Below are positions 1 to 64,000 of a DNA stretch of 64,000 nucleotides, in pieces (the first letter of the stretch is position 1; each line of letters begins with the position of its first letter). Below the pieces are notes generated by a model. The model ran no database searches, was not told the DNA's origin, and worked only from the letters and a program-made list of their open reading frames with translations. Source of the stretch: an uncultured Cycloclasticus sp. (GTDB lineage: Bacteria; Pseudomonadota; Gammaproteobacteria; Methylococcales; Cycloclasticaceae); NCBI GenBank assembly GCA_913060865.1, contig CAJXTU010000003.1:1-64000 (forward strand), written 5' to 3'. Made by a program: the position numbers and the translations under genes.

Positions 1-51
1 AGATCTACACACTGCATATCGTCGGCAGCGTCAGATGTGTATAAGAGACAG
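1..51. other. Illumina Nextera adapter (sequencing artefact)
   Basis: These bases are not genomic. Positions 1-10 match the end of the P5 oligonucleotide, 11-18 (actgcata) sit where the i5 index lies, 19-32 (tcgtcggcagcgtc) match the Nextera read-1 adapter, and 33-51 (agatgtgtataagagacag) are the Tn5 mosaic end. The contig therefore ends artificially here and genomic sequence starts at 52. The index looks like the standard S506/N506 index, which is from memory. Confidence 0.98.
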
Positions 52-755
52 CGTTCATACAGCTTGGGGTCTTTTAACGCCTCTGCCACCGCCCCTAATG
101 CAACACAGGCGCTTGATGCTTTGGCATTAAACGAATACTCATTACTCGGTGTTTTTAATGCCTGCTTTAATTCAGACTCATACCGCCATGCCAATTGGGT
201 TAGCTGATCTTGGTTTAACAAAATGGCGCTGTTGGGCAATAAGTTATCAAAAACAGCGTAATCATTGCCTAAATACAAAGTGTACACACGTTCAAGCCAA
301 TTGACCTTTGCACCCGCATTGCTCGACGCTTTCCACGCCTTCGCCGCCCTTAACCAAAGCAATACCGCGTCATAATAAACCCCGCCCACAGAGCCTGAAG
401 AATCATCGACGCGTTCGTACACTTTATCGGCAGTGGCAACAAATTTATCCAGCAAAGAAAAAGCATGTTTGGGAGAACGCTCTAATAAACCGTCTTCAAT
501 GTCCGTTACAATTGACTCTAGCTTGTGTGAAAAATCAGCGTTTAAGCGCCAATCAATATACTTTCTGCCACGCGACACCGATTGAATACGCTTTAAAATA
601 TGCTTCGCTAATGCCGCAGGGTCGTCATACAACACCAAAGTTTCTATAACGCTGCTTAACTCAGGGTGATTTTGGTAAAGATTCACAACAAAATCTTTTA
701 GCACCGCCTCATCCAGCGTGCTGATTTTTTGTTTTAATTCATCAATAGTCATCAT
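52..755 (-). CDS. DUF6880-like protein, C-terminus missing at contig edge
   Basis: An open minus-strand frame starts at a double ATG (755 or 752) and runs without a stop into the adapter junction, giving about 234 residues. It begins MMTIDELKQKISTLDEAV and contains SRGRKYIDWRLNADFSHKL at about residues 60-80, followed by helical stretches rich in Leu, Ala and Trp. The SRGR-x-(F/Y)IDWR pattern is what I recall from the DUF6880 family of large helical proteins of unknown function, often found in variable genome regions. It lies downstream of a restriction-gene fragment and a toxin-antitoxin pair on the same strand. The missing end results from the contig break, not from mutation. The reading frame is secure; the family name is from memory. 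Confidence 0.72.
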
Positions 756-778
756 GTTGTTGTTTTTTTAAAGTTGAC

Positions 779-850
779 AAGCCTCCCCTTTTTTCAAAGG
801 GGGATAGAAGGCGCTAGCTCTACCACTCAAACCCTCCTAGCCTCCCTTTC
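779..850. repeat. GC-rich intergenic repeat-like element
   Basis: The segment holds two similar blocks in direct orientation, agcctccccttttttcaaa at about 781-800 and agcctccctttcaaaa at about 838-853. The first folds as CCCCTTT against AAAGGGG. The C-rich and G-rich arms resemble a small palindromic intergenic element that I recall being scattered through many bacterial genomes. No second copy is visible in this window, so repeat status is inferred. The hsdR fragment reads directly into this element and stops there. Confidence 0.4.
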
Positions 851-1168
851 AAAATTGAACGTGTTGTTGTCGAAGTTTTCAAAGTCAATTAAACGCGTAC
901 CCGACTTATTGGTGAGTTTTTCGTAAAAAGCCTTACCTAAATCTTCGTTTTCAAGACAAAGAGACACCTCATCAAAACACTGCCTAGCTTTTGTATCTGA
1001 AAGCGCAGGGTTAATTTGCTTAATGCTTGTGTGAAAAATATCAGTAAAGATATTTGTAGATTCATCTCGCTTTAGTGCTGGGTCTTTAAGAGATAGATAG
1101 TTATAGCCCAATCGCATTAAATGCAAAATGGTGGGGATTTTGACTCGTGAATCTTCATTGAACTTCAT
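827..1168 (-). pseudogene. hsdR: Type I restriction subunit HsdR, N-terminal fragment
   Basis: The 113-residue frame starts MKFNEDSRVKIPTILHLMRL and continues with NIFTDIF, ENEDLGKAFYEKL and GTRLIDFENFDNNTF. This is the opening of type I restriction endonuclease R subunits, ahead of the HSDR_N nuclease domain. Full HsdR proteins are roughly 1,000 residues, so about nine tenths is missing, including the nuclease catalytic residues and the translocase. The final residues, FEREARRV, are encoded by the repeat-like element at 779-850, so the gene was cut there by insertion or deletion. It follows ParE by 35 bases on the same strand; TA genes are known among hsd genes. No hsdM or hsdS is present. 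It is almost certainly non-functional as a nuclease. Confidence 0.75.
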
Positions 1169-1203
1169 TAGTTAAACATCCTTGTTAATGTACGCTTCGC
1201 ATA

Positions 1204-1500
1204 TCATGCCAAATACTCAACAATATCCATCTGCTGATGCGGTATGCCAATTATCTCAACCTGATTATTGTTTAAGGTATAGAAGATAATATGCATTCCT
1301 TCAGGAAAGCAATAATACCCTTGTTTCACATCGTCTCTTGGCTTACCTAATGTCGTGTTGTCAGCTAACCACTCAATGCGCTTAATTAGCGCATCAAAAT
1401 ACGTATCGGCTTGAGCAACGCCCCATTCTTGATACGTGTAAAGCCAGATTGATTCAAGGTCATCTTGCGCTAGAGACCTTAGATGATACTGCGTTGTCAT
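1204..1500 (-). CDS. parE: RelE/ParE-family toxin
   Basis: This 98-residue basic protein has the compact ParE fold signature: an N-terminal strand (YHLRSLAQDDLESIWLYT), two helices around AQADTYFDALIKRIEWLAD, and closing strands with the motif YYCFPEGMHIIFYTL. ParE toxins poison DNA gyrase, whereas RelE relatives cut mRNA on ribosomes; the sequence alone favours the ParE branch. Its start overlaps the stop of the upstream antitoxin in an ATGA arrangement (1497-1500), which implies coupled translation and confirms the start. The frame is intact, so the module may be active. The downstream hsdR fragment could share its transcript. Confidence 0.85.
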   Translation of the reverse strand: MTTQYHLRSLAQDDLESIWLYTYQEWGVAQADTYFDALIKRIEWLADNTTLGKPRDDVKQGYYCFPEGMHIIFYTLNNNQVEIIGIPHQQMDIVEYLA

Positions 1501-1742
1501 TTAAGGTACTTGGTGTGCAACCCCGACTTAAACTTTTCGCTATTAAAGCCTTCTACTAACGGACTGTTTTCACCTGCTTGTAATTTATCTCTAAGCACCT
1601 GAAGTTTTGTTTCGTCTTCTTCAAGTTTACGCAACCCCGCACGAACGACTTCACTAACCGATTGAAAACGACCCGCATTGATTTTTTCATGCACGAACTC
1701 ATCAAAATGCTCGCCCAGTGTTACCGATGTATTTCTTGCCAT
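1497..1742 (-). CDS. parD: ParD-family antitoxin
   Basis: This 81-residue protein begins MARNTSVTLGEHFDEFVHEK, the ribbon-helix-helix DNA-binding segment of ParD/CC2985 antitoxins, followed by SVSEVVRAGLRKLEEDE, typical of that family. The C-terminal half is polar and probably disordered, forming the toxin-binding tail. ParD normally neutralises ParE and represses its own promoter as a complex. It is the first gene of the parDE pair and overlaps parE by 4 bases. The upstream AT-rich region contains an inverted repeat suited to autoregulation. Confidence 0.88.
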   Translation of the reverse strand: MARNTSVTLGEHFDEFVHEKINAGRFQSVSEVVRAGLRKLEEDETKLQVLRDKLQAGENSPLVEGFNSEKFKSGLHTKYLK

Positions 1743-1744
1743 AA

Positions 1745-1810
1745 CTTCACCTCTATAAGCATATGTATTAAATATTAATATAGCATGTAGCGATATATTA
1801 GCAATACATT
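1745..1810 (-). promoter_or_regulatory. Candidate parDE promoter/operator
   Basis: The sequence just upstream of parD is very AT-rich. It contains the inverted pair TGTATT (1764-1769) and AATACA (1803-1808) flanking a run of TA-rich near-palindromes. ParD-type repressors bind such sites over their own promoter. No confident -35/-10 pair could be fixed. Confidence 0.3.
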
Positions 1811-2166
1811 AGAGTTATGCAGAGGGTCAGGTTTTATGGGTGATTGTCGGCTTTAGTAACACTGGTAGTAACACCAGTGATTTTTGAATTTCACTATTTA
1901 TTTTTATATCAAATAGTTAGAGCGCAAAGGCAGTTCCCGCCACCCCATTAAAGAGTCCCACAAGGACTTCAAAAAAACCACACAGCCTATAAAAATAAGA
2001 CCGTGTGGTTTTTTTATATTTCTCACCGACTAAAATCGCCTATAAAAACCTAGTTTTTTAGTAGCTCCGATAGTAACATCTGTTTTTTTGATATGTATGG
2101 CTATTACTAGAATCGCCGACACAAGCTACCCTCTTACTAATCCTCCACTACTATAAAAGGACCATC
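1811..2166. other. Gene-free stretch between parD and the aldehyde dehydrogenase gene
   Basis: No credible gene is visible in this stretch. It holds a hairpin at 1860-1879 (CACTGGT, 6-base loop, ACCAGTG) followed by a T-run. A similar but not identical segment begins agtaacatc at 2072; compare agtaacacc at 1867. It also contains a terminator at 1971-2015 with no intact gene before it. The segment ttcccgccacccca near 1934 looks vaguely like a tRNA or tmRNA 3' end, but no cloverleaf can be drawn. The next gene has a good ribosome site (aaagga at 2157-2162). Confidence 0.5.
1971..2015. terminator. Bidirectional intrinsic terminator
   Basis: A perfect 13-base stem is formed by aaaaaaaccacac (1971-1983) and gtgtggttttttt (2003-2015) around a 19-base loop. 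The A-tract on one arm and the T-tract on the other allow termination in both directions. No intact plus-strand gene lies before it, so it may be the remains of a lost gene, possibly an RNA gene. Confidence 0.7.
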
Positions 2167-3081
2167 ATGGAAAAAATCAAGTGTGCATTGATTGGATCTG
2201 GCAATATTGGCACAGATCTTATCTATAAAATTCAAAGAAGCCCCTATCTTGAGGCGGTTTGGATGGTCGGTATTGATCCCGAATCTGAAGGTTTACTCCG
2301 TGCTAAAGATATGGGCCTTAAAGTAACGTCTGAAGGTGTAGATGGATTATTACCCCATGTTCTTGAGGATAATATACAAATAGCCTTTGATGCAACCAGT
2401 GCTTATGTTCACGCTGAAAACAGCCGCAAACTGAATGAGCTTGGTGTGCTGATGATTGATTTAACGCCTGCCGCTATTGGACCGTTATGTGTGCCGCCCG
2501 TTAACTTAAGCGAGCACACTGAAAAGCTTGAAATGAATGTAAATATGATTTCATGTGCAGGGCAAGCAACCATCCCCATTATTAGCGCAGTTTCAAGCAT
2601 CCAGCCTGTCGAGTATGCTGAAATTGTCGCCAGTCTTGCCTCAAAATCTGTCGGCATTGGCACTCGCGAAAATCTAGATGAGTTTACCTACACAACCTCC
2701 AGCGCAATAGAAACGGTTGGCGGCGCTCGTAAAGGTAAGGCTTTAGCGATCATTAACCCCGCTGAGCCTCCTCTTATTATGCGTAATACTATCTACTGTA
2801 TTACCGATGACAAGCCTGAAGAAGAAAAGATTATTGAGTCCATTCTTAAGATGATTGAAGAAGTTAAAAAGTATGTTCCTGGCTATAAACTTATTAATGG
2901 GCCTATTTTTGACGGCAATAAAATCTCTGTGTTTATGGAAGTTGAAGGACTCGGTGATTATTTGCCCAAATATGCTGGCAACCTTGATGTTATGACAGCA
3001 GCAGCCACGCGAACTGCGGAGATGTTCGCTGAAGAAATTCAAACTGGAAAAATAACTCTCAAACCTGTGGAGGCTGCGTAA
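2167..3081 (+). CDS. mhpF: Acetaldehyde dehydrogenase (acylating)
   Basis: This enzyme converts acetaldehyde, NAD+ and CoA to acetyl-CoA, the last step of meta-cleavage pathways for catechols, biphenyl or phenylpropionate (MhpF/DmpF/BphJ family). The 304 residues match the family length. The nucleotide-binding loop GSGNIGTD is at 11-18, the catalytic cysteine is C130 in [10 protein letters not shown], and GGARKGKA with the following INPAEPP is conserved. The start is supported by aaagga about 6 bases upstream. The stop overlaps the next start by one base (TAATG at 3079-3083), as usual for this channelling pair. The hydratase and earlier pathway enzymes are not in the window. Confidence 0.96.
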
Positions 3082-4151
3082 TGTCTGAGTCAACAACCGA
3101 AAAACTAAGTTCTTTGGATGGTCGTAAAGTTATTCTGCATGACATGTGCTTACGTGATGGCATGCACGCTAAGGGCGAGCAAATTTCTGTTGAAGAAATG
3201 GTGACTGTTGCTACCGCGTTAGACGATGCTAATGTTCCATATATTCAAGTAACGCATGGTGCAGGGCTTGGTGGTAATTCATTGCAACATGGCTTTTCAA
3301 TGGCCACAAATGAAGAATACATTTCTGCCGTAGCACCTTTAATGAAGCAAGCCATTGTCTCGGTATTACTGATCCCCGGAATGGGAACGATGAAAGAGTT
3401 GCAATCTGCTTATGATGCTGGCGCACGTAGCGTCCATGTCGCCACTCATTGTACAGAAGCAAATACATCGCCTCAGCACATGGCTTTTGCTCGCAAACTG
3501 GGCATGGATACCACTGGTTTTTTAATGATGGCTCATTTAAATACTGCTAAAGGTCTTGCCGAACAAGCCGCCTTAATGGAATCTTATGGCGCACAAACTG
3601 TTTATCTAACCGATTCAGCTGGTTATATGCTGCCTGAAGATGTTACACGCTGTATTTCAGCTTTACGTGATACCTTAAAACCAGAAACTGAAATAGGCTT
3701 CCATGGTCATCACAACCTTGGAATGGGCATTGCAAACTCTATTGCAGCCATTGAAGCAGGTGCAAGTCGAATCGATGGTTCTGCAGCAGGCTTGGGTGCT
3801 GGTGCAGGTAATACACCGCTAGAAGTGTTTGCCGCTGTTTGTGAACGTATGGGTATCGAGACAGGCGTTGATCTATTTAAACTAATGGATTTATCCGAAA
3901 ATATTATCCTCCCATTAATGGATCATATTATTCGTGTAGACAGAGAGTCGTTAACCTTAGGCTATGCAGGTGTATACTCAACCTTTTTACTTCACGCCAA
4001 ACGTGCCGCTGAACGTTTTGGTATTCCAGCCCGAGATATTCTAGTTGAGCTAGGTAGAAAGAAAATGATCGCAGGGCAAGAAGATATGATCGTCGATACT
4101 GCAATGACAATGGCTAAAGCGCGAGGCATTGAAATTACCACCAGCGTATAA
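3081..4151 (+). CDS. mhpE: 4-hydroxy-2-oxovalerate aldolase
   Basis: This class II aldolase splits 4-hydroxy-2-oxopentanoate into pyruvate and acetaldehyde and hands the aldehyde through a tunnel to the partner dehydrogenase (MhpE/DmpG/BphI family). The 356-residue chain shows [15 protein letters not shown] near residues 20-34, with the catalytic Arg-Asp and a metal-binding Asp. The metal-binding histidines are in [15 protein letters not shown] near residue 212. The C-terminal communication domain is present. It is translationally coupled to the dehydrogenase by a one-base overlap. A strong bidirectional terminator follows, so the operon has just these two genes. Confidence 0.96.
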
Positions 4152-4173
4152 GATTGAAAGCTGGTTCTATGAA

Positions 4174-4208
4174 AAAAAAGCCTTACCAATAAATGGTAAG
4201 GCTTTTTT
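4174..4208. terminator. Bidirectional terminator between convergent genes
   Basis: A perfect 15-base stem aaaaaagccttacca (4174-4188) / tggtaaggctttttt (4194-4208) has a 5-base loop. Its A and T flanks serve both the aldolase operon on the plus strand and the lipoprotein gene on the minus strand. Confidence 0.9.
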
Positions 4209-4231
4209 ATTAGCGGATACAAAACTGCTAT

Positions 4232-4831
4232 TTAAACACCCAGCGCATCTCGCGCTAACGATTCACCCGACCCCTGCAAAGGCCCTAACGGGTTCTTACG
4301 TGATTTTTCTGAATCCAAAAACGGTTCACCACTCCAAATTTTATACACTGCTATACCGTTATCTAACACTATTAGTGCATCAAAGCGCCAACCTGTTTCT
4401 ATTGTTTTCCGCTTAAAACCTAACAAGTCATTAAAAACACTACCGACCCTTTTTCTCTTTATGATGCCCGGATGTGCCTCATACGCCATGCAAGCGTCTT
4501 GCTTAGCTAAGCATTTTCTTACGCTGGGCGGTAATTGCTCCAACTTGACAGAGTTAGTCGGCATAAACTTTCGAATAATATCTAGGTAAGATAAAATTTT
4601 TACGTTAGGCGTGGAGTACGGGTCAAAGCCCAAATTTCGTAATTCTTCAACCGTCGTTTGATTTAAAATAACTTTATCGTAATCCGCCATTGCCTCTTGA
4701 AAACTCTTCCAAGGTGACTTTGTGATGTCTTCAGTCCGCGGCAGCGGACTACCACAAGCCGTTAGCATAAAAAGAGTGGACACTAATAGGATTGAAATAG
4801 GACACTTAAACAATACTTGCTTTATTTTCAA
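4232..4831 (-). CDS. Putative lipoprotein, unknown function
   Basis: The frame is open up to an ATG at 4921, but a TTG at 4831 preceded by gagg gives a much better start. It yields a 199-residue protein opening MKIKQVLFKCPISILLVS, with a hydrophobic segment and the lipobox LTAC, so it should be lipidated on that Cys. The mature part contains YDKVILNQTTVEELRNLGFDP, which resembles the short beta-lactamase-inhibitor-like fold of BamE/SmpA lipoproteins. It ends with a region giving a predicted strand, RFDALIVLDNGIAVYKIWSG. The resemblance is weak, so no function is assigned. It stands alone, convergent with the aldolase operon. Confidence 0.72.
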   Translation of the reverse strand: MKIKQVLFKCPISILLVSTLFMLTACGSPLPRTEDITKSPWKSFQEAMADYDKVILNQTTVEELRNLGFDPYSTPNVKILSYLDIIRKFMPTNSVKLEQLPPSVRKCLAKQDACMAYEAHPGIIKRKRVGSVFNDLLGFKRKTIETGWRFDALIVLDNGIAVYKIWSGEPFLDSEKSRKNPLGPLQGSGESLARDALGV

Positions 4832-5066
4832 AAAAAACCTCAACCAATAATAGTTATTAAGCACGTACTCTAAATAATAGCCGATTTTGAGCCATTTGAT
4901 CGTAATTAACACAATAAACACATGAACAAAACGTTATATTTCGACCATCTATAGGTTAATCTCCAATTTATTGTTATAAAAGCTTATAATATTCATTTAC
5001 CTCCGATAGAAAGCTTAGATTAAACACCTATCTAACGCCTCGACTATCCCAATTTAAGGCCCAATA

Positions 5067-6863
5067 ATGACATCCCAACCTACCATAGGCTTCGCTGATT
5101 TAGCGCTGTCTAAACCTGTACTAGACGCTCTCAAACGGATCGGTTACGAACAACCTTCCCCCATTCAAGCTGAAGCAATACCACACTTATTAGAAGACCA
5201 TGACTTAATTGGCACAGCACAAACAGGAACCGGCAAAACAGCCGCTTTTGCCCTCCCTTTACTATCAAAAATAGACTTAAAAAATACTCACCCACAAGTC
5301 CTCGTGCTTGCACCCACACGTGAGTTAGCCATTCAAGTAGCTGAAGCCTTTAAAACCTATGCCAGCGAAATGAAAGGTTTTAACGTACTGCCCATATATG
5401 GTGGGCAGGCTATGGATACGCAATTACGACAACTACGTCGTGGCGTTCATGTTGTTGTAGGCACACCCGGTCGTGTAATGGATCACCTACGCCGAAAAAC
5501 ACTACAGCTAGATAACTTAAAAACCATCGTGCTTGATGAAGGCGATGAAATGTTAAGAATGGGATTTATCGACGATGTTGAATGGATTTTAGAGCAAACA
5601 CCAGCCCAACGTCAGGTGGCTCTTTTTTCAGCCACTATGCCCGCTCCAATTCGTCGTGTTGCTGACAAATATTTAAACGCACCAAAAATCGTTAAAATAA
5701 TTTCTAAGACATCAACTGTTGAGAGCATCGAGCAACGCTTTTGGATGGTTAGCGGTTTGCATAAACTAGATGCCTTAACACGTATTCTTGAAGTCGAAGA
5801 TTTTGATGGCATTATCATGTTCGTACGAACAAAAGCCCTCACTGTTGAACTAGCAGAAAAACTAGAAGCACGCGGGTATTCTGCCTCCGCCATTAATGGT
5901 GATATGACCCAAGCATTGCGCGAAAGGACAATTGGACAACTAAAGAAAGGGCAAATTGATATTTTAGTCGCGACAGACGTAGCCGCACGCGGCATTGATG
6001 TGCAACGCATAAGCCATGTCATCAATTATGACATTCCATACGATACCGAAGCTTATGTCCATCGTATAGGGCGCACAGGGCGTGCCGGAAGAACCGGCAA
6101 AGCCATTTTATTTGTTGCACCACGTGAACGCCGCTTATTACGCGCTATTGAAAATGCAACGCGCCAACCAATTAAGCCAATGGATTTACCCACACGCCAA
6201 CAGGTCAATGAAAAACGCTCTAATCAGTTCAAGGAATCTATTACTGAAGCATTAGAGCATGACAACTTGAATTTCTTTCATCAAATCATTCAGTCTTATT
6301 TAGAAGAAAACGATGTCGACCCTATTCAATTAGCTGGCGCACTCGCCTTTATGGCACAGAAAGACAAGCCACTCGTATTAGAAGAAGGTTCGAAGAGATC
6401 ACAAAAAGAAGCACGTGGCATTAAAGGTAAACCATCAACAGCTGAAAGACCTTTCAAAGAAAGGGAAAGCAAATCATTTCGACCAAATAAAGAAGACCTG
6501 CCTAAAAGCAAACGTGGCAATCCAAAAATACCCATGGAAAACTACCGCATTGAGGTTGGAAAAAACCATAATGCTATGCCAGGTGACATTGTTGGAGCGA
6601 TTGCAAATGAAGCCGATGTTGAGCCAAAAAATATTGGTCACATTGAAATCAAGGATGACCACAGCTATATAGAGCTTCCTGTCGGCATGCCAAAAATTGT
6701 TTTCCAAAGCTTGAAAAAAGTACGTGTTCGCAATCAACCGCTCAATATTGAACGCACTGATCACGTTGCAAAGCCTGCGGCAACAACTGCTCAGCCAACC
6801 AAAGGAAAGAAAAAAACATACACCAAAAAACCTAAAAAGAAAAAGATTAAAAAAGGTTCATAA
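5067..6863 (+). CDS. deaD: DEAD-box RNA helicase, DeaD/CsdA type
   Basis: This 598-residue ATP-dependent RNA helicase probably acts in ribosome assembly and mRNA turnover, especially in the cold. In order it shows the Q motif GYEQPSPIQ (about 27-35), motif I AQTGTGKT (51-58), PTRELAIQ, motif II, SAT, and motif VI HRIGRTGRAGR. Near 490-560 there is a DbpA-like RNA-binding domain, then a Lys-rich tail ending in KKKKIKKGS. Motif II reads D157-E158-G159-D160 (DEGD) instead of DEAD; the codons are gat gaa ggc gat at 5535-5546. An aagg precedes the start. SlyX follows 5 bases later. Confidence 0.95.
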   Translation: MTSQPTIGFADLALSKPVLDALKRIGYEQPSPIQAEAIPHLLEDHDLIGTAQTGTGKTAAFALPLLSKIDLKNTHPQVLVLAPTRELAIQVAEAFKTYASEMKGFNVLPIYGGQAMDTQLRQLRRGVHVVVGTPGRVMDHLRRKTLQLDNLKTIVLDEGDEMLRMGFIDDVEWILEQTPAQRQVALFSATMPAPIRRVADKYLNAPKIVKIISKTSTVESIEQRFWMVSGLHKLDALTRILEVEDFDGIIMFVRTKALTVELAEKLEARGYSASAINGDMTQALRERTIGQLKKGQIDILVATDVAARGIDVQRISHVINYDIPYDTEAYVHRIGRTGRAGRTGKAILFVAPRERRLLRAIENATRQPIKPMDLPTRQQVNEKRSNQFKESITEALEHDNLNFFHQIIQSYLEENDVDPIQLAGALAFMAQKDKPLVLEEGSKRSQKEARGIKGKPSTAERPFKERESKSFRPNKEDLPKSKRGNPKIPMENYRIEVGKNHNAMPGDIVGAIANEADVEPKNIGHIEIKDDHSYIELPVGMPKIVFQSLKKVRVRNQPLNIERTDHVAKPAATTAQPTKGKKKTYTKKPKKKKIKKGS

Positions 6864-6868
6864 ATCAT

Positions 6869-7075
6869 ATGAACGAAAGAATCACAGAACTTGAAATAAA
6901 AATGGCTTATCAAGAAGACACGATCCAACAATTGGATCGTGTTGTTTGTCAGCAGCAAGAACAGATTGATTTGCTTATAAAACAATTCAAGCAGTTAACG
7001 CAAAGCTCACAAGATTCAACGGAAGGTGCAAAAAGCTTATTTTCTGCGCTGGATGAAATTCCACCGCATTACTAA
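6869..7075 (+). CDS. slyX: SlyX family protein
   Basis: This 68-residue protein is one long predicted coiled coil (ERITELEIKMAYQEDTIQQL, then DRVVCQQQEQIDLLIKQFKQL) ending in the family-typical PPHY. SlyX proteins occur widely in proteobacteria and have no settled function. It starts 5 bases after the helicase gene and is probably co-transcribed with it. The following GTPase gene is 42 bases downstream. Confidence 0.9.
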   Translation: MNERITELEIKMAYQEDTIQQLDRVVCQQQEQIDLLIKQFKQLTQSSQDSTEGAKSLFSALDEIPPHY

Positions 7076-7117
7076 CCGATTTTTAACAGATCATTAATAC
7101 GACAATAAACCCATATC

Positions 7118-8038
7118 ATGAGCATTAATTGGTACCCAGGGCATATGCATAAAGCCCAAAAGGAGATTAAAAAACGCCTTCCCGAGGTCGATATGTTTAT
7201 TGAAGTATTGGATGCAAGGATTCCATACAGTAGTGAAAACCCGATGTTGGCCAACATCCGCGGAGACAAACCGTGCATAAAAATTTTAAATAAAACAGAC
7301 TTAGCTGAAAGCGATAAAACACAAGACTGGCAACAATATCTTGAGCAAAACAAAAACACCAAAACACTCGCTCTAAATTTAAACCAGCCTAATAAAAGCG
7401 AGCAAATATTTTCATTATGTAAAAAACTTGTCCCCAATAAAGGCACAAAAATATCACCTATCACCTGCTTGATTACCGGCATCCCTAATGTTGGAAAATC
7501 CACGCTAATCAATACATTAGCAGGCAGAACAATTGCTAAAACAGGCAATGAGCCCGCTGTTACACAAACACAGCAGCGTATTGACCTTGGCAACAATATT
7601 ATTTTATTTGATACCCCAGGCTTACTTTGGCCTAAAGTAGAAAACGAAGACAGTGGATATCGTTTAGCCGTTACAGGCGCCATTAAAGACACCGCCATAG
7701 AATATGATGACATAGCGTATTACGCTGCCGAGTATCTTTTAAAGGAGCACTTAGACGCATTAATGGATCGTTACTCGTTAGAGGAGAAACCAAGGGATGA
7801 GACCACCCTTCTAGAAGCCATTGGTAGAAAACGTGGCGCGCTTGTCAATGGTGGGCGAGTTAACCTCAACAAAACATCGGCTATATTTATCCATGAATTT
7901 CGAAGCGGCGCTCTAGGAAGCATCACACTTGAAACACCCAAAAAAGTCGAAGCAGAAATCGCTAAAACCGAGAAGATAATAGCTGAAAAAACCGCCTTAA
8001 AAGCCGCCCGTAAGAAAAACTGGAAGAATAAAAAATAA
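7118..8038 (+). CDS. rbgA: Ribosome biogenesis GTPase, YlqF/RbgA type
   Basis: The 306-residue protein is a circularly permuted GTPase. The G4 motif NKTD (about 58-61) precedes the G1 loop GIPNVGKSTLIN (about 121-132) and the G3 motif DTPG (about 168-171). It opens with INWYPGHMHKAQKEI, the hallmark of the YlqF family, which helps late large-subunit ribosome assembly. The C-terminal domain ends in a Lys/Arg-rich stretch that could contact rRNA. Its position behind a DeaD-type helicase gene fits a ribosome-assembly neighbourhood. A 666-base gene-free region follows. Confidence 0.92.
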   Translation: MSINWYPGHMHKAQKEIKKRLPEVDMFIEVLDARIPYSSENPMLANIRGDKPCIKILNKTDLAESDKTQDWQQYLEQNKNTKTLALNLNQPNKSEQIFSLCKKLVPNKGTKISPITCLITGIPNVGKSTLINTLAGRTIAKTGNEPAVTQTQQRIDLGNNIILFDTPGLLWPKVENEDSGYRLAVTGAIKDTAIEYDDIAYYAAEYLLKEHLDALMDRYSLEEKPRDETTLLEAIGRKRGALVNGGRVNLNKTSAIFIHEFRSGALGSITLETPKKVEAEIAKTEKIIAEKTALKAARKKNWKNKK

Positions 8039-8704
8039 AGCGACGAAGTACCCTAAAAGTTATTCCCCCTATGACTTCTTCATTTTAAAAGCACACCAAC
8101 CACCGTTTCATTTTTGTTAACGGAAGCTAAGTGGCAACTATTTCAGCTAATACATACCCTCCACTGCCTCATTGCCGATGCCATCGAGCTGTCATGAACA
8201 TACAATAAGTATCAACACACCAAAAAATATTTACTTCAACATTAAGTTTCATAGCCTCACTACTTTATATAACCGATTGAAAAGGGCCAGCTCTTCGAAT
8301 CTTCTTATATTTCTTATATAAAGACCAAAACCATCATTTTTTAACTAAATTTAACCCATTTTAGAAAGCCACTTCAGCTACCTATTGCTACTTGATAAGT
8401 ACTGAAATATCTACCTCGTTCCTCTATTACCTTCAAGGTAAAAGTGCATTATCACTTAACAATATAAACAACGCCTATCTTGTCTTAATGCCCTACCTCC
8501 TAGCTTATCCCTTTTTAAATTTTCATCATGATGAAAGCACATATAAGTTCGAAACATTATAGCGTCTATATAACTTAGCACTTAATTTTGCATCCACTAC
8601 ACATATACCAAATAACACTTAACTTAAATTTGTTGCATTGCAACTTGACGATATATAATGAAGAAATTTCTGTATATCTCACTTAAAACAAGACAATACC
8701 AAGG
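8039..8704. other. 666-base gene-free region upstream of nhaD
   Basis: No frame with credible coding character or RNA gene was found in either strand. Visible structures are a short hairpin ttaccttcaaggtaa near 8430-8445, a perfect 16-base palindrome tttcatcatgatgaaa at 8521-8536, and a dyad TTGCATTGCAA at 8633-8643. A TATAAT lies at 8654-8659, about 45 bases before the nhaD ribosome site. The region is long for this compact genome and may hold the nhaD control region or a decayed gene. Confidence 0.45.
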
Positions 8705-8710
8705 ATGCAA

Positions 8711-10156
8711 ATGAACCTATTTACTCGTTTTGCCAGTTTATTATTCATATTTTTTATACCCAGCATGGCTTTTGCTGCTAATACGAGCGAACACACACAG
8801 CTCGATTTAACCGGAGAAATAGTTGGTTACTTATCTCTTGCTGTTTTTACCTTGGCCTACATCTTCGTTATTTTTGAGGAACAGCTCCATTTACGTAAAT
8901 CGAAGCCCGTTTTATTAGCCGCTGGTATTATATGGATTATGATCGCCGTGGTGTACCAACAACATGGCTTTGATCATGCGGCTGAGGTAGCGTTGAGGCA
9001 CAACTTCCTTGAGTATGCTGAGTTATTCTTCTTCTTGCTCGTTGCGATGACCTATATTAACGCAATGATAGAGCGCAAAGTTTTTGACGCGTTAAGAGGT
9101 TGGCTTGTAGAAAAAGGTTTTAGTTATAAAACTTTGTTTTGGTTATTAGGTATTTTATCTTTCTTTATCTCCCCCATTGCAGACAACTTAACGACTGCCC
9201 TTATCATGTGCACCGTTGCACTAACCGTAGGAAAAAAAGAGCCTAAATTTGTAGCTATTTCTTGCGTTGCTATCGTGGTTGGTGCCAACGCTGGTGGTGC
9301 CTTTAGCCCTTTCGGCGATATTACGACGTTAATGGTCTGGCAAAAAGGTATCGTTCAATTTACTGAGTTCTTTACGTTATTTATACCTTCTCTCATTAAC
9401 TATTTAGTACCGGCAGCTATTATGCATTTCTTCATCCCATCTGGCTCACCTGCTAAAGTACATAATGAAGAGCTCGTTATGAAACGAGGCGGCATTGTGA
9501 TTGTTATTTTATTCTTATTGACAATTATAACTGCGGTTAGCTTCCACAATTTTCTTCACTTACCGCCAGCCATCGGCATGATGACAGGTTTGGCTTATTT
9601 AAAGTTCTTCGGTTATTATCTTAAAAAAACAAGCCACAAAGAACACCACATCACCGAACATCGTTTTGAAGAAGGCATGGGGATGACTGACGACGCTAAT
9701 CAGAAACACACCGAGGGCTTTGACGTATTTAGAAAAGTTGCTGGTGCAGAGTGGGACACGCTATTTTTCTTCTATGGTGTCATTATGGCTGTCGGTGGAC
9801 TTGGCTTTATTGGCTATTTAGGCATGGTATCAGAAACCATGTATGGTCAATTAGGCCCAACAACGGCGAACATAATCGTTGGGGTTTTATCTGCCATTGT
9901 TGACAACATTCCTGTCATGTTTGCTGTCATCACCATGAACCCTGAGATGTCTCATGGGCAATGGCTTCTTGTTACTCTTACCGCTGGGGTTGGTGGTAGT
10001 TTATTATCTATTGGCTCCGCCGCTGGTGTTGCTTTAATGGGGCAAGCGCGTGGTATTTATACTTTTGCTTCACACCTTAAGTGGGTCCCTGTTATTGCGT
10101 TAGGCTACGCGGCAAGTATCTATGCACATTTATTGATCAATGCTTCACTTTTTTAA
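8711..10156 (+). CDS. nhaD: Na+/H+ antiporter NhaD
   Basis: NhaD antiporters expel sodium in exchange for protons and are typical of marine and halophilic bacteria. The protein has a cleavable-looking N-terminus (LFTRFASLLFIFFIPSMAFA) and then about a dozen hydrophobic segments. The conserved blocks are SPIADNLTTALIMC, GANAGGAFSPFGDITTLMVW, and AIVDNIPVMFAVI near the end. An ATG at 8705 also exists, but aagga at 8701-8705 overlaps it and sits 5 bases before the ATG at 8711, so the second start is preferred (481 residues). It stands alone behind a long non-coding region that may carry its control sites. Confidence 0.94.
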   Translation: MNLFTRFASLLFIFFIPSMAFAANTSEHTQLDLTGEIVGYLSLAVFTLAYIFVIFEEQLHLRKSKPVLLAAGIIWIMIAVVYQQHGFDHAAEVALRHNFLEYAELFFFLLVAMTYINAMIERKVFDALRGWLVEKGFSYKTLFWLLGILSFFISPIADNLTTALIMCTVALTVGKKEPKFVAISCVAIVVGANAGGAFSPFGDITTLMVWQKGIVQFTEFFTLFIPSLINYLVPAAIMHFFIPSGSPAKVHNEELVMKRGGIVIVILFLLTIITAVSFHNFLHLPPAIGMMTGLAYLKFFGYYLKKTSHKEHHITEHRFEEGMGMTDDANQKHTEGFDVFRKVAGAEWDTLFFFYGVIMAVGGLGFIGYLGMVSETMYGQLGPTTANIIVGVLSAIVDNIPVMFAVITMNPEMSHGQWLLVTLTAGVGGSLLSIGSAAGVALMGQARGIYTFASHLKWVPVIALGYAASIYAHLLINASLF

Positions 10157-10177
10157 ACACGCTATCAGCAACGCAAC

Positions 10178-10702
10178 ATGAGAGATCTTTTAACACCTTC
10201 GATTATTGGGTTTGCCGCCAATAGTGGCACAGGAAAAACAACCTTAATAACTCGTCTCATTCCTATTCTAAATGAGGGAGGCTTTAAGGTTGGCTTGGTC
10301 AAACACAGTCACCATGACTTTGATATTGACCAGCCAGGCAAAGATAGCTATCGTCTAAGGAAGGCGGGGGCTTCCCCTGTCGTACTCGTGTCAAGCCATC
10401 GTCGTGCGGTCATTACTGAGCTCGAGTCTGCTGAACCAACGCTGGCTGAGCAGCTATATTGCTTCCCGGAAGGCTCCGTAGACTTAATTATTGTGGAAGG
10501 CTTTAAACATGAAAGCTTCCCAAAAATTGAACTTCATCGCAAGGAGCTAAACCGAGCTTATCTGCACACCCACGACCCCTCAATCATTGCTATTGCAAGT
10601 AATGCAAACATCACCTTTAATATTCCAAGCCTTGATTTAAACGATCCTGAACAAATTGCGGACTTCATTATAAATAACACCTTAATTCTTAACCATGACT
10701 GA
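10178..10702 (+). CDS. mobB: Molybdopterin-guanine dinucleotide biosynthesis protein B
   Basis: This 174-residue P-loop protein opens with PSIIGFAANSGTGKTTLITR, whose Walker A motif GTGKTT is typical of MobB. The conserved VGLVKHSHHDFDIDQPGKDS follows, with IIVEGFKHE further on. MobB assists MobA in attaching GMP to molybdopterin. It overlaps moeA by 8 bases, so the two cofactor genes form an operon. MobA is not seen nearby. A molybdoenzyme is implied elsewhere in the genome. Confidence 0.93.
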   Translation: MRDLLTPSIIGFAANSGTGKTTLITRLIPILNEGGFKVGLVKHSHHDFDIDQPGKDSYRLRKAGASPVVLVSSHRRAVITELESAEPTLAEQLYCFPEGSVDLIIVEGFKHESFPKIELHRKELNRAYLHTHDPSIIAIASNANITFNIPSLDLNDPEQIADFIINNTLILNHD

Positions 10703-11924
10703 CTTTTGTGCCACACAGGGGCTGTTAACACTTGAGCAGGCACTCGCTCAAATTTCAGACAACCTTCCTGAAAATAATGCATACGAACGTTTATCACTGA
10801 AAAACTCATTAAACCGAATAACTTTCACTGATATTACCTCCGGCATAAATATCCCGAGCTTTAGAAACTCTTCTATGGATGGTTATGCCCTACAATCTCA
10901 TGATCAACAAAAAGACACATTAAAGGTCGTCGGAACATCATGGGCTGGAAAACCTTTTACACGCGCCGTTAACGAAGGTGAGTGTATACGTATTTTTACC
11001 GGCGCGTACGTTCCCGATGATTGTGATTGCGTTGTTATGCAAGAAAACGTTTCACGTATAGAAGAAACAATTAAAATTTCAGCATGGCCTAAACAGGAAG
11101 AAAACATCAGGAATATCGCCGATGATACTCAAAAAGGTCAAGTTTTACTGACTAAAGGTAAACAGTTAAAACCGGCCGACATTGGGCTGCTCGCTGCCTG
11201 TGGTATAGCGGATGTTGCCGTTTACAAAGCGATTACCGTTGGCTTTTTTTCGACTGGGGACGAACTTGTTTCGATGGGTAGCCAACTTAAGCTCGGACAA
11301 ATTTTTGACAGTAACCGCTACACATTACATGCCTTACTGACAGAAGCTGGCGTAACACCCGTTGATATGGGCGTTATTCCAGATAACCCATCTGCTGTAG
11401 AAGCTGCTCTTTTATCTGCCTCAAGGGATTGTGACGTCATCATAACAACTGGCGGCGTATCAGTTGGCGAGGCAGACTTTATCACTGATGTTCTTGAAAA
11501 GATTGGCACTGTTGATTTATGGAAAATTGCTATAAAGCCAGGTAAGCCATTAGTCTTTGGACATATCGATAAGGCTGCATTTTTCGGCTTGCCAGGCAAC
11601 CCCGTATCAGTGATGGTGACTTTTCAACAAATAGTCATCCCCGCTCTACAAAAAATGATGGGGTATAAAAAACTGCAACAAGCAGTTACATTACAAGCAC
11701 GAACTACTGAAACAATTAAAAAACAACCCGGGCGCATAGAGTTTCAACGTGGCTTAGTTGAAAACAACAAGGGGGAACTCATCGTTCGCTCAACCGGTGG
11801 ACAAGGCTCGCACATGTTAAGCTCCATGTCCAAAGCTAACTGCTTAATCGTACTTGATCAAACGTCGGGTGATGTCGAAAAAGGACAATACGTCTCTATT
11901 CAATTATTAGGAAAAAACATATGA
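10695..11924 (+). CDS. moeA: Molybdopterin molybdenumtransferase
   Basis: MoeA inserts molybdate into adenylated molybdopterin. The 409-residue chain shows FRNSSMDGYAL near 56-66, FTGAYVPDDCDCVVMQENV, the MoCF-domain motifs TTGGVSVGEADF and IKPGKPLVFG, and FFGLPGNPVSVMVTF. The C-terminal domain IV is present. Length and motif order are normal. The start overlaps mobB by 8 bases and the stop overlaps galE in an ATGA arrangement, giving a three-gene transcript. Confidence 0.96.
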   Translation: MTDFCATQGLLTLEQALAQISDNLPENNAYERLSLKNSLNRITFTDITSGINIPSFRNSSMDGYALQSHDQQKDTLKVVGTSWAGKPFTRAVNEGECIRIFTGAYVPDDCDCVVMQENVSRIEETIKISAWPKQEENIRNIADDTQKGQVLLTKGKQLKPADIGLLAACGIADVAVYKAITVGFFSTGDELVSMGSQLKLGQIFDSNRYTLHALLTEAGVTPVDMGVIPDNPSAVEAALLSASRDCDVIITTGGVSVGEADFITDVLEKIGTVDLWKIAIKPGKPLVFGHIDKAAFFGLPGNPVSVMVTFQQIVIPALQKMMGYKKLQQAVTLQARTTETIKKQPGRIEFQRGLVENNKGELIVRSTGGQGSHMLSSMSKANCLIVLDQTSGDVEKGQYVSIQLLGKNI

Positions 11925-12907
11925 CAAGGAAATCTATATTAGTCACCGGTGGCGCAGGATATATTGGCAGCCATGTTGTTAAGTTACTCGGCGAGCGGGG
12001 TGAAAACATCATTGTTTTAGATGATTTATCAACCGGGTTTGAAGAGGCTATTCTGTACGGCGAATTCATTAAAGGAAATACCGGTGATCAAGCGCTTGTT
12101 AACAACATTCTCAAACAAAATAACGTTGAGTCTGTTCTACACTTTGCAGCACACACTATCGTGCCTGAGTCTGTGGAAAATCCACTAAAGTACTATCAAA
12201 ACAATACCTGCTGCACGCGAAATTTACTCGAATGCTGTTCAACAGCTGGCGTTAAAAACATCATTTTTAGTTCAACAGCCGCTGTTTATGGAGAGCTTGA
12301 AACAGGTTACGCCTCTGAGGACACAGCTAAATCGCCGATCAACCCGTATGGTAGCTCTAAGCTTATGAGCGAGCAGATGATTCGTGATTTATCATATGCA
12401 ACAGACTTAAATCATGTGATTTTGCGCTATTTCAATGTCGCTGGATCAGATCCTGATGGGAGGATTGGTCAATCAACAAAAAACGCCACTCTTCTTATAA
12501 AAGTAGCGGCTGAAGTGGCCGTTGGTAAGCGCGAAAAGTTACTCATTTTTGGCACTGACTACCCAACACCTGACGGTACCGGCATTCGTGATTATATCCA
12601 CGTATCAGACTTAGCTGCTGCCCATATAAAAGCGCTGGATTATCTACAAAATGGTGGTGAATCAACCACCCTTAATTGTGGTTACGGTCATGGCTTTAGC
12701 GTAAGAGATGTCATCAATGCTATTAACAACGAAAATGGCTCTCCCATTAATGTGGAAGAAATGCCCCGTCGTGCGGGTGATCCACCAGAACTCATATCCG
12801 TTGCCGATAAAATTCGCTCAACCATCGATTGGCAGCCTCAATACGATGACATAAATTTAATCGTTAGAACATCCTTAGCATGGGAGAAAAAACTATTGGC
12901 ATCGTAG
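11921..12907 (+). CDS. galE: UDP-glucose 4-epimerase
   Basis: This extended short-chain dehydrogenase interconverts UDP-glucose and UDP-galactose for surface polysaccharides. The 328-residue protein opens with the NAD loop GGAGYIGSHVV (about 9-19). It carries the active-site Ser-Tyr-Lys set in SSTAAVYGE and NPYGSSKLM, the substrate motif RYFNVAGSDPDGRIG, and GTGIRDYIHVSDLA. It overlaps moeA by 4 bases, an unusual partner for a molybdenum cofactor gene, so the grouping probably reflects shared transcription only. No terminator is obvious before the convergent aminotransferase. Confidence 0.93.
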   Translation: MTRKSILVTGGAGYIGSHVVKLLGERGENIIVLDDLSTGFEEAILYGEFIKGNTGDQALVNNILKQNNVESVLHFAAHTIVPESVENPLKYYQNNTCCTRNLLECCSTAGVKNIIFSSTAAVYGELETGYASEDTAKSPINPYGSSKLMSEQMIRDLSYATDLNHVILRYFNVAGSDPDGRIGQSTKNATLLIKVAAEVAVGKREKLLIFGTDYPTPDGTGIRDYIHVSDLAAAHIKALDYLQNGGESTTLNCGYGHGFSVRDVINAINNENGSPINVEEMPRRAGDPPELISVADKIRSTIDWQPQYDDINLIVRTSLAWEKKLLAS

Positions 12908-12982
12908 GCGTTTCACTTCGCAACGATACCCAATCATCTCTTAATTGATAGAACTCAGTGAGCGCATCTCAGGCACTTAAGC

Positions 12983-14152
12983 TCACCACCCTGCTAGGAA
13001 GGCTTTAATTCGCCTTAAACCTTCTTCAATGCGTTCCGTAGACGTTGTATAAGCAAAGCGCAGGTATCGCTCCGGTGCGCTAATACCAAAATCCTTTCCT
13101 GGCGTCGTCGCCACACCAGCCTTATCAAGTAGCTCCAGTGAAAATGTATAGCTATCATCGGTAAACGCACGGCAATCGGCATAGATATAAAATGCGCCTT
13201 TTGGCTTATTAAGCAATACAAAACCTAATTGCTTTAGACCGTCATAGAGCATGTCTCTACGACACTCAAACTCATCACGTCGTTGATTTAATATAACCCT
13301 TGTCTCATCACTAAAAGCTGCTAAGGCCGCGTATTGAGAGTGTGTTGGCGCTGCAATATACAAGTTCTGCATTAATCGATTAGCAGCTGACACGGCATAG
13401 TCTGGGACGATTAACCAACCTAAGCGCCAGCCCGTCATACCAAAAAACTTTGAAAAGCTATTAAGGACAAATACATCATCAGAGATTTCTAGCGCTGAAA
13501 TGGCACGCTGACCATACACAAGACCATGATAAATCTCATCTGAAATTAAAAAGCCTTGATGTTTTTTCACTGTTTGAGCGATATCGTCAAGCTGTGAACG
13601 GTTCACCATTGTGCCCGTTGGGTTTGATGGAGAAGCTATCATTACGCCACGCGTTGCAGGCGTCCAAGCTTGTGTAATATCGGCTCCCGTCAACTGAAAG
13701 TTTTGGCTCGCATCAACCGCTATGGGTTTAGCTCTGCCGCCAAACAAAGTCACTATATTATCATTGCATGGGTAACCAGGATCACAGGTTAAAACTTCAT
13801 CGCCCTCATCCAATAGTGACGCTAAAGCAACCGTCAATGCACCCGATGCACCAGGCGTTATAAAAATACGCTCTGGTGACACCTCAACTAGATATTCTTG
13901 ACGATAGAAATTTGCTATTTTATCTCTTAATAAAGGCAGGCCTTGTGCTTTCGTATAGTGCACTTCTCCGATGTCTAAAAAGCGCTGCGCCGCATCTATG
14001 ATAGGTTTTGGTGTCGAAAAGTCTGGCTCCCCTACTTCCATATGAATAATATTCCGCCCCGCTTCTTCGAGTTCTTTCGCTCGAGCCATAATATCCATCA
14101 CATAAAAAGGAGAAATGCTGTCAACACGCTTGGAAACTTGACCAATATTCAT
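12983..14152 (-). CDS. Class I/II pyridoxal-phosphate aminotransferase
   Basis: This 389-residue enzyme of the aspartate aminotransferase fold carries IIHMEVGEPDFSTP near the start, ITPGASGALTVAL, SPSNPTGTMV, ISDEIYHGLVYG, and the cofactor lysine in NSFSKFFGMTGWRLGW. The C-terminal arginine motif is in YLRFAYTTSTERIEEG. The exact amino acid substrate cannot be read from sequence. Related enzymes are annotated as aspartate, alanine or aromatic aminotransferases. It is a single gene, convergent with galE, and lies 158 bases from the divergent dksA frame. Confidence 0.9.
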   Translation of the reverse strand: MNIGQVSKRVDSISPFYVMDIMARAKELEEAGRNIIHMEVGEPDFSTPKPIIDAAQRFLDIGEVHYTKAQGLPLLRDKIANFYRQEYLVEVSPERIFITPGASGALTVALASLLDEGDEVLTCDPGYPCNDNIVTLFGGRAKPIAVDASQNFQLTGADITQAWTPATRGVMIASPSNPTGTMVNRSQLDDIAQTVKKHQGFLISDEIYHGLVYGQRAISALEISDDVFVLNSFSKFFGMTGWRLGWLIVPDYAVSAANRLMQNLYIAAPTHSQYAALAAFSDETRVILNQRRDEFECRRDMLYDGLKQLGFVLLNKPKGAFYIYADCRAFTDDSYTFSLELLDKAGVATTPGKDFGISAPERYLRFAYTTSTERIEEGLRRIKAFLAGW

Positions 14153-14310
14153 AAAAAAACCTTTGTAGAAACAACCAATAAGGGCTATATTTTAAAGCAT
14201 GCCTAAGACATGCACTAGCACTTGAATTGATGAAAAACATTGCATATTTCCTGAATATCTGGTATCTATGCGCGCTTAAATTTTTTTAACCATTGGTAAC
14301 AAACAAAATA

Positions 14311-14751
14311 ATGGCTACAGACAAAAATCAAAACTTAGACGCAAGTCACCTAGAATTTAAACCCTATAAAGCAAAAAAAGGTGAAGAGCATATGAGCCCT
14401 GCTCAAACCGAGCACTTCAAATCCATTCTTATGCAATGGAAAGAAGGTTTAATGGGAGACGTAGACCGTACAGTCCACCATATGCAAGATGAAGCATCTA
14501 ATTTTCCTGATCCAACAGATAGGGCTAGTCAAGAAGCTGATTTCAGCTTAGAGCTTCGTACACGCGATCGCGAACGTAAATTAATTAAAAAAATTGATGA
14601 GTCCCTTAGCATGTTGAGTGCTGGCGACTACGGGTTTTGTGAATCTTGCGGTATAGAAATTGCTATTAAACGCCTTGAAGCACGACCCACAGCAACTCAA
14701 TGCATCGATTGTAAATCTCTTGATGAAATTAGAGAAAAACAAAAAATTTAG
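14311..14751 (+). CDS. dksA: RNA polymerase-binding transcription factor DksA
   Basis: DksA enters the RNA polymerase secondary channel and works with ppGpp in the stringent response. The protein has the coiled-coil tip motif DPTDRASQEADFSLELRTRD, holding the two essential Asp residues. The four-Cys zinc finger (CESCGIE, then CIDCK) is near the C-terminus. The frame is open from a TTG at 14293, but the ATG at 14311 gives 146 residues, close to the usual 151. Neither start has a clear ribosome site. GluQRS follows 24 bases downstream, a conserved pairing in gammaproteobacteria. Confidence 0.95.
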   Translation: MATDKNQNLDASHLEFKPYKAKKGEEHMSPAQTEHFKSILMQWKEGLMGDVDRTVHHMQDEASNFPDPTDRASQEADFSLELRTRDRERKLIKKIDESLSMLSAGDYGFCESCGIEIAIKRLEARPTATQCIDCKSLDEIREKQKI

Positions 14752-14775
14752 ATCATTTAATAGCTCTTCAGCTAT

Positions 14776-15678
14776 TTGATTAATATAAGTTCTGGTTACA
14801 GGGGGCGGTTTGCCCCCTCACCAACCGGTCCATTACACTTTGGCTCTTTATACACCGCTGTCGCCAGTTTTTTACAAGCGCGGTCTAATGATGGCCAATG
14901 GCTGGTTCGAATTGACGACCTTGACCCTTTTCGAAGCAAACAAGAATATTCCAGCTTAATACTGAAGACTCTTGAGCAATATCACTTGGCTTGGGACGAA
15001 GACGTTTTCTACCAAAGCTCACGACATGAAGCCTATAGTCAAGCACTTAATACTCTAAAGCAGCAACAGTTACTTTACCCCTGTCAATGCTCTAGGAAAG
15101 ACCTTGCTAAGCGACTTTTTAAAAACAATCTATACGATGGTTATTGCTTAAAACATAAGCCTCCAGCTAACATAGCCACGTCACTAAGAATTAAATTATC
15201 GAACAAGAGCATCACCCTAAAGGATATCGTTCAGGGTACTTCTCAACAAAACTTAGCTAAACAGGTTGGTGATTTCATTATATTTCGTAAAGATCACATC
15301 TACGCCTATCACCTAGCTGTTGTTTTAGATGACCACGAACAAAAAATAACGGACGTCCTTAGGGGCTATGACTTATTGGATAGCACTTATCGACAGATAT
15401 ATCTTCAACAACGCCTACAAATAGAAACGCCCACTTATGCTCACATTCCTGTCATAAGCGGTGCTGATGGTGCGAAGCTCAGCAAACAAACCTTTGCAAG
15501 TGACGTCTCATTATCACCCGTTAGAGAGACGCTTGTTAATGTTTTACGTCATTTAAACCTAAACCCGCCTAAAGAACTCACCGCTTCCACCCCTGTCGAT
15601 ATTTTAAATTGGGCTATCAGCGAATGGTCATTGACTAAAATTGAACCAAAAGCTTCAATCCTGTTACAAACGGATTAA
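14776..15678 (+). CDS. gluQ: Glutamyl-Q tRNA(Asp) synthetase
   Basis: This truncated relative of glutamyl-tRNA synthetase attaches glutamate to queuosine in tRNA(Asp). The 300-residue protein has the HIGH-like motif SPTGPLHFGSL and the zinc site CQCSRKD with YDGYC. The WLVRIDDLDPFR motif and the KMSKS-like AKLSKQ are present. The anticodon-binding domain is absent, as expected. The start is a TTG and RGRFAPSPTG begins at residue 9, so no other start fits better. It is probably co-transcribed with dksA. Confidence 0.94.
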   Translation: MINISSGYRGRFAPSPTGPLHFGSLYTAVASFLQARSNDGQWLVRIDDLDPFRSKQEYSSLILKTLEQYHLAWDEDVFYQSSRHEAYSQALNTLKQQQLLYPCQCSRKDLAKRLFKNNLYDGYCLKHKPPANIATSLRIKLSNKSITLKDIVQGTSQQNLAKQVGDFIIFRKDHIYAYHLAVVLDDHEQKITDVLRGYDLLDSTYRQIYLQQRLQIETPTYAHIPVISGADGAKLSKQTFASDVSLSPVRETLVNVLRHLNLNPPKELTASTPVDILNWAISEWSLTKIEPKASILLQTD

Positions 15679-15750
15679 CTCAATGATTCACCTGTACGTT
15701 TTCCCTCTATTTCAATAAAATCAACAATGCCTTAATCAGATGTAACCCAG

Positions 15751-16488
15751 ATGACTACCAAAACCGACCATTCTTTTGCTCAATTTGATGCTTTTCTTAA
15801 CAGCGCAGTCCCTGATGAATACAAAGATTTATTGAAAAGCTTTCAAAAACAAGGCGATTTCTACCAACAATTTATCCAATGCGCCAACGAACAACAACCC
15901 GACCTATCCGAGTTTTGGAGCTTACCTAATACACTAGGGTTTGACTCACTCTCCAATCATCAACTCAAATGGCTCCAATCAGTTTTTGACTTAACTAACT
16001 TATCAGCGCCATCTTCCGACCCGTTAAACAAACAACCCACTGACTTACTTAAGAATCTACCCACCCAAGTCCAAAAAAACCTTAAGGCGATTCAATCAGC
16101 ACTCGCTAAAATGAGTATTTTATATAATGAATTAACTCAGTTGGCGATGCAGCGCTTTCAGGTTTTGAATAATCAGGCAAAAAATCCCACACCCGAACAA
16201 CTTTGCGCCCAATGGTTAGAGGCTGGAGAAGAAGCTTTTAGCGAGATCAATCAAACCGAAGAATATATTCAAGCCCATAAAGGGTTAATAGAGTCATTAG
16301 GTGAATTAAAAAACATTCAACACACCTTATCTGAGCAGGCCTCAGAGCTTTTAGGTTTACCCTCTAAAGAGTCCATCCATGACTTACGAAAAAGCTTACA
16401 TAAACTGCGGATTGAATTTGCAGAATATAAAGAACAAACTGACACTAAACTTGATGAACTAGCACAAACTATCCGGAAGCTAAAGTAG
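15751..16488 (+). CDS. phaE: Class III PHA synthase subunit PhaE
   Basis: This 245-residue mostly helical, Gln-rich protein pairs with a class III-sized PhaC 13 bases downstream. It carries the family segment MQRFQVLNNQAKNPTPEQL and an adjacent NQTEEYIQAHKGL. The C-terminal half forms a coiled coil (LRKSLHKLRIEFAEYKEQTD). PhaE has no catalytic residues and stabilises and activates PhaC in the granule-bound synthase complex. It is about 100 residues shorter than some PhaE proteins, which vary in length. Assignment rests on this similarity and the phaC context. Confidence 0.87.
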   Translation: MTTKTDHSFAQFDAFLNSAVPDEYKDLLKSFQKQGDFYQQFIQCANEQQPDLSEFWSLPNTLGFDSLSNHQLKWLQSVFDLTNLSAPSSDPLNKQPTDLLKNLPTQVQKNLKAIQSALAKMSILYNELTQLAMQRFQVLNNQAKNPTPEQLCAQWLEAGEEAFSEINQTEEYIQAHKGLIESLGELKNIQHTLSEQASELLGLPSKESIHDLRKSLHKLRIEFAEYKEQTDTKLDELAQTIRKLK

Positions 16489-16501
16489 TAGCTCCTACAT
16501 T

Positions 16502-17548
16502 ATGTCGGCAAAAAAAGAACAATCAGAGAACACTTGGCAAGGTGATTTCATACAACTCATGGAGCAACTATCCGAACCAACAAGGCAACCTTACCCTGAG
16601 GTTGGCTCAACGACTAAAGAGCTTATTTACACGGAAAATAAACTACAGCTTTTTCGCTATAACGCTCTGGATATTAAGCAAAAAAGAACACCCATATTAA
16701 TCACCTATGCGTTAGTCAATCGTCCCTATATTGTCGATTTAGAACCTGAAAGGTCACTAGTTATGCGCTTATTGGAAAAAGGTTATCCCGTTTACCTTGT
16801 TGACTGGGGCTACCCTGATAGTACCGATTGCTTTACAAGCCTAAATGATTATATCAATGGCTATTTATACCGGTGTATTCAACAAGTAAAAAGAGACTCC
16901 AAAAGAAAAAAAATTGATCTGTTAGGAATATGTCAAGGTGGGGTGTTTTCATTATGTTATTCGGCGTTACATCCGGGTGACGTACGAAAACTCGCCACAT
17001 TGGTAACACCGGTCGATTTCCATACCGGCAATAACACTCTAAGCCACTGGGCAAATGAAGTAGACACCGCCCTTTTAAACAATCATGCAGGTAACGTATC
17101 GGGCCAGCTTATTAGTCAATTATTCAAAACAATAAAGCCCTTCCAGATAAACCGAGAAAAATTTCGCAAAATCGAGCCCCTATTAACGAAAAAAGGAGGT
17201 TTAGATACATTCTTACGCATGGAAAAATGGCTAAATGATAACCCCGATTTAGCTGGGCTCGCCGCTCAAGAATTTGTTGTCAATTTTTACCAACAAAATC
17301 GCCTACATCAACAAACTTTATCTATAGGCGGAGCAGTCGTTGATATGACAAAAATCAAATCTCCCGTTCTCAACTTATACGCGACAAAAGATCATATCGT
17401 TCCAGCTAGCTCAACAAGAGCACTGGGCCAACATATAAAACCAGCCCTCTATCAAGAACACGCCTTACATGGTGGGCACATCGGCGCGTTCATCAGTTTG
17501 AAAACTCAGCGTGATTTAATCAATCGACTCAATGAATGGCTGGCTTAA
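16502..17548 (+). CDS. phaC: Class III poly(3-hydroxyalkanoate) synthase PhaC
   Basis: PhaC polymerises 3-hydroxyacyl-CoA, mainly 3-hydroxybutyryl-CoA, into storage polyester. The 348-residue length is that of class III enzymes, against about 560-590 for class I and II. The lipase-like box GICQGG carries the nucleophile C144. The catalytic Asp is in LYATKDHIVP and the His in HGGHIGAF near the end. VYLVDWGYPD at about 97-106 is also conserved. phaE lies directly upstream. The gene ends 6 bases before a convergent small gene, with no terminator between them. Confidence 0.96.
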   Translation: MSAKKEQSENTWQGDFIQLMEQLSEPTRQPYPEVGSTTKELIYTENKLQLFRYNALDIKQKRTPILITYALVNRPYIVDLEPERSLVMRLLEKGYPVYLVDWGYPDSTDCFTSLNDYINGYLYRCIQQVKRDSKRKKIDLLGICQGGVFSLCYSALHPGDVRKLATLVTPVDFHTGNNTLSHWANEVDTALLNNHAGNVSGQLISQLFKTIKPFQINREKFRKIEPLLTKKGGLDTFLRMEKWLNDNPDLAGLAAQEFVVNFYQQNRLHQQTLSIGGAVVDMTKIKSPVLNLYATKDHIVPASSTRALGQHIKPALYQEHALHGGHIGAFISLKTQRDLINRLNEWLA

Positions 17549-17554
17549 CGTTAG

Positions 17555-17821
17555 CTATTTTTCATCCGTCGTAGTCGATAAGGGCACACTCTTCATCATG
17601 GCATCCCACATCGTTTTTTGAAAACCTTCCATTGCCGACATTTGCTCTGGCATCGGCATATAAAGCTTCATTAATTCGGCCATATCATTTGATTCGATAC
17701 CTGATAATAATTTTTCTCGAATTTTTTCCATCGCCTCTTGTTGCATACTTTGGACGTCTGGCAAACCCAACAACTCTCTCATTTCTTGGGGTGTCGCATC
17801 AATTTCAATCGTTGCTTTCAT
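17555..17821 (-). CDS. Small DUF6489-like protein
   Basis: The 88-residue protein begins MKATIEIDATPQEMRELLGL and contains VQSMQQEAMEKIREKL and a Met-rich stretch (LYMPMPEQMSAMEGFQKTM). A short strand followed by a helical, amphipathic Met-rich tail matches what I recall as DUF6489, often found near PHA genes. Its position between phaC and the phasin suggests a granule-associated role, which is inference. Function is unknown. Confidence 0.75.
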   Translation of the reverse strand: MKATIEIDATPQEMRELLGLPDVQSMQQEAMEKIREKLLSGIESNDMAELMKLYMPMPEQMSAMEGFQKTMWDAMMKSVPLSTTTDEK

Positions 17822-17891
17822 AATAGCCTTCTACCTAATTTGCCCTTAATGCCAACAATTATGACACTAAGGGCCCTATTGATTAAATAGT

Positions 17892-18470
17892 CTATTTCTT
17901 TGCATCACCTTCGGTCATTGGACGACCTGATGGTTTAGGCATTTGTAGGTTACTTGTCTCAGGCTTAGGTGCTGCTGTCTTAGCGGCAGGTTTTGGCGCT
18001 GCTGTCTTAGCGGCAGGTTTTGGTGCTACTGTCTTAGCCGCAGGTTTTGGTGCTGCTTTCTTAGCGGCAGGTTTTGGTGCTGCTTTCTTAGCGGCAGGTT
18101 TTGGCGCTGCTTTCTTAGCGGCAGGTTTCACAATCATTGAAGGCGCTTCCACAAAACCTTCTTTAATCAGCTCACTCATCGCTTGTTTAGTTTCCATTGC
18201 AACTTTGACAGAGCCCTGAGCACTTTCGAGTACCTTTTCTGACAACTCCTTGTACAAACTTGACTGTAAGTTCATCAAATCACTCATTGAGGTCGCTTGA
18301 CTAACTGTTTTGGCTTTTTTAATACTACCTTCTAAACAGCTCGAAACCATTTCCATTTGTAATTTAGTTAATTGCTTTATGGATTGGGTATTTAAGGCGT
18401 TAATCTTTTTTAATGATTCATTGGCTTTTTTACTTAATTGAGCCCATTGTTTAATTAGGTCATTTTGCAT
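17892..18470 (-). CDS. phaP: Phasin with Ala/Pro/Lys-rich repeat tail
   Basis: The N-terminal part (about 1-100) is an amphipathic phasin-type helical domain (WAQLSKKANESLKKINALN, LQSSLYKELSEKVLESAQG) expected to coat PHA granules. The C-terminal third holds about six copies of AAPKPAAKK or variants and ends in a short polar tail. This layout resembles Pseudomonas PhaF, whose histone H1-like tail binds DNA and helps partition granules. The frame is open from a GTG at 18479, but the ATG at 18470 with aggag 8 bases upstream is the likely start (192 residues). It lies between phaC and phaB. Confidence 0.88.
   Translation of the reverse strand: MQNDLIKQWAQLSKKANESLKKINALNTQSIKQLTKLQMEMVSSCLEGSIKKAKTVSQATSMSDLMNLQSSLYKELSEKVLESAQGSVKVAMETKQAMSELIKEGFVEAPSMIVKPAAKKAAPKPAAKKAAPKPAAKKAAPKPAAKTVAPKPAAKTAAPKPAAKTAAPKPETSNLQMPKPSGRPMTEGDAKK
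17965..18126 (-). repeat. 27-base tandem repeat inside the phasin gene
   Basis: About six units of 27 bases, each encoding nine residues of the AAPKPAAKK type, lie in tandem. The three units nearest 18126 are almost identical (AAPKPAAKK), while the others read KTVAPKPAA or KTAAPKPAA. The near identity suggests recent expansion by slippage or recombination, so copy number may vary between strains. Short-read assembly may misjudge the count. Confidence 0.85.
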
Positions 18471-18538
18471 TTTTACCACTCCTTTAAGTTATTTAATAAA
18501 TACTGTTCACTAATATCGCTTACTAGACAAACTGTCAA

Positions 18539-18571
18539 TAAAAAAGGCAACCAAGTGGTCGCCTTTTTTTA
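18539..18571 (-). terminator. Intrinsic terminator after phaB
   Basis: A stem of aaaaaggc with gccttttt, extended by ACCA/TGGT, sits between phaB and the phasin gene. Read on the minus strand it ends in a run of T, placing it after phaB. The phasin is therefore probably transcribed from its own promoter in 18480-18538. Confidence 0.75.
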
Positions 18572-18593
18572 TTTAGAAAATCGCCATAAATTC

Positions 18594-19340
18594 TTAGAAG
18601 CTAGTAAACAAACCGCCATTAACAGGAATATTTGCACCTGTGATATAGCTCGCTTCGCTTGAGGCTAAGAAATTGACGGTGTTTGCAATTTCAACTGGTT
18701 CAGCCAAACGTTGCATTGGTATTTGTGAAATCAATTCATTACGAATATCTTCATCAATAGCCATTACCATGCTCGTCGCTACATAACCTGGGCTTACTGA
18801 GTTAACTGTAATACCTTTACGTGCAACTTCTTGCGCTAAAGCCATAGTAAAACCGTGCATACCCGCTTTCGCAGCAGAGTAGTTAGTTTGACCAAATTGA
18901 CCACGTTGACCATTAACTGAAGAAATATTAATAATACGGCCACTGCCTCTTTTTAGCATAAAGTCTAGGACATTTTTAGTCATATTAAAAACACCATCTA
19001 AGTTTGTAGATAGCACTGCGTCCCAATTTGACTCATCCATATTTTTCAAGAAGCCATCACGAGTAATGCCGGCACAGTTTACTAATACTTCAATCGGGCC
19101 AACTGTTTCTTCAACATGTTTAATCATTTCACCACATGCTTCAAAACTTGTTACATCTGCTTCTTCAACTAAAAAGTCAAAGCCCGCTTCCTTTTGACTA
19201 GCAATCCATTCGTCTGCTTTTTCAATCTCTTTATTAAATGTTGTCGCAACAACAATATAGCCACTCTGCGATAATTTCTTTGAAATTTCAGAACCAATAC
19301 CACCAATACCGCCCGTTACTAGGGCTACTGAATTACTCAT
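18594..19340 (-). CDS. phaB: Acetoacetyl-CoA reductase PhaB
   Basis: This NADPH-dependent short-chain dehydrogenase makes (R)-3-hydroxybutyryl-CoA for PhaC. The 248-residue protein opens with VALVTGGIGGIGSEI, with the glycine-rich cofactor loop. NISSVNGQRGQFGQTNYSAA supplies the catalytic Ser, Tyr and Lys, and TVNSVSPGYVATSMV is conserved in PhaB. The frame is open to a TTG at 19355, but the ATG at 19340 has ggag upstream. A sigma-70-like promoter lies about 50 bases before it. No PhaA thiolase is in the window. Confidence 0.94.
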   Translation of the reverse strand: MSNSVALVTGGIGGIGSEISKKLSQSGYIVVATTFNKEIEKADEWIASQKEAGFDFLVEEADVTSFEACGEMIKHVEETVGPIEVLVNCAGITRDGFLKNMDESNWDAVLSTNLDGVFNMTKNVLDFMLKRGSGRIINISSVNGQRGQFGQTNYSAAKAGMHGFTMALAQEVARKGITVNSVSPGYVATSMVMAIDEDIRNELISQIPMQRLAEPVEIANTVNFLASSEASYITGANIPVNGGLFTSF

Positions 19341-19381
19341 ACTTTGGAACTCCAATGATTTATAAGAACAAACTTTGTTTA

Positions 19382-19419
19382 TTGCAGTGCAGTATAATAA
19401 AATTTGTTACTTAAGTCAA
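19382..19419 (-). promoter_or_regulatory. phaB promoter with overlapping dyad
   Basis: On the minus strand TTGACT (19414-19419) and TATACT (19391-19396) are separated by exactly 17 bases, a strong sigma-70-type match. Immediately after the -10 box lies CTGCACTGCAA (19382-19392), a dyad placed where a repressor would block initiation. A similar dyad, TTGCATTGCAA, occurs upstream of nhaD. The binding protein is not identified. Confidence 0.65.
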
Positions 19420-19589
19420 TATTTGAAGCTAAGTCGGCGCTTCATACAACGTTAAATTTTGGCCGTTTCAGCTACAAATATAATAAACCTGTTCTTTAAT
19501 AATCTTTGAATGAGACATTTTTTTCGCTTAACTGATCTACAACAATTACCGTACAATACAAAAACACATCACTTCAATGAGTTAAGACT

Positions 19590-20366
19590 ATGTTATTGGT
19601 TATTTCTCCTGCAAAAACGTTAGATTTCGACACACCGCCTAGCACATCAATATATTCACAACCTGAATTCTTAGATGACTCGGCAGAGTTGATTGATCAG
19701 CTTAAAACACTTTCACCATCGGACGTGTCCACTTTGATGAGCATTAGTGACAAATTAGGCGTACTTAATAGCAACCGTTTTATTGACTGGCAACTTCCGT
19801 TCACCAGTGATAACAGCAAACAAGCCCTATTATCATTTAAGGGTGATGTTTATGAAGGCATGGATACAACCTCTTTATCGCAAGACGATTTAACTTGGGC
19901 TAACGATCACTTACGTATTCTTTCAGGTTTATACGGCTTACTTAAACCCTTGGATTTAATCCAACCTTATCGTTTAGAAATGGGCACAAAGTTTAGCAAC
20001 GAACGAGGTAAAAATTTATATGAATTTTGGGGTAATAAAATTACCGATAAGATCAATCAAGACCTGGCAGAACAAAAAAGCCCTGTTTTAATTAACCTTG
20101 CTTCAAATGAATATTTTAAGTCTGTTAAAACAAAGCAATTAAATGCTGCTGTCATAACGCCCGTTTTTAAAGATTGGAAAAATGATAAATATAAAATCAT
20201 TAGTTTTTATGCCAAAAAGGCACGCGGCATGATGAGCGCTTACATCATTAAAAATCGATTGGAAAGCCCAAGCGATATTAAACAATTTGATACGGCTGGT
20301 TATGCTTTTTCTGCTGAGCAATCAACAGAGAGTGAATGGGTCTTTTTAAGAAAAAACCCTACCTAA
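19590..20366 (+). CDS. yaaA: Peroxide stress protein YaaA
   Basis: This 258-residue member of the YaaA/DUF328 family opens with the signature [16 protein letters not shown]. It has [39 protein letters not shown] and LEMGTKF in the expected order. YaaA limits free iron and DNA damage under peroxide stress in E. coli. It stands alone. A weak inverted repeat TACCGG/CCGGTA downstream (about 20400-20425) lacks a T-run. Confidence 0.95.
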
Positions 20367-20588
20367 TAGTCCAACAGCTCAGTCTTTAATGATAACTATA
20401 CCGGCAAGATAGCTTTACCGGTACTCCATTACCAGTGACGTAAGCCTTATTAACAACCTTGCTATTTATTAGATATTTCAAGCGCAACAAGGCGTCTAAA
20501 ACTTCATGTTCTTCAACTCTGGCTTCGAAAACAACAACCCCCAATAGCGCTTAAATACTGACTCATCAAGATGTTATCTCTCAAGTTA

Positions 20589-23435
20589 TTAGTCTGTCAC
20601 CAATATAACTCTAATGGCATCTAATTTAAACGAGGCTCGTTTTATATAGGTCCTCAGGTCCTTTATCTTGGCTTTTTGCTGACTCAGCTCACTATCGCGA
20701 ATACTTGGGTTTACTTTCGCTAACGCGATGAGTCGCTCTAAGCTTGCAGATTCTTGTTCCTGCATATGTTCAATGCTTTCTATTACCAATTCTTCTTGCT
20801 GTTTACCAACCAACTGCTCAGCCTTATCAATCAGTTTCTTGATCGCTTCTTGACCGTGCTCAATAATATTCAGCGCAATAGGTTTTTTAACAAACGTTAT
20901 TCTGGAGGCAATATGTTCTGGTTTTAAAATATCAGTCATATCCAAACCATTTGAGCCCACTACGATTCGTTTCATCGTTTTAGGTAAATAGCGATGCAGA
21001 TGCAAACGTTTTGGTGCGGGGCAATGAGTCGTAAAAATAGCCTCTAAAATAACTGTACCAGCAGGAATCGGCGGCAATGCCATCGTACAAAACGTTGAAT
21101 TACCGAACTCGCTGTTGATAATCTGTTCCATCGCCGCGGTCACCATCGGGTGTTCCCACGTTAGGAATTGAAAGTCTTCACGAGAGAGCGCAATTTTACG
21201 GTTAAACGTAGCCGTTAGGCCGTCTTCACTTAAGCCGGGGAACGTGTCACTTTGCATATGACCACTGGGTTTTATAACGATACTATCTTCACTATGGTAT
21301 TGCTGTTCTACACCAAAGTTTTCAAACACCTCTTCCATATAATGCGACAATTCCAGGTGGCTTGAAGACAGGCTAATTTCATCTATTATCGCCTGCGCTT
21401 CATCTTTTCTACACGAATTAAGCTCAAGCATTAAATCTCGGCCTGCATGCATATCGTCAATACTTTGCTGCATTAAAAGAGCCGTTTTTTCGATAATCAC
21501 CTTAAATTCGTTATCATCAACATCACCCAATAATGCCTCTTTAAGGTCTGCTTTAACCGCCGCATATACATGATGCCCCGTTGAACAAACCTGATCAAAC
21601 GCGCCCAGCCCTTTGTCATACCACTTCATCAAACGTTGCTGGCCAGAACCTTGTATACATGGCACATGGATATGCACTGTGTCTGTTTGACCAATCCGAT
21701 CCAGACGCCCAATTCGCTGCTCTAATAAATCAGGGTTAAGCGGCAAATCAAACAAAATCAAATGATGTGCAAATTGAAAATTACGCCCTTCACTACCGAT
21801 TTCTGAGCAAATTAAAATCTGCGCTCCCTCTTCAGTATCTGAAAAGTAAGCCGCCGCCCGATCTCTTTCAATCAGACTCATGCCTTCATGAAAAACGGCC
21901 GACACAAAAATAGTCCGCATCTTTAAGTAATCATTGAGCTCTTCGGCCGTGCTCTGCTGTGCACAAATCAACAGCACTTTTTCATTTTTGTGTTCGCCCA
22001 ACCAGTCCATTAACCAGTGCACACGTGGGTCTTCATTAAGCCATTCATCACCCAGCAACACTTCAGGCAACAACGCCTTCATCATTGCTATGTCGTCATC
22101 TAACTCAAATTCTTGCTCTATCGATAAAGCCGGTAGCTCATAGGAATACAGCTGCCTAGATGAAAACGCATCTATATTTTCACGCGTATTTCTAAATAAA
22201 ACACGCCCTGTTCCATGCCGGTCTAGCAATGCATCAATAATAGACTCTGTCGACACGCTATCAGCAGATAAGGCCTGCTCGCCCAGTAGCTCAACTAATG
22301 TGTTCTTTAACGCTGGATCCATCAATTCGTCTTCTATTGATGTCGCGCCCATCAACCGTTTGATCAGTTGATTGATTTCTCGATACCCTGATTGCTCCTC
22401 TCGGAAAGCGGCCAAATCATAATAGCGATCAGGGTCGAGTAGCCGTAAACGTGCAAAGTGACTGGTCACACCGAGTTGTTCGGGAGTCGCTGTCAATAAT
22501 AGTAATCCAGGGATGGTGTTAGCAAGCGCTTCAATACAGCGATATTCATTACTAACATTGTTTTCTTTCCAGAATAAATGATGCGCTTCATCAACAATCA
22601 TTAAATCCCAGTCTGCGGCTACTGCCAATGCGTGATAATTAGAGTGCTCAGATAAAAACGATAACTGACACAATACTAATTGCGCAGTTTCAAACGGGTT
22701 AATATCGCCTTCATCTCTTATCGCTTCACAGCGCTCGTGATCTAAAATGGTAAACGACAAATTAAATCGTCGCAGCAATTCAACCAACCATTGATGAATA
22801 AGTGCATCCGGCACGACAATTAATACCCGATCAATAGAACCCGTTAACAATTGCTGGTGCAAAATCAAGCCTGCCTCAATTGTTTTACCCAAACCAACTT
22901 CATCCGCTAACAAAACGCGCGCGGCGTTTCGTTCGGTAACTTTTTTGGCAATATAAAATTGATGCGGCAATAACTGTACTCGAGGGCCGGCTAAACCAAA
23001 CCCAGAAAATTGATCGAGCTTACGTTGAAATTCAAGTGTTTTAAGGCGCAAGTCAAACAATTTGTTTTTATCAATTTGCCCTGTAAACAAACGACTTTGT
23101 GGCTTACTAAACGCGCCAACGCTGTTCAGATCCATTTCATGCAGAACCACCTGCTCACCGTGCTCATCGACACAAAGATAAATCATGCAGTTATTGTGTT
23201 CTTGCGTTTGATCGACCGTGAGTGCACTCCCATCAATAGACTGAACCGTATCGCCCACACTATAAATTACACGACTTAATGGTGCATTATTTAGAGCATA
23301 AACACGGGTTTCTTCTACCGCAGGATATAAAAAGGTAACGTGACGACCTTCTATAAATTCAACCATACCCAGCCCAAGCTCGGTTTCAGAATGACTAACC
23401 CAACGTTGCCCTGGGTGAAAAACGTGCTGACTCAT
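20589..23435 (-). CDS. rapA: RNA polymerase-associated ATPase RapA
   Basis: RapA is a Swi2/Snf2-type ATPase that recycles stalled RNA polymerase. The 948-residue protein starts with the Tudor-like domains (FHPGQRWVSHSETELGLGMV). Motif I is LADEVGLGKTIEAGLIL (about 176-192), motif II IVDEAHHLFW, and motif III LLLTATPEQLG. The C-terminal helicase lobe has SEIGSEGRNFQFAHHLI and LEQRIGRLDRIGQ. Length is close to the E. coli protein (968). It is a single gene on the minus strand, separated from ppsR by 129 bases. Confidence 0.97.
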   Translation of the reverse strand: MSQHVFHPGQRWVSHSETELGLGMVEFIEGRHVTFLYPAVEETRVYALNNAPLSRVIYSVGDTVQSIDGSALTVDQTQEHNNCMIYLCVDEHGEQVVLHEMDLNSVGAFSKPQSRLFTGQIDKNKLFDLRLKTLEFQRKLDQFSGFGLAGPRVQLLPHQFYIAKKVTERNAARVLLADEVGLGKTIEAGLILHQQLLTGSIDRVLIVVPDALIHQWLVELLRRFNLSFTILDHERCEAIRDEGDINPFETAQLVLCQLSFLSEHSNYHALAVAADWDLMIVDEAHHLFWKENNVSNEYRCIEALANTIPGLLLLTATPEQLGVTSHFARLRLLDPDRYYDLAAFREEQSGYREINQLIKRLMGATSIEDELMDPALKNTLVELLGEQALSADSVSTESIIDALLDRHGTGRVLFRNTRENIDAFSSRQLYSYELPALSIEQEFELDDDIAMMKALLPEVLLGDEWLNEDPRVHWLMDWLGEHKNEKVLLICAQQSTAEELNDYLKMRTIFVSAVFHEGMSLIERDRAAAYFSDTEEGAQILICSEIGSEGRNFQFAHHLILFDLPLNPDLLEQRIGRLDRIGQTDTVHIHVPCIQGSGQQRLMKWYDKGLGAFDQVCSTGHHVYAAVKADLKEALLGDVDDNEFKVIIEKTALLMQQSIDDMHAGRDLMLELNSCRKDEAQAIIDEISLSSSHLELSHYMEEVFENFGVEQQYHSEDSIVIKPSGHMQSDTFPGLSEDGLTATFNRKIALSREDFQFLTWEHPMVTAAMEQIINSEFGNSTFCTMALPPIPAGTVILEAIFTTHCPAPKRLHLHRYLPKTMKRIVVGSNGLDMTDILKPEHIASRITFVKKPIALNIIEHGQEAIKKLIDKAEQLVGKQQEELVIESIEHMQEQESASLERLIALAKVNPSIRDSELSQQKAKIKDLRTYIKRASFKLDAIRVILVTD

Positions 23436-23564
23436 CGACTATTTAACCTACGGTTCGGTGTAAAAAGGCGTGGATGATAGAAGCTATCAACATCACTCGC
23501 AATGATTAATTATACCCAAAACATATATGCCTCGGCTAAACAATAAATTTAGCCCAGCTGCATT

Positions 23565-24386
23565 TCAAAATTGTTTCGCATCCAACTCACGTGTCAGACG
23601 AATTTGAGCGGCAATTTCTTCTATTGAAATAGAAGTAACATTTAAAAATGGCACATTCTCTAATTGAAACAACTCTTCAACCTGAGAGACTTCCCGTTGG
23701 CAGGTACGTAGAGATGCATAAGGACTACCTGGACGACGTTCCTCTCGTATTCGACTAAGCTGTTCTGCACTAATCGTTAAGCCAAACAGCTTCTTTTTAT
23801 ACGGTTTAATAGCACGTGGAAGACTGCAATTATCCAAATCGCTATCGGTAATCGGGAAGTTTGCTGGAAAAATTCCGTATTGAAGAGCTAAATAGAGTGA
23901 TGTCGGCGTCTTACCTGTACGCGATACGCCCACCAAAATAACATCAGCTTGTTGGTAATGATCTAACCGTGCACCATCGTCATTGACCAACGCGTAATTA
24001 ACCGCACGAATGCGCGACTCATAAGAACTTTTATCTATCAAACCATGGCTTTTACCTACCTCATGAGATGACTCTTGGCGCAGGTCACTTTCCATCCTAA
24101 TGATATAGTCATTGAATAAGTCGTAGAAAATACACTCACTTTCAGCCACTATCTCTCGTAAATCATCGTTTGTAAATGTGCTAAAAACTATCGGACGCCC
24201 CTCATTTACCGTGTATGAATTGTTAATTCTTTCTTTCACCGCCTGCGCCCGCGCTTCGGTATCAATAAAGGGAATCACATGCCGATCACGTTCAACTCCA
24301 GCAAATTGAGTCATTAAACTATTACCTAGTGTTTCCGCTGTGATCGCCGTTCTATCTGATATAAAAAAGATTGTTCTATTTTTCAT
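23565..24386 (-). CDS. ppsR: PEP synthase regulatory protein (kinase/pyrophosphorylase)
   Basis: PpsR switches PEP synthase off and on by ADP-dependent phosphorylation and Pi-dependent dephosphorylation. The 273-residue protein opens with FFISDRTAITAETLGNSL and holds the nucleotide loop GVSRTGKTPTSLYLA. It also has FPITDSDL and REERRPGSPYASLRTCQREV, all typical of DUF299/PpsR. It is divergent from ppsA, with 120 bases of shared control region, the usual arrangement. The start is not in doubt because the SDRT motif follows directly. Confidence 0.96.
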   Translation of the reverse strand: MKNRTIFFISDRTAITAETLGNSLMTQFAGVERDRHVIPFIDTEARAQAVKERINNSYTVNEGRPIVFSTFTNDDLREIVAESECIFYDLFNDYIIRMESDLRQESSHEVGKSHGLIDKSSYESRIRAVNYALVNDDGARLDHYQQADVILVGVSRTGKTPTSLYLALQYGIFPANFPITDSDLDNCSLPRAIKPYKKKLFGLTISAEQLSRIREERRPGSPYASLRTCQREVSQVEELFQLENVPFLNVTSISIEEIAAQIRLTRELDAKQF

Positions 24387-24506
24387 TGAATGTAACGCGT
24401 GTTTTTTTGTTAAAATGTTGGATTAATTCAAATTTTAAACCAAAGACACCTTCTCATGAAGAAAGAATGCTCATGAAACAAGGTATCTACAACAGAGGAT
24501 AGCAAG

Positions 24507-26882
24507 TTGGAAGAATATATTGTTTGGCTCGACGCAACAGGCATGGATGACGTGGAACATGTTGGTGGTAAAAACGCTTCTTTAGGTGAAATGATCAGCA
24601 ACTTAGCGTCTGTTGGCGTGGATGTACCCGGCGGATTTGCAACCACTGCAAAAGCCTTCCGTGACTTTCTTTCACAAAGCGGTATTGATGATCGAATTAA
24701 TGCCAAACTGAATGCATTAGATGTTGATGATGTCAATGCGCTTGTCGCTGCAGGAAAAGAAATTAGAAGCTGGGTTATTGATACCCCGTTCCAACCTGAG
24801 CTATCTGCCGCCATTGAAAAAGCTTACGCTAAGATGCAAGCCGATGCGACTAGCGAATTTTCCGTAGCCGTTCGCTCCTCTGCAACCGCCGAAGACTTAC
24901 CAGATGCCTCATTTGCTGGGCAACAAGAAACCTTTCTTAACGTTGATGGCATTGATAACGTTATGCATTCTATTAAAGAAGTGTTTGCATCGCTATTTAA
25001 CGACCGCGCTATTTCCTACCGAGTTCACCAAGGTTTTGAACACAGTGGCGTTGCTCTTTCTGCCGGCATTCAACGAATGGTTCGAAGCGATATCAGTTCA
25101 TCTGGCGTTTTATTTACCCTTGATACTGAAACAGGCTTTCGCGACGCGGTGTTTATTACCTCGAGCTATGGTTTGGGTGAAATGGTCGTGCAAGGCGCTG
25201 TGAATCCCGATGAATTTTACGTTCATAAACCAACGCTTGAAGCAGGTCGCCCCGCCATTCTTCGTCGCAACCTAGGCAGTAAGTTGATTAAAATGGTTTA
25301 CAACGATGAAGCCAATGCCAAAGAACCCGTTAAAGTGATTGATACCGACCCTGCCACGCGCATTGTGTATTCACTCACCGACGCCGAAGTTGAGAAGTTA
25401 TCTGAAATTGCCATTACGATTGAAAAACACTACCAGCGGCCAATGGATATTGAATGGGCTAAAGATGGCTTAGACGGTAAGCTTTATATTGTTCAAGCGC
25501 GTCCAGAAACCGTTCAAAGTCGTGCAGGCAAAGAGATTGAACGTTACTCACTGAACGAAACGTCAACCGTTTTAGTTGAAGGCCGTAGCATCGGGCACAA
25601 AATTGGTTCCGGCCCTGCTCGTGTCATCTCAAACATTTCACAAATGGACGAAGTTCAAGCCGGCGATGTTTTAGTAACCGACATGACCGACCCTGACTGG
25701 GAACCAATCATGAAACGAGCTTCCGCTATTGTTACCAACCGTGGTGGTAGAACCTGTCACGCAGCAATTATTGCTCGCGAACTCGGCATACCGGCTGTGG
25801 TTGGCTGCGGTGACGCTACCGACCATATCACGCAAGATACCGACATCACCGTTTCTTGCGCTGAAGGCGATACTGGTTTTATTTACGACGGCTTGCTCGA
25901 TTTCCAAATTGATAAAATCAACCTCGACTCGATGCCAGAAATCCCAGTTAAAATCATGATGAATGTGGGCAACCCTGATCGTGCTTTCGACTTTGCTGCA
26001 CTTCCGCATGAAGGCGTCGGCTTGGCACGCTTAGAGTTCATCATCAACCGAATGATTGGCATCCACCCGAAAGCGCTTTTAGAGTTTGACCAATTGCCTG
26101 CCAATTTAAAAGAAACAATCAATAAACGTATTTCGTGTTACGACAGCCCCAAAGACTATTACGTGAAACGTTTAGTAGAAGGCATATCAACCATCGCAGC
26201 GGCTTTTTCTCCTAAGTCAGTTATCGTTCGCATGTCAGACTTTAAATCAAACGAATACGCTAATTTAATCGGTGGCGATCGTTACGAGCCTGAAGAAGAA
26301 AACCCAATGCTCGGCTTTAGAGGTGCATCACGTTATATCTCTGAGTCATTTCGCGAGTGCTTCAACATGGAATGTGATGCATTGAAATTTGTACGCGATA
26401 CAATGGGTTTAACAAACGTTTGGGTCATGATCCCGTTTGTTCGTACCGTAGATGAAGCCCGCCAAGTAACTGAGTTACTTAAAGAGAATGGCATCGAAAG
26501 CGGTAAAAATGGCCTTAAACTTATCATGATGTGCGAATTGCCCTCAAACGCTCTAATGGCTGATGAGTTCCTCGAATACTTCGACGGATTCTCCATCGGT
26601 TCAAACGATTTAACACAACTCACACTAGGGCTTGATCGTGACTCTGCGCTCATTGCCAATTTATTCGACGAACGCGACCCTGCCATCAGAAAGTTACTAT
26701 CAATGGCCATTCAAGCATGTCGCAAACAGAATAAATATATTGGCATATGCGGCCAAGGCCCTTCTGATCACCCTGATCTTGCTAAATGGTTAATGGAAGA
26801 AGGCATCGAAAGTGTTTCACTAAATCCAGACACAGTGATCGAAACATGGATGTTTATGGCAGGCCAAAAGATTGAAGGCTAA
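24507..26882 (+). CDS. ppsA: Phosphoenolpyruvate synthase
   Basis: PpsA converts pyruvate and ATP to PEP, AMP and Pi, supporting growth on acids and aromatic breakdown products that enter as pyruvate. The 791-residue chain has the N-terminal ATP-grasp domain ([31 protein letters not shown]). The central phosphohistidine motif [21 protein letters not shown] is near 410-430, with the catalytic His in TCHA. The C-terminal PEP/pyruvate barrel carries [15 protein letters not shown] and [11 protein letters not shown]. The start codon may be TTG (frame begins TTG GAA GAA), preceded by gagg. The aminotransferase gene follows by 6 bases. Confidence 0.97.
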
Positions 26883-26888
26883 TAAGGT

Positions 26889-28070
26889 ATGACAATAACA
26901 ACGTTTAATCCACCTGTTCGAACGCTAATGGGTCCCGGTCCATCTGATGTACACCCGCGTGTTTTATCTGCTCTTGCACGCCCAACCATAGGTCACCTCG
27001 ACCCAAGTTTTGGACAGATGATGGATGAAGTAAAAACATTGCTTCAGTACGCGTTTCAAACCGACAACCAACTCACCTTTCCTGTTTCGGCACCGGGTTC
27101 TGCTGGCATGGAAACCTGCTTTTCAAATTTATTAGAAGCTGGCGATAGCGTTATTGTTTGTCAAAACGGTGTATTCGGTGGGCGCATGAAGGAAAACGTT
27201 GAACGTTGTGGCGCCACCGCCATTATGGTCCATGATGATTGGGGGCAAGCCGTTGACCCACAAAAAGTTGAAGACGCGTTAAAGGCACACCCAGAAGCTA
27301 GCGTATTGGCATTCGTACACGCAGAAACATCCACCGGTGCTCTTTCCGACGCTAAAACCTTATGTGCCTTGGCGCATCAATACGACTGTTTATCCCTCGT
27401 GGATGCTGTTACCTCCGTTGGTGGTTCAGAACTTCTCGTTGATGACTGGGGTGTCGACGCCATTTATTCGGGTACTCAAAAATGTCTGTCTTGTGTTCCT
27501 GGTTTATCACCCGTCAGCTTTAGCGAGCGTGCACAAGAACGTATTAAGCAACGTAAAAAGCGGGTACAGAGTTGGTTCTTGGATCTAAACTTAGTAATGG
27601 GCTACTGGGGCAGCGACGGCGGTCGTTCATACCACCACACCGCACCGGTCAACAGCTTGTATGCACTTCACGAATCGTTGCTGATGTTAAAAGAAGAAGG
27701 CCTAGAAAACGCTTGGGCACGACACCAAAAACTGCACGGCGCCTTAAAAGCTGGTCTAAAAGCAATGGGTATCGGCTTTATTGTGCCTGAAGGCTCTCGC
27801 TTAGCACAGCTCAATGCTGTTATTATCCCCACTGGTGTTGATGAGGCCGTCGTTCGTAAACGCCTGCTTCATGAGTACGATTTAGAAATCGGCGCAGGTC
27901 TTGGCACTTTGGCCGGCAAAGTTTGGCGCATTGGTTTAATGGGTCACTCAGCAAATGCAAGCAACGTCATGTTTTGCCTTGCATCACTCGAATCTGTTTT
28001 AAGCGATATGGGTGCAGATATAAAAACGGGGGTAGCCCTTCCTGCTGCCCAAAAAGCAACGTTCAGTTAA
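26889..28070 (+). CDS. Alanine/serine-glyoxylate aminotransferase family protein
   Basis: This 393-residue class V PLP enzyme shows RTLMGPGPSDVHPRVLSALA near the start and FVHAETSTGALSD. The cofactor lysine is in YSGTQKCLSCVPGLSPVSF and the C-terminal motif is WRIGLMGHSAN. Members move the amino group of alanine or serine to glyoxylate, and specificity cannot be told by eye. It follows ppsA by 6 bases with aagg before the start, so glyoxylate/serine use may be linked to PEP formation. Other serine-cycle genes are not in the window. Confidence 0.9.
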   Translation: MTITTFNPPVRTLMGPGPSDVHPRVLSALARPTIGHLDPSFGQMMDEVKTLLQYAFQTDNQLTFPVSAPGSAGMETCFSNLLEAGDSVIVCQNGVFGGRMKENVERCGATAIMVHDDWGQAVDPQKVEDALKAHPEASVLAFVHAETSTGALSDAKTLCALAHQYDCLSLVDAVTSVGGSELLVDDWGVDAIYSGTQKCLSCVPGLSPVSFSERAQERIKQRKKRVQSWFLDLNLVMGYWGSDGGRSYHHTAPVNSLYALHESLLMLKEEGLENAWARHQKLHGALKAGLKAMGIGFIVPEGSRLAQLNAVIIPTGVDEAVVRKRLLHEYDLEIGAGLGTLAGKVWRIGLMGHSANASNVMFCLASLESVLSDMGADIKTGVALPAAQKATFS

Positions 28071-28087
28071 ACTTATAGGTTTTTATT

Positions 28088-28939
28088 ATGATGGCTAAAC
28101 TCTTTATTACTTTGCAACATATCCTGCCACAGCACAGTCTTTCTGCGTTAATGCATAAACTCGCCCGTTGCAAAACGCCCTGGGTAAAGAACGCCATTAT
28201 CAAGGTAATCATCAAACAGTTTGACGTTAATATGTCCGAAGCGGCTGAACCCAACCCAGAAGCCTATGAGTCATTCAATGCATTTTTTACCCGCGAGTTA
28301 CGCGAAGACGCAAGACCGCTAGAACATGAACACACGACGGTTGCTTGTCCAGTAGATGGTGAAATCAGTCAAATTGGCTCTGTAGAAAAAGGTGAAATAT
28401 TCCAGGCCAAAGGCAAGTCATTCAACCTATCTGCTTTGCTGGGTAACGATGAACTAACAAGCGAGTTTGAAGATGGCCAATTTACGACCATTTACTTATC
28501 GCCTAAAGACTACCACCGTATCCACTTCCCAGTGGATGGCACACTGAAAAAAATGGTGCACGTACCTGGTGAACTATTCAGTGTTAACAAAACGACTGTC
28601 GCTTCTATTGATGAATTATTTGCACGCAATGAACGCGTCATCGCCTTCTTTGACACCCCCGCAGGTCCTATGGCAATGGTGATGGTGGGTGCTATATTTG
28701 TTTCTAGCATCGAAACAGTTTGGTACGGTGAAGTAACGCCTCCTCGTCACAATCAAATTCGACGTTGGACGTATAATGATGACACGTTGGGCTATAAAAA
28801 GAACGATGAAATGGCTCGATTTAATATGGGCTCAACCATTGTTTTGCTTCATGGCAAAGACAAGGTCGCTTGGGCCGATGAGTTAACCGCTGGTGATGCG
28901 GTTCAACACGGGCAAGTGATTGGTAAAATTAACGCATAA
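28088..28939 (+). CDS. psd: Phosphatidylserine decarboxylase proenzyme
   Basis: This membrane-associated enzyme makes phosphatidylethanolamine. The 283-residue precursor has FNAFFTRELREDARP, VACPVDGEISQIG, the catalytic His segment YLSPKDYHRIHFP, and the self-cleavage site in FNMGSTIVLLHG near the C-terminus. Cleavage before the Ser gives a pyruvoyl group on the alpha chain. E. coli has LGST here, and the Met variant keeps the Gly-Ser pair. An ATG one codon later is also possible. It probably shares the ppsA transcript, 17 bases after the aminotransferase. Confidence 0.95.
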   Translation: MMAKLFITLQHILPQHSLSALMHKLARCKTPWVKNAIIKVIIKQFDVNMSEAAEPNPEAYESFNAFFTRELREDARPLEHEHTTVACPVDGEISQIGSVEKGEIFQAKGKSFNLSALLGNDELTSEFEDGQFTTIYLSPKDYHRIHFPVDGTLKKMVHVPGELFSVNKTTVASIDELFARNERVIAFFDTPAGPMAMVMVGAIFVSSIETVWYGEVTPPRHNQIRRWTYNDDTLGYKKNDEMARFNMGSTIVLLHGKDKVAWADELTAGDAVQHGQVIGKINA

Positions 28940-28945
28940 CGGTTA

Positions 28946-29566
28946 ATGAAAACCGGAACCATTCGAACCTATTTGTGGCTTATTCTTTTTCTTGGCGTTC
29001 TCACTTGGTCTGGTATAGCACCGAAAGATAATTTCACGTGGTTTCTTGAAGTCTTACCCGCCATTATTGCGCTATGCGCCTTAACCTTAACACGAAAAGA
29101 ATTCCCTCTTACACCGCTAAGCTATCTCTTAATTCTTATTCACTCAATTATTTTGATGATCGGCGGGCATTACACCTATGCCGACGTACCTTTGTTTGAT
29201 GACTTGGCTGAACTGATGGGCTCTACTCGAAACAACTACGATAAAGTGGGGCACTTTGCTCAAGGCTTTATTCCTGCCATTATTGCGAGGGAAATCATCA
29301 TACGTCAGGCGGTCATCCTGTCTAAACACTGGATGAATTTCTTCATCATCTGTTTCTGCTTAGGTTTTAGTGCGTTTTATGAACTGATTGAATGGTGGGT
29401 CGCGCTGGCATCTGGAGAAGACGCCCACGCTTTTTTAGGTACTCAAGGGGATATTTGGGACACTCAATCAGATATGATGTTAGCCCTCATTGGGGCCATT
29501 GTTGCTATTTTCAGCTTATCTCGTCTACACGATAAGCAATTAAGCTCTATCGATGGGAAAGATTAA
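28946..29566 (+). CDS. DUF2238/YjdF-type inner membrane protein
   Basis: The 206-residue protein has about six hydrophobic segments and the family-typical stretch YADVPLFDDL, then YDKVGHFAQGFIPAIIAREI, then FSAFYELIEWWVALASGEDA and FLGTQGDIWDTQSDMMLALIG. Together these His, Glu and Asp residues suggest a conserved polar site within the membrane. Function is unknown. It follows psd by 6 bases, and its 3' end overlaps the convergent epmA by 27 bases. Confidence 0.87.
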   Translation: MKTGTIRTYLWLILFLGVLTWSGIAPKDNFTWFLEVLPAIIALCALTLTRKEFPLTPLSYLLILIHSIILMIGGHYTYADVPLFDDLAELMGSTRNNYDKVGHFAQGFIPAIIAREIIIRQAVILSKHWMNFFIICFCLGFSAFYELIEWWVALASGEDAHAFLGTQGDIWDTQSDMMLALIGAIVAIFSLSRLHDKQLSSIDGKD

Positions 29567-30514
29567 TACCTCATCAATAGATTTCGCCTCTGTCATCAAC
29601 ATTAACAAGCGATCTAAGCCCATCGCGACACCTGAGCATTCTGGCAACCCATGAGATAACGCTGCCAATAAACGTTCATCCATCGGCACCTCATCTAAGC
29701 CAGCCTCGCTCCGTTCCGTTAGTTCATGCTGAAAACGTTGCCTTTGCTCAACTGCATCGGTTAACTCTTCGTAACCGTTCGCTAATTCCACATTATTAAA
29801 GTACACCTCAAAACGCTTTGCCGTGACGGGCTCGCCGTCATCTAGTTTTGCGAGCATCGCCATGCATGCTGGGTAATTCGTAACAAAGTACACGACTTCT
29901 TTTTTTAGCTTAGGCTGAACGTATTGACTAAAGACATAATCCAACCCATTTGCCAAATTGTCACCACAAATACCAAGAGCCTCTGGATTACCACGGTTAG
30001 CTGCGTAATTCATTAACTCACTTAACGTTGCCTGATGAGGGTTTATACCGGTTAATTGCAAAAATATTTGCTGGTACGTTACAGTTGTAAATGCTAAATT
30101 TTGCCCAAAACAAAGCATTAATAGCTCAATCATTTCGCCGATTAGGTCATCCAATTTAAACCCAAGCCGATACCATTCTAATAATGTAAACTCAGGGTTG
30201 TGGAATCGCCCTTGTTCAGATTGACGAAAGGATTTCGCAATTTGGTAAATTGAACCAGAACCCGATGCTAGCAAACGTTTCATTGCAAACTCTGGTGATG
30301 TTTGCAAATACAACTTCTTTGTTTTTGTTAAATCGGTACTGAAGCTGTCTAAATTCAAGTCACAACTTGCCGCAGTTGATAACACAGGCGTATCAACTTC
30401 TAACACGTTTTTTTCCATAAAAAACGCCCTGATCGACTGGTAAAGCTCGGCTCGTTTATACAATAAAGCCGCCGAACAAGTCGGCGGCCATTGCTGATTA
30501 TAATGGTCGGTCAA
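29540..30514 (-). CDS. epmA: EF-P--lysine lysyltransferase EpmA
   Basis: EpmA is a lysyl-tRNA synthetase catalytic-domain relative that attaches beta-lysine to a lysine of EF-P. The 324-residue protein lacks the anticodon-binding domain, as expected. It has FFMEKNVLEVDTPVLS, LQTSPEFAMKRLLASG, FRQSEQGRFHNPEFTLLEWY, FNNVELANGYEEL and GVAMGLDRLLML. It lies 7 bases after efp on the same strand, so enzyme and substrate are co-expressed. Its 3' end overlaps the opposing membrane-protein gene. Confidence 0.96.
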   Translation of the reverse strand: MTDHYNQQWPPTCSAALLYKRAELYQSIRAFFMEKNVLEVDTPVLSTAASCDLNLDSFSTDLTKTKKLYLQTSPEFAMKRLLASGSGSIYQIAKSFRQSEQGRFHNPEFTLLEWYRLGFKLDDLIGEMIELLMLCFGQNLAFTTVTYQQIFLQLTGINPHQATLSELMNYAANRGNPEALGICGDNLANGLDYVFSQYVQPKLKKEVVYFVTNYPACMAMLAKLDDGEPVTAKRFEVYFNNVELANGYEELTDAVEQRQRFQHELTERSEAGLDEVPMDERLLAALSHGLPECSGVAMGLDRLLMLMTEAKSIDEVLIFPIDRA

Positions 30515-30521
30515 TTAAAAA

Positions 30522-31091
30522 CTAACTTTTTACTCGTGCAGAGTACTCGCCTGTACGGGTATCGACTTTGATCACTTCACCAATTTGAACAAATAAAGGA
30601 ATACGTACGACCGCGCCCGTTTCAAGCGTAGCAGGTTTACCGCCTCCACCAGAGGTATCGCCTTTTAATCCTGGGTCAGTATCGGTCACTTCAAGCTCCA
30701 CAAAGTTAGGCGCAGTCACCAGTAAAGGTGCCCCATTCCATAGTGTGACCGTGCATTTATCTTGGTCTTTAATCCATTTCGCGGCATCTCCAACAGCAGT
30801 CGCATCGCCTGACACCTGTTCAAATGTTTCATCATCCATGAAATACCAAAAATCACCATCGTTATACAAATAAGACATTTCTGTCTCCATAACATCCGCT
30901 GCTTCAACCGATTCACCTGATTTGAACGTACGTTCAATGACGCGGCCTGTTTTTAGGTTACGAATTTTAACGCGACTGAACGCGGGGCCTTTGCCCGGTC
31001 TTACAAATTCATTTTCCATGATTGAACAGGGTGCATCATCCAACATGATTTTTAAACCACCCTTGAACTCGCTTGTACTATAGGTCGCCAT
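30522..31091 (-). CDS. efp: Translation elongation factor P
   Basis: EF-P binds ribosomes stalled at polyproline and promotes peptide bond formation. The 189-residue protein has the three beta-barrel domains of the family. The modified lysine is K34 in [13 protein letters not shown], inside the conserved loop. [18 protein letters not shown] closes the C-terminal domain. EpmA follows directly and EpmB is divergent 54 bases upstream, so the lysylation type of modification is expected, not rhamnosylation. The FlhB, FliK and repeat-tail proteins here include Pro-rich stretches that could need EF-P. Confidence 0.97.
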
Positions 31092-31145
31092 ATAAATTCT
31101 CGTTAATAGTTAAATTATAATGTTCTTCAATTAATCGCCATTATA

Positions 31146-32168
31146 ATGGTTAACATGATTAACATTGAAAAAACTTCCTTAATTCCCAGTTGGCAACGTG
31201 AGCTGCAATCTGCCTTTACAAACATTAATGAATTATTAAGTTTTTTAGAGTTAAATGTTACTGATTTAAAACTATACAACGAAGCGGCGAAAAACTTTCC
31301 ATTACTCGTCACCCAAAGTTACGCTGAACGCATGGCTAAATCCGACTGGAACGACCCACTGCTTCGGCAAGTCCTTCCTCATCCGGATGAGCTTGAAAAG
31401 CATCCCGATTTCTTAAGCGACCCCGTTGGCGATAATCCAGCTAGTGTTTCACCTGGCTTATTGCATAAGTACCATGGCCGTATTTTGGTCATCAGCACGG
31501 GAGCTTGTGCCATACATTGTCGCTATTGTTTTCGTCGAGAGTTCCCTTACACTGATAACAGTGCACATCGCTCACAACTCGACTCAATCAATCAGTACCT
31601 ATCAAACCATCCAGATGTAACAGAAGTTATTCTCAGTGGCGGCGACCCTTTAACCCTGAGTGACTCGAAACTTCAATATTTAATCGAAGAACTGGCTAAG
31701 CAACCCCAGGTTGAGCGTATTCGGATACACACCCGCCTTCCCATCGTGTTACCAAGCCGTATAACGAAAAAATTACTAGACACCCTATCATCCACCAGCA
31801 AAAAAATAATTATGGTGATTCATAGCAATCACCCGAATGAACTTAGCGATGACGTATCTAACGTTTTATTATCACTTAAAACGATAGGGGTCACCCTACT
31901 GAATCAAACGGTATTATTACGTGGTGTCAATGATAACGCAGAGACATTGGTTAAGTTGAGCCACCGCTTATTCAATTGCTCCACGATACCTTATTACTTA
32001 CACCTACTTGATAAAGTTACCGGTGCTATGCATTTTGACTCCACCATGTCACATGCCGATGACGTTTATCATCAAATACAAAAAAAACTACCCGGCTATC
32101 TAGTACCAAAGTTAGTTCGTGAGGAGCCAGGCAAAATGTATAAAACTATCATTGCAAGAAACAGCTAG
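31146..32168 (+). CDS. epmB: EF-P beta-lysylation protein EpmB
   Basis: EpmB is a radical SAM, PLP-dependent lysine 2,3-aminomutase that supplies (R)-beta-lysine for EpmA. The 340-residue protein carries the iron-sulfur motif CAIHCRYCFRREFPY near residue 120 (CxxxCxxC). VILSGGDPL, IHTRLPIVLP and NQTVLLRGVND follow. The PLP lysine lies in the C-terminal part near YYLHLLDKV. It is divergent from efp. The hydroxylase EpmC is not present in the window. Confidence 0.94.
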   Translation: MVNMINIEKTSLIPSWQRELQSAFTNINELLSFLELNVTDLKLYNEAAKNFPLLVTQSYAERMAKSDWNDPLLRQVLPHPDELEKHPDFLSDPVGDNPASVSPGLLHKYHGRILVISTGACAIHCRYCFRREFPYTDNSAHRSQLDSINQYLSNHPDVTEVILSGGDPLTLSDSKLQYLIEELAKQPQVERIRIHTRLPIVLPSRITKKLLDTLSSTSKKIIMVIHSNHPNELSDDVSNVLLSLKTIGVTLLNQTVLLRGVNDNAETLVKLSHRLFNCSTIPYYLHLLDKVTGAMHFDSTMSHADDVYHQIQKKLPGYLVPKLVREEPGKMYKTIIARNS

Positions 32169-32264
32169 AATTATTAACATTTTTAAAAATAAGGCGCATA
32201 ATCAACACACCTTATCAATAAACACATTAGATACGCGCCACTACAACAGACACTAGAGAGCAAC

Positions 32265-34046
32265 ATGGATACGCAGAAAAAATTCAAGGATAGAATTAGG
32301 CCTACAGTAATAAAATCTCAGGTAGATTTACCGTTCGAGCCTAATATCACCTCTTGCTTAGAATGGGCCGATTCATTACCCGTTTTAAATACAACATCAA
32401 CGGCCGACATGATGTCCGTCGCATCGCAAGCACTTTTAACGACCGATATTAACCCATTAGATAAATTTAAAATTTCTGAGGCGGTTAAGCCTTGTGTCAT
32501 AAAACTGCTTTCAATCTGTTCAGAAGAGTTAGAAAGAGCGAGCCTGCCTTTAACAAAAAAACTATCTGAAATTTCCTCAAAAACACTAACCGTGTTAACA
32601 AACTTTAGTTTAATTTATATAGATATTGCTTGTTCTACAGGCTTTATGGACGCTGGTACTTCTGGCGATAGTAAGGAGTCGTTCGATTTTTCTGAGCACC
32701 AAAGAGGCCTCGTTCTGCATCGTGCTCTTGAGCTGCTTGAAGTTATTCAATTTTTACAATCACTTCTTTACAAGCAAGTTAGCCTTGATTTTTGGAATCG
32801 AACTAATGCTCTATTTGAGTTTGCCGAAAGCCTATGTATTCACCAGCATGACTACTTAACATTAGATGAAGATAAGTCGACGACGATTGAAAATGAATTT
32901 AAAGAAATCCATTATTTTCATTTAGCCGCATCTAACCGGTTTAGACAAAGTGAAATAAAAACCATTCAACGAATATTATCTTTACAGTCTGATAATATTT
33001 TAATAACCCCAACACGCGATGACGCCTCGACCTTTTGCGTTGATTTATCATCATCGTCACCTGCTATCCCCATATCCGATTTATCAGTCAGCGACAACCA
33101 ATACCGGTTTTTAAACAATGAGCGTCTCATCCAGTTCATGCAAAGTGATGACATTATTGCACCAGAAAGACATGGCGCAATCTCTTTAGTTTCTAAAAAG
33201 CCCATTCTATCCAAAGAGGTTATTCATCAATTATTGCCCAGCTGGCGTGGCGTACAAAGTCGCAAAGAAGCTCGGCATGAGCAATCTGAAGAAGTAACCG
33301 TCTACCCAGGGTTTGATAGTATCATCAGAGCTCTAATACTCAAACAAAACCCTGATTACTTTAATAAAAAGACTCTGCCCACGATAAATGACCCTCTAAA
33401 TTTAGATATTTATGACCTAAGCTTAATTCCTATAGATGACCACCAAAGAAGTCAGTACTTAAAGAATGAAGCTTCCATCAACAAGATCCTCAAATCATCT
33501 TCCATCAACAAGGCCCTCAAAGCACCTGCCGACAACTCGCTTTCCGCCAATAGCATTTGGGGCAAGAAAAAACCCGTGAAACTAGGCGAAAAAGGTGAAT
33601 CACTAAATGCTGAAACAAACGATACAAGCCTACAAGGATTAAACTTTAAAGTACATGCCAATAATAAAGCTCTTTTAAAAGCGTGCGATCTAATTGGTAT
33701 TCAAACCAAAAACCAGGTAGTTCACCTGGCTATTATTAGGCACATCAACACCCTTCAGGACGGAGATATTTCTGTTGGAGCTCAAATGATGGCATCCAGT
33801 CTTAAAATTGCCAACATTAAACCACACGATAAAGAAGCCCCCCAAAAACCGGTCATATTTCTCCAAGGTATTCCTACTATTAATCAGCCTGACGCTATTA
33901 TTAGCCCATTCTCGCTTAATAATGCGCACGAAGATATCGTGCTAAAAACAAAGGACAATATAAGCACTTTTTCAATTGGTGAACTTATCGAAACAAATCA
34001 AGTTTTTACGCATTACACGGTTTCAAAAGAAACCAATCTAGATTAA
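32265..34046 (+). CDS. Unrecognised 593-residue protein upstream of FimX-like gene
   Basis: I do not recognise a catalytic domain. The N-terminal half is mostly helical (SISLLSICSEELERASL-like heptads, LHRALELLEVIQFLQ). The middle has LLPSWRGVQSRKEARHEQSEE and VYPGFDSIIRALIL. Residues about 401-420 contain a duplicated segment (SINKILKSS / SINKALKAP) encoded by a 27-base near-repeat at about 33475-33528. The C-terminal part has VHLAIIRHINTLQDGDISVGAQMMA, which could be a small beta domain. It lacks a signal peptide and membrane segments. It lies 30 bases before the FimX-like gene and is probably co-transcribed. A role in c-di-GMP or pilus control is inferred from context only. Confidence 0.75.
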   Translation: MDTQKKFKDRIRPTVIKSQVDLPFEPNITSCLEWADSLPVLNTTSTADMMSVASQALLTTDINPLDKFKISEAVKPCVIKLLSICSEELERASLPLTKKLSEISSKTLTVLTNFSLIYIDIACSTGFMDAGTSGDSKESFDFSEHQRGLVLHRALELLEVIQFLQSLLYKQVSLDFWNRTNALFEFAESLCIHQHDYLTLDEDKSTTIENEFKEIHYFHLAASNRFRQSEIKTIQRILSLQSDNILITPTRDDASTFCVDLSSSSPAIPISDLSVSDNQYRFLNNERLIQFMQSDDIIAPERHGAISLVSKKPILSKEVIHQLLPSWRGVQSRKEARHEQSEEVTVYPGFDSIIRALILKQNPDYFNKKTLPTINDPLNLDIYDLSLIPIDDHQRSQYLKNEASINKILKSSSINKALKAPADNSLSANSIWGKKKPVKLGEKGESLNAETNDTSLQGLNFKVHANNKALLKACDLIGIQTKNQVVHLAIIRHINTLQDGDISVGAQMMASSLKIANIKPHDKEAPQKPVIFLQGIPTINQPDAIISPFSLNNAHEDIVLKTKDNISTFSIGELIETNQVFTHYTVSKETNLD

Positions 34047-34076
34047 GGTAGTTTAATACTAATATTTGGCTAATGG

Positions 34077-36158
34077 ATGACTAAGCGGACCGTACTGACT
34101 CTCAATTTTTCAATAGAAGAAAACAAGGTTTTAGATCTTGCGTTAGCCAGCATTGGTGTAGATGTTGTCTTGACACCAACCTCTATAGCTCAATTAAACT
34201 CAGCAAAAAAAACGTTCGCTAACATAAACTTGGTCTTAGTGAAGCTTCATGACACCGAACTTAAAAATACTGAGCTGTTAGAAAAAGTTAAACAACACTT
34301 TTTTCACTTCCCTCTTATTTTAGTGTCTAACAATGAATTAGATCCGCAAGAAAGCAGCCGCTACGATGTCGAAAACATCATTGATATTCGCACATTTAAC
34401 CCTAGTTTCCTTGTTGCAAAATCCATTTCACGTGAGATAAAGTGCCAACAGAATAAATACCAACTTCACCAAGTCAGTTCACAATTTAAAAATGAATCCT
34501 ATCGATTTGATTCATTTTTAAAGCATACTGAAGATGGTGTAGCACTAATTCATGATGGACAATACTGGGCAACCAATTCGGCCTACAAGCGGATTTTCAA
34601 TATACCCGCCGATGAAAATATTATCTGCTCACCGGTGCTTGAATTTAGTAGCCCAACCGCTTGCCCTATCGGTGGGAATTTATCCAAAAGAAACTTAAAC
34701 ACTTCATTAGAGTCTTTACCTGATGAAACCGTCCTATCCGTTCTTATCCAAACTCGAGATGATGACTCATTTATTACCACGATCTACAAAACGCACTGTT
34801 TTGTTAACGATAAACTATGTACTCAAGTCCTAATTCATAACCCTGATGCATGGAGCAATGTAGAGAAGGGATTTACCGATTTACGTACTTTTGACCATGA
34901 AACAGGCTTGTACAACAAACGATTTTCAATCGAGTATATAGATAGAGAGATGGTCAGTGATGAACCGCATGGTTCACTGGCTATTATTCTTATTGATGAT
35001 TTCCGTAATATTCGAGAACAGCACGGTATTACCTATACTGACGATGTTGTCCGTTCAGTCGCCAATATCATCAACGAGTCCTCTATCAGTAATGAAATCT
35101 TGGCTCGATATGGTGATGCTGTATTCACCTTGTTCTCAGATAAATTAAACCGCTCAGATTTCTTAATAAACTGCCAACAGATATTAACTAACGTAAATAA
35201 CATGTTGTTCGGTGACGATAGTCAATACATTAAATTAACCTTAAGCATTGGCGTTAGTTTTATTGACCCTCGAGTTACAACGTCAAAACAACTTATTTCT
35301 CAAGCAGATAAGGCTTGCGACAACGCGTGCTCAAATGGTGGCAACCAAATCCATGTGTTTGACTCAGTAACGACACCCTTAACTGTCATCATTGACGAGG
35401 AAAATAACACACGTTTAATAAGGGATGCATTAGAACAAAATAGGCTTCACTCTATGTACCAACCTATTGTCGAGCTCTCACAAAAATCGACAGAAAACTA
35501 TGCTGTTCTACTCCGTATTCTTGATGGCAATAATGCGCACATAGCACCCGATCACTTCATTCTTACTGCTGAGAAAACGGGTTATATTAATCAATTAGAC
35601 GAATGGGTACTGAAGAACACGGTAAAACAAATTAGGGAAGCTTCACGACAAGGGATAAAAAGGAGATTTTTTATCTCCATCTCTAATGCAACTTATCGTA
35701 ATGATTCATTTATGGAAACACTGGTGAGTGAGTTAACACTTCATAACATTGATGCTAGTTTATTAGTCTTCCAAATTAGTTTTTCTGATGTAAAGACTGA
35801 ACCGACTATATTAAAAAACTTCATCAATTTGGTTAAAAAAGAGTGTGGTTGCCAAATCGCCTTCGACCAAATTGGCTTCAGCCAAATCACTGATAAAATG
35901 CTGAAGGAATATTGTGTTGATTACTTAAAAATTGACGGCACTTTTAGCCAAAACCTAATTAATAACAAAGAATCGCAAGACATCATTAAAAATATTATCG
36001 AGGTAACCCGTAGAAACAACGTTAAAACTATTGCTAAGTCCGTTGAAAATGCGAATACACTCGCACTTTTATGGAATATTGGCATTGATGCTGCTCAGGG
36101 ATACTTTTTACAAGAACCATCCGACATGATGCGTTTCGACTTCGGCCTTAATAGTTAA
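34077..36158 (+). CDS. FimX-like degenerate GGDEF-EAL protein
   Basis: The 693-residue protein has an N-terminal receiver-like domain (about 1-115), a PAS-like region (about 145-270), a GGDEF domain (about 280-425) and an EAL domain (about 435-690). The GGDEF motif is replaced by GDAVF (346-350) and the EAL motif by AVL (476-478), so neither synthesis nor hydrolysis of c-di-GMP is expected. This matches FimX of Pseudomonas, a c-di-GMP receptor controlling type IV pili. Start is an ATG at 34077 following tggctaatgg. It overlaps the convergent nucleotidase gene by 4 bases. Confidence 0.85.
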   Translation: MTKRTVLTLNFSIEENKVLDLALASIGVDVVLTPTSIAQLNSAKKTFANINLVLVKLHDTELKNTELLEKVKQHFFHFPLILVSNNELDPQESSRYDVENIIDIRTFNPSFLVAKSISREIKCQQNKYQLHQVSSQFKNESYRFDSFLKHTEDGVALIHDGQYWATNSAYKRIFNIPADENIICSPVLEFSSPTACPIGGNLSKRNLNTSLESLPDETVLSVLIQTRDDDSFITTIYKTHCFVNDKLCTQVLIHNPDAWSNVEKGFTDLRTFDHETGLYNKRFSIEYIDREMVSDEPHGSLAIILIDDFRNIREQHGITYTDDVVRSVANIINESSISNEILARYGDAVFTLFSDKLNRSDFLINCQQILTNVNNMLFGDDSQYIKLTLSIGVSFIDPRVTTSKQLISQADKACDNACSNGGNQIHVFDSVTTPLTVIIDEENNTRLIRDALEQNRLHSMYQPIVELSQKSTENYAVLLRILDGNNAHIAPDHFILTAEKTGYINQLDEWVLKNTVKQIREASRQGIKRRFFISISNATYRNDSFMETLVSELTLHNIDASLLVFQISFSDVKTEPTILKNFINLVKKECGCQIAFDQIGFSQITDKMLKEYCVDYLKIDGTFSQNLINNKESQDIIKNIIEVTRRNNVKTIAKSVENANTLALLWNIGIDAAQGYFLQEPSDMMRFDFGLNS

Positions 36159-37054
36159 CTTTCATTAGCGATACCATGTGGCACATGACCAGTAGCAACA
36201 TGTAGTTGGGCAGACTCGCAATGCGCGGCTTGATCATCAAAGAAAATATCCGCCCCAAATGATTTAAGAAACTGCCCTTTTGGCAACCCACCTAAGAAAA
36301 GCGCCTCATCGATTCGAATACCCCAAGAACGAAGTGTACGAACAACTCGTTCATGTGCTGGCGCCGAACGAGCAGTCACTAACGCCGTACGAACTGGCGA
36401 TATATCTTCGGCGAATTGACTTTGCAAGTTATGAAGCGCGGCGAGAAATGATTTAAAAGGCCCACCTGTCATCGGTTCTTTTGCTGATAATTGCTCATTT
36501 TCGGTAAAAGCATCCAAGCCTTTTTCTTTATATATTCGCTCAGACTCATCAGAAAAAATAACCGCATCGCCATCAAAAGCAATACGTAACTGGCCATTAT
36601 CTGTCGTACTACCTTTACCTGATAAAATGGTCGCAGCAGCGTGTCCAGCTTCTAATGCCTTACGCACATCGTCTGGGGATGTAGACAGGAACAAATCCAC
36701 TTCGAAAGCAGATATATAACCGAAAGGCGTTTCACCACTAGTAAACGCAGCCCGTTTAATATCTAAATCATGTTCACTGATAGAGTTAAATACTCTCAAT
36801 CCCGTATCTGCGCTATTTCTCGACAACAAGACGACTTCCACCAAGGATTCAGGTAATCGATCGTTCAACCCTAAAAGCTTCTTCACTAATGGATAAGCAA
36901 CACCGGGATTAAGAGGCTCGTCTTCTCTAGCAATTTGATAAGCACAATAGGCTTCTTTACCTTCGGTTTCAAACACCTTATTTGATTCAACAAGGTCGAA
37001 TAAGGCCATCGAAGAGATGCCTATCGTTAATCTTTTAGTATCTAAAGGTTTCAT
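36155..37054 (-). CDS. 5'-nucleotidase, cytosolic type-I-like family
   Basis: This 299-residue protein matches the family that includes animal cytosolic 5'-nucleotidase 1A (PF06189). It has LTIGISSMALFDLVESNKVF at the start, RIAFDGDAVIFSDESERI with the catalytic Asp pair, EPMTGGPFKSFLAAL, ALVTARSAPAHERVVRTLR, and a closing FGADIFFDDQAAHCE metal site. It should hydrolyse nucleoside monophosphates. It is convergent with the FimX-like gene and stands alone. Sequence motifs are in the right order and no residue looks missing. Confidence 0.9.
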   Translation of the reverse strand: MKPLDTKRLTIGISSMALFDLVESNKVFETEGKEAYCAYQIAREDEPLNPGVAYPLVKKLLGLNDRLPESLVEVVLLSRNSADTGLRVFNSISEHDLDIKRAAFTSGETPFGYISAFEVDLFLSTSPDDVRKALEAGHAAATILSGKGSTTDNGQLRIAFDGDAVIFSDESERIYKEKGLDAFTENEQLSAKEPMTGGPFKSFLAALHNLQSQFAEDISPVRTALVTARSAPAHERVVRTLRSWGIRIDEALFLGGLPKGQFLKSFGADIFFDDQAAHCESAQLHVATGHVPHGIANES

Positions 37055-37133
37055 AATATCTAAATTTTAAAGTTGTTTAGTTATCTTAAGTCATTTAAAT
37101 TAAACAAATATTTCAATTGGAATATTTTACACA

Positions 37134-38327
37134 TCAAATAGAACTAACACTTTCACCCGTTGCCTGAAGGTCTTCTGGGTTATTTTTCTCAACCCATCTC
37201 CAGGCAACAAAAAACGCTATCAAGCTTAATAATGACGCTATTGTAAAAACCCATTCAGAGCCAAAACCATCCCACAAAAAACCTGCAACCAAGCCACCAA
37301 ACATGCCTCCCGCGCCATAACCCACACTGCTATACAGTGCCTGCCCCTTATCTTGAGTAGGCCCTTTAAAATAATGGTGCGTTAGCTGGATACAAACCAC
37401 GTGAAAAGCACCAAATGATGCTGCGTGTAACACTTGAGCGAGTATCAACGCGCTAACAGTCTCACTAAGCCAAGCAATGATTAACCACCGAATAACCGTT
37501 AAAAAAATACTCAGTAATAGCACCCAGCGTAAAGAAACATGATGAAGAACCTTTTGAATAACAATAAATAATACAATTTCAGCTAGCACACCCAAAGACC
37601 AAAGCTGCCCTATCTCCGTTTCACTGTAGTTTAACTTATCCAATAATATGGAAAAAAAAGCGTAGTAAGCACCATGGGAAGCTTGAATGAGAAAGACCAC
37701 CAGAAAAAAAGCGACAACTTTTTTTTGTTTCAAAATCGAGAAAATTGCTGGGCCGCCTTTTTTATGCTTACGCCGTCCTTTTTCACTTAAAAGGAGGCTA
37801 GATAGAAAAATCATTATTAGGCATAAACTAACCAATAAAGGCCAATCATTTAAACTCGTCATATTCAGGATATACCCTGCACCAGCAACCGTCACAACAA
37901 AACCTACAGAACCCCATAATCGTATCCCACTGTAAAGCCTTGTTTCACTACCAAGCTTCGTTAACGTAATCGATTCAAACTGTGGCAACATTGCGTTCCA
38001 AAAGAAACTGAATATAAAAGTCGCTAGCAATATTCCAGTAAAACCTTGTTCGAATAACAGGCTACTGTAGGCGACCGCGGCGACAAATGAAGCCAGCTGA
38101 ACGAGTCGCATTCGATTATCAAACCTAGCTGAGAGCCATGCCAGAATACTGGGCGAAACAAGCTTCGTGCCTTGCATCACCGCAAAGACCAAACCAACTT
38201 GCGCAGCCATATAGCCAAGAGATGTTAGGTACAAGCCTAGATATGGCATAAATGCACCCAACGATGCAAAATAAAAGAAATAAAACCCGGACAACCGCCA
38301 ATATGGCAGCTTTTGCTGTCGTTGCAA
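37134..38327 (-). CDS. MFS transporter, phenylpropionate/HcaT-like
   Basis: The 397-residue protein has about 12 hydrophobic segments and opens YWRLSGFYFFYFASLGAFMPYLGLY-like, as in the PPP/HcaT branch of the major facilitator superfamily. SVGYGAGGMFGGLVAGFLWD and a long cytoplasmic basic loop (SEKGRRKHKKGG) are visible. Members of the branch are linked to phenylpropionate or to unknown substrates. Aromatic transport fits the meta-pathway genes but is only inference. It follows aroC by 30 bases in the prmB-aroC run. Confidence 0.85.
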   Translation of the reverse strand: MQRQQKLPYWRLSGFYFFYFASLGAFMPYLGLYLTSLGYMAAQVGLVFAVMQGTKLVSPSILAWLSARFDNRMRLVQLASFVAAVAYSSLLFEQGFTGILLATFIFSFFWNAMLPQFESITLTKLGSETRLYSGIRLWGSVGFVVTVAGAGYILNMTSLNDWPLLVSLCLIMIFLSSLLLSEKGRRKHKKGGPAIFSILKQKKVVAFFLVVFLIQASHGAYYAFFSILLDKLNYSETEIGQLWSLGVLAEIVLFIVIQKVLHHVSLRWVLLLSIFLTVIRWLIIAWLSETVSALILAQVLHAASFGAFHVVCIQLTHHYFKGPTQDKGQALYSSVGYGAGGMFGGLVAGFLWDGFGSEWVFTIASLLSLIAFFVAWRWVEKNNPEDLQATGESVSSI

Positions 38328-38357
38328 TTTAGACCTGACTAACTATCGAAGCGAGGT

Positions 38358-39464
38358 TTATAACAATTCCTCACCTGATGGAATAATCGGCATCGTTGAT
38401 CTAACATCCATATTTTGCCCCCTATGCCTAAGCACGTGATCCATCAGCGTAATCGCCATCATCGCTTCAGCAATAGGTGTCGCCCTTATGCCCACACACG
38501 GGTCGTGACGCCCTTTTGTCACCACGTCAATAGGCTTACCCTCACTGTCGACCGATTGGCCAGGAAGGCGCAAACTGGACGTAGGCTTTAATGCGATACT
38601 CGCCGAAATTGTTTGCCCCGTTGAGATGCCACCTAAAATCCCACCCGCATGATTACTAAGAAAACCATTCGGTGTCATTTCGTCACGAAACTCCGTCCCT
38701 AATGCCTCAACACAGTCAAACCCAGCGCCAATTTCAACACCTTTAACCGCATTAATACTCATTAAAGCATGTGCCAATTCTGCGTCTAAGCGATCAAAAA
38801 TAGGTTCGCCTAAACCCACCGGAACACCCGTTGCTTTAACATTAACGCGAGCGCCCACTGAATCACCAGATTTTCTCAATGCATCCATATACGTCTCTAA
38901 TTCATCCACTTTACTGGGGTCGGGACAAAAGAAAGGGTTTTCATGTACACCTGCCATCTCAACAACATCAATTTTAATCGGACCCAATTGAGCCAAATAG
39001 CCGTTAACTTCTATACCCAGTTTTTCTTTTAAATATTTTTTGGCAATTCCACCTGCAGCAACACGCATTGCAGTTTCACGAGCAGACGATCGCCCACCCC
39101 CACGATAATCACGAAAACCATATTTTTGTTGGTAACTATAATCTGCATGACCAGGGCGAAAAGTATCTTTGATATTTGAATAATCCTTAGAGCGTTGATC
39201 CGTATTTTGTATAAGCAGTCCAATAGGTGTGCCTGTTGTTTTACCTTCAAACACACCTGACAAAATTTTAACTTCATCTGCTTCTTTTCGTTGAGTCGTA
39301 TGCCTCGACGTACCTGGTTTTCTTAAATCAAGGTCCCCTTGTAAATCTGCTTCACATAGCTCTAACCCAGGAGGGCAACCATCTACAATACAACCGATAG
39401 CAGGACCGTGGCTTTCTCCAAAGCCAGTAACAGTAAAGATTTTTCCAATTGAATTTCCTGACAT
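38358..39464 (-). CDS. aroC: Chorismate synthase
   Basis: AroC makes chorismate from EPSP using reduced FMN, the last step of the shared aromatic pathway. The 368-residue protein has all three signatures: [18 protein letters not shown] near the start, [19 protein letters not shown] in the middle and [17 protein letters not shown] near the end. Length is normal. It lies between prmB and the MFS gene on the minus strand with short gaps (25 and 30 bases), a common prmB-aroC linkage in gammaproteobacteria. Confidence 0.98.
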
Positions 39465-39489
39465 CGTTGTCCGCTTACTCGTTAATTAA

Positions 39490-40410
39490 TTATGTTAGTT
39501 TAGCTTGAAATTGACTGTTGTATTCCAATAATTGTTCTTTTGTTAGCATGAAAACCCCATGGCCACCATAATCAAAATCTTGCCATAAAAAAGGCACCTT
39601 CGGGTAACACAACTGAAGCACTTCATCTGTATTACCGACTTCTACATACAGAACACCCCCATCATTAAGGTGCTCTAGTGCATTGACGAGAATTTTATGC
39701 ACCAAGTCCAACCCTGATGCTCCCCCATCTAAACCAAGCCTAGGCTCCTTATAAAACTCTTCTGGTAAAGCAGATAGTTCGCTATGCCCAACATAAGGCG
39801 GGTTACTAACGATTAAGTCATATTTTTTTCCAACCAAACCATCAAATAAATTGGACTCAATAGCTTCAACCCTTCCCCCTACTGCGTGTCGCTGAATATT
39901 CTTTCTGGCCACATCCAGTGCAGTCGTTGATATATCCGCTAAATCGACCATCGTGTTGGGAAAATAAACCGCACAAGCAATACCAATACAGCCACTTCCT
40001 GTACACAAATCTAAAATATGGCCGACTTTATCAACATCAACCCAGGGCGAAAAACCACTATCAATCAATTCAGCAAACGGTGAACGCGGAACTAAAACAT
40101 CGTCATTAACCGAAAATGCTAATCCTGCAAACCAAGCTTCACCTACTATGTAAGCTGCAGGGATTTTTTCTTTGACCCTTCGATCAAAAGCATCTAGTAT
40201 TTTTTTCTTAGCATCAGCATCAACAGTTTCAACAAACACCTGATCATCTAATAGTGGTAAGTTATTCGTGATACTTAACACAATATACGCAGCCTCATCC
40301 ATCGCATTATCCGTGCCATGGCCAAAATACAGTCTAGCCTCATCAAACAAATGCTCACCATAGCTAACTAACTGGTTAATTGTATTTATTTCTTGTAATT
40401 TGATTGTCAT
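39490..40410 (-). CDS. prmB: Ribosomal protein L3 N5-glutamine methyltransferase
   Basis: PrmB methylates a glutamine of ribosomal protein L3. The 306-residue protein has a helical N-terminal substrate domain, the SAM-binding loop LDLCTGSGCIGIACA and the catalytic LIVSNPPYVGHSEL. YKEPRLGLDGGASGLDLVHKI follows. NPPY marks glutamine methylation of the HemK/PrmC group. The aroC neighbour favours PrmB over PrmC, which usually follows prfA. The gene is divergent from the HDOD gene. Confidence 0.95.
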   Translation of the reverse strand: MTIKLQEINTINQLVSYGEHLFDEARLYFGHGTDNAMDEAAYIVLSITNNLPLLDDQVFVETVDADAKKKILDAFDRRVKEKIPAAYIVGEAWFAGLAFSVNDDVLVPRSPFAELIDSGFSPWVDVDKVGHILDLCTGSGCIGIACAVYFPNTMVDLADISTTALDVARKNIQRHAVGGRVEAIESNLFDGLVGKKYDLIVSNPPYVGHSELSALPEEFYKEPRLGLDGGASGLDLVHKILVNALEHLNDGGVLYVEVGNTDEVLQLCYPKVPFLWQDFDYGGHGVFMLTKEQLLEYNSQFQAKLT

Positions 40411-40494
40411 AAAGCCATAGAAAGGATTATATTTAACGCAACGTGCTAACTGATCATTTTAACTCAATTAAGAACCAACAAAATACTTTAAAAG

Positions 40495-41739
40495 ATGTCT
40501 ACTAGAAATCTAACAAACGAAGAAGTTAACTCTTTATTCCCTATTAGAAATTTTTCTGATAGCAGCAAACGACAACTTCAAGAAATGGCACAAACAGAAA
40601 GTTTCGATACCAATAGCATTTTATTTTCTGCCGGTAGTAATGACGACAAACAAGTATATCTTTTAGAAGGCAAGGCACGGCTTACTCTCTCTAGTAACCA
40701 AGAGAGAATCATTGAAGGTGGGCAAATGGAGGCTCGCTTCCCTATTGATAACAATACTCCACACCGAGCAACGGCTGTCGCAGTCGAACCAGTGACATTA
40801 CTTTCTATAAAGCGCTCAACGTTAGACGCGTTGATGAATGGCGTATCACTTGGTGAGAATACTGAGGTTGAAATCCTTGAAGAAAACGAAGATTCCTTAC
40901 TATATAACCAGCTCTATTTTGAAGTTACTCAGGAAATGCAAGCTGACAAATTGGAATTACCTTCTATTCCAGAAACCGCCATAAAAGTTCGAACGGCCAT
41001 TTCCGACCCTCATGCAACATCAGATAAAATAGCACGAATAACTCAACAGGACCCTGCAATTACCGCCCAACTAATTAAAGTTGCTAATAGCCCTTTATTT
41101 CGAGGGCGTGAACGAATTGAGGCTCTTCCACCTGCGATCACACGACTAGGACTAAAAGCCATTAGCAACCTCATCACTACCTTTACCATGAGAATGGTTT
41201 TTAATGCAAAAACAAAAGATGTTAAGGAATTAATTTCAGCACTCTGGTTGCATAGCCGAGATGTTGCTGGAATATGCGCCATTATGGCTAAGAAACTTAA
41301 GGGCTTCAATACAGATAAAGCCATGTTAGCAGGCTTAATACACGACATTGGCGCCATACCCATTTTAACGCATGCTGATAAACACCCGAACTTAATAACC
41401 AATAAACGTGATGTACAGCATACCCTTGAAAAGCTAACACCTGTTATAGGAAAAATGGTGTTGAAAAAATGGAATTTTACTGAAGACTTTGTTGAGTTAG
41501 CCCTTAATGCCGAGAGTTGGGAGCGTAAAACTGATCAGCCTGCTAATTACACCGACTTGGTCATAGTTGCTCAATTACTCAGTTTTAGAAACACGCCTCT
41601 ACAAGAAAAGCATCCGGAGCCCTCAAGCGTTCCAGCTTATGAGCGTCTTAGCAAATTGCTCAAGGACCCCAGTGACTCAATCGATGTTATAGAGAATGCA
41701 CAAGAAGAACTCGCTAACATAAAACAACTGTTCAACTAA
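40495..41739 (+). CDS. HDOD domain protein with cNMP-binding-like N-terminus
   Basis: The 414-residue protein begins with a degenerate cyclic-nucleotide-binding-like domain (about 15-120, including ILFSAGSNDDKQVYLLEG and ATAVAVEPVTLLSIKRS). It continues with an HDOD domain at about 150-350 (LPSIPETAIKVRTAISDP, ITQQDPAITAQLIKVANSP, MLAGLIHDIGAIPIL). HDOD proteins act in signalling and lack full HD hydrolase metal sites. It starts a plus-strand run with a FliK-like and a mini-FlhB gene, pointing to flagellar or surface regulation. Ligand and partners are unknown. Confidence 0.88.
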   Translation: MSTRNLTNEEVNSLFPIRNFSDSSKRQLQEMAQTESFDTNSILFSAGSNDDKQVYLLEGKARLTLSSNQERIIEGGQMEARFPIDNNTPHRATAVAVEPVTLLSIKRSTLDALMNGVSLGENTEVEILEENEDSLLYNQLYFEVTQEMQADKLELPSIPETAIKVRTAISDPHATSDKIARITQQDPAITAQLIKVANSPLFRGRERIEALPPAITRLGLKAISNLITTFTMRMVFNAKTKDVKELISALWLHSRDVAGICAIMAKKLKGFNTDKAMLAGLIHDIGAIPILTHADKHPNLITNKRDVQHTLEKLTPVIGKMVLKKWNFTEDFVELALNAESWERKTDQPANYTDLVIVAQLLSFRNTPLQEKHPEPSSVPAYERLSKLLKDPSDSIDVIENAQEELANIKQLFN

Positions 41740-41756
41740 GTTGCGGCTTAGATTCT

Positions 41757-43067
41757 TTGGAGATACCCAGTAACTTTAGCAGTCCAATATTAGAGACTGC
41801 GAAATCAACATTAACCCTTGATAAACTACAGACTGGCCAATCTACACAGGCTAAAATTATCCAGCTGTTACCCAACAAAACTGACATTATTATTCGCCTA
41901 GGGAATCAGACTCTTCAAGCTAAAACTAGTGTCCCAGTCACCGTTGGTGAAACTATTAACGTATTGGTAGAAAAAACGGCATCAGAACTTATCCTTAAGG
42001 TAAAACCTCCTATCCAACAAGCAAGCATTATTGACGCTAGCTTGCGCCGATTAATTCCAAAGCAAACACCGGTTAATGAGTTTCAACACCCTCTAAAGCG
42101 TGTCTTTACAAGTATTAACCAGCAAACTTTATTAACCACTAGTCCTACTGCTAGTTCTCATGCTCAAGAGCTCACATCTCAATCAATGCAGATCAAGCGG
42201 TTAGCCGTAAGCATTCTCCAGTCATTGCCCGATCAAAAGAAACTTGCATCTAGCGAGGGCTTTAAGAGTGCCCTACAAAACTCAGGCATGTTTTTAGAAC
42301 CTAAATTACGACAAGCACTATTGGAGAATAATGCGACCCTAAATACAACTACTCATGTTATAAAAAAAAGCCTCACACTTGGCCAAAATCCATTACTGCC
42401 AATTAACCAAGCCCCTATTGGCTTTACTCAAGTTGACCTAAAAAGCAATCTTATTAAACTTATTCAGTTATTAAAAGCTTGGCCAAAAGCAACAGTAAAC
42501 ACCCCTCAGCCAACAGGTCAAAACCCTCTTCCAATACCAATCAAATCACCCGCTTCTATCGCACAAACAATAAACCCAGCCTTATTATTAGAAAATCAAA
42601 TAAAGGAGCTAATCAACAAAACAGAAGGTAGTGTTGCAAAAATCACCTTAAACCAATTAGCTAGCTCCCATACTGAGAACACTGGCAACCGCCAAACTTG
42701 GCAAGTTGAAATTCCGTTTTTAAATCATCATGCTTCTGAATCCGTGTTTTTAAAAATTGAGCAAGAAGACTCACCCACAACACAAGACAAAGATGTCGAA
42801 CAGAAATGGACTGTTTCTCTGGAGATGAACCCACCAAAACTTGGCTTAATTAAGAACAAACTAAGCATAAATAACCAGCAAATTGATGCCAATTTTTGGG
42901 CCGAAAGCCCAGAAACAAAAAACTTAATTCAACGTCATTTAAGTTTATTTAAAGAGCAACTCACTCGCGCTAACTTACAACCCGAGCGCATCCAAGTTAG
43001 CAATGGGCCCGACCCGGTCATTCAGCCAGTAAAGCCCAGCACGTCTATCTTAAGTGAGAAGGCATAA
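41757..43067 (+). CDS. FliK-like hook-length control family protein (second copy)
   Basis: This 436-residue protein has a low-complexity, Gln/Thr/Pro-rich body and a C-terminal globular region. That region includes WQVEIPFLNHHASESVFLKI, KWTVSLEMNPPKLGLIKNKL and LIQRHLSLFKEQLTRANLQP, which resembles the Flg_hook domain of FliK. The start codon is TTG with gattctttgg around it, and no ATG fits. It is distinct from the larger cluster's own FliK (56507-57715). Its stop overlaps the next start by one base (TAATG), so it is coupled to the small FlhB-like protein. Confidence 0.78.
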   Translation: MEIPSNFSSPILETAKSTLTLDKLQTGQSTQAKIIQLLPNKTDIIIRLGNQTLQAKTSVPVTVGETINVLVEKTASELILKVKPPIQQASIIDASLRRLIPKQTPVNEFQHPLKRVFTSINQQTLLTTSPTASSHAQELTSQSMQIKRLAVSILQSLPDQKKLASSEGFKSALQNSGMFLEPKLRQALLENNATLNTTTHVIKKSLTLGQNPLLPINQAPIGFTQVDLKSNLIKLIQLLKAWPKATVNTPQPTGQNPLPIPIKSPASIAQTINPALLLENQIKELINKTEGSVAKITLNQLASSHTENTGNRQTWQVEIPFLNHHASESVFLKIEQEDSPTTQDKDVEQKWTVSLEMNPPKLGLIKNKLSINNQQIDANFWAESPETKNLIQRHLSLFKEQLTRANLQPERIQVSNGPDPVIQPVKPSTSILSEKA

Positions 43068-43354
43068 TGACTGACATTATTAACCCTGCCGATATCGCCG
43101 TAGCGTTAAAATACGATGGTCAAAACGCACCAACAATAACCGCCAAAGGCAGTGGGAGTCTCGCTCAAGAAATTATTGACCTTGCCATTGCTAATGATAT
43201 CCCATTGGACAACAACCCAGAGCTAGTAAAGATTCTCAGCAGTATCCCCTTGGGAGAAGAAATACCTGAGGCCTTATACATTGCAGTTGCAGAAGTTATA
43301 GCGTTTGCTTATTTACTATCCGACAAAATACCGGATAACGTTTCTAACAAGTAA
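43067..43354 (+). CDS. Small FlhB C-domain-like protein (FhlB type)
   Basis: The 95-residue protein matches the cytoplasmic C-terminal domain of FlhB: NPADIAVALKYDG, APTITAKGSGSLAQEIIDLA, IPLDNNPELVKILSSIPLGE, and IPEALYIAVAEVIAFAYLL. The true FlhB in this window (50900-52045) has NPTHFAIALKYEEG at the same place. Here the self-cleavage motif NPTH is replaced by NPAD, and no membrane part exists. Similar short proteins can replace the FlhB fragment in some bacteria. It follows the FliK-like gene with a one-base overlap and ends 2 bases from the convergent DUF2802 gene. Confidence 0.86.
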   Translation: MTDIINPADIAVALKYDGQNAPTITAKGSGSLAQEIIDLAIANDIPLDNNPELVKILSSIPLGEEIPEALYIAVAEVIAFAYLLSDKIPDNVSNK

Positions 43355-43356
43355 CA

Positions 43357-43749
43357 CTACGCTTTATGTAAACGAATCAGGAGGCCCGCCTCATCCACCG
43401 TTAAATGAAACTTCTCGACAATTTCTTCTATACCAGCGCCTTTTTGCGCCATTTCAATCGCACCTTGAAATTCCTGTAAGTGCTCAAAAGAGTCGCTTTC
43501 TTCCAGTTCTTCTAAACGCTCAATTAAGTTACGAACTCGGCGTTCAGTTCCACCAACACGCTCATCAACCCCTAAGCCACTCGCACAAAGCGCTGAAACG
43601 TCATGCTGCACCGTTTCTATCTTTTTACATACCTCAGCCACCTTAGCCTCTAAAGACTTATTCAAGCGTTGCATTTTAAATAGAGCAATGAATAACATAA
43701 CAATAGCCACAAAGAAAAAAACACCCAAGATCACAATATATAGTTCCAT
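43357..43749 (-). CDS. DUF2802 membrane-anchored protein
   Basis: The 130-residue protein has one N-terminal membrane segment (YIVILGVFFFVAIVMLFIAL), a coiled coil (LNKSLEAKVAEVCKKIETVQ), and a C-terminal helical part (VEKFHLTVDEAGLLIRLHKA). The last part resembles the helix-turn-helix-like end of DUF2802 proteins found in polar flagellar/chemotaxis clusters. Its start overlaps the stop of the 53-residue upstream frame (TGATG), so it is translationally coupled. Function is unknown; a scaffold near the pole is plausible but unproven. Confidence 0.84.
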   Translation of the reverse strand: MELYIVILGVFFFVAIVMLFIALFKMQRLNKSLEAKVAEVCKKIETVQHDVSALCASGLGVDERVGGTERRVRNLIERLEELEESDSFEHLQEFQGAIEMAQKGAGIEEIVEKFHLTVDEAGLLIRLHKA

Positions 43750-43910
43750 CAGACCCTTTCATCTATATGTTTAACAGGTGTATCCGACTCAGTAACCTTA
43801 TCTTTCAACTCGGGTTCTGTATCCTGTTTTTTGGTATTTGTTTGGTTTTTATCACCCGATTTAATGGGCCGAATCACACGACTTGGTGTCACTTTATTTA
43901 TACCAGCCAT
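43749..43910 (-). CDS. Small 53-residue polar protein between motD and DUF2802
   Basis: The minus-strand frame starts MAGINKVTPSRVIRPIKSGD and continues with a Lys/Asp/Glu/Thr-rich tail ending in HIDERV. It lies 18 bases after motD and its TGA overlaps the ATG of the DUF2802 gene (TGATG at 43747-43751), the main evidence that it is translated. The upstream segment has aggtgat close to the ATG. The predicted protein is disordered and has no recognised family. I consider it real because of the coupling and the lack of space otherwise. Confidence 0.65.
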   Translation of the reverse strand: MAGINKVTPSRVIRPIKSGDKNQTNTKKQDTEPELKDKVTESDTPVKHIDERV

Positions 43911-43928
43911 GAATATCACCTATTTGTG

Positions 43929-44945
43929 TCATTGTCTTAAGAACTTATTAAATCGACTACTTTTAGCTTTTTCAAGTTTTTCTATCTTCTCAATCATCGG
44001 CTCATCTGAATCAATAACATGACCTAGTGGAGCTTCAATCGCTTCTATTAACTCAACCGCTTTCTCTTCAACAACTAACGATTCTTTATCCGCATTATCG
44101 GTAGTTTTTCTTTTATCTGTAAATCGTGATATCGCATTAGACTGAATAACAATCACGACCCGCCTATTTCTCTCTCGACCCTCTGGCGTTCTATTATCTT
44201 CAACTGGCTGGTGTTCGCCATAGCCTACCGCAGCCAAACGCTCGGGATTAACCCCATATTTAGCAAATAAATGAACAACACTCGCGGCACGAGCAGCAGA
44301 TAACTCCCAATTTGATGGGTATTCATACGAATTAATTGGGAGATTATCAGTGAACCCTTCTACTTGTACCGTATTGTTTAGCTGCCGGATTGGTTTGGCC
44401 ACTTTCCAAAGCACTCGTAAGGCCTCATCTGATAAAGTGGCATTACCACTTCCAAACAACATATTACTATTCAGCTCTATTTCAACCCAGAGGTCATTTT
44501 TTTCAACCGATACAAGATCCCTATCAATCTGAGGTGACAACGCTGACTCTAACTTATCAGCAAGCTGATCGAGTACTTTTGCTTCACTTAATTTTTGAGC
44601 ACCTTCCACACCATTATCAACAACTTCAGCGGTTAACTTCGGTTTAGAATCAGAAAACAACTCAGGAATAATGTTATCTCCGCCATTCTCTAATTTCATC
44701 AGCCTTTCAATAAGCTCTTTATTTTGAAGGATATCGCCAATTTCAATCGGGGTCATTGTTTTTGGTTGCCCTTTAAAAGCCCCATCTAACGTGCTTGAGA
44801 GTACTCGATATTTACCTTCATTAACCGATGAGACAGAATACATCACCACAAAAAAAGCAAACAAAAGCGTAATAAAATCCGCATAAGAGACCATCCACCG
44901 TTCGTGATTATCATGCTCTTCGAACTTTCTTTTGCGTCGGGCCAT
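43929..44945 (-). CDS. motD: Flagellar motor stator protein MotD (MotB family)
   Basis: MotD forms the stator with MotC and anchors it to the cell wall. The 338-residue protein has one membrane segment following ERWMVSYADFITLLFAFF, whose Asp is the expected ion-binding residue. A periplasmic linker follows, then an OmpA-type peptidoglycan domain (VEGFTDNLPINSYEYPSNWE, and GYGEHQPVEDNRTPEGRERN). The C-terminal 60 residues are an acidic, Lys-rich extension. It starts 3 bases after motC. Coupling ion is not certain. Confidence 0.94.
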   Translation of the reverse strand: MARRKRKFEEHDNHERWMVSYADFITLLFAFFVVMYSVSSVNEGKYRVLSSTLDGAFKGQPKTMTPIEIGDILQNKELIERLMKLENGGDNIIPELFSDSKPKLTAEVVDNGVEGAQKLSEAKVLDQLADKLESALSPQIDRDLVSVEKNDLWVEIELNSNMLFGSGNATLSDEALRVLWKVAKPIRQLNNTVQVEGFTDNLPINSYEYPSNWELSAARAASVVHLFAKYGVNPERLAAVGYGEHQPVEDNRTPEGRERNRRVVIVIQSNAISRFTDKRKTTDNADKESLVVEEKAVELIEAIEAPLGHVIDSDEPMIEKIEKLEKAKSSRFNKFLRQ

Positions 44946-44948
44946 AGC

Positions 44949-45686
44949 TTACAAATAACCCTGCAGTTTTATTTCAACGTTGCGCGGGTTTTCACCTTCT
45001 GCAATCGCGGCAATCCCTTCTATCATCATTTCTCTAGCTTGCGAGAATGCTTGAATGTGCGACTTCAGCTTAGCGGCCACTGGTATAAACAATAAATTAG
45101 CCAAACCCACACCATAAATTGTTGCAACAAAAGCCGTAGCAATACCTGCACCTAATTTACTTGGGTCAGATAAATTTTGCATCACATGGATAAGCCCCAT
45201 AACAGCACCGATAATACCAATCGTAGGCGCATAACCCCCCATTGATTCATAAACCTTTGCACTTTGTAGTTGTTGAGCTTCTAATGCTTCCAACTCAAGC
45301 ATTAAAATATCTCGTATCATTTCTGGTTCTGCACCATCAACCAATAACTGCAATCCCTTTCTTGCAAACATTTCTTGCTCTTCATCAACAATGGCCTCAA
45401 GGCCGAGTAGACCCTCGCGTCGAGCTATCTCGCTCCATTCAATGATTTTATCAATTGAGTGCTGCAATTTAAGGTTTGGTGGAAATAGAACCCAATGCAA
45501 TAATTTAAGCGAGCCAAAAAATACCTTAGCCGGGGATTGTAATAAAGCGGCACCAAAGGTTCCACCGATCACAATTAATGCGGCGGGGCCATTAATAAGT
45601 GCCTCGAGGTGGCCTCCTTCCATGAGGTTTCCACCCAAAATGGCACCAAAGCCAATAATTACCCCCAATATAGTCAAAATATCCAA
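44949..45686 (-). CDS. motC: Flagellar motor stator protein MotC (MotA family)
   Basis: MotC is the membrane ring of the stator. The 245-residue protein has four hydrophobic segments. It has the family stretches MDILTILGVIIGFGAILGGN, GGTFGAALLQSP, GGYAPTIGIIGAVMGLIHVM, and GVGLANLLFIPVAAKLK with the proline of the ion channel. The start is a TTG at 45686 with aaggag 9 bases upstream; no ATG lies near. In Pseudomonas motCD follow chemotaxis genes, but here they come 187 bases after fliA with no che genes between. Confidence 0.94.
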   Translation of the reverse strand: MDILTILGVIIGFGAILGGNLMEGGHLEALINGPAALIVIGGTFGAALLQSPAKVFFGSLKLLHWVLFPPNLKLQHSIDKIIEWSEIARREGLLGLEAIVDEEQEMFARKGLQLLVDGAEPEMIRDILMLELEALEAQQLQSAKVYESMGGYAPTIGIIGAVMGLIHVMQNLSDPSKLGAGIATAFVATIYGVGLANLLFIPVAAKLKSHIQAFSQAREMMIEGIAAIAEGENPRNVEIKLQGYL

Positions 45687-45687
45687 C

Positions 45688-45804
45688 TTATAAACTCCTT
45701 AATTGATGGTATTGATAAGCAAATGACAAAGCAGAGCCTGTCCCGTTAGTCTCATTATTTACCTTCGGAACTGAAAACAAAATATCATTGGTTAAAACCT
45801 TCAT
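45688..45804 (-). CDS. Possible 38-residue leader ORF before motC
   Basis: An ATG at 45804 opens a minus-strand frame of 38 codons, MKVLTNDILFSVPKVNNETN continuing to YHQLRSL, whose stop lies one base before the motC TTG start. The ribosome site of motC is inside its last codons, so its translation could couple to motC. A weak ribosome site (gggtgg) precedes it. There is no homology I can recognise. It may be chance. Confidence 0.3.
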   Translation of the reverse strand: MKVLTNDILFSVPKVNNETNGTGSALSFAYQYHQLRSL

Positions 45805-45873
45805 TACCCACCCAAATTTCCCAATCAAAAAAGTGAGCATAAAGCAATAACGCTTATTTTATTAAACAAGTAA

Positions 45874-46590
45874 TTATTTAGCTGGCGCATAATCAAATAG
45901 GCGTGACTTTAAACGAAGCATCGCCTGATTATTAATTTGACAAGCACGTGATTCGCTCACCCCTAATACAGCGCCAATCTCTTTTAAATTAAGTTCATTG
46001 TCGTAATACAATGACACGACCATTTGTTCTCTTTCTGGTAAACCTGAAATAGCGTTAGCGAGCGCCACTCTAAAATCTTCTTCATTAATATTTTCTAAAA
46101 TATTTTCAGATGAAGAAACTTGTTGATTGTCGCTCTCTACCTCATCGGTACTGAACAATCGACAACACGTACTGTCTTGCAATATTTTATGATATTCCTC
46201 AATCGTAATCTCTAGCAAAGACGCTATTTCGGTATCGCGCGCATCTCGACCAGTTTCATGCTCAATCTGCCTCATAACCTTAGTAATCTCACGCGCTTTT
46301 CTGTGCACCGATCTAGGTGTCCAGTCTGTGCGCCTAACATCATCTAACATCGCGCCACGAATCCGAATACCTGCATACGTAGCAAAGCTAGCACCATGCT
46401 TATCGTTAAAGTTACTGGAGGCTTCTAATAAACCGACCATGCCCGATTGAATAAGATCTTCAATCAAAACCGTATCAGGAAGCGTTGCGGATAGATGATA
46501 GGCAATTCGTTTAACTAATGGCGCATGCTTAGCAACCAGCTCCCCAGCAGTTTTTGCTTGAAGGTTGGTATACATCGCAATGCCGTTCAC
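45874..46590 (-). CDS. fliA: Flagellar sigma factor FliA (sigma-28)
   Basis: FliA directs transcription of late flagellar and chemotaxis genes. The 238-residue protein has region 2 (HAPLVKRIAYHLSATLP, IEDLIQSGMVGLLEAS, GASFATYAGIRIRGAM), a linker, and region 4 (LPEREQMVVSLYYDNELNLK, EIGAVLGVSESRACQINNQA). The start appears to be GTG at 46590, overlapping the flhG stop by 4 bases (GTGA); an ATG 15 bases later is the alternative. It closes the flhA-flhF-flhG-fliA run. No anti-sigma flgM is in the window. Confidence 0.95.
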   Translation of the reverse strand: MNGIAMYTNLQAKTAGELVAKHAPLVKRIAYHLSATLPDTVLIEDLIQSGMVGLLEASSNFNDKHGASFATYAGIRIRGAMLDDVRRTDWTPRSVHRKAREITKVMRQIEHETGRDARDTEIASLLEITIEEYHKILQDSTCCRLFSTDEVESDNQQVSSSENILENINEEDFRVALANAISGLPEREQMVVSLYYDNELNLKEIGAVLGVSESRACQINNQAMLRLKSRLFDYAPAK

Positions 46591-47465
46591 CCCGTCGATT
46601 CCTCTATCTGACTTGATTGAATAAGCCGTTCTACAAAAAATTCTAAATAACCCGCCGCGCCACGTTGCACAGGCCAGTGATCAATTTTTTTCGCTAAGTT
46701 TTTAATCGCTACGGCAGCATGACTATTAGGCGATGCTTCAACAACAGCTTGTTGTTTTTGAACTGATTTACGTAGGCTTTTATCAAAAGGGACAGCGCCA
46801 GTAAAATACAAAGCAACATCCAAGTATTGGTCCGTTACTTTACAGAGTTTTTGATACAGCATTTTCCCGTGTTGAAGTGACTCAACCATGTTGGTAATAA
46901 CGTGAAATCGGCTCAGACCATGATCTCGGTTTAATAATTTAATGAGCGCGTAAGCATCTGTTAACGAGGTTGGCTCATCGCACACAACGATTAACACCTC
47001 TTGGCAGGCCCTAGCAAAATTAACCACACCACCATGAATACCCGCAGCTGTATCGACCAATAATAAGTCAATATCTTCTTGAAATTCGCTAAAGGCATTG
47101 ATAATACCCGCTTGCTCCATCGTACCCATTTCTGCCATGTGCTGAACACCCGATGATGCTGGGATTACTTTTAGGCCCTGTGGCCCTTCAACGACAATTT
47201 CATCTAATGTTTTTTCGCCACTTAACACATGCGTTAAATTATATTCTGGATGTAGCCCCAACAAAATATCAACATTGGCCAAGCCCATATCTGCATCAAG
47301 TAGTGCAACCTTACGGCCTAATTTACACAATGAAATACCAAGATTTACTGACAAGTTTGTTTTACCAACCCCGCCTTTACCACTCGCTATCGCTATAACC
47401 CTAACGGGTTTTTTATCTGTCATAGTTGTAATTCCTGATGCCTGATCTAAACCTTCCTTAAACAT
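46587..47465 (-). CDS. flhG: Flagellar number regulator FlhG/FleN
   Basis: FlhG is a MinD-like ATPase that limits flagellum number and opposes FlhF and the enhancer-binding regulator. It has the deviant Walker A motif ASGKGGVGKTNLSVNLG, the DADMGLANVDILLGL switch, and LLVDTAAGIHGGVVNFA. The frame is open from 47486. The ATG at 47465 (MFKEGLDQASGI) keeps the DQASG activation segment usual for the family and overlaps flhF by 8 bases, so it is preferred (292 residues). An ATG at 47423 would remove that segment. Confidence 0.94.
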   Translation of the reverse strand: MFKEGLDQASGITTMTDKKPVRVIAIASGKGGVGKTNLSVNLGISLCKLGRKVALLDADMGLANVDILLGLHPEYNLTHVLSGEKTLDEIVVEGPQGLKVIPASSGVQHMAEMGTMEQAGIINAFSEFQEDIDLLLVDTAAGIHGGVVNFARACQEVLIVVCDEPTSLTDAYALIKLLNRDHGLSRFHVITNMVESLQHGKMLYQKLCKVTDQYLDVALYFTGAVPFDKSLRKSVQKQQAVVEASPNSHAAVAIKNLAKKIDHWPVQRGAAGYLEFFVERLIQSSQIEESTG

Positions 47466-48762
47466 TCGCATGTCGCGACGACCCATCTAATAAAACAGAC
47501 AACGCAATGTCATCTTCATCAGCAACTAACTCGGTTGGTTCAATAAACTTCGCCATTAGCTCACTCGCTGATGGGTAATGAAGGTCCTCAGGCACTCGTT
47601 GCCCATCTGTCACAAAACTCAATGGCATTTGCTGCTCGATAATCGCCGATAGCGCGCTACCTGGGCAATCCGTTTCGTCTAATTTACTCAATATGCAACC
47701 AACAGGTTGTGCATCTGCAAAGGTTTTCATCACTTCACGCATTGCTCGAGATTCTGTCGTCGCTGAAATAACAAGATAGTTTTCAATATCAAACTTTTCA
47801 TCTCGTAGTAATTTAAACTGTTCAGTCATACGGATATCGCGTTGACTCATTCCGGCCGTATCTATTAGTACCAACCGTTTATCGACAAAATCCGTTAACG
47901 CGTCACGGAAATCATCCTGCGTTGATGCAACTCGCATTGGAACACCTAAGATTCTTGCGAAATTATTTAACTGTTCATGCGCACCTATACGAAAATTATC
48001 CGTCGTTATTAATGCTAATGACTCTGGCCCATGTCGCATTCTAAAACGCGCAGCAATTTTTGCAATAGTGGTTGTTTTCCCAACACCTGTTGGCCCAACC
48101 AAGGCGACCAAACCACCTTCATCTAATATTTTATTTTCCATAATTGGCAATGCATCTGAGGCCAGTTTAAGACAATTAATCCATGCCGCTTCAAGCTCTG
48201 TATCGGTGACAACGGCTTCGGCTAATTTAACACTCAATTTTTTTGAAAATCCGGTATCTAATAAACGCCTAATCACATCTATCCTGACTGGATTTTGTTG
48301 TGCCCTATCAGCCCAAGATAACTCGTTTAATGTCGTCCTAAATTCTTGACGCATCATATCGAGTTCATGCTTTACCGCTTTTATAGCAGGGTCTTCAAAC
48401 CATTCGTGCTTATTCGCTATCGGCGTCTTTTTAGCTGCCTTTGGGCGAACCTGCTCTTTTTCTCGTACGGCTTTCTTTTTGGACGGCGTATAGTCCTCAC
48501 GATAAGCTTGTTTTGGTGCTTCGTTCCAATCTATCGACACTCGGTCTTTTTTCAACTCCGCATCAAGCCTAGAGTCAAACAAAGCTTCTTTTTTATCAGC
48601 GGCGGCTTGAATTGCCTGTTCATCGTAGTCCTTAGCCGCAACAATCTCCACGCCATCTTCCACTCGATTATTCGACAGAATAACTGCATCCGCACCCAGT
48701 TGTTCTTTCACTAATCTCAGTGCTTCTCGCATATCTGGGGCACAAAACCGTTTAATTTTCAT
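47458..48762 (-). CDS. flhF: Flagellar biosynthesis GTPase FlhF
   Basis: FlhF is an SRP-type GTPase that places the flagellum at the cell pole. The 434-residue protein begins MKIKRFCAPDMREALRLVKE and has a basic linker (about 80-125). An NG domain follows with the P-loop VALVGPTGVGKTTTIAKIAA, the G3 DTAGMSQRD, and SKLDETDCPGSALS. It starts 23 bases after flhA. Together with FlhG it predicts a single or few polar flagella. No residue of the nucleotide site appears changed. Confidence 0.96.
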   Translation of the reverse strand: MKIKRFCAPDMREALRLVKEQLGADAVILSNNRVEDGVEIVAAKDYDEQAIQAAADKKEALFDSRLDAELKKDRVSIDWNEAPKQAYREDYTPSKKKAVREKEQVRPKAAKKTPIANKHEWFEDPAIKAVKHELDMMRQEFRTTLNELSWADRAQQNPVRIDVIRRLLDTGFSKKLSVKLAEAVVTDTELEAAWINCLKLASDALPIMENKILDEGGLVALVGPTGVGKTTTIAKIAARFRMRHGPESLALITTDNFRIGAHEQLNNFARILGVPMRVASTQDDFRDALTDFVDKRLVLIDTAGMSQRDIRMTEQFKLLRDEKFDIENYLVISATTESRAMREVMKTFADAQPVGCILSKLDETDCPGSALSAIIEQQMPLSFVTDGQRVPEDLHYPSASELMAKFIEPTELVADEDDIALSVLLDGSSRHANV

Positions 48763-48785
48763 CGTATATAACCTCTTAAAATCTA

Positions 48786-50876
48786 TTAACCATTTTGCCC
48801 AACACTCCCAACAACACGCACTTGCCTGTCCTCAGGTATTTCGTTGTACGACAAAACATTTAACGTTGAGATGGAATGACGAACAAAGTGAGCCAACCAA
48901 GGACGCAAAAAGCCAGACACCAGAAGTACGGCACTTTTACCTTCCATTTCTAGTTTCTGAGTACTTTCTTGTAATGCGCTTATCATTCTTTCTGCTAATC
49001 CTGGTTCAAGTCCTGCGCTACCATCTTCTGACGCTTGTAAGCTTTGCTGCAATAAGCGTTCCAAATCTGGATCTAAAGTAATGACTGATAATTCACTGTC
49101 TAAGCCACTGATTTTCTGGACAATTGACCGACCTAATGCAATTCTAACTGCCGCTGTTAGCGCGCCAGCATCTTGACTAATTCGGCCGTGCTCAATCAAT
49201 GTTTCAGCTACTGTTCGCATATCACGAACGGGAATATTTTCCTGTAACAAGTTTTGCAGTACTTTTACAACGGCCCCTAATGAAATGGTTTCAGGGACTA
49301 AATCTTCGACTAATTTCGGTGCGGATTTTTTCAAGGTATCGAGCATTTGTTGCACTTCTTCATGGCCTAATAATTCATGCGCATGCGTCTGAATGATTTG
49401 GCTTAAATGTGTTGCCACAACGGTGCCTGGGTCAACCACGGTATAACCCATCGTTTGTGCTTGGTCTTTTTGCCCTGAATCAATCCAAATAGCATCCAAA
49501 CCAAAGGCGGGGTCTTTTGTTGCTATCCCTTGAATATCTCCAAACACTTGGCCTGGGTTAATCGCTAACTCCCTATCGGGATGAATTTCTATTTCTCCAA
49601 TATTGACACCCATCAAGGTCAAACGATACACATTCGGTGCTAAATCTAAATTGTCACGAATATGCACGGAAGGGATTAAAAACCCTAGCTCTTGGGATAA
49701 TTTTTTACGAACGCCTTTAATTCGAGACATCAACTCACCACCTTGAGTTTTATCCACTAACGGTATTAAACGGTATCCGACTTCTAAACCGATCATATCC
49801 ACCGGTGCCACATCATCCCAAGATAGCTCTTTAGGTTCATCAGGCAAGGCTTGAACCAGTGGCTCTACTTCATCAGACTCCATTTCTCCCAACGATTGTT
49901 TTTTGTAAACTGAATACGCGACGTAACCTAAAGCAGACGATAATAGAATAAAAACTACATTTGGCATTCCAGGAATCAAGCCTAATGCACCAATAATCGC
50001 AGCAGCGATAGCTAATGCCTTGGGGTTACTTAACACCTGTAAATTTACCTGCTCACCCATATCTTGATTGCTATTGACCCGAGTGACAATAATCGCTGTT
50101 GCGGTGGATAGTAACAAGCCTGGAATTTGTGCCACTAGGCCATCACCAATCGTTAACAAGGTGTAATATTCCATGGCTTGTGAAAATGGCAAATCATGCT
50201 GAATAACCCCAACACCTAAGCCACCCACAATATTGATTAATAAAATCAGAATACCGGCAACAGCATCACCTCGAACAAACTTACTGGCACCGTCCATTGA
50301 CCCATAAAAATCAGCTTCTTGACTGATTTCTTTGCGCCGATCACGTGCTTCATCTTGCGTTAGTAAACCTGCATTTAAGTCAGCATCGATCGCCATTTGT
50401 TTACCTGGCATCGCATCCAATGTAAAACGAGCACTCACTTCTGAAACCCGCCCCGCACCTTTTGTAACAACCACAAAATTAATAATAATCAGAATACTAA
50501 AAACGACTAAACCGACTGCATAATTACCGCCAATAACAAACGCCCCAAACGCTTCAATCACCTTACCGGCCGCATCACCACCATTATGCCCTTCAAGCAA
50601 AACAACTCGTGTAGATGCCACGTTTAAACTAAGCCGTAACAGGGTAGCCACTAATAAGAAGCTTGGGAAAACGGCAAAATCTAAGGGTCGTAAGGCATAC
50701 ACTACAACCAATAAAACAATCAATGATAGTGCGATATTAAAGGTAAAAAATATATCTAATAAAAAGGGTGGTAATGGCAACACGAGCATCGCCAATATCA
50801 CCATAATTAAAATGGGTGCGCCTAAGCCATTCCGCGCAAAATCTAATAATAGTTTAGAAATATCGTTAAAGTTCAT
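48786..50876 (-). CDS. flhA: Flagellar export apparatus protein FlhA
   Basis: FlhA is the large nonameric export gate component. The 696-residue protein has about eight membrane segments in the first 330 residues, including FPSFLLVATLLRLSLNVAST and GDGLVAQIPGLLLSTATAII. The charged cytoplasmic loop has VSEVSARFTLDAMPGKQMAI. The C-terminal cytoplasmic ring domain docks substrate chaperones. Length is typical. It lies 23 bases after flhB in the large minus-strand operon, with flhF behind it. Confidence 0.97.
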   Translation of the reverse strand: MNFNDISKLLLDFARNGLGAPILIMVILAMLVLPLPPFLLDIFFTFNIALSLIVLLVVVYALRPLDFAVFPSFLLVATLLRLSLNVASTRVVLLEGHNGGDAAGKVIEAFGAFVIGGNYAVGLVVFSILIIINFVVVTKGAGRVSEVSARFTLDAMPGKQMAIDADLNAGLLTQDEARDRRKEISQEADFYGSMDGASKFVRGDAVAGILILLINIVGGLGVGVIQHDLPFSQAMEYYTLLTIGDGLVAQIPGLLLSTATAIIVTRVNSNQDMGEQVNLQVLSNPKALAIAAAIIGALGLIPGMPNVVFILLSSALGYVAYSVYKKQSLGEMESDEVEPLVQALPDEPKELSWDDVAPVDMIGLEVGYRLIPLVDKTQGGELMSRIKGVRKKLSQELGFLIPSVHIRDNLDLAPNVYRLTLMGVNIGEIEIHPDRELAINPGQVFGDIQGIATKDPAFGLDAIWIDSGQKDQAQTMGYTVVDPGTVVATHLSQIIQTHAHELLGHEEVQQMLDTLKKSAPKLVEDLVPETISLGAVVKVLQNLLQENIPVRDMRTVAETLIEHGRISQDAGALTAAVRIALGRSIVQKISGLDSELSVITLDPDLERLLQQSLQASEDGSAGLEPGLAERMISALQESTQKLEMEGKSAVLLVSGFLRPWLAHFVRHSISTLNVLSYNEIPEDRQVRVVGSVGQNG

Positions 50877-50899
50877 TTTGCATCATCATTATTGAAAGG

Positions 50900-52045
50900 T
50901 TACTGTGTTTTATTGGCATATTTTTTATATTCATCCGGAATAGATATATCGCTAGGCGCTTCCGGTTTTTTCCAGCGTTTTTCTGTTGCCATTTTCAACT
51001 GATATACATACGCCAGCACTTGAGCAACTGCTAAATACAAACCCTTTGGAACTTCTTGATCAATCTCTGTCGTAAAGAATAGAGCTCTTGCCAAAGGTGG
51101 GGCAGAAACCAGCGTCACACCATGGCCAACGGCAATATTCCTAATGTTGGCCGCTATTAGGTCCGCACCTTTAGCCACTACGATTGGCGCGCCATTACCA
51201 CCTTCTTCATATTTCAACGCTATCGCAAAATGTGTAGGGTTAGTCACAATAACATCAGCCTGAGGAACCGCCTCTAGCATTCTGCCTTGCGACATCTCTT
51301 GCTGTAATTGACGTACTTTGCCTTTTACTTCTGGTCTACCTTCGGTTTGCTTCATTTCATCCTTAACTTCTTGAAGCGTCATTTTGAGTTTCTTTTTGTA
51401 TTCCCATAGACTAAATGGCACATCAATCGCAACAACCAACAATAAAGATGCGCACAAAACAACAAATGCTAGGGTCATCACATCACTTGCTCGCAACAGC
51501 GCATCCTCTAAAGGTAATCGGCTAAGGTAGATAAACTCGGAAAGGTAATTATTAACCAATAAGGCCATGATCCCCAGCACCAGACCAAATTTTAATAATG
51601 ACTTAACGAGCTCTATCAAACTACGCATTGCAAACATACGCTTAAAACCTTCAATCGGGTTCATCTTGCTCGCCTTGGGTGTAAAAGCTTCCGCACTAAA
51701 AGACCACCCCCCCATCGCAATAGGGCCCGCTAACGCGGCAATCACCATCGCCGCCAAAAAAGGCGCTACAAACAATAAAGCGTCTTGCATCGCAAGCTGT
51801 AATCCGTTTACCGTTTCTAACGGATCAAATAGACTGCTTCTTTCAATCGTGAACGCGCCTTCCATCACCTTCCACATACCTTGAATGATTCGGTCTCCCG
51901 TCATCCAAATCATCATTGAGCCCACCATTAAAACAACGACGGTATTAAGTTCTTTCGAGCGAGCAATATCCCCCTTTTTTCGGGCATCCTCCTCGCGTTT
52001 GGCGGTGGGTTCTTCGGTCTTTTCTTGGTCGCTATCATCTGCCAT
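50900..52045 (-). CDS. flhB: Flagellar export switch protein FlhB
   Basis: FlhB switches export from rod/hook to filament substrates. The 381-residue protein starts with EKTEEPTAKREEDARKKGDI. It has four membrane segments, a linker (MTLQEVKDEMKQTEGRPEVK), and the self-cleavage site NPTH in VIVTNPTHFAIALKYEEGG. The C-domain ends with a short basic tail. It follows fliR by one base. The small FlhB-like protein at 43067-43354 is a partial paralogue of its C-domain lacking NPTH. Confidence 0.97.
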   Translation of the reverse strand: MADDSDQEKTEEPTAKREEDARKKGDIARSKELNTVVVLMVGSMMIWMTGDRIIQGMWKVMEGAFTIERSSLFDPLETVNGLQLAMQDALLFVAPFLAAMVIAALAGPIAMGGWSFSAEAFTPKASKMNPIEGFKRMFAMRSLIELVKSLLKFGLVLGIMALLVNNYLSEFIYLSRLPLEDALLRASDVMTLAFVVLCASLLLVVAIDVPFSLWEYKKKLKMTLQEVKDEMKQTEGRPEVKGKVRQLQQEMSQGRMLEAVPQADVIVTNPTHFAIALKYEEGGNGAPIVVAKGADLIAANIRNIAVGHGVTLVSAPPLARALFFTTEIDQEVPKGLYLAVAQVLAYVYQLKMATEKRWKKPEAPSDISIPDEYKKYANKTQ

Positions 52046-52046
52046 A

Positions 52047-52826
52047 TCAACGCCTTATCCGTAGAAAATCGCCGATAACGCCATAACTTTCGGCCAGCAA
52101 ATTAGTGAAATTACCTAAAACTGATGGAATCGTCACCCACATTAAAAGCAAACCTAGCACCAAGGTAATAGGAAAACCAACCGCAAAAATATTTAGCTGT
52201 GGCGCAGCTCTAGTGACAACACCAAACGCGATATTCACCATCAATAACGATGTAATAGCAGGCATCGCCATCAACAGCCCTGCAGAAAAAATTCTGCTTG
52301 ACCACGCAAGAATGGACCAAACATCTGATCGCTCCATACCCATGGCGCCGATCGGTAAGGTATTAAAGCTATCGATCAACATCTCAATAAGTACTAAATG
52401 CCCACCCAAGGTTAAAAATAAAAGTGTAGACAGTACTAAATAGAATTGACTAACCACCGGTACACTCACACCGGTTGTCGGGTCAACCATAGAAGCAAAA
52501 CCTAAACCCATGCTGTATGCGATACCTTGCCCTGCAAAAATAATCGCGCTAAACACCAGCTGTAAAACAAACCCCGTTGATACGCCGATAAAAATTTGCT
52601 GCAATCCCGTCATAATCCCTTCATGACTAAACACGTCCACTGCCGGACGGTCGGGCAATAAAGGGAGCGTAAAAAAGGTAATCATTAACGTCGCACCTAC
52701 GAGAATTTTATTATCAACGAAACGACCACTAAACACTGGAATAGCGATAAACATGGAACTAATACGGAGTAATGGCCAAAAGAAGCTAGAGGCCCAAACC
52801 ATGATTTGTTGCTCGCTATAAACCAT
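52047..52826 (-). CDS. fliR: Flagellar export protein FliR
   Basis: FliR is part of the FliPQR channel. The 259-residue protein has about six hydrophobic segments with the family stretches LLRISSMFIAIPVFSGRFV, GQGIAYSMGLGFASMVDP, and VTRAAPQLNIFAVGFPITL. It ends with a short basic tail (RIRR). It lies 15 bases after fliQ and one base ahead of flhB, in the conserved fliPQR-flhB order. Confidence 0.96.
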   Translation of the reverse strand: MVYSEQQIMVWASSFFWPLLRISSMFIAIPVFSGRFVDNKILVGATLMITFFTLPLLPDRPAVDVFSHEGIMTGLQQIFIGVSTGFVLQLVFSAIIFAGQGIAYSMGLGFASMVDPTTGVSVPVVSQFYLVLSTLLFLTLGGHLVLIEMLIDSFNTLPIGAMGMERSDVWSILAWSSRIFSAGLLMAMPAITSLLMVNIAFGVVTRAAPQLNIFAVGFPITLVLGLLLMWVTIPSVLGNFTNLLAESYGVIGDFLRIRR

Positions 52827-52841
52827 GCTGACGACGCCCGC

Positions 52842-53111
52842 TTAGCCTATTAAGTCTGGAATATTTAGAAATGTTTGACGCGTAAAATTAATAATTAGGC
52901 GCAACATCCATGGACCAGCAAGGGACAAAACAACAACTGTTATCAACAATTTAGGAACAAAACTTAAGGTTTGTTCGTTAATTTGTGTGGCTGCTTGAAA
53001 CATAGCAACAATCAATCCAATCGCCAACGCTGATAGCAAGAGAGGCGCTGCTAACAAGACTGTCACTTGTAATGCTTGTTCTCCTAAATTCATAACGCTA
53101 TCAGGTGTCAT
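52842..53111 (-). CDS. fliQ: Flagellar export protein FliQ
   Basis: FliQ is a small two-helix membrane protein of the export channel. The 89-residue chain opens MTPDSVMNLGEQALQVTVLL and includes GLIVAMFQAATQINEQTLSF, the family hallmark. FVPKLLITVVVLSLAGPWML leads into the second membrane helix. Thirteen bases separate it from fliP and 15 from fliR. Confidence 0.97.
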   Translation of the reverse strand: MTPDSVMNLGEQALQVTVLLAAPLLLSALAIGLIVAMFQAATQINEQTLSFVPKLLITVVVLSLAGPWMLRLIINFTRQTFLNIPDLIG

Positions 53112-53124
53112 CGGTCAGGCCTCC

Positions 53125-53856
53125 TTAAGTGAAAAAGCTCGCGGCTAAGGTTTCCATTATCAATGCCCAGCCATCGACTAAAACAAATAACATTAACTTA
53201 AACGGTAATGAAATGATCAGCGGAGATAACATCATCATACCCATTGACATCAAAACACTAGCAACCACCATATCAATAATTAAAAAAGGAACGAAAATCA
53301 TAAAACCAATTTGAAAAGCTGTTTTCAACTCGCTGGTAACAAACGCTGGGAGTAACAATGACAACGGAACATCAGAAGCATCTGTAATCGGCTCAGCTCC
53401 AGAAATTCTGGCAAACATTTCCAAGTCATCGTTTCGGGTCTGACGCAACATGAAACTACGAAAAGGCTCTATTACTTTGGTTATCGCCACATCTGCCGCA
53501 ATCTGGTCATTCAAATAAGGTTGCAGCCCCTCATTATTCGCTTTTTCTAACACTGGCGACATAATGAAAAATGTTAAAAATAATGCGAGACCTAATAAAA
53601 TTTGATTGCTGGGTGTTTGCGGCGTACCCATCGCTTGGCGAAGAATAGAAAAAACGACAATAATTCGTGTAAACGAGGTCATCATGACTAATAAACTAGG
53701 CAAGACGGTCAATACCGTCATTACCGCTAGAATTTGCAGTGTTACAGAATAACTTTTACCATCGCCCGCTATTGTAATCGCCTCAATACCATTTGCGGCT
53801 GTGGCACTGAACGGTGTCAACGCAAGGAAAAGAGCCAGAATTATTAGCACCCTCAT
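53125..53856 (-). CDS. fliP: Flagellar export protein FliP
   Basis: FliP builds the core of the export channel. The 243-residue protein has a cleavable signal ([20 protein letters not shown]) and then several membrane segments. It has [40 protein letters not shown], and [20 protein letters not shown], all diagnostic. It overlaps fliO by 4 bases. Length is normal for the family. Confidence 0.97.
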
Positions 53857-54287
53857 TCGGCAGACCCTTTCTTCATGATGTTTTGTAGGCTCTCTTTAAA
53901 AGCCTCTCCTGAAAGAGCACCCTTATTTGTTTGGTCTGAAATCTCACCCTTCTCAAATGTATGTAAGTTCACCACCCGACCTGGTGCAACACCCAGTAAA
54001 ATATGATGATCTCCCGCTTTGATTAATACCGCTTTTTCCCTACTTCCAAGAGAGATGCCAGACACTATTGTCAGATTCACTTTTTGGTTGGGTGTGAACC
54101 CTGTAAAACGTTTTGCTGCCCAGGCAACCACCAGAATCATCAATAAAACAAATACCAATCCTATCGTCCACTGCGTCAAGTTTGCCGTAGATAAGGGATC
54201 AGAACTATTCGAGCCGACAATAGGCGCTGTAGCCGATAAGGCGACATTAGAGGTGACAATCAACAATAGGCAGCATAAGTTTTTCAT
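53853..54287 (-). CDS. fliO: Flagellar export protein FliO
   Basis: FliO assists assembly of the FliP ring. The 144-residue protein has a signal-like start and one membrane segment ([20 protein letters not shown]). The conserved cytoplasmic strand region [20 protein letters not shown] and LLGVAPGRV follows. It overlaps fliN by one base and fliP by 4. Sequence conservation is low in this family, so position in the operon supports the call. Confidence 0.9.
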
Positions 54288-54715
54288 TACTTAAGCTTTT
54301 TAACCCGCTCTGCAGGGCTAATAATATCTGTTAAACGTAAACCAAACTTATCATTCACAACTACTACTTCACCACGCGCAATCAGCGTTTTATTCACTAA
54401 TACATCCATCGGCTCACCTGCCAAGCGATCCAGTTCAATAACCGATCCTTGGTTGAGTTGGAGTAAATTTCGAATACTTATTTTAGTACTACCCACTTCC
54501 ATCGAAACAGTGACGGGCACATCTAAAATCACATCTAAGTTGATTTCACTATCTGCGCTCGTAGCTGCGCTGGTATCTGATATCGGTGCAAAAGCGGCTG
54601 CTTCAGCATTATCTGAATCAGCTGAAGGATCCCCCCATTCAGCCTCATTATTTGTATTTTCATCTAACTCGTCGTTCAATTCAGATTCCTCGTTGTTGTT
54701 TTCTTCATCACTCAT
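54287..54715 (-). CDS. fliN: Flagellar motor switch protein FliN
   Basis: FliN is part of the C-ring. The 142-residue protein has an acidic, Asn/Glu-rich, probably disordered N-terminus (about 1-60) and a C-terminal SpoA domain. The domain has LDVILDVPVTVSMEVGSTKI, LLQLNQGSVIELDRLAGEP, and DVLVNKTLIARGEVVVVNDK. The last residues (FGLRLTDIISPAERVKKL) complete the domain. It overlaps fliM by 4 bases and fliO by one. Confidence 0.96.
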   Translation of the reverse strand: MSDEENNNEESELNDELDENTNNEAEWGDPSADSDNAEAAAFAPISDTSAATSADSEINLDVILDVPVTVSMEVGSTKISIRNLLQLNQGSVIELDRLAGEPMDVLVNKTLIARGEVVVVNDKFGLRLTDIISPAERVKKLK

Positions 54716-55725
54716 GATTTATCCCCTTCATTGCCCAAACTTTTCACTTCTTCACGCTCCATTTTCTCTTGCAGCTGTACTGCAAAATGGCCATTACTTT
54801 CGCCAAGTTTCGCCCTGAATAAAGGCATTTCTCCAGATTCAAGTATCACTTGATCGGGTAATGTAATAGGTAAAATATCGCCTTCTTTAAAGTCTATGAC
54901 GTCTTTAAGAGATACTTCTTGCTTTAATAACAGACAGTTAACATCAACGTCCGCTGTTTTAATGTCGTTTCTTAACGCGGACTTCCAGCGCACATCAATA
55001 TCGCCTCTGTCACTTTGAATACCGGCGTCGAGTAGCTCTCGAATTGGCTCAAGCATGCTATAGGGCAAACTAAATTGAATATCGCCTCCGCCACCCTCAA
55101 GTTCGAGGTGAATCGTTGACACAACCATCACTTCAGTTGGACTAACAATATTTGCAAATTGAGGGTTCACTTCAGAATTAACATATTCAAATTCAAGTTT
55201 TAGTACGGGCTCCCACGCCTTTGCTAAGTCTTCAAAGACAATATCCAACACAATACGAATAACGCGTATTTCTGTCGCTGTAAACTCTCGCCCTTCAACT
55301 TTGTTATGAAACTTACCTGAGCCACCAAAATAAGTATCAACAATCATGAAGACCAAACTGGGGTCAAAAACGAATAACGCTGATCCACGTAATGACTTTA
55401 TTTTTATAATGTTTAGGTTGGTCGGAACGAATAAACTGTGCACATATTCAGAGAATTTCAACATCTGAATACCCGACACTGAAACGTCCGTTGAGCGTCT
55501 TAAGAAATTGAACAAACTGATTCGGAAATAACGTGCGAAACGTTCATTGACCATTTCGAGAGTAGGCATCCGACCACGAATAATTCTATCTTGGCTATTA
55601 AAATCATAGTCGTTCGCCTCACCAACTGGCGCATCTACACCCCTTTCAGTCTCTACATCGCCCTCATCGACACCGTGCAATAATGCATCAATCTCATCTT
55701 GCGATAGTAAATCCGAATCAGACAC
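54712..55725 (-). CDS. fliM: Flagellar motor switch protein FliM
   Basis: FliM receives the CheY signal and switches rotation. The 337-residue protein starts SDSDLLSQDEIDALLHGVDE, which carries the CheY-binding peptide. A middle domain follows (RIIRGRMPTLEMVNERFARY, FGGSGKFHN) and then a C-terminal SpoA domain. Presence of the CheY peptide implies a chemotaxis system elsewhere in the genome, since no che gene is here. It starts next to fliL with no gap and overlaps fliN. Confidence 0.97.
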   Translation of the reverse strand: MSDSDLLSQDEIDALLHGVDEGDVETERGVDAPVGEANDYDFNSQDRIIRGRMPTLEMVNERFARYFRISLFNFLRRSTDVSVSGIQMLKFSEYVHSLFVPTNLNIIKIKSLRGSALFVFDPSLVFMIVDTYFGGSGKFHNKVEGREFTATEIRVIRIVLDIVFEDLAKAWEPVLKLEFEYVNSEVNPQFANIVSPTEVMVVSTIHLELEGGGGDIQFSLPYSMLEPIRELLDAGIQSDRGDIDVRWKSALRNDIKTADVDVNCLLLKQEVSLKDVIDFKEGDILPITLPDQVILESGEMPLFRAKLGESNGHFAVQLQEKMEREEVKSLGNEGDKS

Positions 55726-56268
55726 TTATTGCATCACCAAGTCTGTAAAAAAAACTTCTTCCACCTTAGGGGGTACTTTTCGCTCGGTTAATACTTTATT
55801 AACTTCCTCTTTTATACCCTTTTGTAACAAAGCCTTTCCATCAGCAGTCTTTAATGACTCAGGGTCTTGAGCAGATAACAACATCAGAATATTATTTCGA
55901 ATAACGGGATCATGTTTTTCCACCTCATCAATAACTTGCTCATCTTTCGCCATTAAGCTAATCGCGACTTTTACAATCTTAATATTACCAGTAGAGAAAT
56001 TCACCATGAAAGGTGGTGTTAATGCATGATAAATACTCACCGCCATCTCAGCTTCACTGTTAGTATCGTTTTCTTCCGAACCATCTTGTTCAGAATCAGC
56101 CGATTCAGCAGTCACGGTTTCTTTTTCACCTTCAAAGACTCCTGTAAAATACAGGCCTGCCCCGACAATAATTGCCAATAGCACAACACCACCTGCAATC
56201 ATAATCATTAATTTCTTTTTTGATTTACCCGTTTCATCAACCGATATGTCTTGCTCTTCTTCTGCCAT
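55726..56268 (-). CDS. fliL: Flagellar basal body-associated protein FliL
   Basis: FliL surrounds the stator and supports torque. The 180-residue protein has one membrane helix (KLMIMIAGGVVLLAIIVGAG), an acidic linker rich in Glu, Ser and Asp (about 50-75), and a periplasmic stomatin-like domain (LTPPFMVNFSTGNIKIVKVA, and RNNILMLLSAQDPESLKTAD). It is the first gene of the fliLMNOPQR-flhBA run. A sigma-54-type promoter lies about 50 bases upstream. Confidence 0.95.
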   Translation of the reverse strand: MAEEEQDISVDETGKSKKKLMIMIAGGVVLLAIIVGAGLYFTGVFEGEKETVTAESADSEQDGSEENDTNSEAEMAVSIYHALTPPFMVNFSTGNIKIVKVAISLMAKDEQVIDEVEKHDPVIRNNILMLLSAQDPESLKTADGKALLQKGIKEEVNKVLTERKVPPKVEEVFFTDLVMQ

Positions 56269-56304
56269 GATAAGTCCTTAGTTATTCTTCATATATCTGC
56301 TTAA

Positions 56305-56320
56305 AGCAATTGCTATGCCA
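56305..56320 (-). promoter_or_regulatory. Sigma-54 promoter of the fliL operon
   Basis: On the minus strand the site reads TGGCATAGCAATTGCT. GG and GC are separated by exactly 10 bases, matching the -24/-12 pattern of RpoN promoters. It lies 37 bases before the fliL ATG, a suitable distance. A perfect dyad TTTAGAC-AC-GTCTAAA is centred about 110 bases upstream (56421-56436) and could bind an activator such as FleQ or FlrC; that is inference. Confidence 0.8.
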
Positions 56321-56420
56321 TCAAATAAAACTTTAAATTACAGAAGGTTACGGATGGTATTATTGAATTTGTCAAATTATGGGCATTATTATTTTTACTT
56401 GATCGTGGTGTGCGTCAAAA

Positions 56421-56436
56421 TTTAGACACGTCTAAA
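56421..56436. promoter_or_regulatory. Dyad upstream of fliL sigma-54 promoter
   Basis: The sequence tttagacacgtctaaa has perfect 7-base arms around a 2-base centre. It sits between the fliK terminator and the fliL sigma-54 promoter, at a distance usual for enhancer-binding proteins. The protein is unknown. Confidence 0.45.
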
Positions 56437-56441
56437 TACAA

Positions 56442-56477
56442 AAATGCCCGGGATACTTTGACGACATCCCAGGCATT
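56442..56477 (-). terminator. Intrinsic terminator after fliK
   Basis: On the minus strand the arms aatgcc-t-gggat and atccc-g-ggcatt pair with one mismatch around an 11-base loop and are followed by tttttgtattt. It lies 30 bases after the fliK stop, so fliK is a separate transcript from fliL. Confidence 0.82.
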
Positions 56478-56506
56478 AGCGGTTCGGCGTAAGGCCTATT
56501 TATGCA

Positions 56507-57715
56507 TCAAGCAAACTCACTAAACAAGCCATTGTATTTTCGCCCTAGCTGATTATCTGATCCATCAAATAAAGCGCCTTCATCTTCCTGAGCAAACTCA
56601 TTTACCTGGCCCTGCTCGCCTTCTTGATTTTTTGACGCCTGATCACGTTGTTCTGCAAACGAATGCTGGGAAACATCAATATCTACCACATTCACATTTT
56701 GCTCGCTCAACATCTCACGTAGACGAGGTAGTGCAGCATCAATCGCTTCTCTGGTAGCTCCATGCTGCGCTGTAAAAGAAACCGTCGCTTGGTCATTTTG
56801 CATATGAATCCTTACTTCAACAGGCCCCATATGTTGTGGATTTAATCTAATTTGTGCACCACTCATCGATTGATTTACCACCCATTGCACACGCTGACTA
56901 AAATTTTCAGCCCACTTAGGATTACTTATTGGCGTGTCGAGTTGAAGACTCGCTCTATCTGTTGAGGGTTGTTGTATTTGCCCTGCACCTGTCATCAATA
57001 CGGCCATATTTGACAACGAGCTATCCGGACCTTTGGCAACATTAACTGCGCTAACCTCCTTAGTTAAAGCGTCGATCGAGTTAGTATCTGGCATTGTTTT
57101 TTGAACGCGACCTAGATGGATACCAAGCACCTCTGTGTGTTGAGATTTATCTAAGGACAATACAGCGGGTGTTGAATTAAAAAACTCAGAGGTACTACTT
57201 TTTCCATTAAACCTAACCTTTTCTGAAGTTAAATGACCCGCTGTTAACGCGGCTATTTGAACCGAAGACTCTTTTGCCTGACTCAATGGGTCAAATACTA
57301 TTGCCTTATTGGATAGATCTGAATTACCATCCTGTCCATCATTAAATATGGCTCCCAAATCTGCCGCCTGTGGCAATTCATTGCCGCTCGCAGCAACCTT
57401 GGAAACATCTACACCAAATGCCAGTATCTGCTCTGATTCCACTTCTTCAGTATCGACAGCATCAGCTGTTGTGGTTACTTTTTGCTCATTCTCACCATTA
57501 GCCAAAACCTTTGGCTTTCCTAGCTTCCCAGGTTTTTCTCCTGATACTGATGACGTTTCAGTACGTCTCGTATCAAGACGGTCAACATTTTTTTCTAAAT
57601 GCTCCGAAAACCCATGATTTCCCGATTTACTCGAATCACTCTTAGTTATATCGGCACCAGAACTTGTAGGATGACCCAATTGTGGGCTTAACATAGCGGG
57701 TACTTCCATTGTCAT
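56507..57715 (-). CDS. fliK: Flagellar hook-length control protein FliK
   Basis: FliK measures hook length and triggers the FlhB switch. The 402-residue protein has a long low-complexity N-terminal part (about 1-255) rich in Ser, Asp, Gln and Val, then the Flg_hook domain (about 270-360). This contains RVQWVVNQSMSGAQIRLNPQ, HMGPVEVRIHMQNDQATVSF, and ALPRLREMLSEQNVNVVDID. A ribosome site gggagag precedes either of two ATGs (57715 or 57709). It has its own sigma-54-type promoter and terminator and is not joined to fliL. A second FliK-like protein lies at 41757-43067. Confidence 0.92.
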   Translation of the reverse strand: MTMEVPAMLSPQLGHPTSSGADITKSDSSKSGNHGFSEHLEKNVDRLDTRRTETSSVSGEKPGKLGKPKVLANGENEQKVTTTADAVDTEEVESEQILAFGVDVSKVAASGNELPQAADLGAIFNDGQDGNSDLSNKAIVFDPLSQAKESSVQIAALTAGHLTSEKVRFNGKSSTSEFFNSTPAVLSLDKSQHTEVLGIHLGRVQKTMPDTNSIDALTKEVSAVNVAKGPDSSLSNMAVLMTGAGQIQQPSTDRASLQLDTPISNPKWAENFSQRVQWVVNQSMSGAQIRLNPQHMGPVEVRIHMQNDQATVSFTAQHGATREAIDAALPRLREMLSEQNVNVVDIDVSQHSFAEQRDQASKNQEGEQGQVNEFAQEDEGALFDGSDNQLGRKYNGLFSEFA

Positions 57716-57753
57716 CTCTCCCTATGGCTTAATAGTATTTAAAATAAGGATAA

Positions 57754-57769
57754 AGCAATAGGTATGCCA
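57754..57769 (-). promoter_or_regulatory. Sigma-54 promoter of fliK
   Basis: On the minus strand the site reads TGGCATACCTATTGCT, with GG and GC exactly 10 bases apart as in RpoN promoters. It lies about 39 bases before the fliK start. The first six and the last five bases are identical to the fliL site (TGGCAT, TTGCT), which supports a shared regulon. Confidence 0.8.
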
Positions 57770-57814
57770 TAAAAATTAAAACAAGTTACGTTGGAAGTTT
57801 TAATCGATATTAGC

Positions 57815-57831
57815 GATTAACGTCGTTAATC
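57815..57831. promoter_or_regulatory. Dyad upstream of fliK sigma-54 promoter
   Basis: The sequence gattaacgtcgttaatc has perfect 8-base arms around one central base. It is centred about 55 bases upstream of the -24 element, where an enhancer-binding regulator could bind. It could instead be a weak hairpin after icmF, but no T-run follows it. Confidence 0.45.
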
Positions 57832-57889
57832 ACCATAAACAAAATAATTGTCTATAAAGTTGTTTGTTAGCCAAAAATGTCTCTTAGGA

Positions 57890-60800
57890 TCACATATTAC
57901 GGCGATACTGCCCTCCAACTTCAAAGAACGTATCAGTTATTTGACCTAACGAACAATAGCGGCCCGCCTCCATTAGTACTTCAAAGACATTTTCTTTGCT
58001 CTGAACGGCCACTTTTAAAGCTTTCAACGACTCGGCCGCCTTGTCCTTATTTTCCTCATGAACAGTCTTTAGACGGTTCAATTGGCTCTGTTTTTCTTCT
58101 TCAGTTGAACGCGCTAACTCAATGGTTGTTTCTGTATCGTCCGCAGTTGGATTTTTAAACGTATTAACACCGATAATTGGAAGCTCTCCTGTGTGTTTCA
58201 GCATTTCATAGTTCATTGATTCATCTTGAATTTTACCACGCTGATAACCTGTTTCCATCGCACCTAATACACCACCTCGCTCTGAAATACGTTCAAATTC
58301 TCGCAAAACAGCTTCTTCTACCAAATCTGTTAACTCATCAACTATGAATGATCCCTGCAAAGAATTCTCATTTTTTGCCAATCCATATTCCTTATTGATA
58401 ATGAGTTGAATCGCCATTGCACGACGTACAGACTCTTCGGTTGGCGTGGTAATCGCTTCATCATACGCATTGGTGTGCAAGCTATTACAATTATCGTTAA
58501 TCGCGATCAGTGCCTGTAATGTCGTACGAATATCATTAAAGTCCATTTCTTGTGCATGCAGTGAACGACCTGATGTTTGGATATGATATTTGAGTTTTTG
58601 TGAACGATCATTCGCGCCATATTTAAAACGCATCGCCACCGCCCAAATTCGACGAGCAACGCGACCCATCACAGTATATTCTGGGTCCATACCATTCGAG
58701 AAGAAGAATGATAAATTTGCGGCAAAATCATCAATGTGCATTCCACGTGACAAATATGTTTCCACGTAGGTAAAGCCATTCGATAAGGTAAACGCTAATT
58801 GAGATATTGGGTTAGCGCCTGCTTCAGCAATGTGATAGCCAGATATTGATACCGAGTAGAAATTACGGACTTGTTTATCAATAAAATATTGTTGGATATC
58901 CCCCATCATTTTCAAACTAAATTCAGTTGAGAAAATGCAGGTATTTTGACCTTGGTCTTCTTTTAAAATGTCAGCTTGAACCGTTCCACGTACATTCGCT
59001 AATGCCCAGCCCTTAATCTCGTTTCGTTCTGCTTCTGATGGATAGTGTCCTTTTTCAGCTTCAAACTTATCGCACTGTTGATCAATGGCCGTGTTTAAGA
59101 AAAACGATAACAACGTTGGTGCAGGCCCGTTAATTGTTAATGAAACGGACGTTGTTGGTGCGCATAGGTCAAACCCATCAAACAATACTTTCATATCATC
59201 TAAGGTGGCTATCGAAACACCTGAGTTACCGACTTTACCGTAAATATCTGGGCGTACACCGGGGTCATTACCGTATAGCGTTACTGAATCAAACGCGGTT
59301 GATAAACGTGTCGCGTCTGAGTTTTCTGATAATAATTTAAATCGTCGATTGGTTCTGAACGGATCGCCCTCGCCTGCAAACATACGCGCTGGGTCTTCAC
59401 CTTCACGTTTAAAACCAAATACACCAGCAGTATAAGGAAAGTTACCCGGTACATTTTCTTTTAATAAGAAGCGTAGTTGCTCGCCATCGTCCTCAAAAGT
59501 GGGCGTTGATACTTTAGGAATACGTGTTCCTGACAGTGAGTAATTTGCAATGTTCGTGGTAAATTCTTTGCCGCGGATATTATTTACGTAAGTGTCTTTT
59601 TTATACGCTGTTTTTATATCTTCCCACACTTCAAGAAGTCTTTTACAACGTGGGTCTAGTGCATCTTCTCGTTTTGCAATTTGTTTACTAAACGCCTCAT
59701 TAACACTAACCGCATCACCCAGCATACGTTGCGCTTCTTTTAGCTGCTGGCGTTCTCTTGCAACTATCACCTGCTCTTTTATCGTTTTATGATAATCACG
59801 CACCGTTTCGGCGATTTCTGCCAAATAACGCTGGCGTTCTGCGGCGATAATAGACGTACTCGTGGTTGAACGTTTTATCTCGACTGGCGCAAAAAGATTA
59901 CCTTCCCATGTGTTAAGTTCTTTGCTTTCGAACGTTTTTAATAACCCTTGATATAACGCAGTAACACCATCATCATTAAATTTTGATGCGATCGTGCCGT
60001 ATATTGGCATATCCTCCATCGGCGTTGTAAATAACTCGTAGTTGCGCTGGTATTGCTTTCTAACATCACGAAAGGCATCTTCGCTGCCTTTACGGTCAAA
60101 TTTATTAATAACCACCAAATCTGCAAAGTCCAACATGTCAATTTTTTCTAATTGGCTGGCCGCACCAAACTCTGGTGTCATCACGTACATTGATACATTT
60201 ACGTAGGGCACGATACCCGCATCACCTTGCCCAATGCCCGGGGTTTCTACAATAATTAAATCAAAATTTGCTACTTTGCAGGCATTAATAATATTGGGTA
60301 ACGCATCAGGCACTTCACCTTGTGTGTCGCGCGTTGCAATAGAGCGAAAATAAATATTAGGGTGGTTAATGGCGTTCATGCGAATTCGATCACCCAATAA
60401 AGCTCCGCCTGTTTTACGTTTAGTTGGGTCTATCGCAATAATGGCAATTTTAAGATGCTCTAATTCCAAACTGAAACGCCGGATCAATTCATCAGTGAGT
60501 GACGACTTACCCGCACCACCCGTGCCTGTTATGCCAAGAACAGGTGTTTTAACCAATGCATTGGCCTTAGCGGTAATGCTATCTATATATTTTTTAGAGA
60601 TGGTTTTTTCATCAAGAGCTGTAATTAAACGTGATAATTTTCTATATTCATTATCAGTCAAATCATCAAAATTCTCTGGAATATCATCATTTGCCAAGTC
60701 ATAGTCTGACGTTTCGATCATTTCATTGATGATGCCTTGCAGCTGCATCGATTGGCCATCTGATGGACTGAATATATGAGATACCCCATAAGCATGAAGC

Positions 60801-61165
60801 TCTGCAATTTCCTCTGGCACAATCACACCGCCCCCACCACCAAATACTTTGATGTGAGAAGCACCTTTCTCTTTTAACAAATCAATCATGTATTTGAAAT
60901 ATTCAACATGACCACCTTGATAAGAGCTAATGGCAATGCCATGCGCATCTTCTTGAATAGCGGCGTTCACCACTTCTTGAACAGAGCGATTGTGCCCTAG
61001 ATGAATGACCTCTGCCCCCGTAGACTGGAGAATACGACGCATAATGTTAATCGCTGCATCGTGGCCGTCAAACAAACTTGCTGCTGTCACAAAACGAACG
61101 TGATTTTTAGCTTTATATTTTATAATTTTACTTGGGTCTATGACCGTGTCTTGTACTGCTGACAT
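57890..61165 (-). CDS. icmF: Fused isobutyryl-CoA mutase IcmF
   Basis: IcmF is an adenosylcobalamin enzyme that interconverts isobutyryl-CoA and n-butyryl-CoA, with a built-in G-protein chaperone. The 1091-residue protein has the B12-binding domain ([11 protein letters not shown], His36, about 22-150), a MeaI-type GTPase (GTGGAGKSS at 214-222, then NKFDRKG), and a C-terminal mutase domain (about 560-1091). Two substrate-pocket positions read Phe (F583 in FPYTAGVF) and Gln (Q740 in DQGQNT). Methylmalonyl-CoA mutases have Tyr and Arg there, so isobutyryl-type specificity is favoured. aggag precedes the ATG. The acyl-CoA ligase gene lies 9 bases upstream, in one operon. Confidence 0.95.
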
Positions 61166-61174
61166 AATAAACTC

Positions 61175-62794
61175 CTAACTATTTTGTCTTAATTCAATGC
61201 GTCTAATTTTTCCCGAAATTGTTTTCGGTAATGATTCAACGTATTCAATCTCTCGCGGGTACTTATAAGGTGCCGTGTGTGTTTTCATAAATGTTTGGAT
61301 TTCTTTGGTCAACTCACCACTCGGCTGGTAGCCTTCCGCCAAAATGATAAACGCCTTAACGATTTCACCACGCGCTTCATCAGGTTTACCAATAGCGGCA
61401 GATTCGAGAACCGCTGGGTGCTCTAATAAAGAACTTTCCACTTCGAATGGGCTAATTCTGTAACCTGATGAAGTAATAATGTCATCTGAACGACCAACAA
61501 ACCAAAAATAGCCATCCTCATCAACCGTACCGTTATCACCCGTATGATACCAACCATTTTTAAAACACTTAGCCGTTGCCGCATCATCTTCCCAATAGCC
61601 TGCAAACATTCCCGGTTGAAGCGGCTCTGTAATCTCAACAGCGATACTTCCTACCGTATCTACAGCGCAAATATCACCATCTTCATCTACAATTTGCACG
61701 TTGACGCCTGGTACGGGCTTACCCATTGAGCCCGGCTTAACTGGCATACAAGGGTAATTGGCTACAATATTGATGGTTTCGGTTTGACCATAACCATCAT
61801 AAATATTGCCCCCTGTTGCTTTTTGCCATACTTTTATAACTTCTGGGTTTAATGGCTCACCCGCGCCTAACGCATGGCGAATAGAACTTAAATTGTATTT
61901 AGATAAATCCATTTGAGCAAACACCCGATAAACTGTCGGCGGAGCACAAAAAGTTGTCACGCCTAGTTTCTCAATCAACTTTAGGTGTAACTCAGCATCA
62001 AAACCTGAACCGTCAAACAACACCATAGCGGACCCCCTTTGCCAAGGTGAGTACAACATACCCCACGCTGCTTTTGCCCAACCGGTATCAGATAAGGTCC
62101 AATGGATATCATTTTCTTGCTGATCCATCCAGTATTTGCCCGTAATAGTATGCGCATAAGCATACGCATTATCACGCGGCACCATTTTTGGCATGCCCGT
62201 TGTGCCAGAGGTAAAGTAAATCATCATCAAGTCTGATGCTTTACTTGGTTCTAACTGAGATTTATCTAAATCTACACTGAACGTCTTCGTCAAATCGTCA
62301 AATGTGTTCCATCCTTCTCGTTGTTCACCAATAACAATCAACGTTTTGAGACTAGGGCAGTTACGTTTTATTTCATCTACCTTATCAGCATTATTAGCTG
62401 TCAGAATGGCCATGCTTGCTTTTGAGCGATTAATTCGGTATTCGATATCTTTAGAGGTCAGTAAATTTGTTCCTGGCATCGTAACAACACCTAATTTACA
62501 ACAACCGATCATTACTGAGTACCACTCACCAATACGTGGAATCATCACAAAGGCTAAATCGCCTTTTTTTACACCCAAACTCAGTAACCCATTAGCAAAT
62601 TGATTAGAACTATTAGCCAAGTCACTAAATTGATAATGCGTTATTTTTTCGCCCGTGCTATCTACTTCGATATACGCAAGTTTATCCGCCTCATTAGCTC
62701 TTTTATCAATGACATCAAATCCAAAGTTATAAAATTCTGGCACATCTAGTTTGAACGATGATTTAGTCTCATCGTAATTTGTCATATTAACCAC
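61175..62794 (-). CDS. Acyl-CoA synthetase (AMP-forming, ACSM-like)
   Basis: This 539-residue ligase activates a carboxylic acid with ATP and CoA. It has the AMP-binding motif MIYFTSGTTGMPKMVPRDN, YDGYGQTETINIVANYP, the hinge GWYHTGDNGTVDEDGYFWFV, and the C-terminal lysine motif LPKTISGKIRRIELR. It resembles medium- or short-chain acyl-CoA ligases. Its partner icmF lies 9 bases downstream, suggesting butyrate or isobutyrate as substrate; that is inference. The first codon is GTG at 62794; the ATG at 62785 is also possible. Confidence 0.9.
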   Translation of the reverse strand: MVNMTNYDETKSSFKLDVPEFYNFGFDVIDKRANEADKLAYIEVDSTGEKITHYQFSDLANSSNQFANGLLSLGVKKGDLAFVMIPRIGEWYSVMIGCCKLGVVTMPGTNLLTSKDIEYRINRSKASMAILTANNADKVDEIKRNCPSLKTLIVIGEQREGWNTFDDLTKTFSVDLDKSQLEPSKASDLMMIYFTSGTTGMPKMVPRDNAYAYAHTITGKYWMDQQENDIHWTLSDTGWAKAAWGMLYSPWQRGSAMVLFDGSGFDAELHLKLIEKLGVTTFCAPPTVYRVFAQMDLSKYNLSSIRHALGAGEPLNPEVIKVWQKATGGNIYDGYGQTETINIVANYPCMPVKPGSMGKPVPGVNVQIVDEDGDICAVDTVGSIAVEITEPLQPGMFAGYWEDDAATAKCFKNGWYHTGDNGTVDEDGYFWFVGRSDDIITSSGYRISPFEVESSLLEHPAVLESAAIGKPDEARGEIVKAFIILAEGYQPSGELTKEIQTFMKTHTAPYKYPREIEYVESLPKTISGKIRRIELRQNS

Positions 62795-62918
62795 GGACCC
62801 CCCCTCTTATTTATCTTATTATCTGTAGTAGCTTATCATTTTCTAATCGAGAGTCAAAAAAACACACCTTAACTTTCTTACCATAAAATTCGATATCAAT
62901 TTATTTTCTTAATAACAT

Positions 62919-62953
62919 AAAAAAGCCCCCATATATCTCTATGGAGGCTTTTT
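62919..62953 (-). terminator. Intrinsic terminator after purA
   Basis: On the minus strand the arm aaaaagcc-t-ccat pairs with atgg-g-ggcttttt with one mismatch around an 8-base loop and ends in a T-run. It lies 24 bases after the purA stop, separating purA from the ligase-icmF operon. Confidence 0.85.
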
Positions 62954-62976
62954 CACTAATTAGTAAATGTCTGACG

Positions 62977-64000
62977 CTATTTAAAGGGGTTGTTTAAGAC
63001 GATAGTTTCCGTTCTTTCTGGTCCCGTAGAAATAATATCAATAGGCACTTCAACTAACTCTTCTAATCGTTTTATGTAAGCTAAAGCTTCTTTAGGAAAA
63101 TTGTCCAACGATTTTTTACCTTCTGTTTGACCTTGCCAACCCGGCATTATTTCAAATACAGGCTCACATTTTGCGTATTGCTCTGCCCCTATTGGAGGTA
63201 CATCAATCACCTCACCATTTAGTTTGTAACCCGTACAAATTTTAACTTCTTTAAGACCATCCATCACATCAAGTTTCGTTAAACATATACCTGTTAAACT
63301 ATTTAAGCGTGCTGAACGTCGAAGGGAGACCGCGTCAAACCAGCCACAACGTCTTTCACGCCCAGTCGTTGCGCCAAATTCATGTCCTTTTGTTCCAAGG
63401 TACTCACCTACTTCATCATTCAACTCTGTTGGAAATGGTCCACTACCAACTCGCGTTGTGTACGCTTTTGTTATACCTAAAATATAATCCATATCGCACG
63501 GGCCCATACCACTGCCACTGGCTGAACTACCTGCTGTTGTATTAGACGAGGTTACATAAGGATAAGTACCATGATCAATATCTAATAACGCGCCTTGCGC
63601 ACCTTCAAATAAAATATTTTGGCCGTCTCGACTGTAATTATGCAGTTCATCTGCGACATCTATCAACATCGGCTTAATAACCTCTGCTTGAGCCATCACT
63701 TGGTCGTACATTGTTTGAAAGTCATAGGTTTCAGCATTGAAGTAATTTTCCAACACAAAATTGTGGTATTTCAATAACTCTTTAAGTTTGTCGGCAAAAA
63801 TCGTCGGCGTTAACAAATCACCCGCCCGTAACCCTCGCCTTGCCACTTTATCTTCATACGCTGGGCCAATACCACGACCCGTAGTGCCTATTGCTTTTGC
63901 GCCACGCGCTTGTTCACGCGCTAGGTCTAAGCCTACATGCACAGGTAAAATCAGCGGGCAAGCTTCACTAATTTTTAGGCGCCCAGCCAACTTAACACCG
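62977..64000 (-). CDS. purA: Adenylosuccinate synthetase, N-terminus outside window
   Basis: PurA joins IMP and aspartate to make adenylosuccinate for AMP synthesis. The visible 341 residues are the C-terminal four fifths of the usual 430. The frame stays open to the window edge and reads [20 protein letters not shown] at its start, so the P-loop (GDEGKGK) lies beyond 64000. [36 protein letters not shown]-type [36 protein letters not shown] and the GPERTETI end are present. A terminator follows, so it is a separate transcript. Confidence 0.97.

Follow-up and report, generated by a model that had tools for sequence, protein, structure and literature searches.

A free-standing FlhB C-terminal domain encoded beside a second FliK-family protein in the flagellar region of an uncultured Cycloclasticus sp.

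The window, the whole stretch of 64,000 nucleotides analysed here, comes from a genome of 2.43 Mb that is 99.9% complete. In the ORF list, three genes on the same (+) strand fill positions 40495-43354. They encode a protein with cNMP-binding and HDOD domains, a FliK-family protein (FliK2), and a short protein equivalent to the C-terminal domain of FlhB (mini-FlhB). The features considered below are as follows.

40495..41739, + strand: signalling protein with cNMP-binding and HDOD domains, 414 aa (Pfam); first gene of the cassette and an occasional member of it
41757..43067, + strand: FliK2, a second member of the FliK family with a TTG start, 436 aa (Pfam Flg_hook, E 2.2e-16; start conserved in congeners)
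41835..42002, + strand: N-terminal beta domain of FliK2, about aa 27-82 (AF2 strands in 29-82; profile search)
42792..43013, + strand: switch (T3S4/Flg_hook) core of FliK2, aa 346-419 (Pfam; fold and sequence comparison)
43047..43064, + strand: C-terminal hexapeptide ILSEKA of FliK2, following a variable linker (tail pattern in relatives)
43065..43069, + strand: TAATG, in which the stop codon of FliK2 shares one base with the start codon of mini-FlhB (sequence)
43067..43354, + strand: mini-FlhB, a free FlhB_CC of 95 aa lacking the transmembrane part (Pfam, alignment, fold)
43082..43093, + strand: NPAD in mini-FlhB, where FlhB has its autocleavage site NPTH (alignment with the resident FlhB)
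48786..50876, - strand: FlhA, the only export-gate FlhA of the genome (genome search)
50900..52045, - strand: full-length FlhB, the only one of the genome, NPTH intact, presumed target (genome search, alignment)
56507..57715, - strand: FliK1, the ordinary FliK, 402 aa, tail LFSEFA (genome search)

A preliminary description of this DNA had listed an HDOD gene, a FliK-like gene and a gene for a free FlhB C-domain; the open reading frames lie where it had placed them, and Pfam agrees. The one-base TAATG overlap that it reported is present as well. In the first protein it had named the HDOD domain (Pfam E 3.9e-41); this protein also contains a cNMP-binding domain (cNMP_binding, E 9.8e-9, or about 1e-8).

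The cassette is flanked by a methyltransferase gene on the opposite strand, which we read as prmB, and by a convergent DUF2802 gene. It sits in the flagellar neighbourhood of the window, where a MotB domain protein (Pfam), FlhA and FlhB are encoded; other neighbouring genes are presumably motA, fliA, flhG, flhF and aroC. The DUF2802 gene belongs to the FipA family. A relationship of this gene to SwrB of B. subtilis was considered and rejected, the PF10975 model matching none of 14 control genomes. Scans for sigma-54-like and sigma-70-like promoter sites gave nothing above the shuffled expectation, and so lend no support to a shared regulation with the flagellar genes.

Mini-FlhB covers only positions 255-334 of the 335 positions of the Bac_export_2 profile (Pfam, E 3e-20), namely the C-terminal piece of FlhB, and the N-terminal transmembrane domain of the full-length protein is absent. 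Its alignment with the resident FlhB starts at the NPTH autocleavage site, where mini-FlhB has NPAD, as the preliminary description had noticed. Among 37 cassette-type mini-FlhBs of the order, Asn is found in 32, Pro in 33 and His in none, the last position being mostly Asp. The corresponding counts for FlhB, in 21 genomes, are His in all cases and the complete NPTH in 19. Judged from these alignments, NPAD is a trait of the subfamily, with Asn-Pro retained and His replaced, and is no local mutation.

The AF2 model of mini-FlhB (pLDDT 81, pTM 0.59) matches the FlhB_CC chains 3b1s and 3b0z (Aquifex, Salmonella) at E 5e-6 to 2e-5, and the sequence matches FlhB_CC at E 7e-22. The residues of the early-substrate pocket of FlhB, numbered A286, P287, A341 and L344 in passages of PMC13344023, correspond to A21, P22, A75 and I78 of mini-FlhB. 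In 62 mini-FlhBs, these positions are Ala in 54, Pro in 62, Ala in 61 and Ile or Leu in 62; in other words, the pocket is conserved. The L344-equivalent position is Ile in most mini-FlhBs and Leu in 21/21 of the FlhBs compared. Furthermore, mini-FlhB has diagnostic residues of its own, e.g. G30, D/N50, P61, E76 and F80, where FlhB has D, A, E, Q and Y, respectively. In a tree of 98 rows, which was built on few columns and whose inner order is weak, mini-FlhB and FlhB are split on a branch of length 2.37 with 100/100 support. Because of this branch and the many subfamily-specific positions, mini-FlhB is assigned, at the level of sequence, to an old and separate family, and is no local copy of flhB. 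Its closest named relatives are on Cycloclasticus contigs (80 of 327 relatives were kept).

Against five congeners, mini-FlhB showed dN of 0.04-0.12 and dS of 1.3-2.6, and FliK2 showed dN of 0.18-0.50 with dS of 1.2-2.5 or saturated. These substitution rates indicate that both genes are under strong purifying selection. The TTG start of FliK2 (with 'MEIP') and the gene order also recur in the congeners.

The Flg_hook/FliK C-domain of FliK2 (aa 346-419) was detected at E 2e-16 and 59.9 bits, against a Pfam cut-off of 29.8. The AF2 model has a mean pLDDT of 79. The fold of the switch core resembles those of PscP (5cuk) and FliK_C (2rrl), the best E value being 4.5e-3 and none reaching E <= 0.001; the sequence profile of the core matches FliK_C 2rrl at E 1.6e-6. 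Upstream of the core, the model contains a helical region and the N-terminal beta domain. The structure matches of this domain to OB folds (RPA, eIF2alpha) were non-significant, so that the assignment as an OB fold was given up and the name "beta domain" was kept. A profile of the beta domain found 11/11 FliK2s that do not adjoin mini-FlhB and 26 of the 28 paired FliKs of the named loci, and none of 30 ordinary FliK1s. The N-terminal domain of FliK2 thus differs from that of FliK1. Given this and the split between mini-FlhB and FlhB, the earlier view of the two genes as a duplicated pair is misleading, as no recent duplication is involved.

The C-terminal end of FliK2 is ILSEKA here and LLDERA, LLDLRA or ILDIRA in relatives. 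In a set of 79 FliKs that all differ from one another over the last 120 residues, 35 of 36 cassette-like FliK2s fit the pattern [ILVFM][ILVFM][DSNE]xx[AITVSC]-COOH, which was drawn up post hoc, once the tails were known; internal hexapeptides fit it at 0.45%. The last six positions of FliK2 have an entropy of 1.1-2.2 bits, compared with 2.6-3.5 bits in the preceding 18. Of the 43 paired FliKs that are less closely related (scores under 80 bits), only 16 fit the pattern. The tail of FliK1 from the same genome, LFSEFA, resembles ILSEKA. However, the last two residues are [FY]A in 28 of 30 FliK1s; FliK2s mostly have K/R next to last, and therefore the targets of the two tails may differ. The FliK2 tail might have been a by-product of the Shine-Dalgarno sequence of mini-FlhB. 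This was rejected as a full explanation, since several loci keep the peptide without a purine-rich stretch.

In the order, mini-FlhB is present in 72 of the 76 genomes having any FlhB-type match (71 genomes besides that of the window entered the census). Outside one family, f8, a FliK gene adjoins mini-FlhB in 35 of 37 genomes. The two others are a 73%-complete congener MAG (G068), in which FliK2 is internally deleted, and a genome whose contig begins at mini-FlhB (G046). In f8, whose named relatives include Methylomonas and Methylobacter, mini-FlhB has no FliK beside it in 30/34 genomes; there it typically adjoins a phosphatidylserine decarboxylase gene and often also queF. The 80 named loci retained from 327 comprise 51 of this decarboxylase (psd) type, 17 with FliK, 11 with FliK and HDOD, and one with neither. 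At the level of the phylum, FliK lies beside mini-FlhB in 18 of 30 loci, the other 12 mini-FlhBs having no adjacent FliK. Long open frames suggestive of FliK-FlhB fusions in three genomes (G012, G029 and G359) turned out to be overlapping frames and no fusions.

The HDOD gene precedes FliK and mini-FlhB in 29 of the 37 non-f8 genomes of the order census. Among the 28 named loci where FliK adjoins mini-FlhB, it lies upstream in only 11. It is thus an occasional neighbour and no obligatory member of the cassette.

The presence of mini-FlhB coincides with that of a second FliK. At least two Flg_hook proteins were found in 29/29 mini-positive genomes of the order and in 34/35 of the class (63/64 in total), the class sample consisting of 35 same-class genomes for which the matches listed included a short frame of the FlhB type. 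In contrast, exactly one Flg_hook protein was found in 3/3 mini-negative flagellated genomes of the order and 31/32 of the class. The mini-negative class sample consists of 32 of 33 same-class single-match genomes (G381 was left out) and two further drafts, G132 with two Flg_hook proteins and G129 with none. With G132 included, 34 of 36 mini-negative genomes have exactly one FliK-type protein. Fisher's test on 63/1 versus 2/34, uncorrected for kinship and with G129 left out, gave p = 4e-23. In f8, all 11 genomes tested have a second FliK elsewhere, carrying the FliK2 N-terminal domain. The contrast is seen also inside families f4, f8, f10 and f33, and hence the joint change of the two genes probably occurred several times.

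Three genomes depart from this pattern. The second FliK of G301 has a divergent mini-FlhB (33.6 bits) at its end. In G303, a 727-aa ORF just before mini-FlhB yielded no detectable FliK core. In G132, FliK2 is present and mini-FlhB was not found. Two drafts (G020 and G069) with mini-FlhB and neither FlhA nor full-length FlhB had suggested that mini-FlhB is kept without flagella. In these drafts the rod-protein control gave 2 and 5 matches, respectively; the flagellar cluster is probably incomplete in both assemblies, and this idea was dropped.

Conservation of the pair across genomes, the check proposed in the preliminary description, thus holds both for adjacency and for joint presence and absence. 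Because both genes are gained and lost together across relatives, FliK2 and mini-FlhB are probably a dedicated accessory of the switch in flagellar export. The earlier observation is confirmed, and its interpretation is partly supported: of the two roles that it had considered, the most probable is a connection with the flagellar export switch, and service to another secretion system is not supported. The latter role might be suggested by the fact that the FlhB and FliK families are common to injectisomes. In addition, the HpaP profile scores FliK2 at 22.3 bits, just under its cut-off of 23.8. However, the genome search found one FlhA, which is located in the flagellar cluster of the window, one full-length FlhB and two Flg_hook proteins. 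Since there is only one FlhA and one full-length FlhB, it is very unlikely that the pair works for a second secretion system or an injectisome.

The switch from hook to filament export is best studied in Salmonella. According to passages of a 2026 study (PMC13344023), FlhB_CCD there keeps the gate in the early mode and docks early substrates, and its FliK-dependent loss flips the switch, which is called irreversible. The same passages propose that the fold of FliK (residues 301-350) causes a pause, upon which the last five residues of FliK engage FlhB_CCD. Seen in this light, the present pair provides the two actors of the switch once more, as a free FlhB_CC and a FliK having both core and tail. 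We consider there to be about an even chance that FliK2 and the detached FlhB_CC are dedicated partners modulating the single flagellar export gate of the cell. Mini-FlhB, which starts where FlhB cuts itself, would be a ready-made, membrane-free FlhB_CC. It might bind early (rod/hook) substrates, take the seat of FlhB_CC, or both, so that early (hook) export would be favoured. FliK2, made in step with mini-FlhB, would bind it via the switch core and the tail and would remove or neutralise it. This would add a second, adjustable layer over the FliK1/FlhB switch. On this reading, binding between mini-FlhB and FliK2 and an effect on hook length may be expected, and the direction of the binding might be either to hold or to release.

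A more specific form of this mechanism is a resettable second lock, in which mini-FlhB would re-dock after FliK1 has ejected the original FlhB_CC, leading back to early (hook) export, with FliK2 as its dedicated remover. This form is a tentative suggestion, with a rather low probability. If it were true, the supposedly irreversible switch would become adjustable and, in Cycloclasticus, might be under the control of the cNMP/HDOD protein. Many other gamma-proteobacteria likewise provide a free FlhB_CC in trans plus a second FliK, an arrangement that amounts to the decisive experiment performed by nature.

Two other explanations of the pair both appear unlikely, though they deserve consideration. 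Mini-FlhB might be a passive spare for a lost C-terminal piece of FlhB, with FliK2 a redundant second FliK. HP1575 of Helicobacter pylori was reportedly described by Wand et al. in 2006 as such an FlhB 'spare part', and both its free FlhB_CC architecture and the conserved fold and pocket of mini-FlhB would agree with this role. However, a mere spare needs neither a second FliK that is present or absent together with it nor diagnostic residues of its own. Alternatively, mini-FlhB might act in the cytoplasm chiefly as a chaperone of FliK2 or as a partner that sequesters it, holding its switch domain away from FlhB until release, without contact with the gate. The stop/start overlap and adjacency would fit a matched supply of the two proteins, and the lack of a transmembrane part and the joint presence with FliK2 point in the same direction. 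The almost invariant early-substrate pocket argues against this role, as sequestration of FliK2 need not require it; in f8, moreover, the two genes are unlinked. That the pair is a functionless, decaying duplicate seems extremely improbable. The internal deletion of FliK2 in G068 could be taken as decay, but that MAG is the 73%-complete one, and the strong purifying selection and long-range conservation of the genes speak against it.

The relation of the pair to known systems was also considered. FlhX/HP1575 (flhB2) of Campylobacterota is, like mini-FlhB, a free-standing homologue of the FlhB C-terminal domain. The present mini-FlhB is paired with an extra FliK having a distinct N-terminal domain. 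In the passages of the respective papers, flhX-fliK is mentioned for Nitratiruptor (PMC9321776), and surveys of actinobacteria and campylobacteria list FlhX among the components. A search of the titles and abstract openings of open-access papers found no gamma-proteobacterial study of such a FliK/mini-FlhB pair, nor any paper on the YlqG/YlqH pair of B. subtilis. The cleavage product FlhB_CC/FlhB_CCD shares its fold, start point and early-substrate pocket with mini-FlhB, whereas mini-FlhB is a separate, membrane-free gene product with Thr-His of the site replaced and many residues specific to its subfamily. FliK2 has both the Flg_hook core above cut-off and the terminal tail of an ordinary FliK, but a different, beta domain stands at its N-terminus, where an ordinary FliK has the secreted ruler region, and K/R mostly takes the place of F/Y next to last. 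The kind of each protein (free FlhB_CC, FliK family) is already known; less known is that mini-FlhB is so tightly coupled to a second FliK, one of a separate type. The best NCBIfam model for mini-FlhB is TIGR00789 (flhB_rel, 'FlhB-like flagellar biosynthesis protein'), which scores above the FlhB models at 75.2 bits but below its curated cut-off of 117.35 bits, a value reached by 0/299 genomes of the phylum. TIGR00789 has matches in B. subtilis, whose YlqG and YlqH are a neighbouring FliK-like/FlhB-like pair.

In most loci of the family f8, which come from genomes of the Methylomonas/Methylobacter type, the mini-FlhB gene (a free-standing FlhB C-terminal piece) was found without an adjoining FliK gene. 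The gene order queF, mini-FlhB, psd was observed at L069, L071, L072, L074, and other f8 loci; the lone mini-FlhB gene and psd frequently share a few bases. The diverging neighbour is presumably an smc-like gene. At three loci from other classes of the phylum (L088, L090, and L103), FliK was not detected upstream of the mini-FlhB gene; the genes just 3' of it are what we take to be flgF/flgG-like genes.

Variants of the pair formed by mini-FlhB and FliK2, the second FliK-type protein, were also observed. In G068, a MAG of the genus Cycloclasticus, FliK2 is internally deleted (L127:2232-2864); the HDOD and mini-FlhB genes are still in place. In the draft genome G132 of the genus g11 (L288), mini-FlhB was not found despite the presence of FliK2; this genome has two FlhAs and two FlhB-type matches. 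A FliK/mini-FlhB pair of a second type is located inside an apparent main flagellar cluster at L060, L061, and L064, and its FliK is without the conserved C-terminal tail.

In the window, the mini-FlhB gene is followed by:

43357-43749, minus strand, DUF2802 membrane protein gene, convergent with the mini-FlhB gene at a gap of 2 bases

DUF2802 is the FipA domain; FipA is described as a partner of FlhF in placing the polar flagellum (PMC11620751).

The HDOD protein (40495-41739) of the window's genus has a cNMP-binding domain. In several other families of the order, the HDOD protein in this position has about 290-300 residues and, as judged by length only, probably lacks this domain.

The resident full-length FlhBs at L265 and L267 have NPIH and NPVH, respectively, at the autocleavage site, instead of NPTH.
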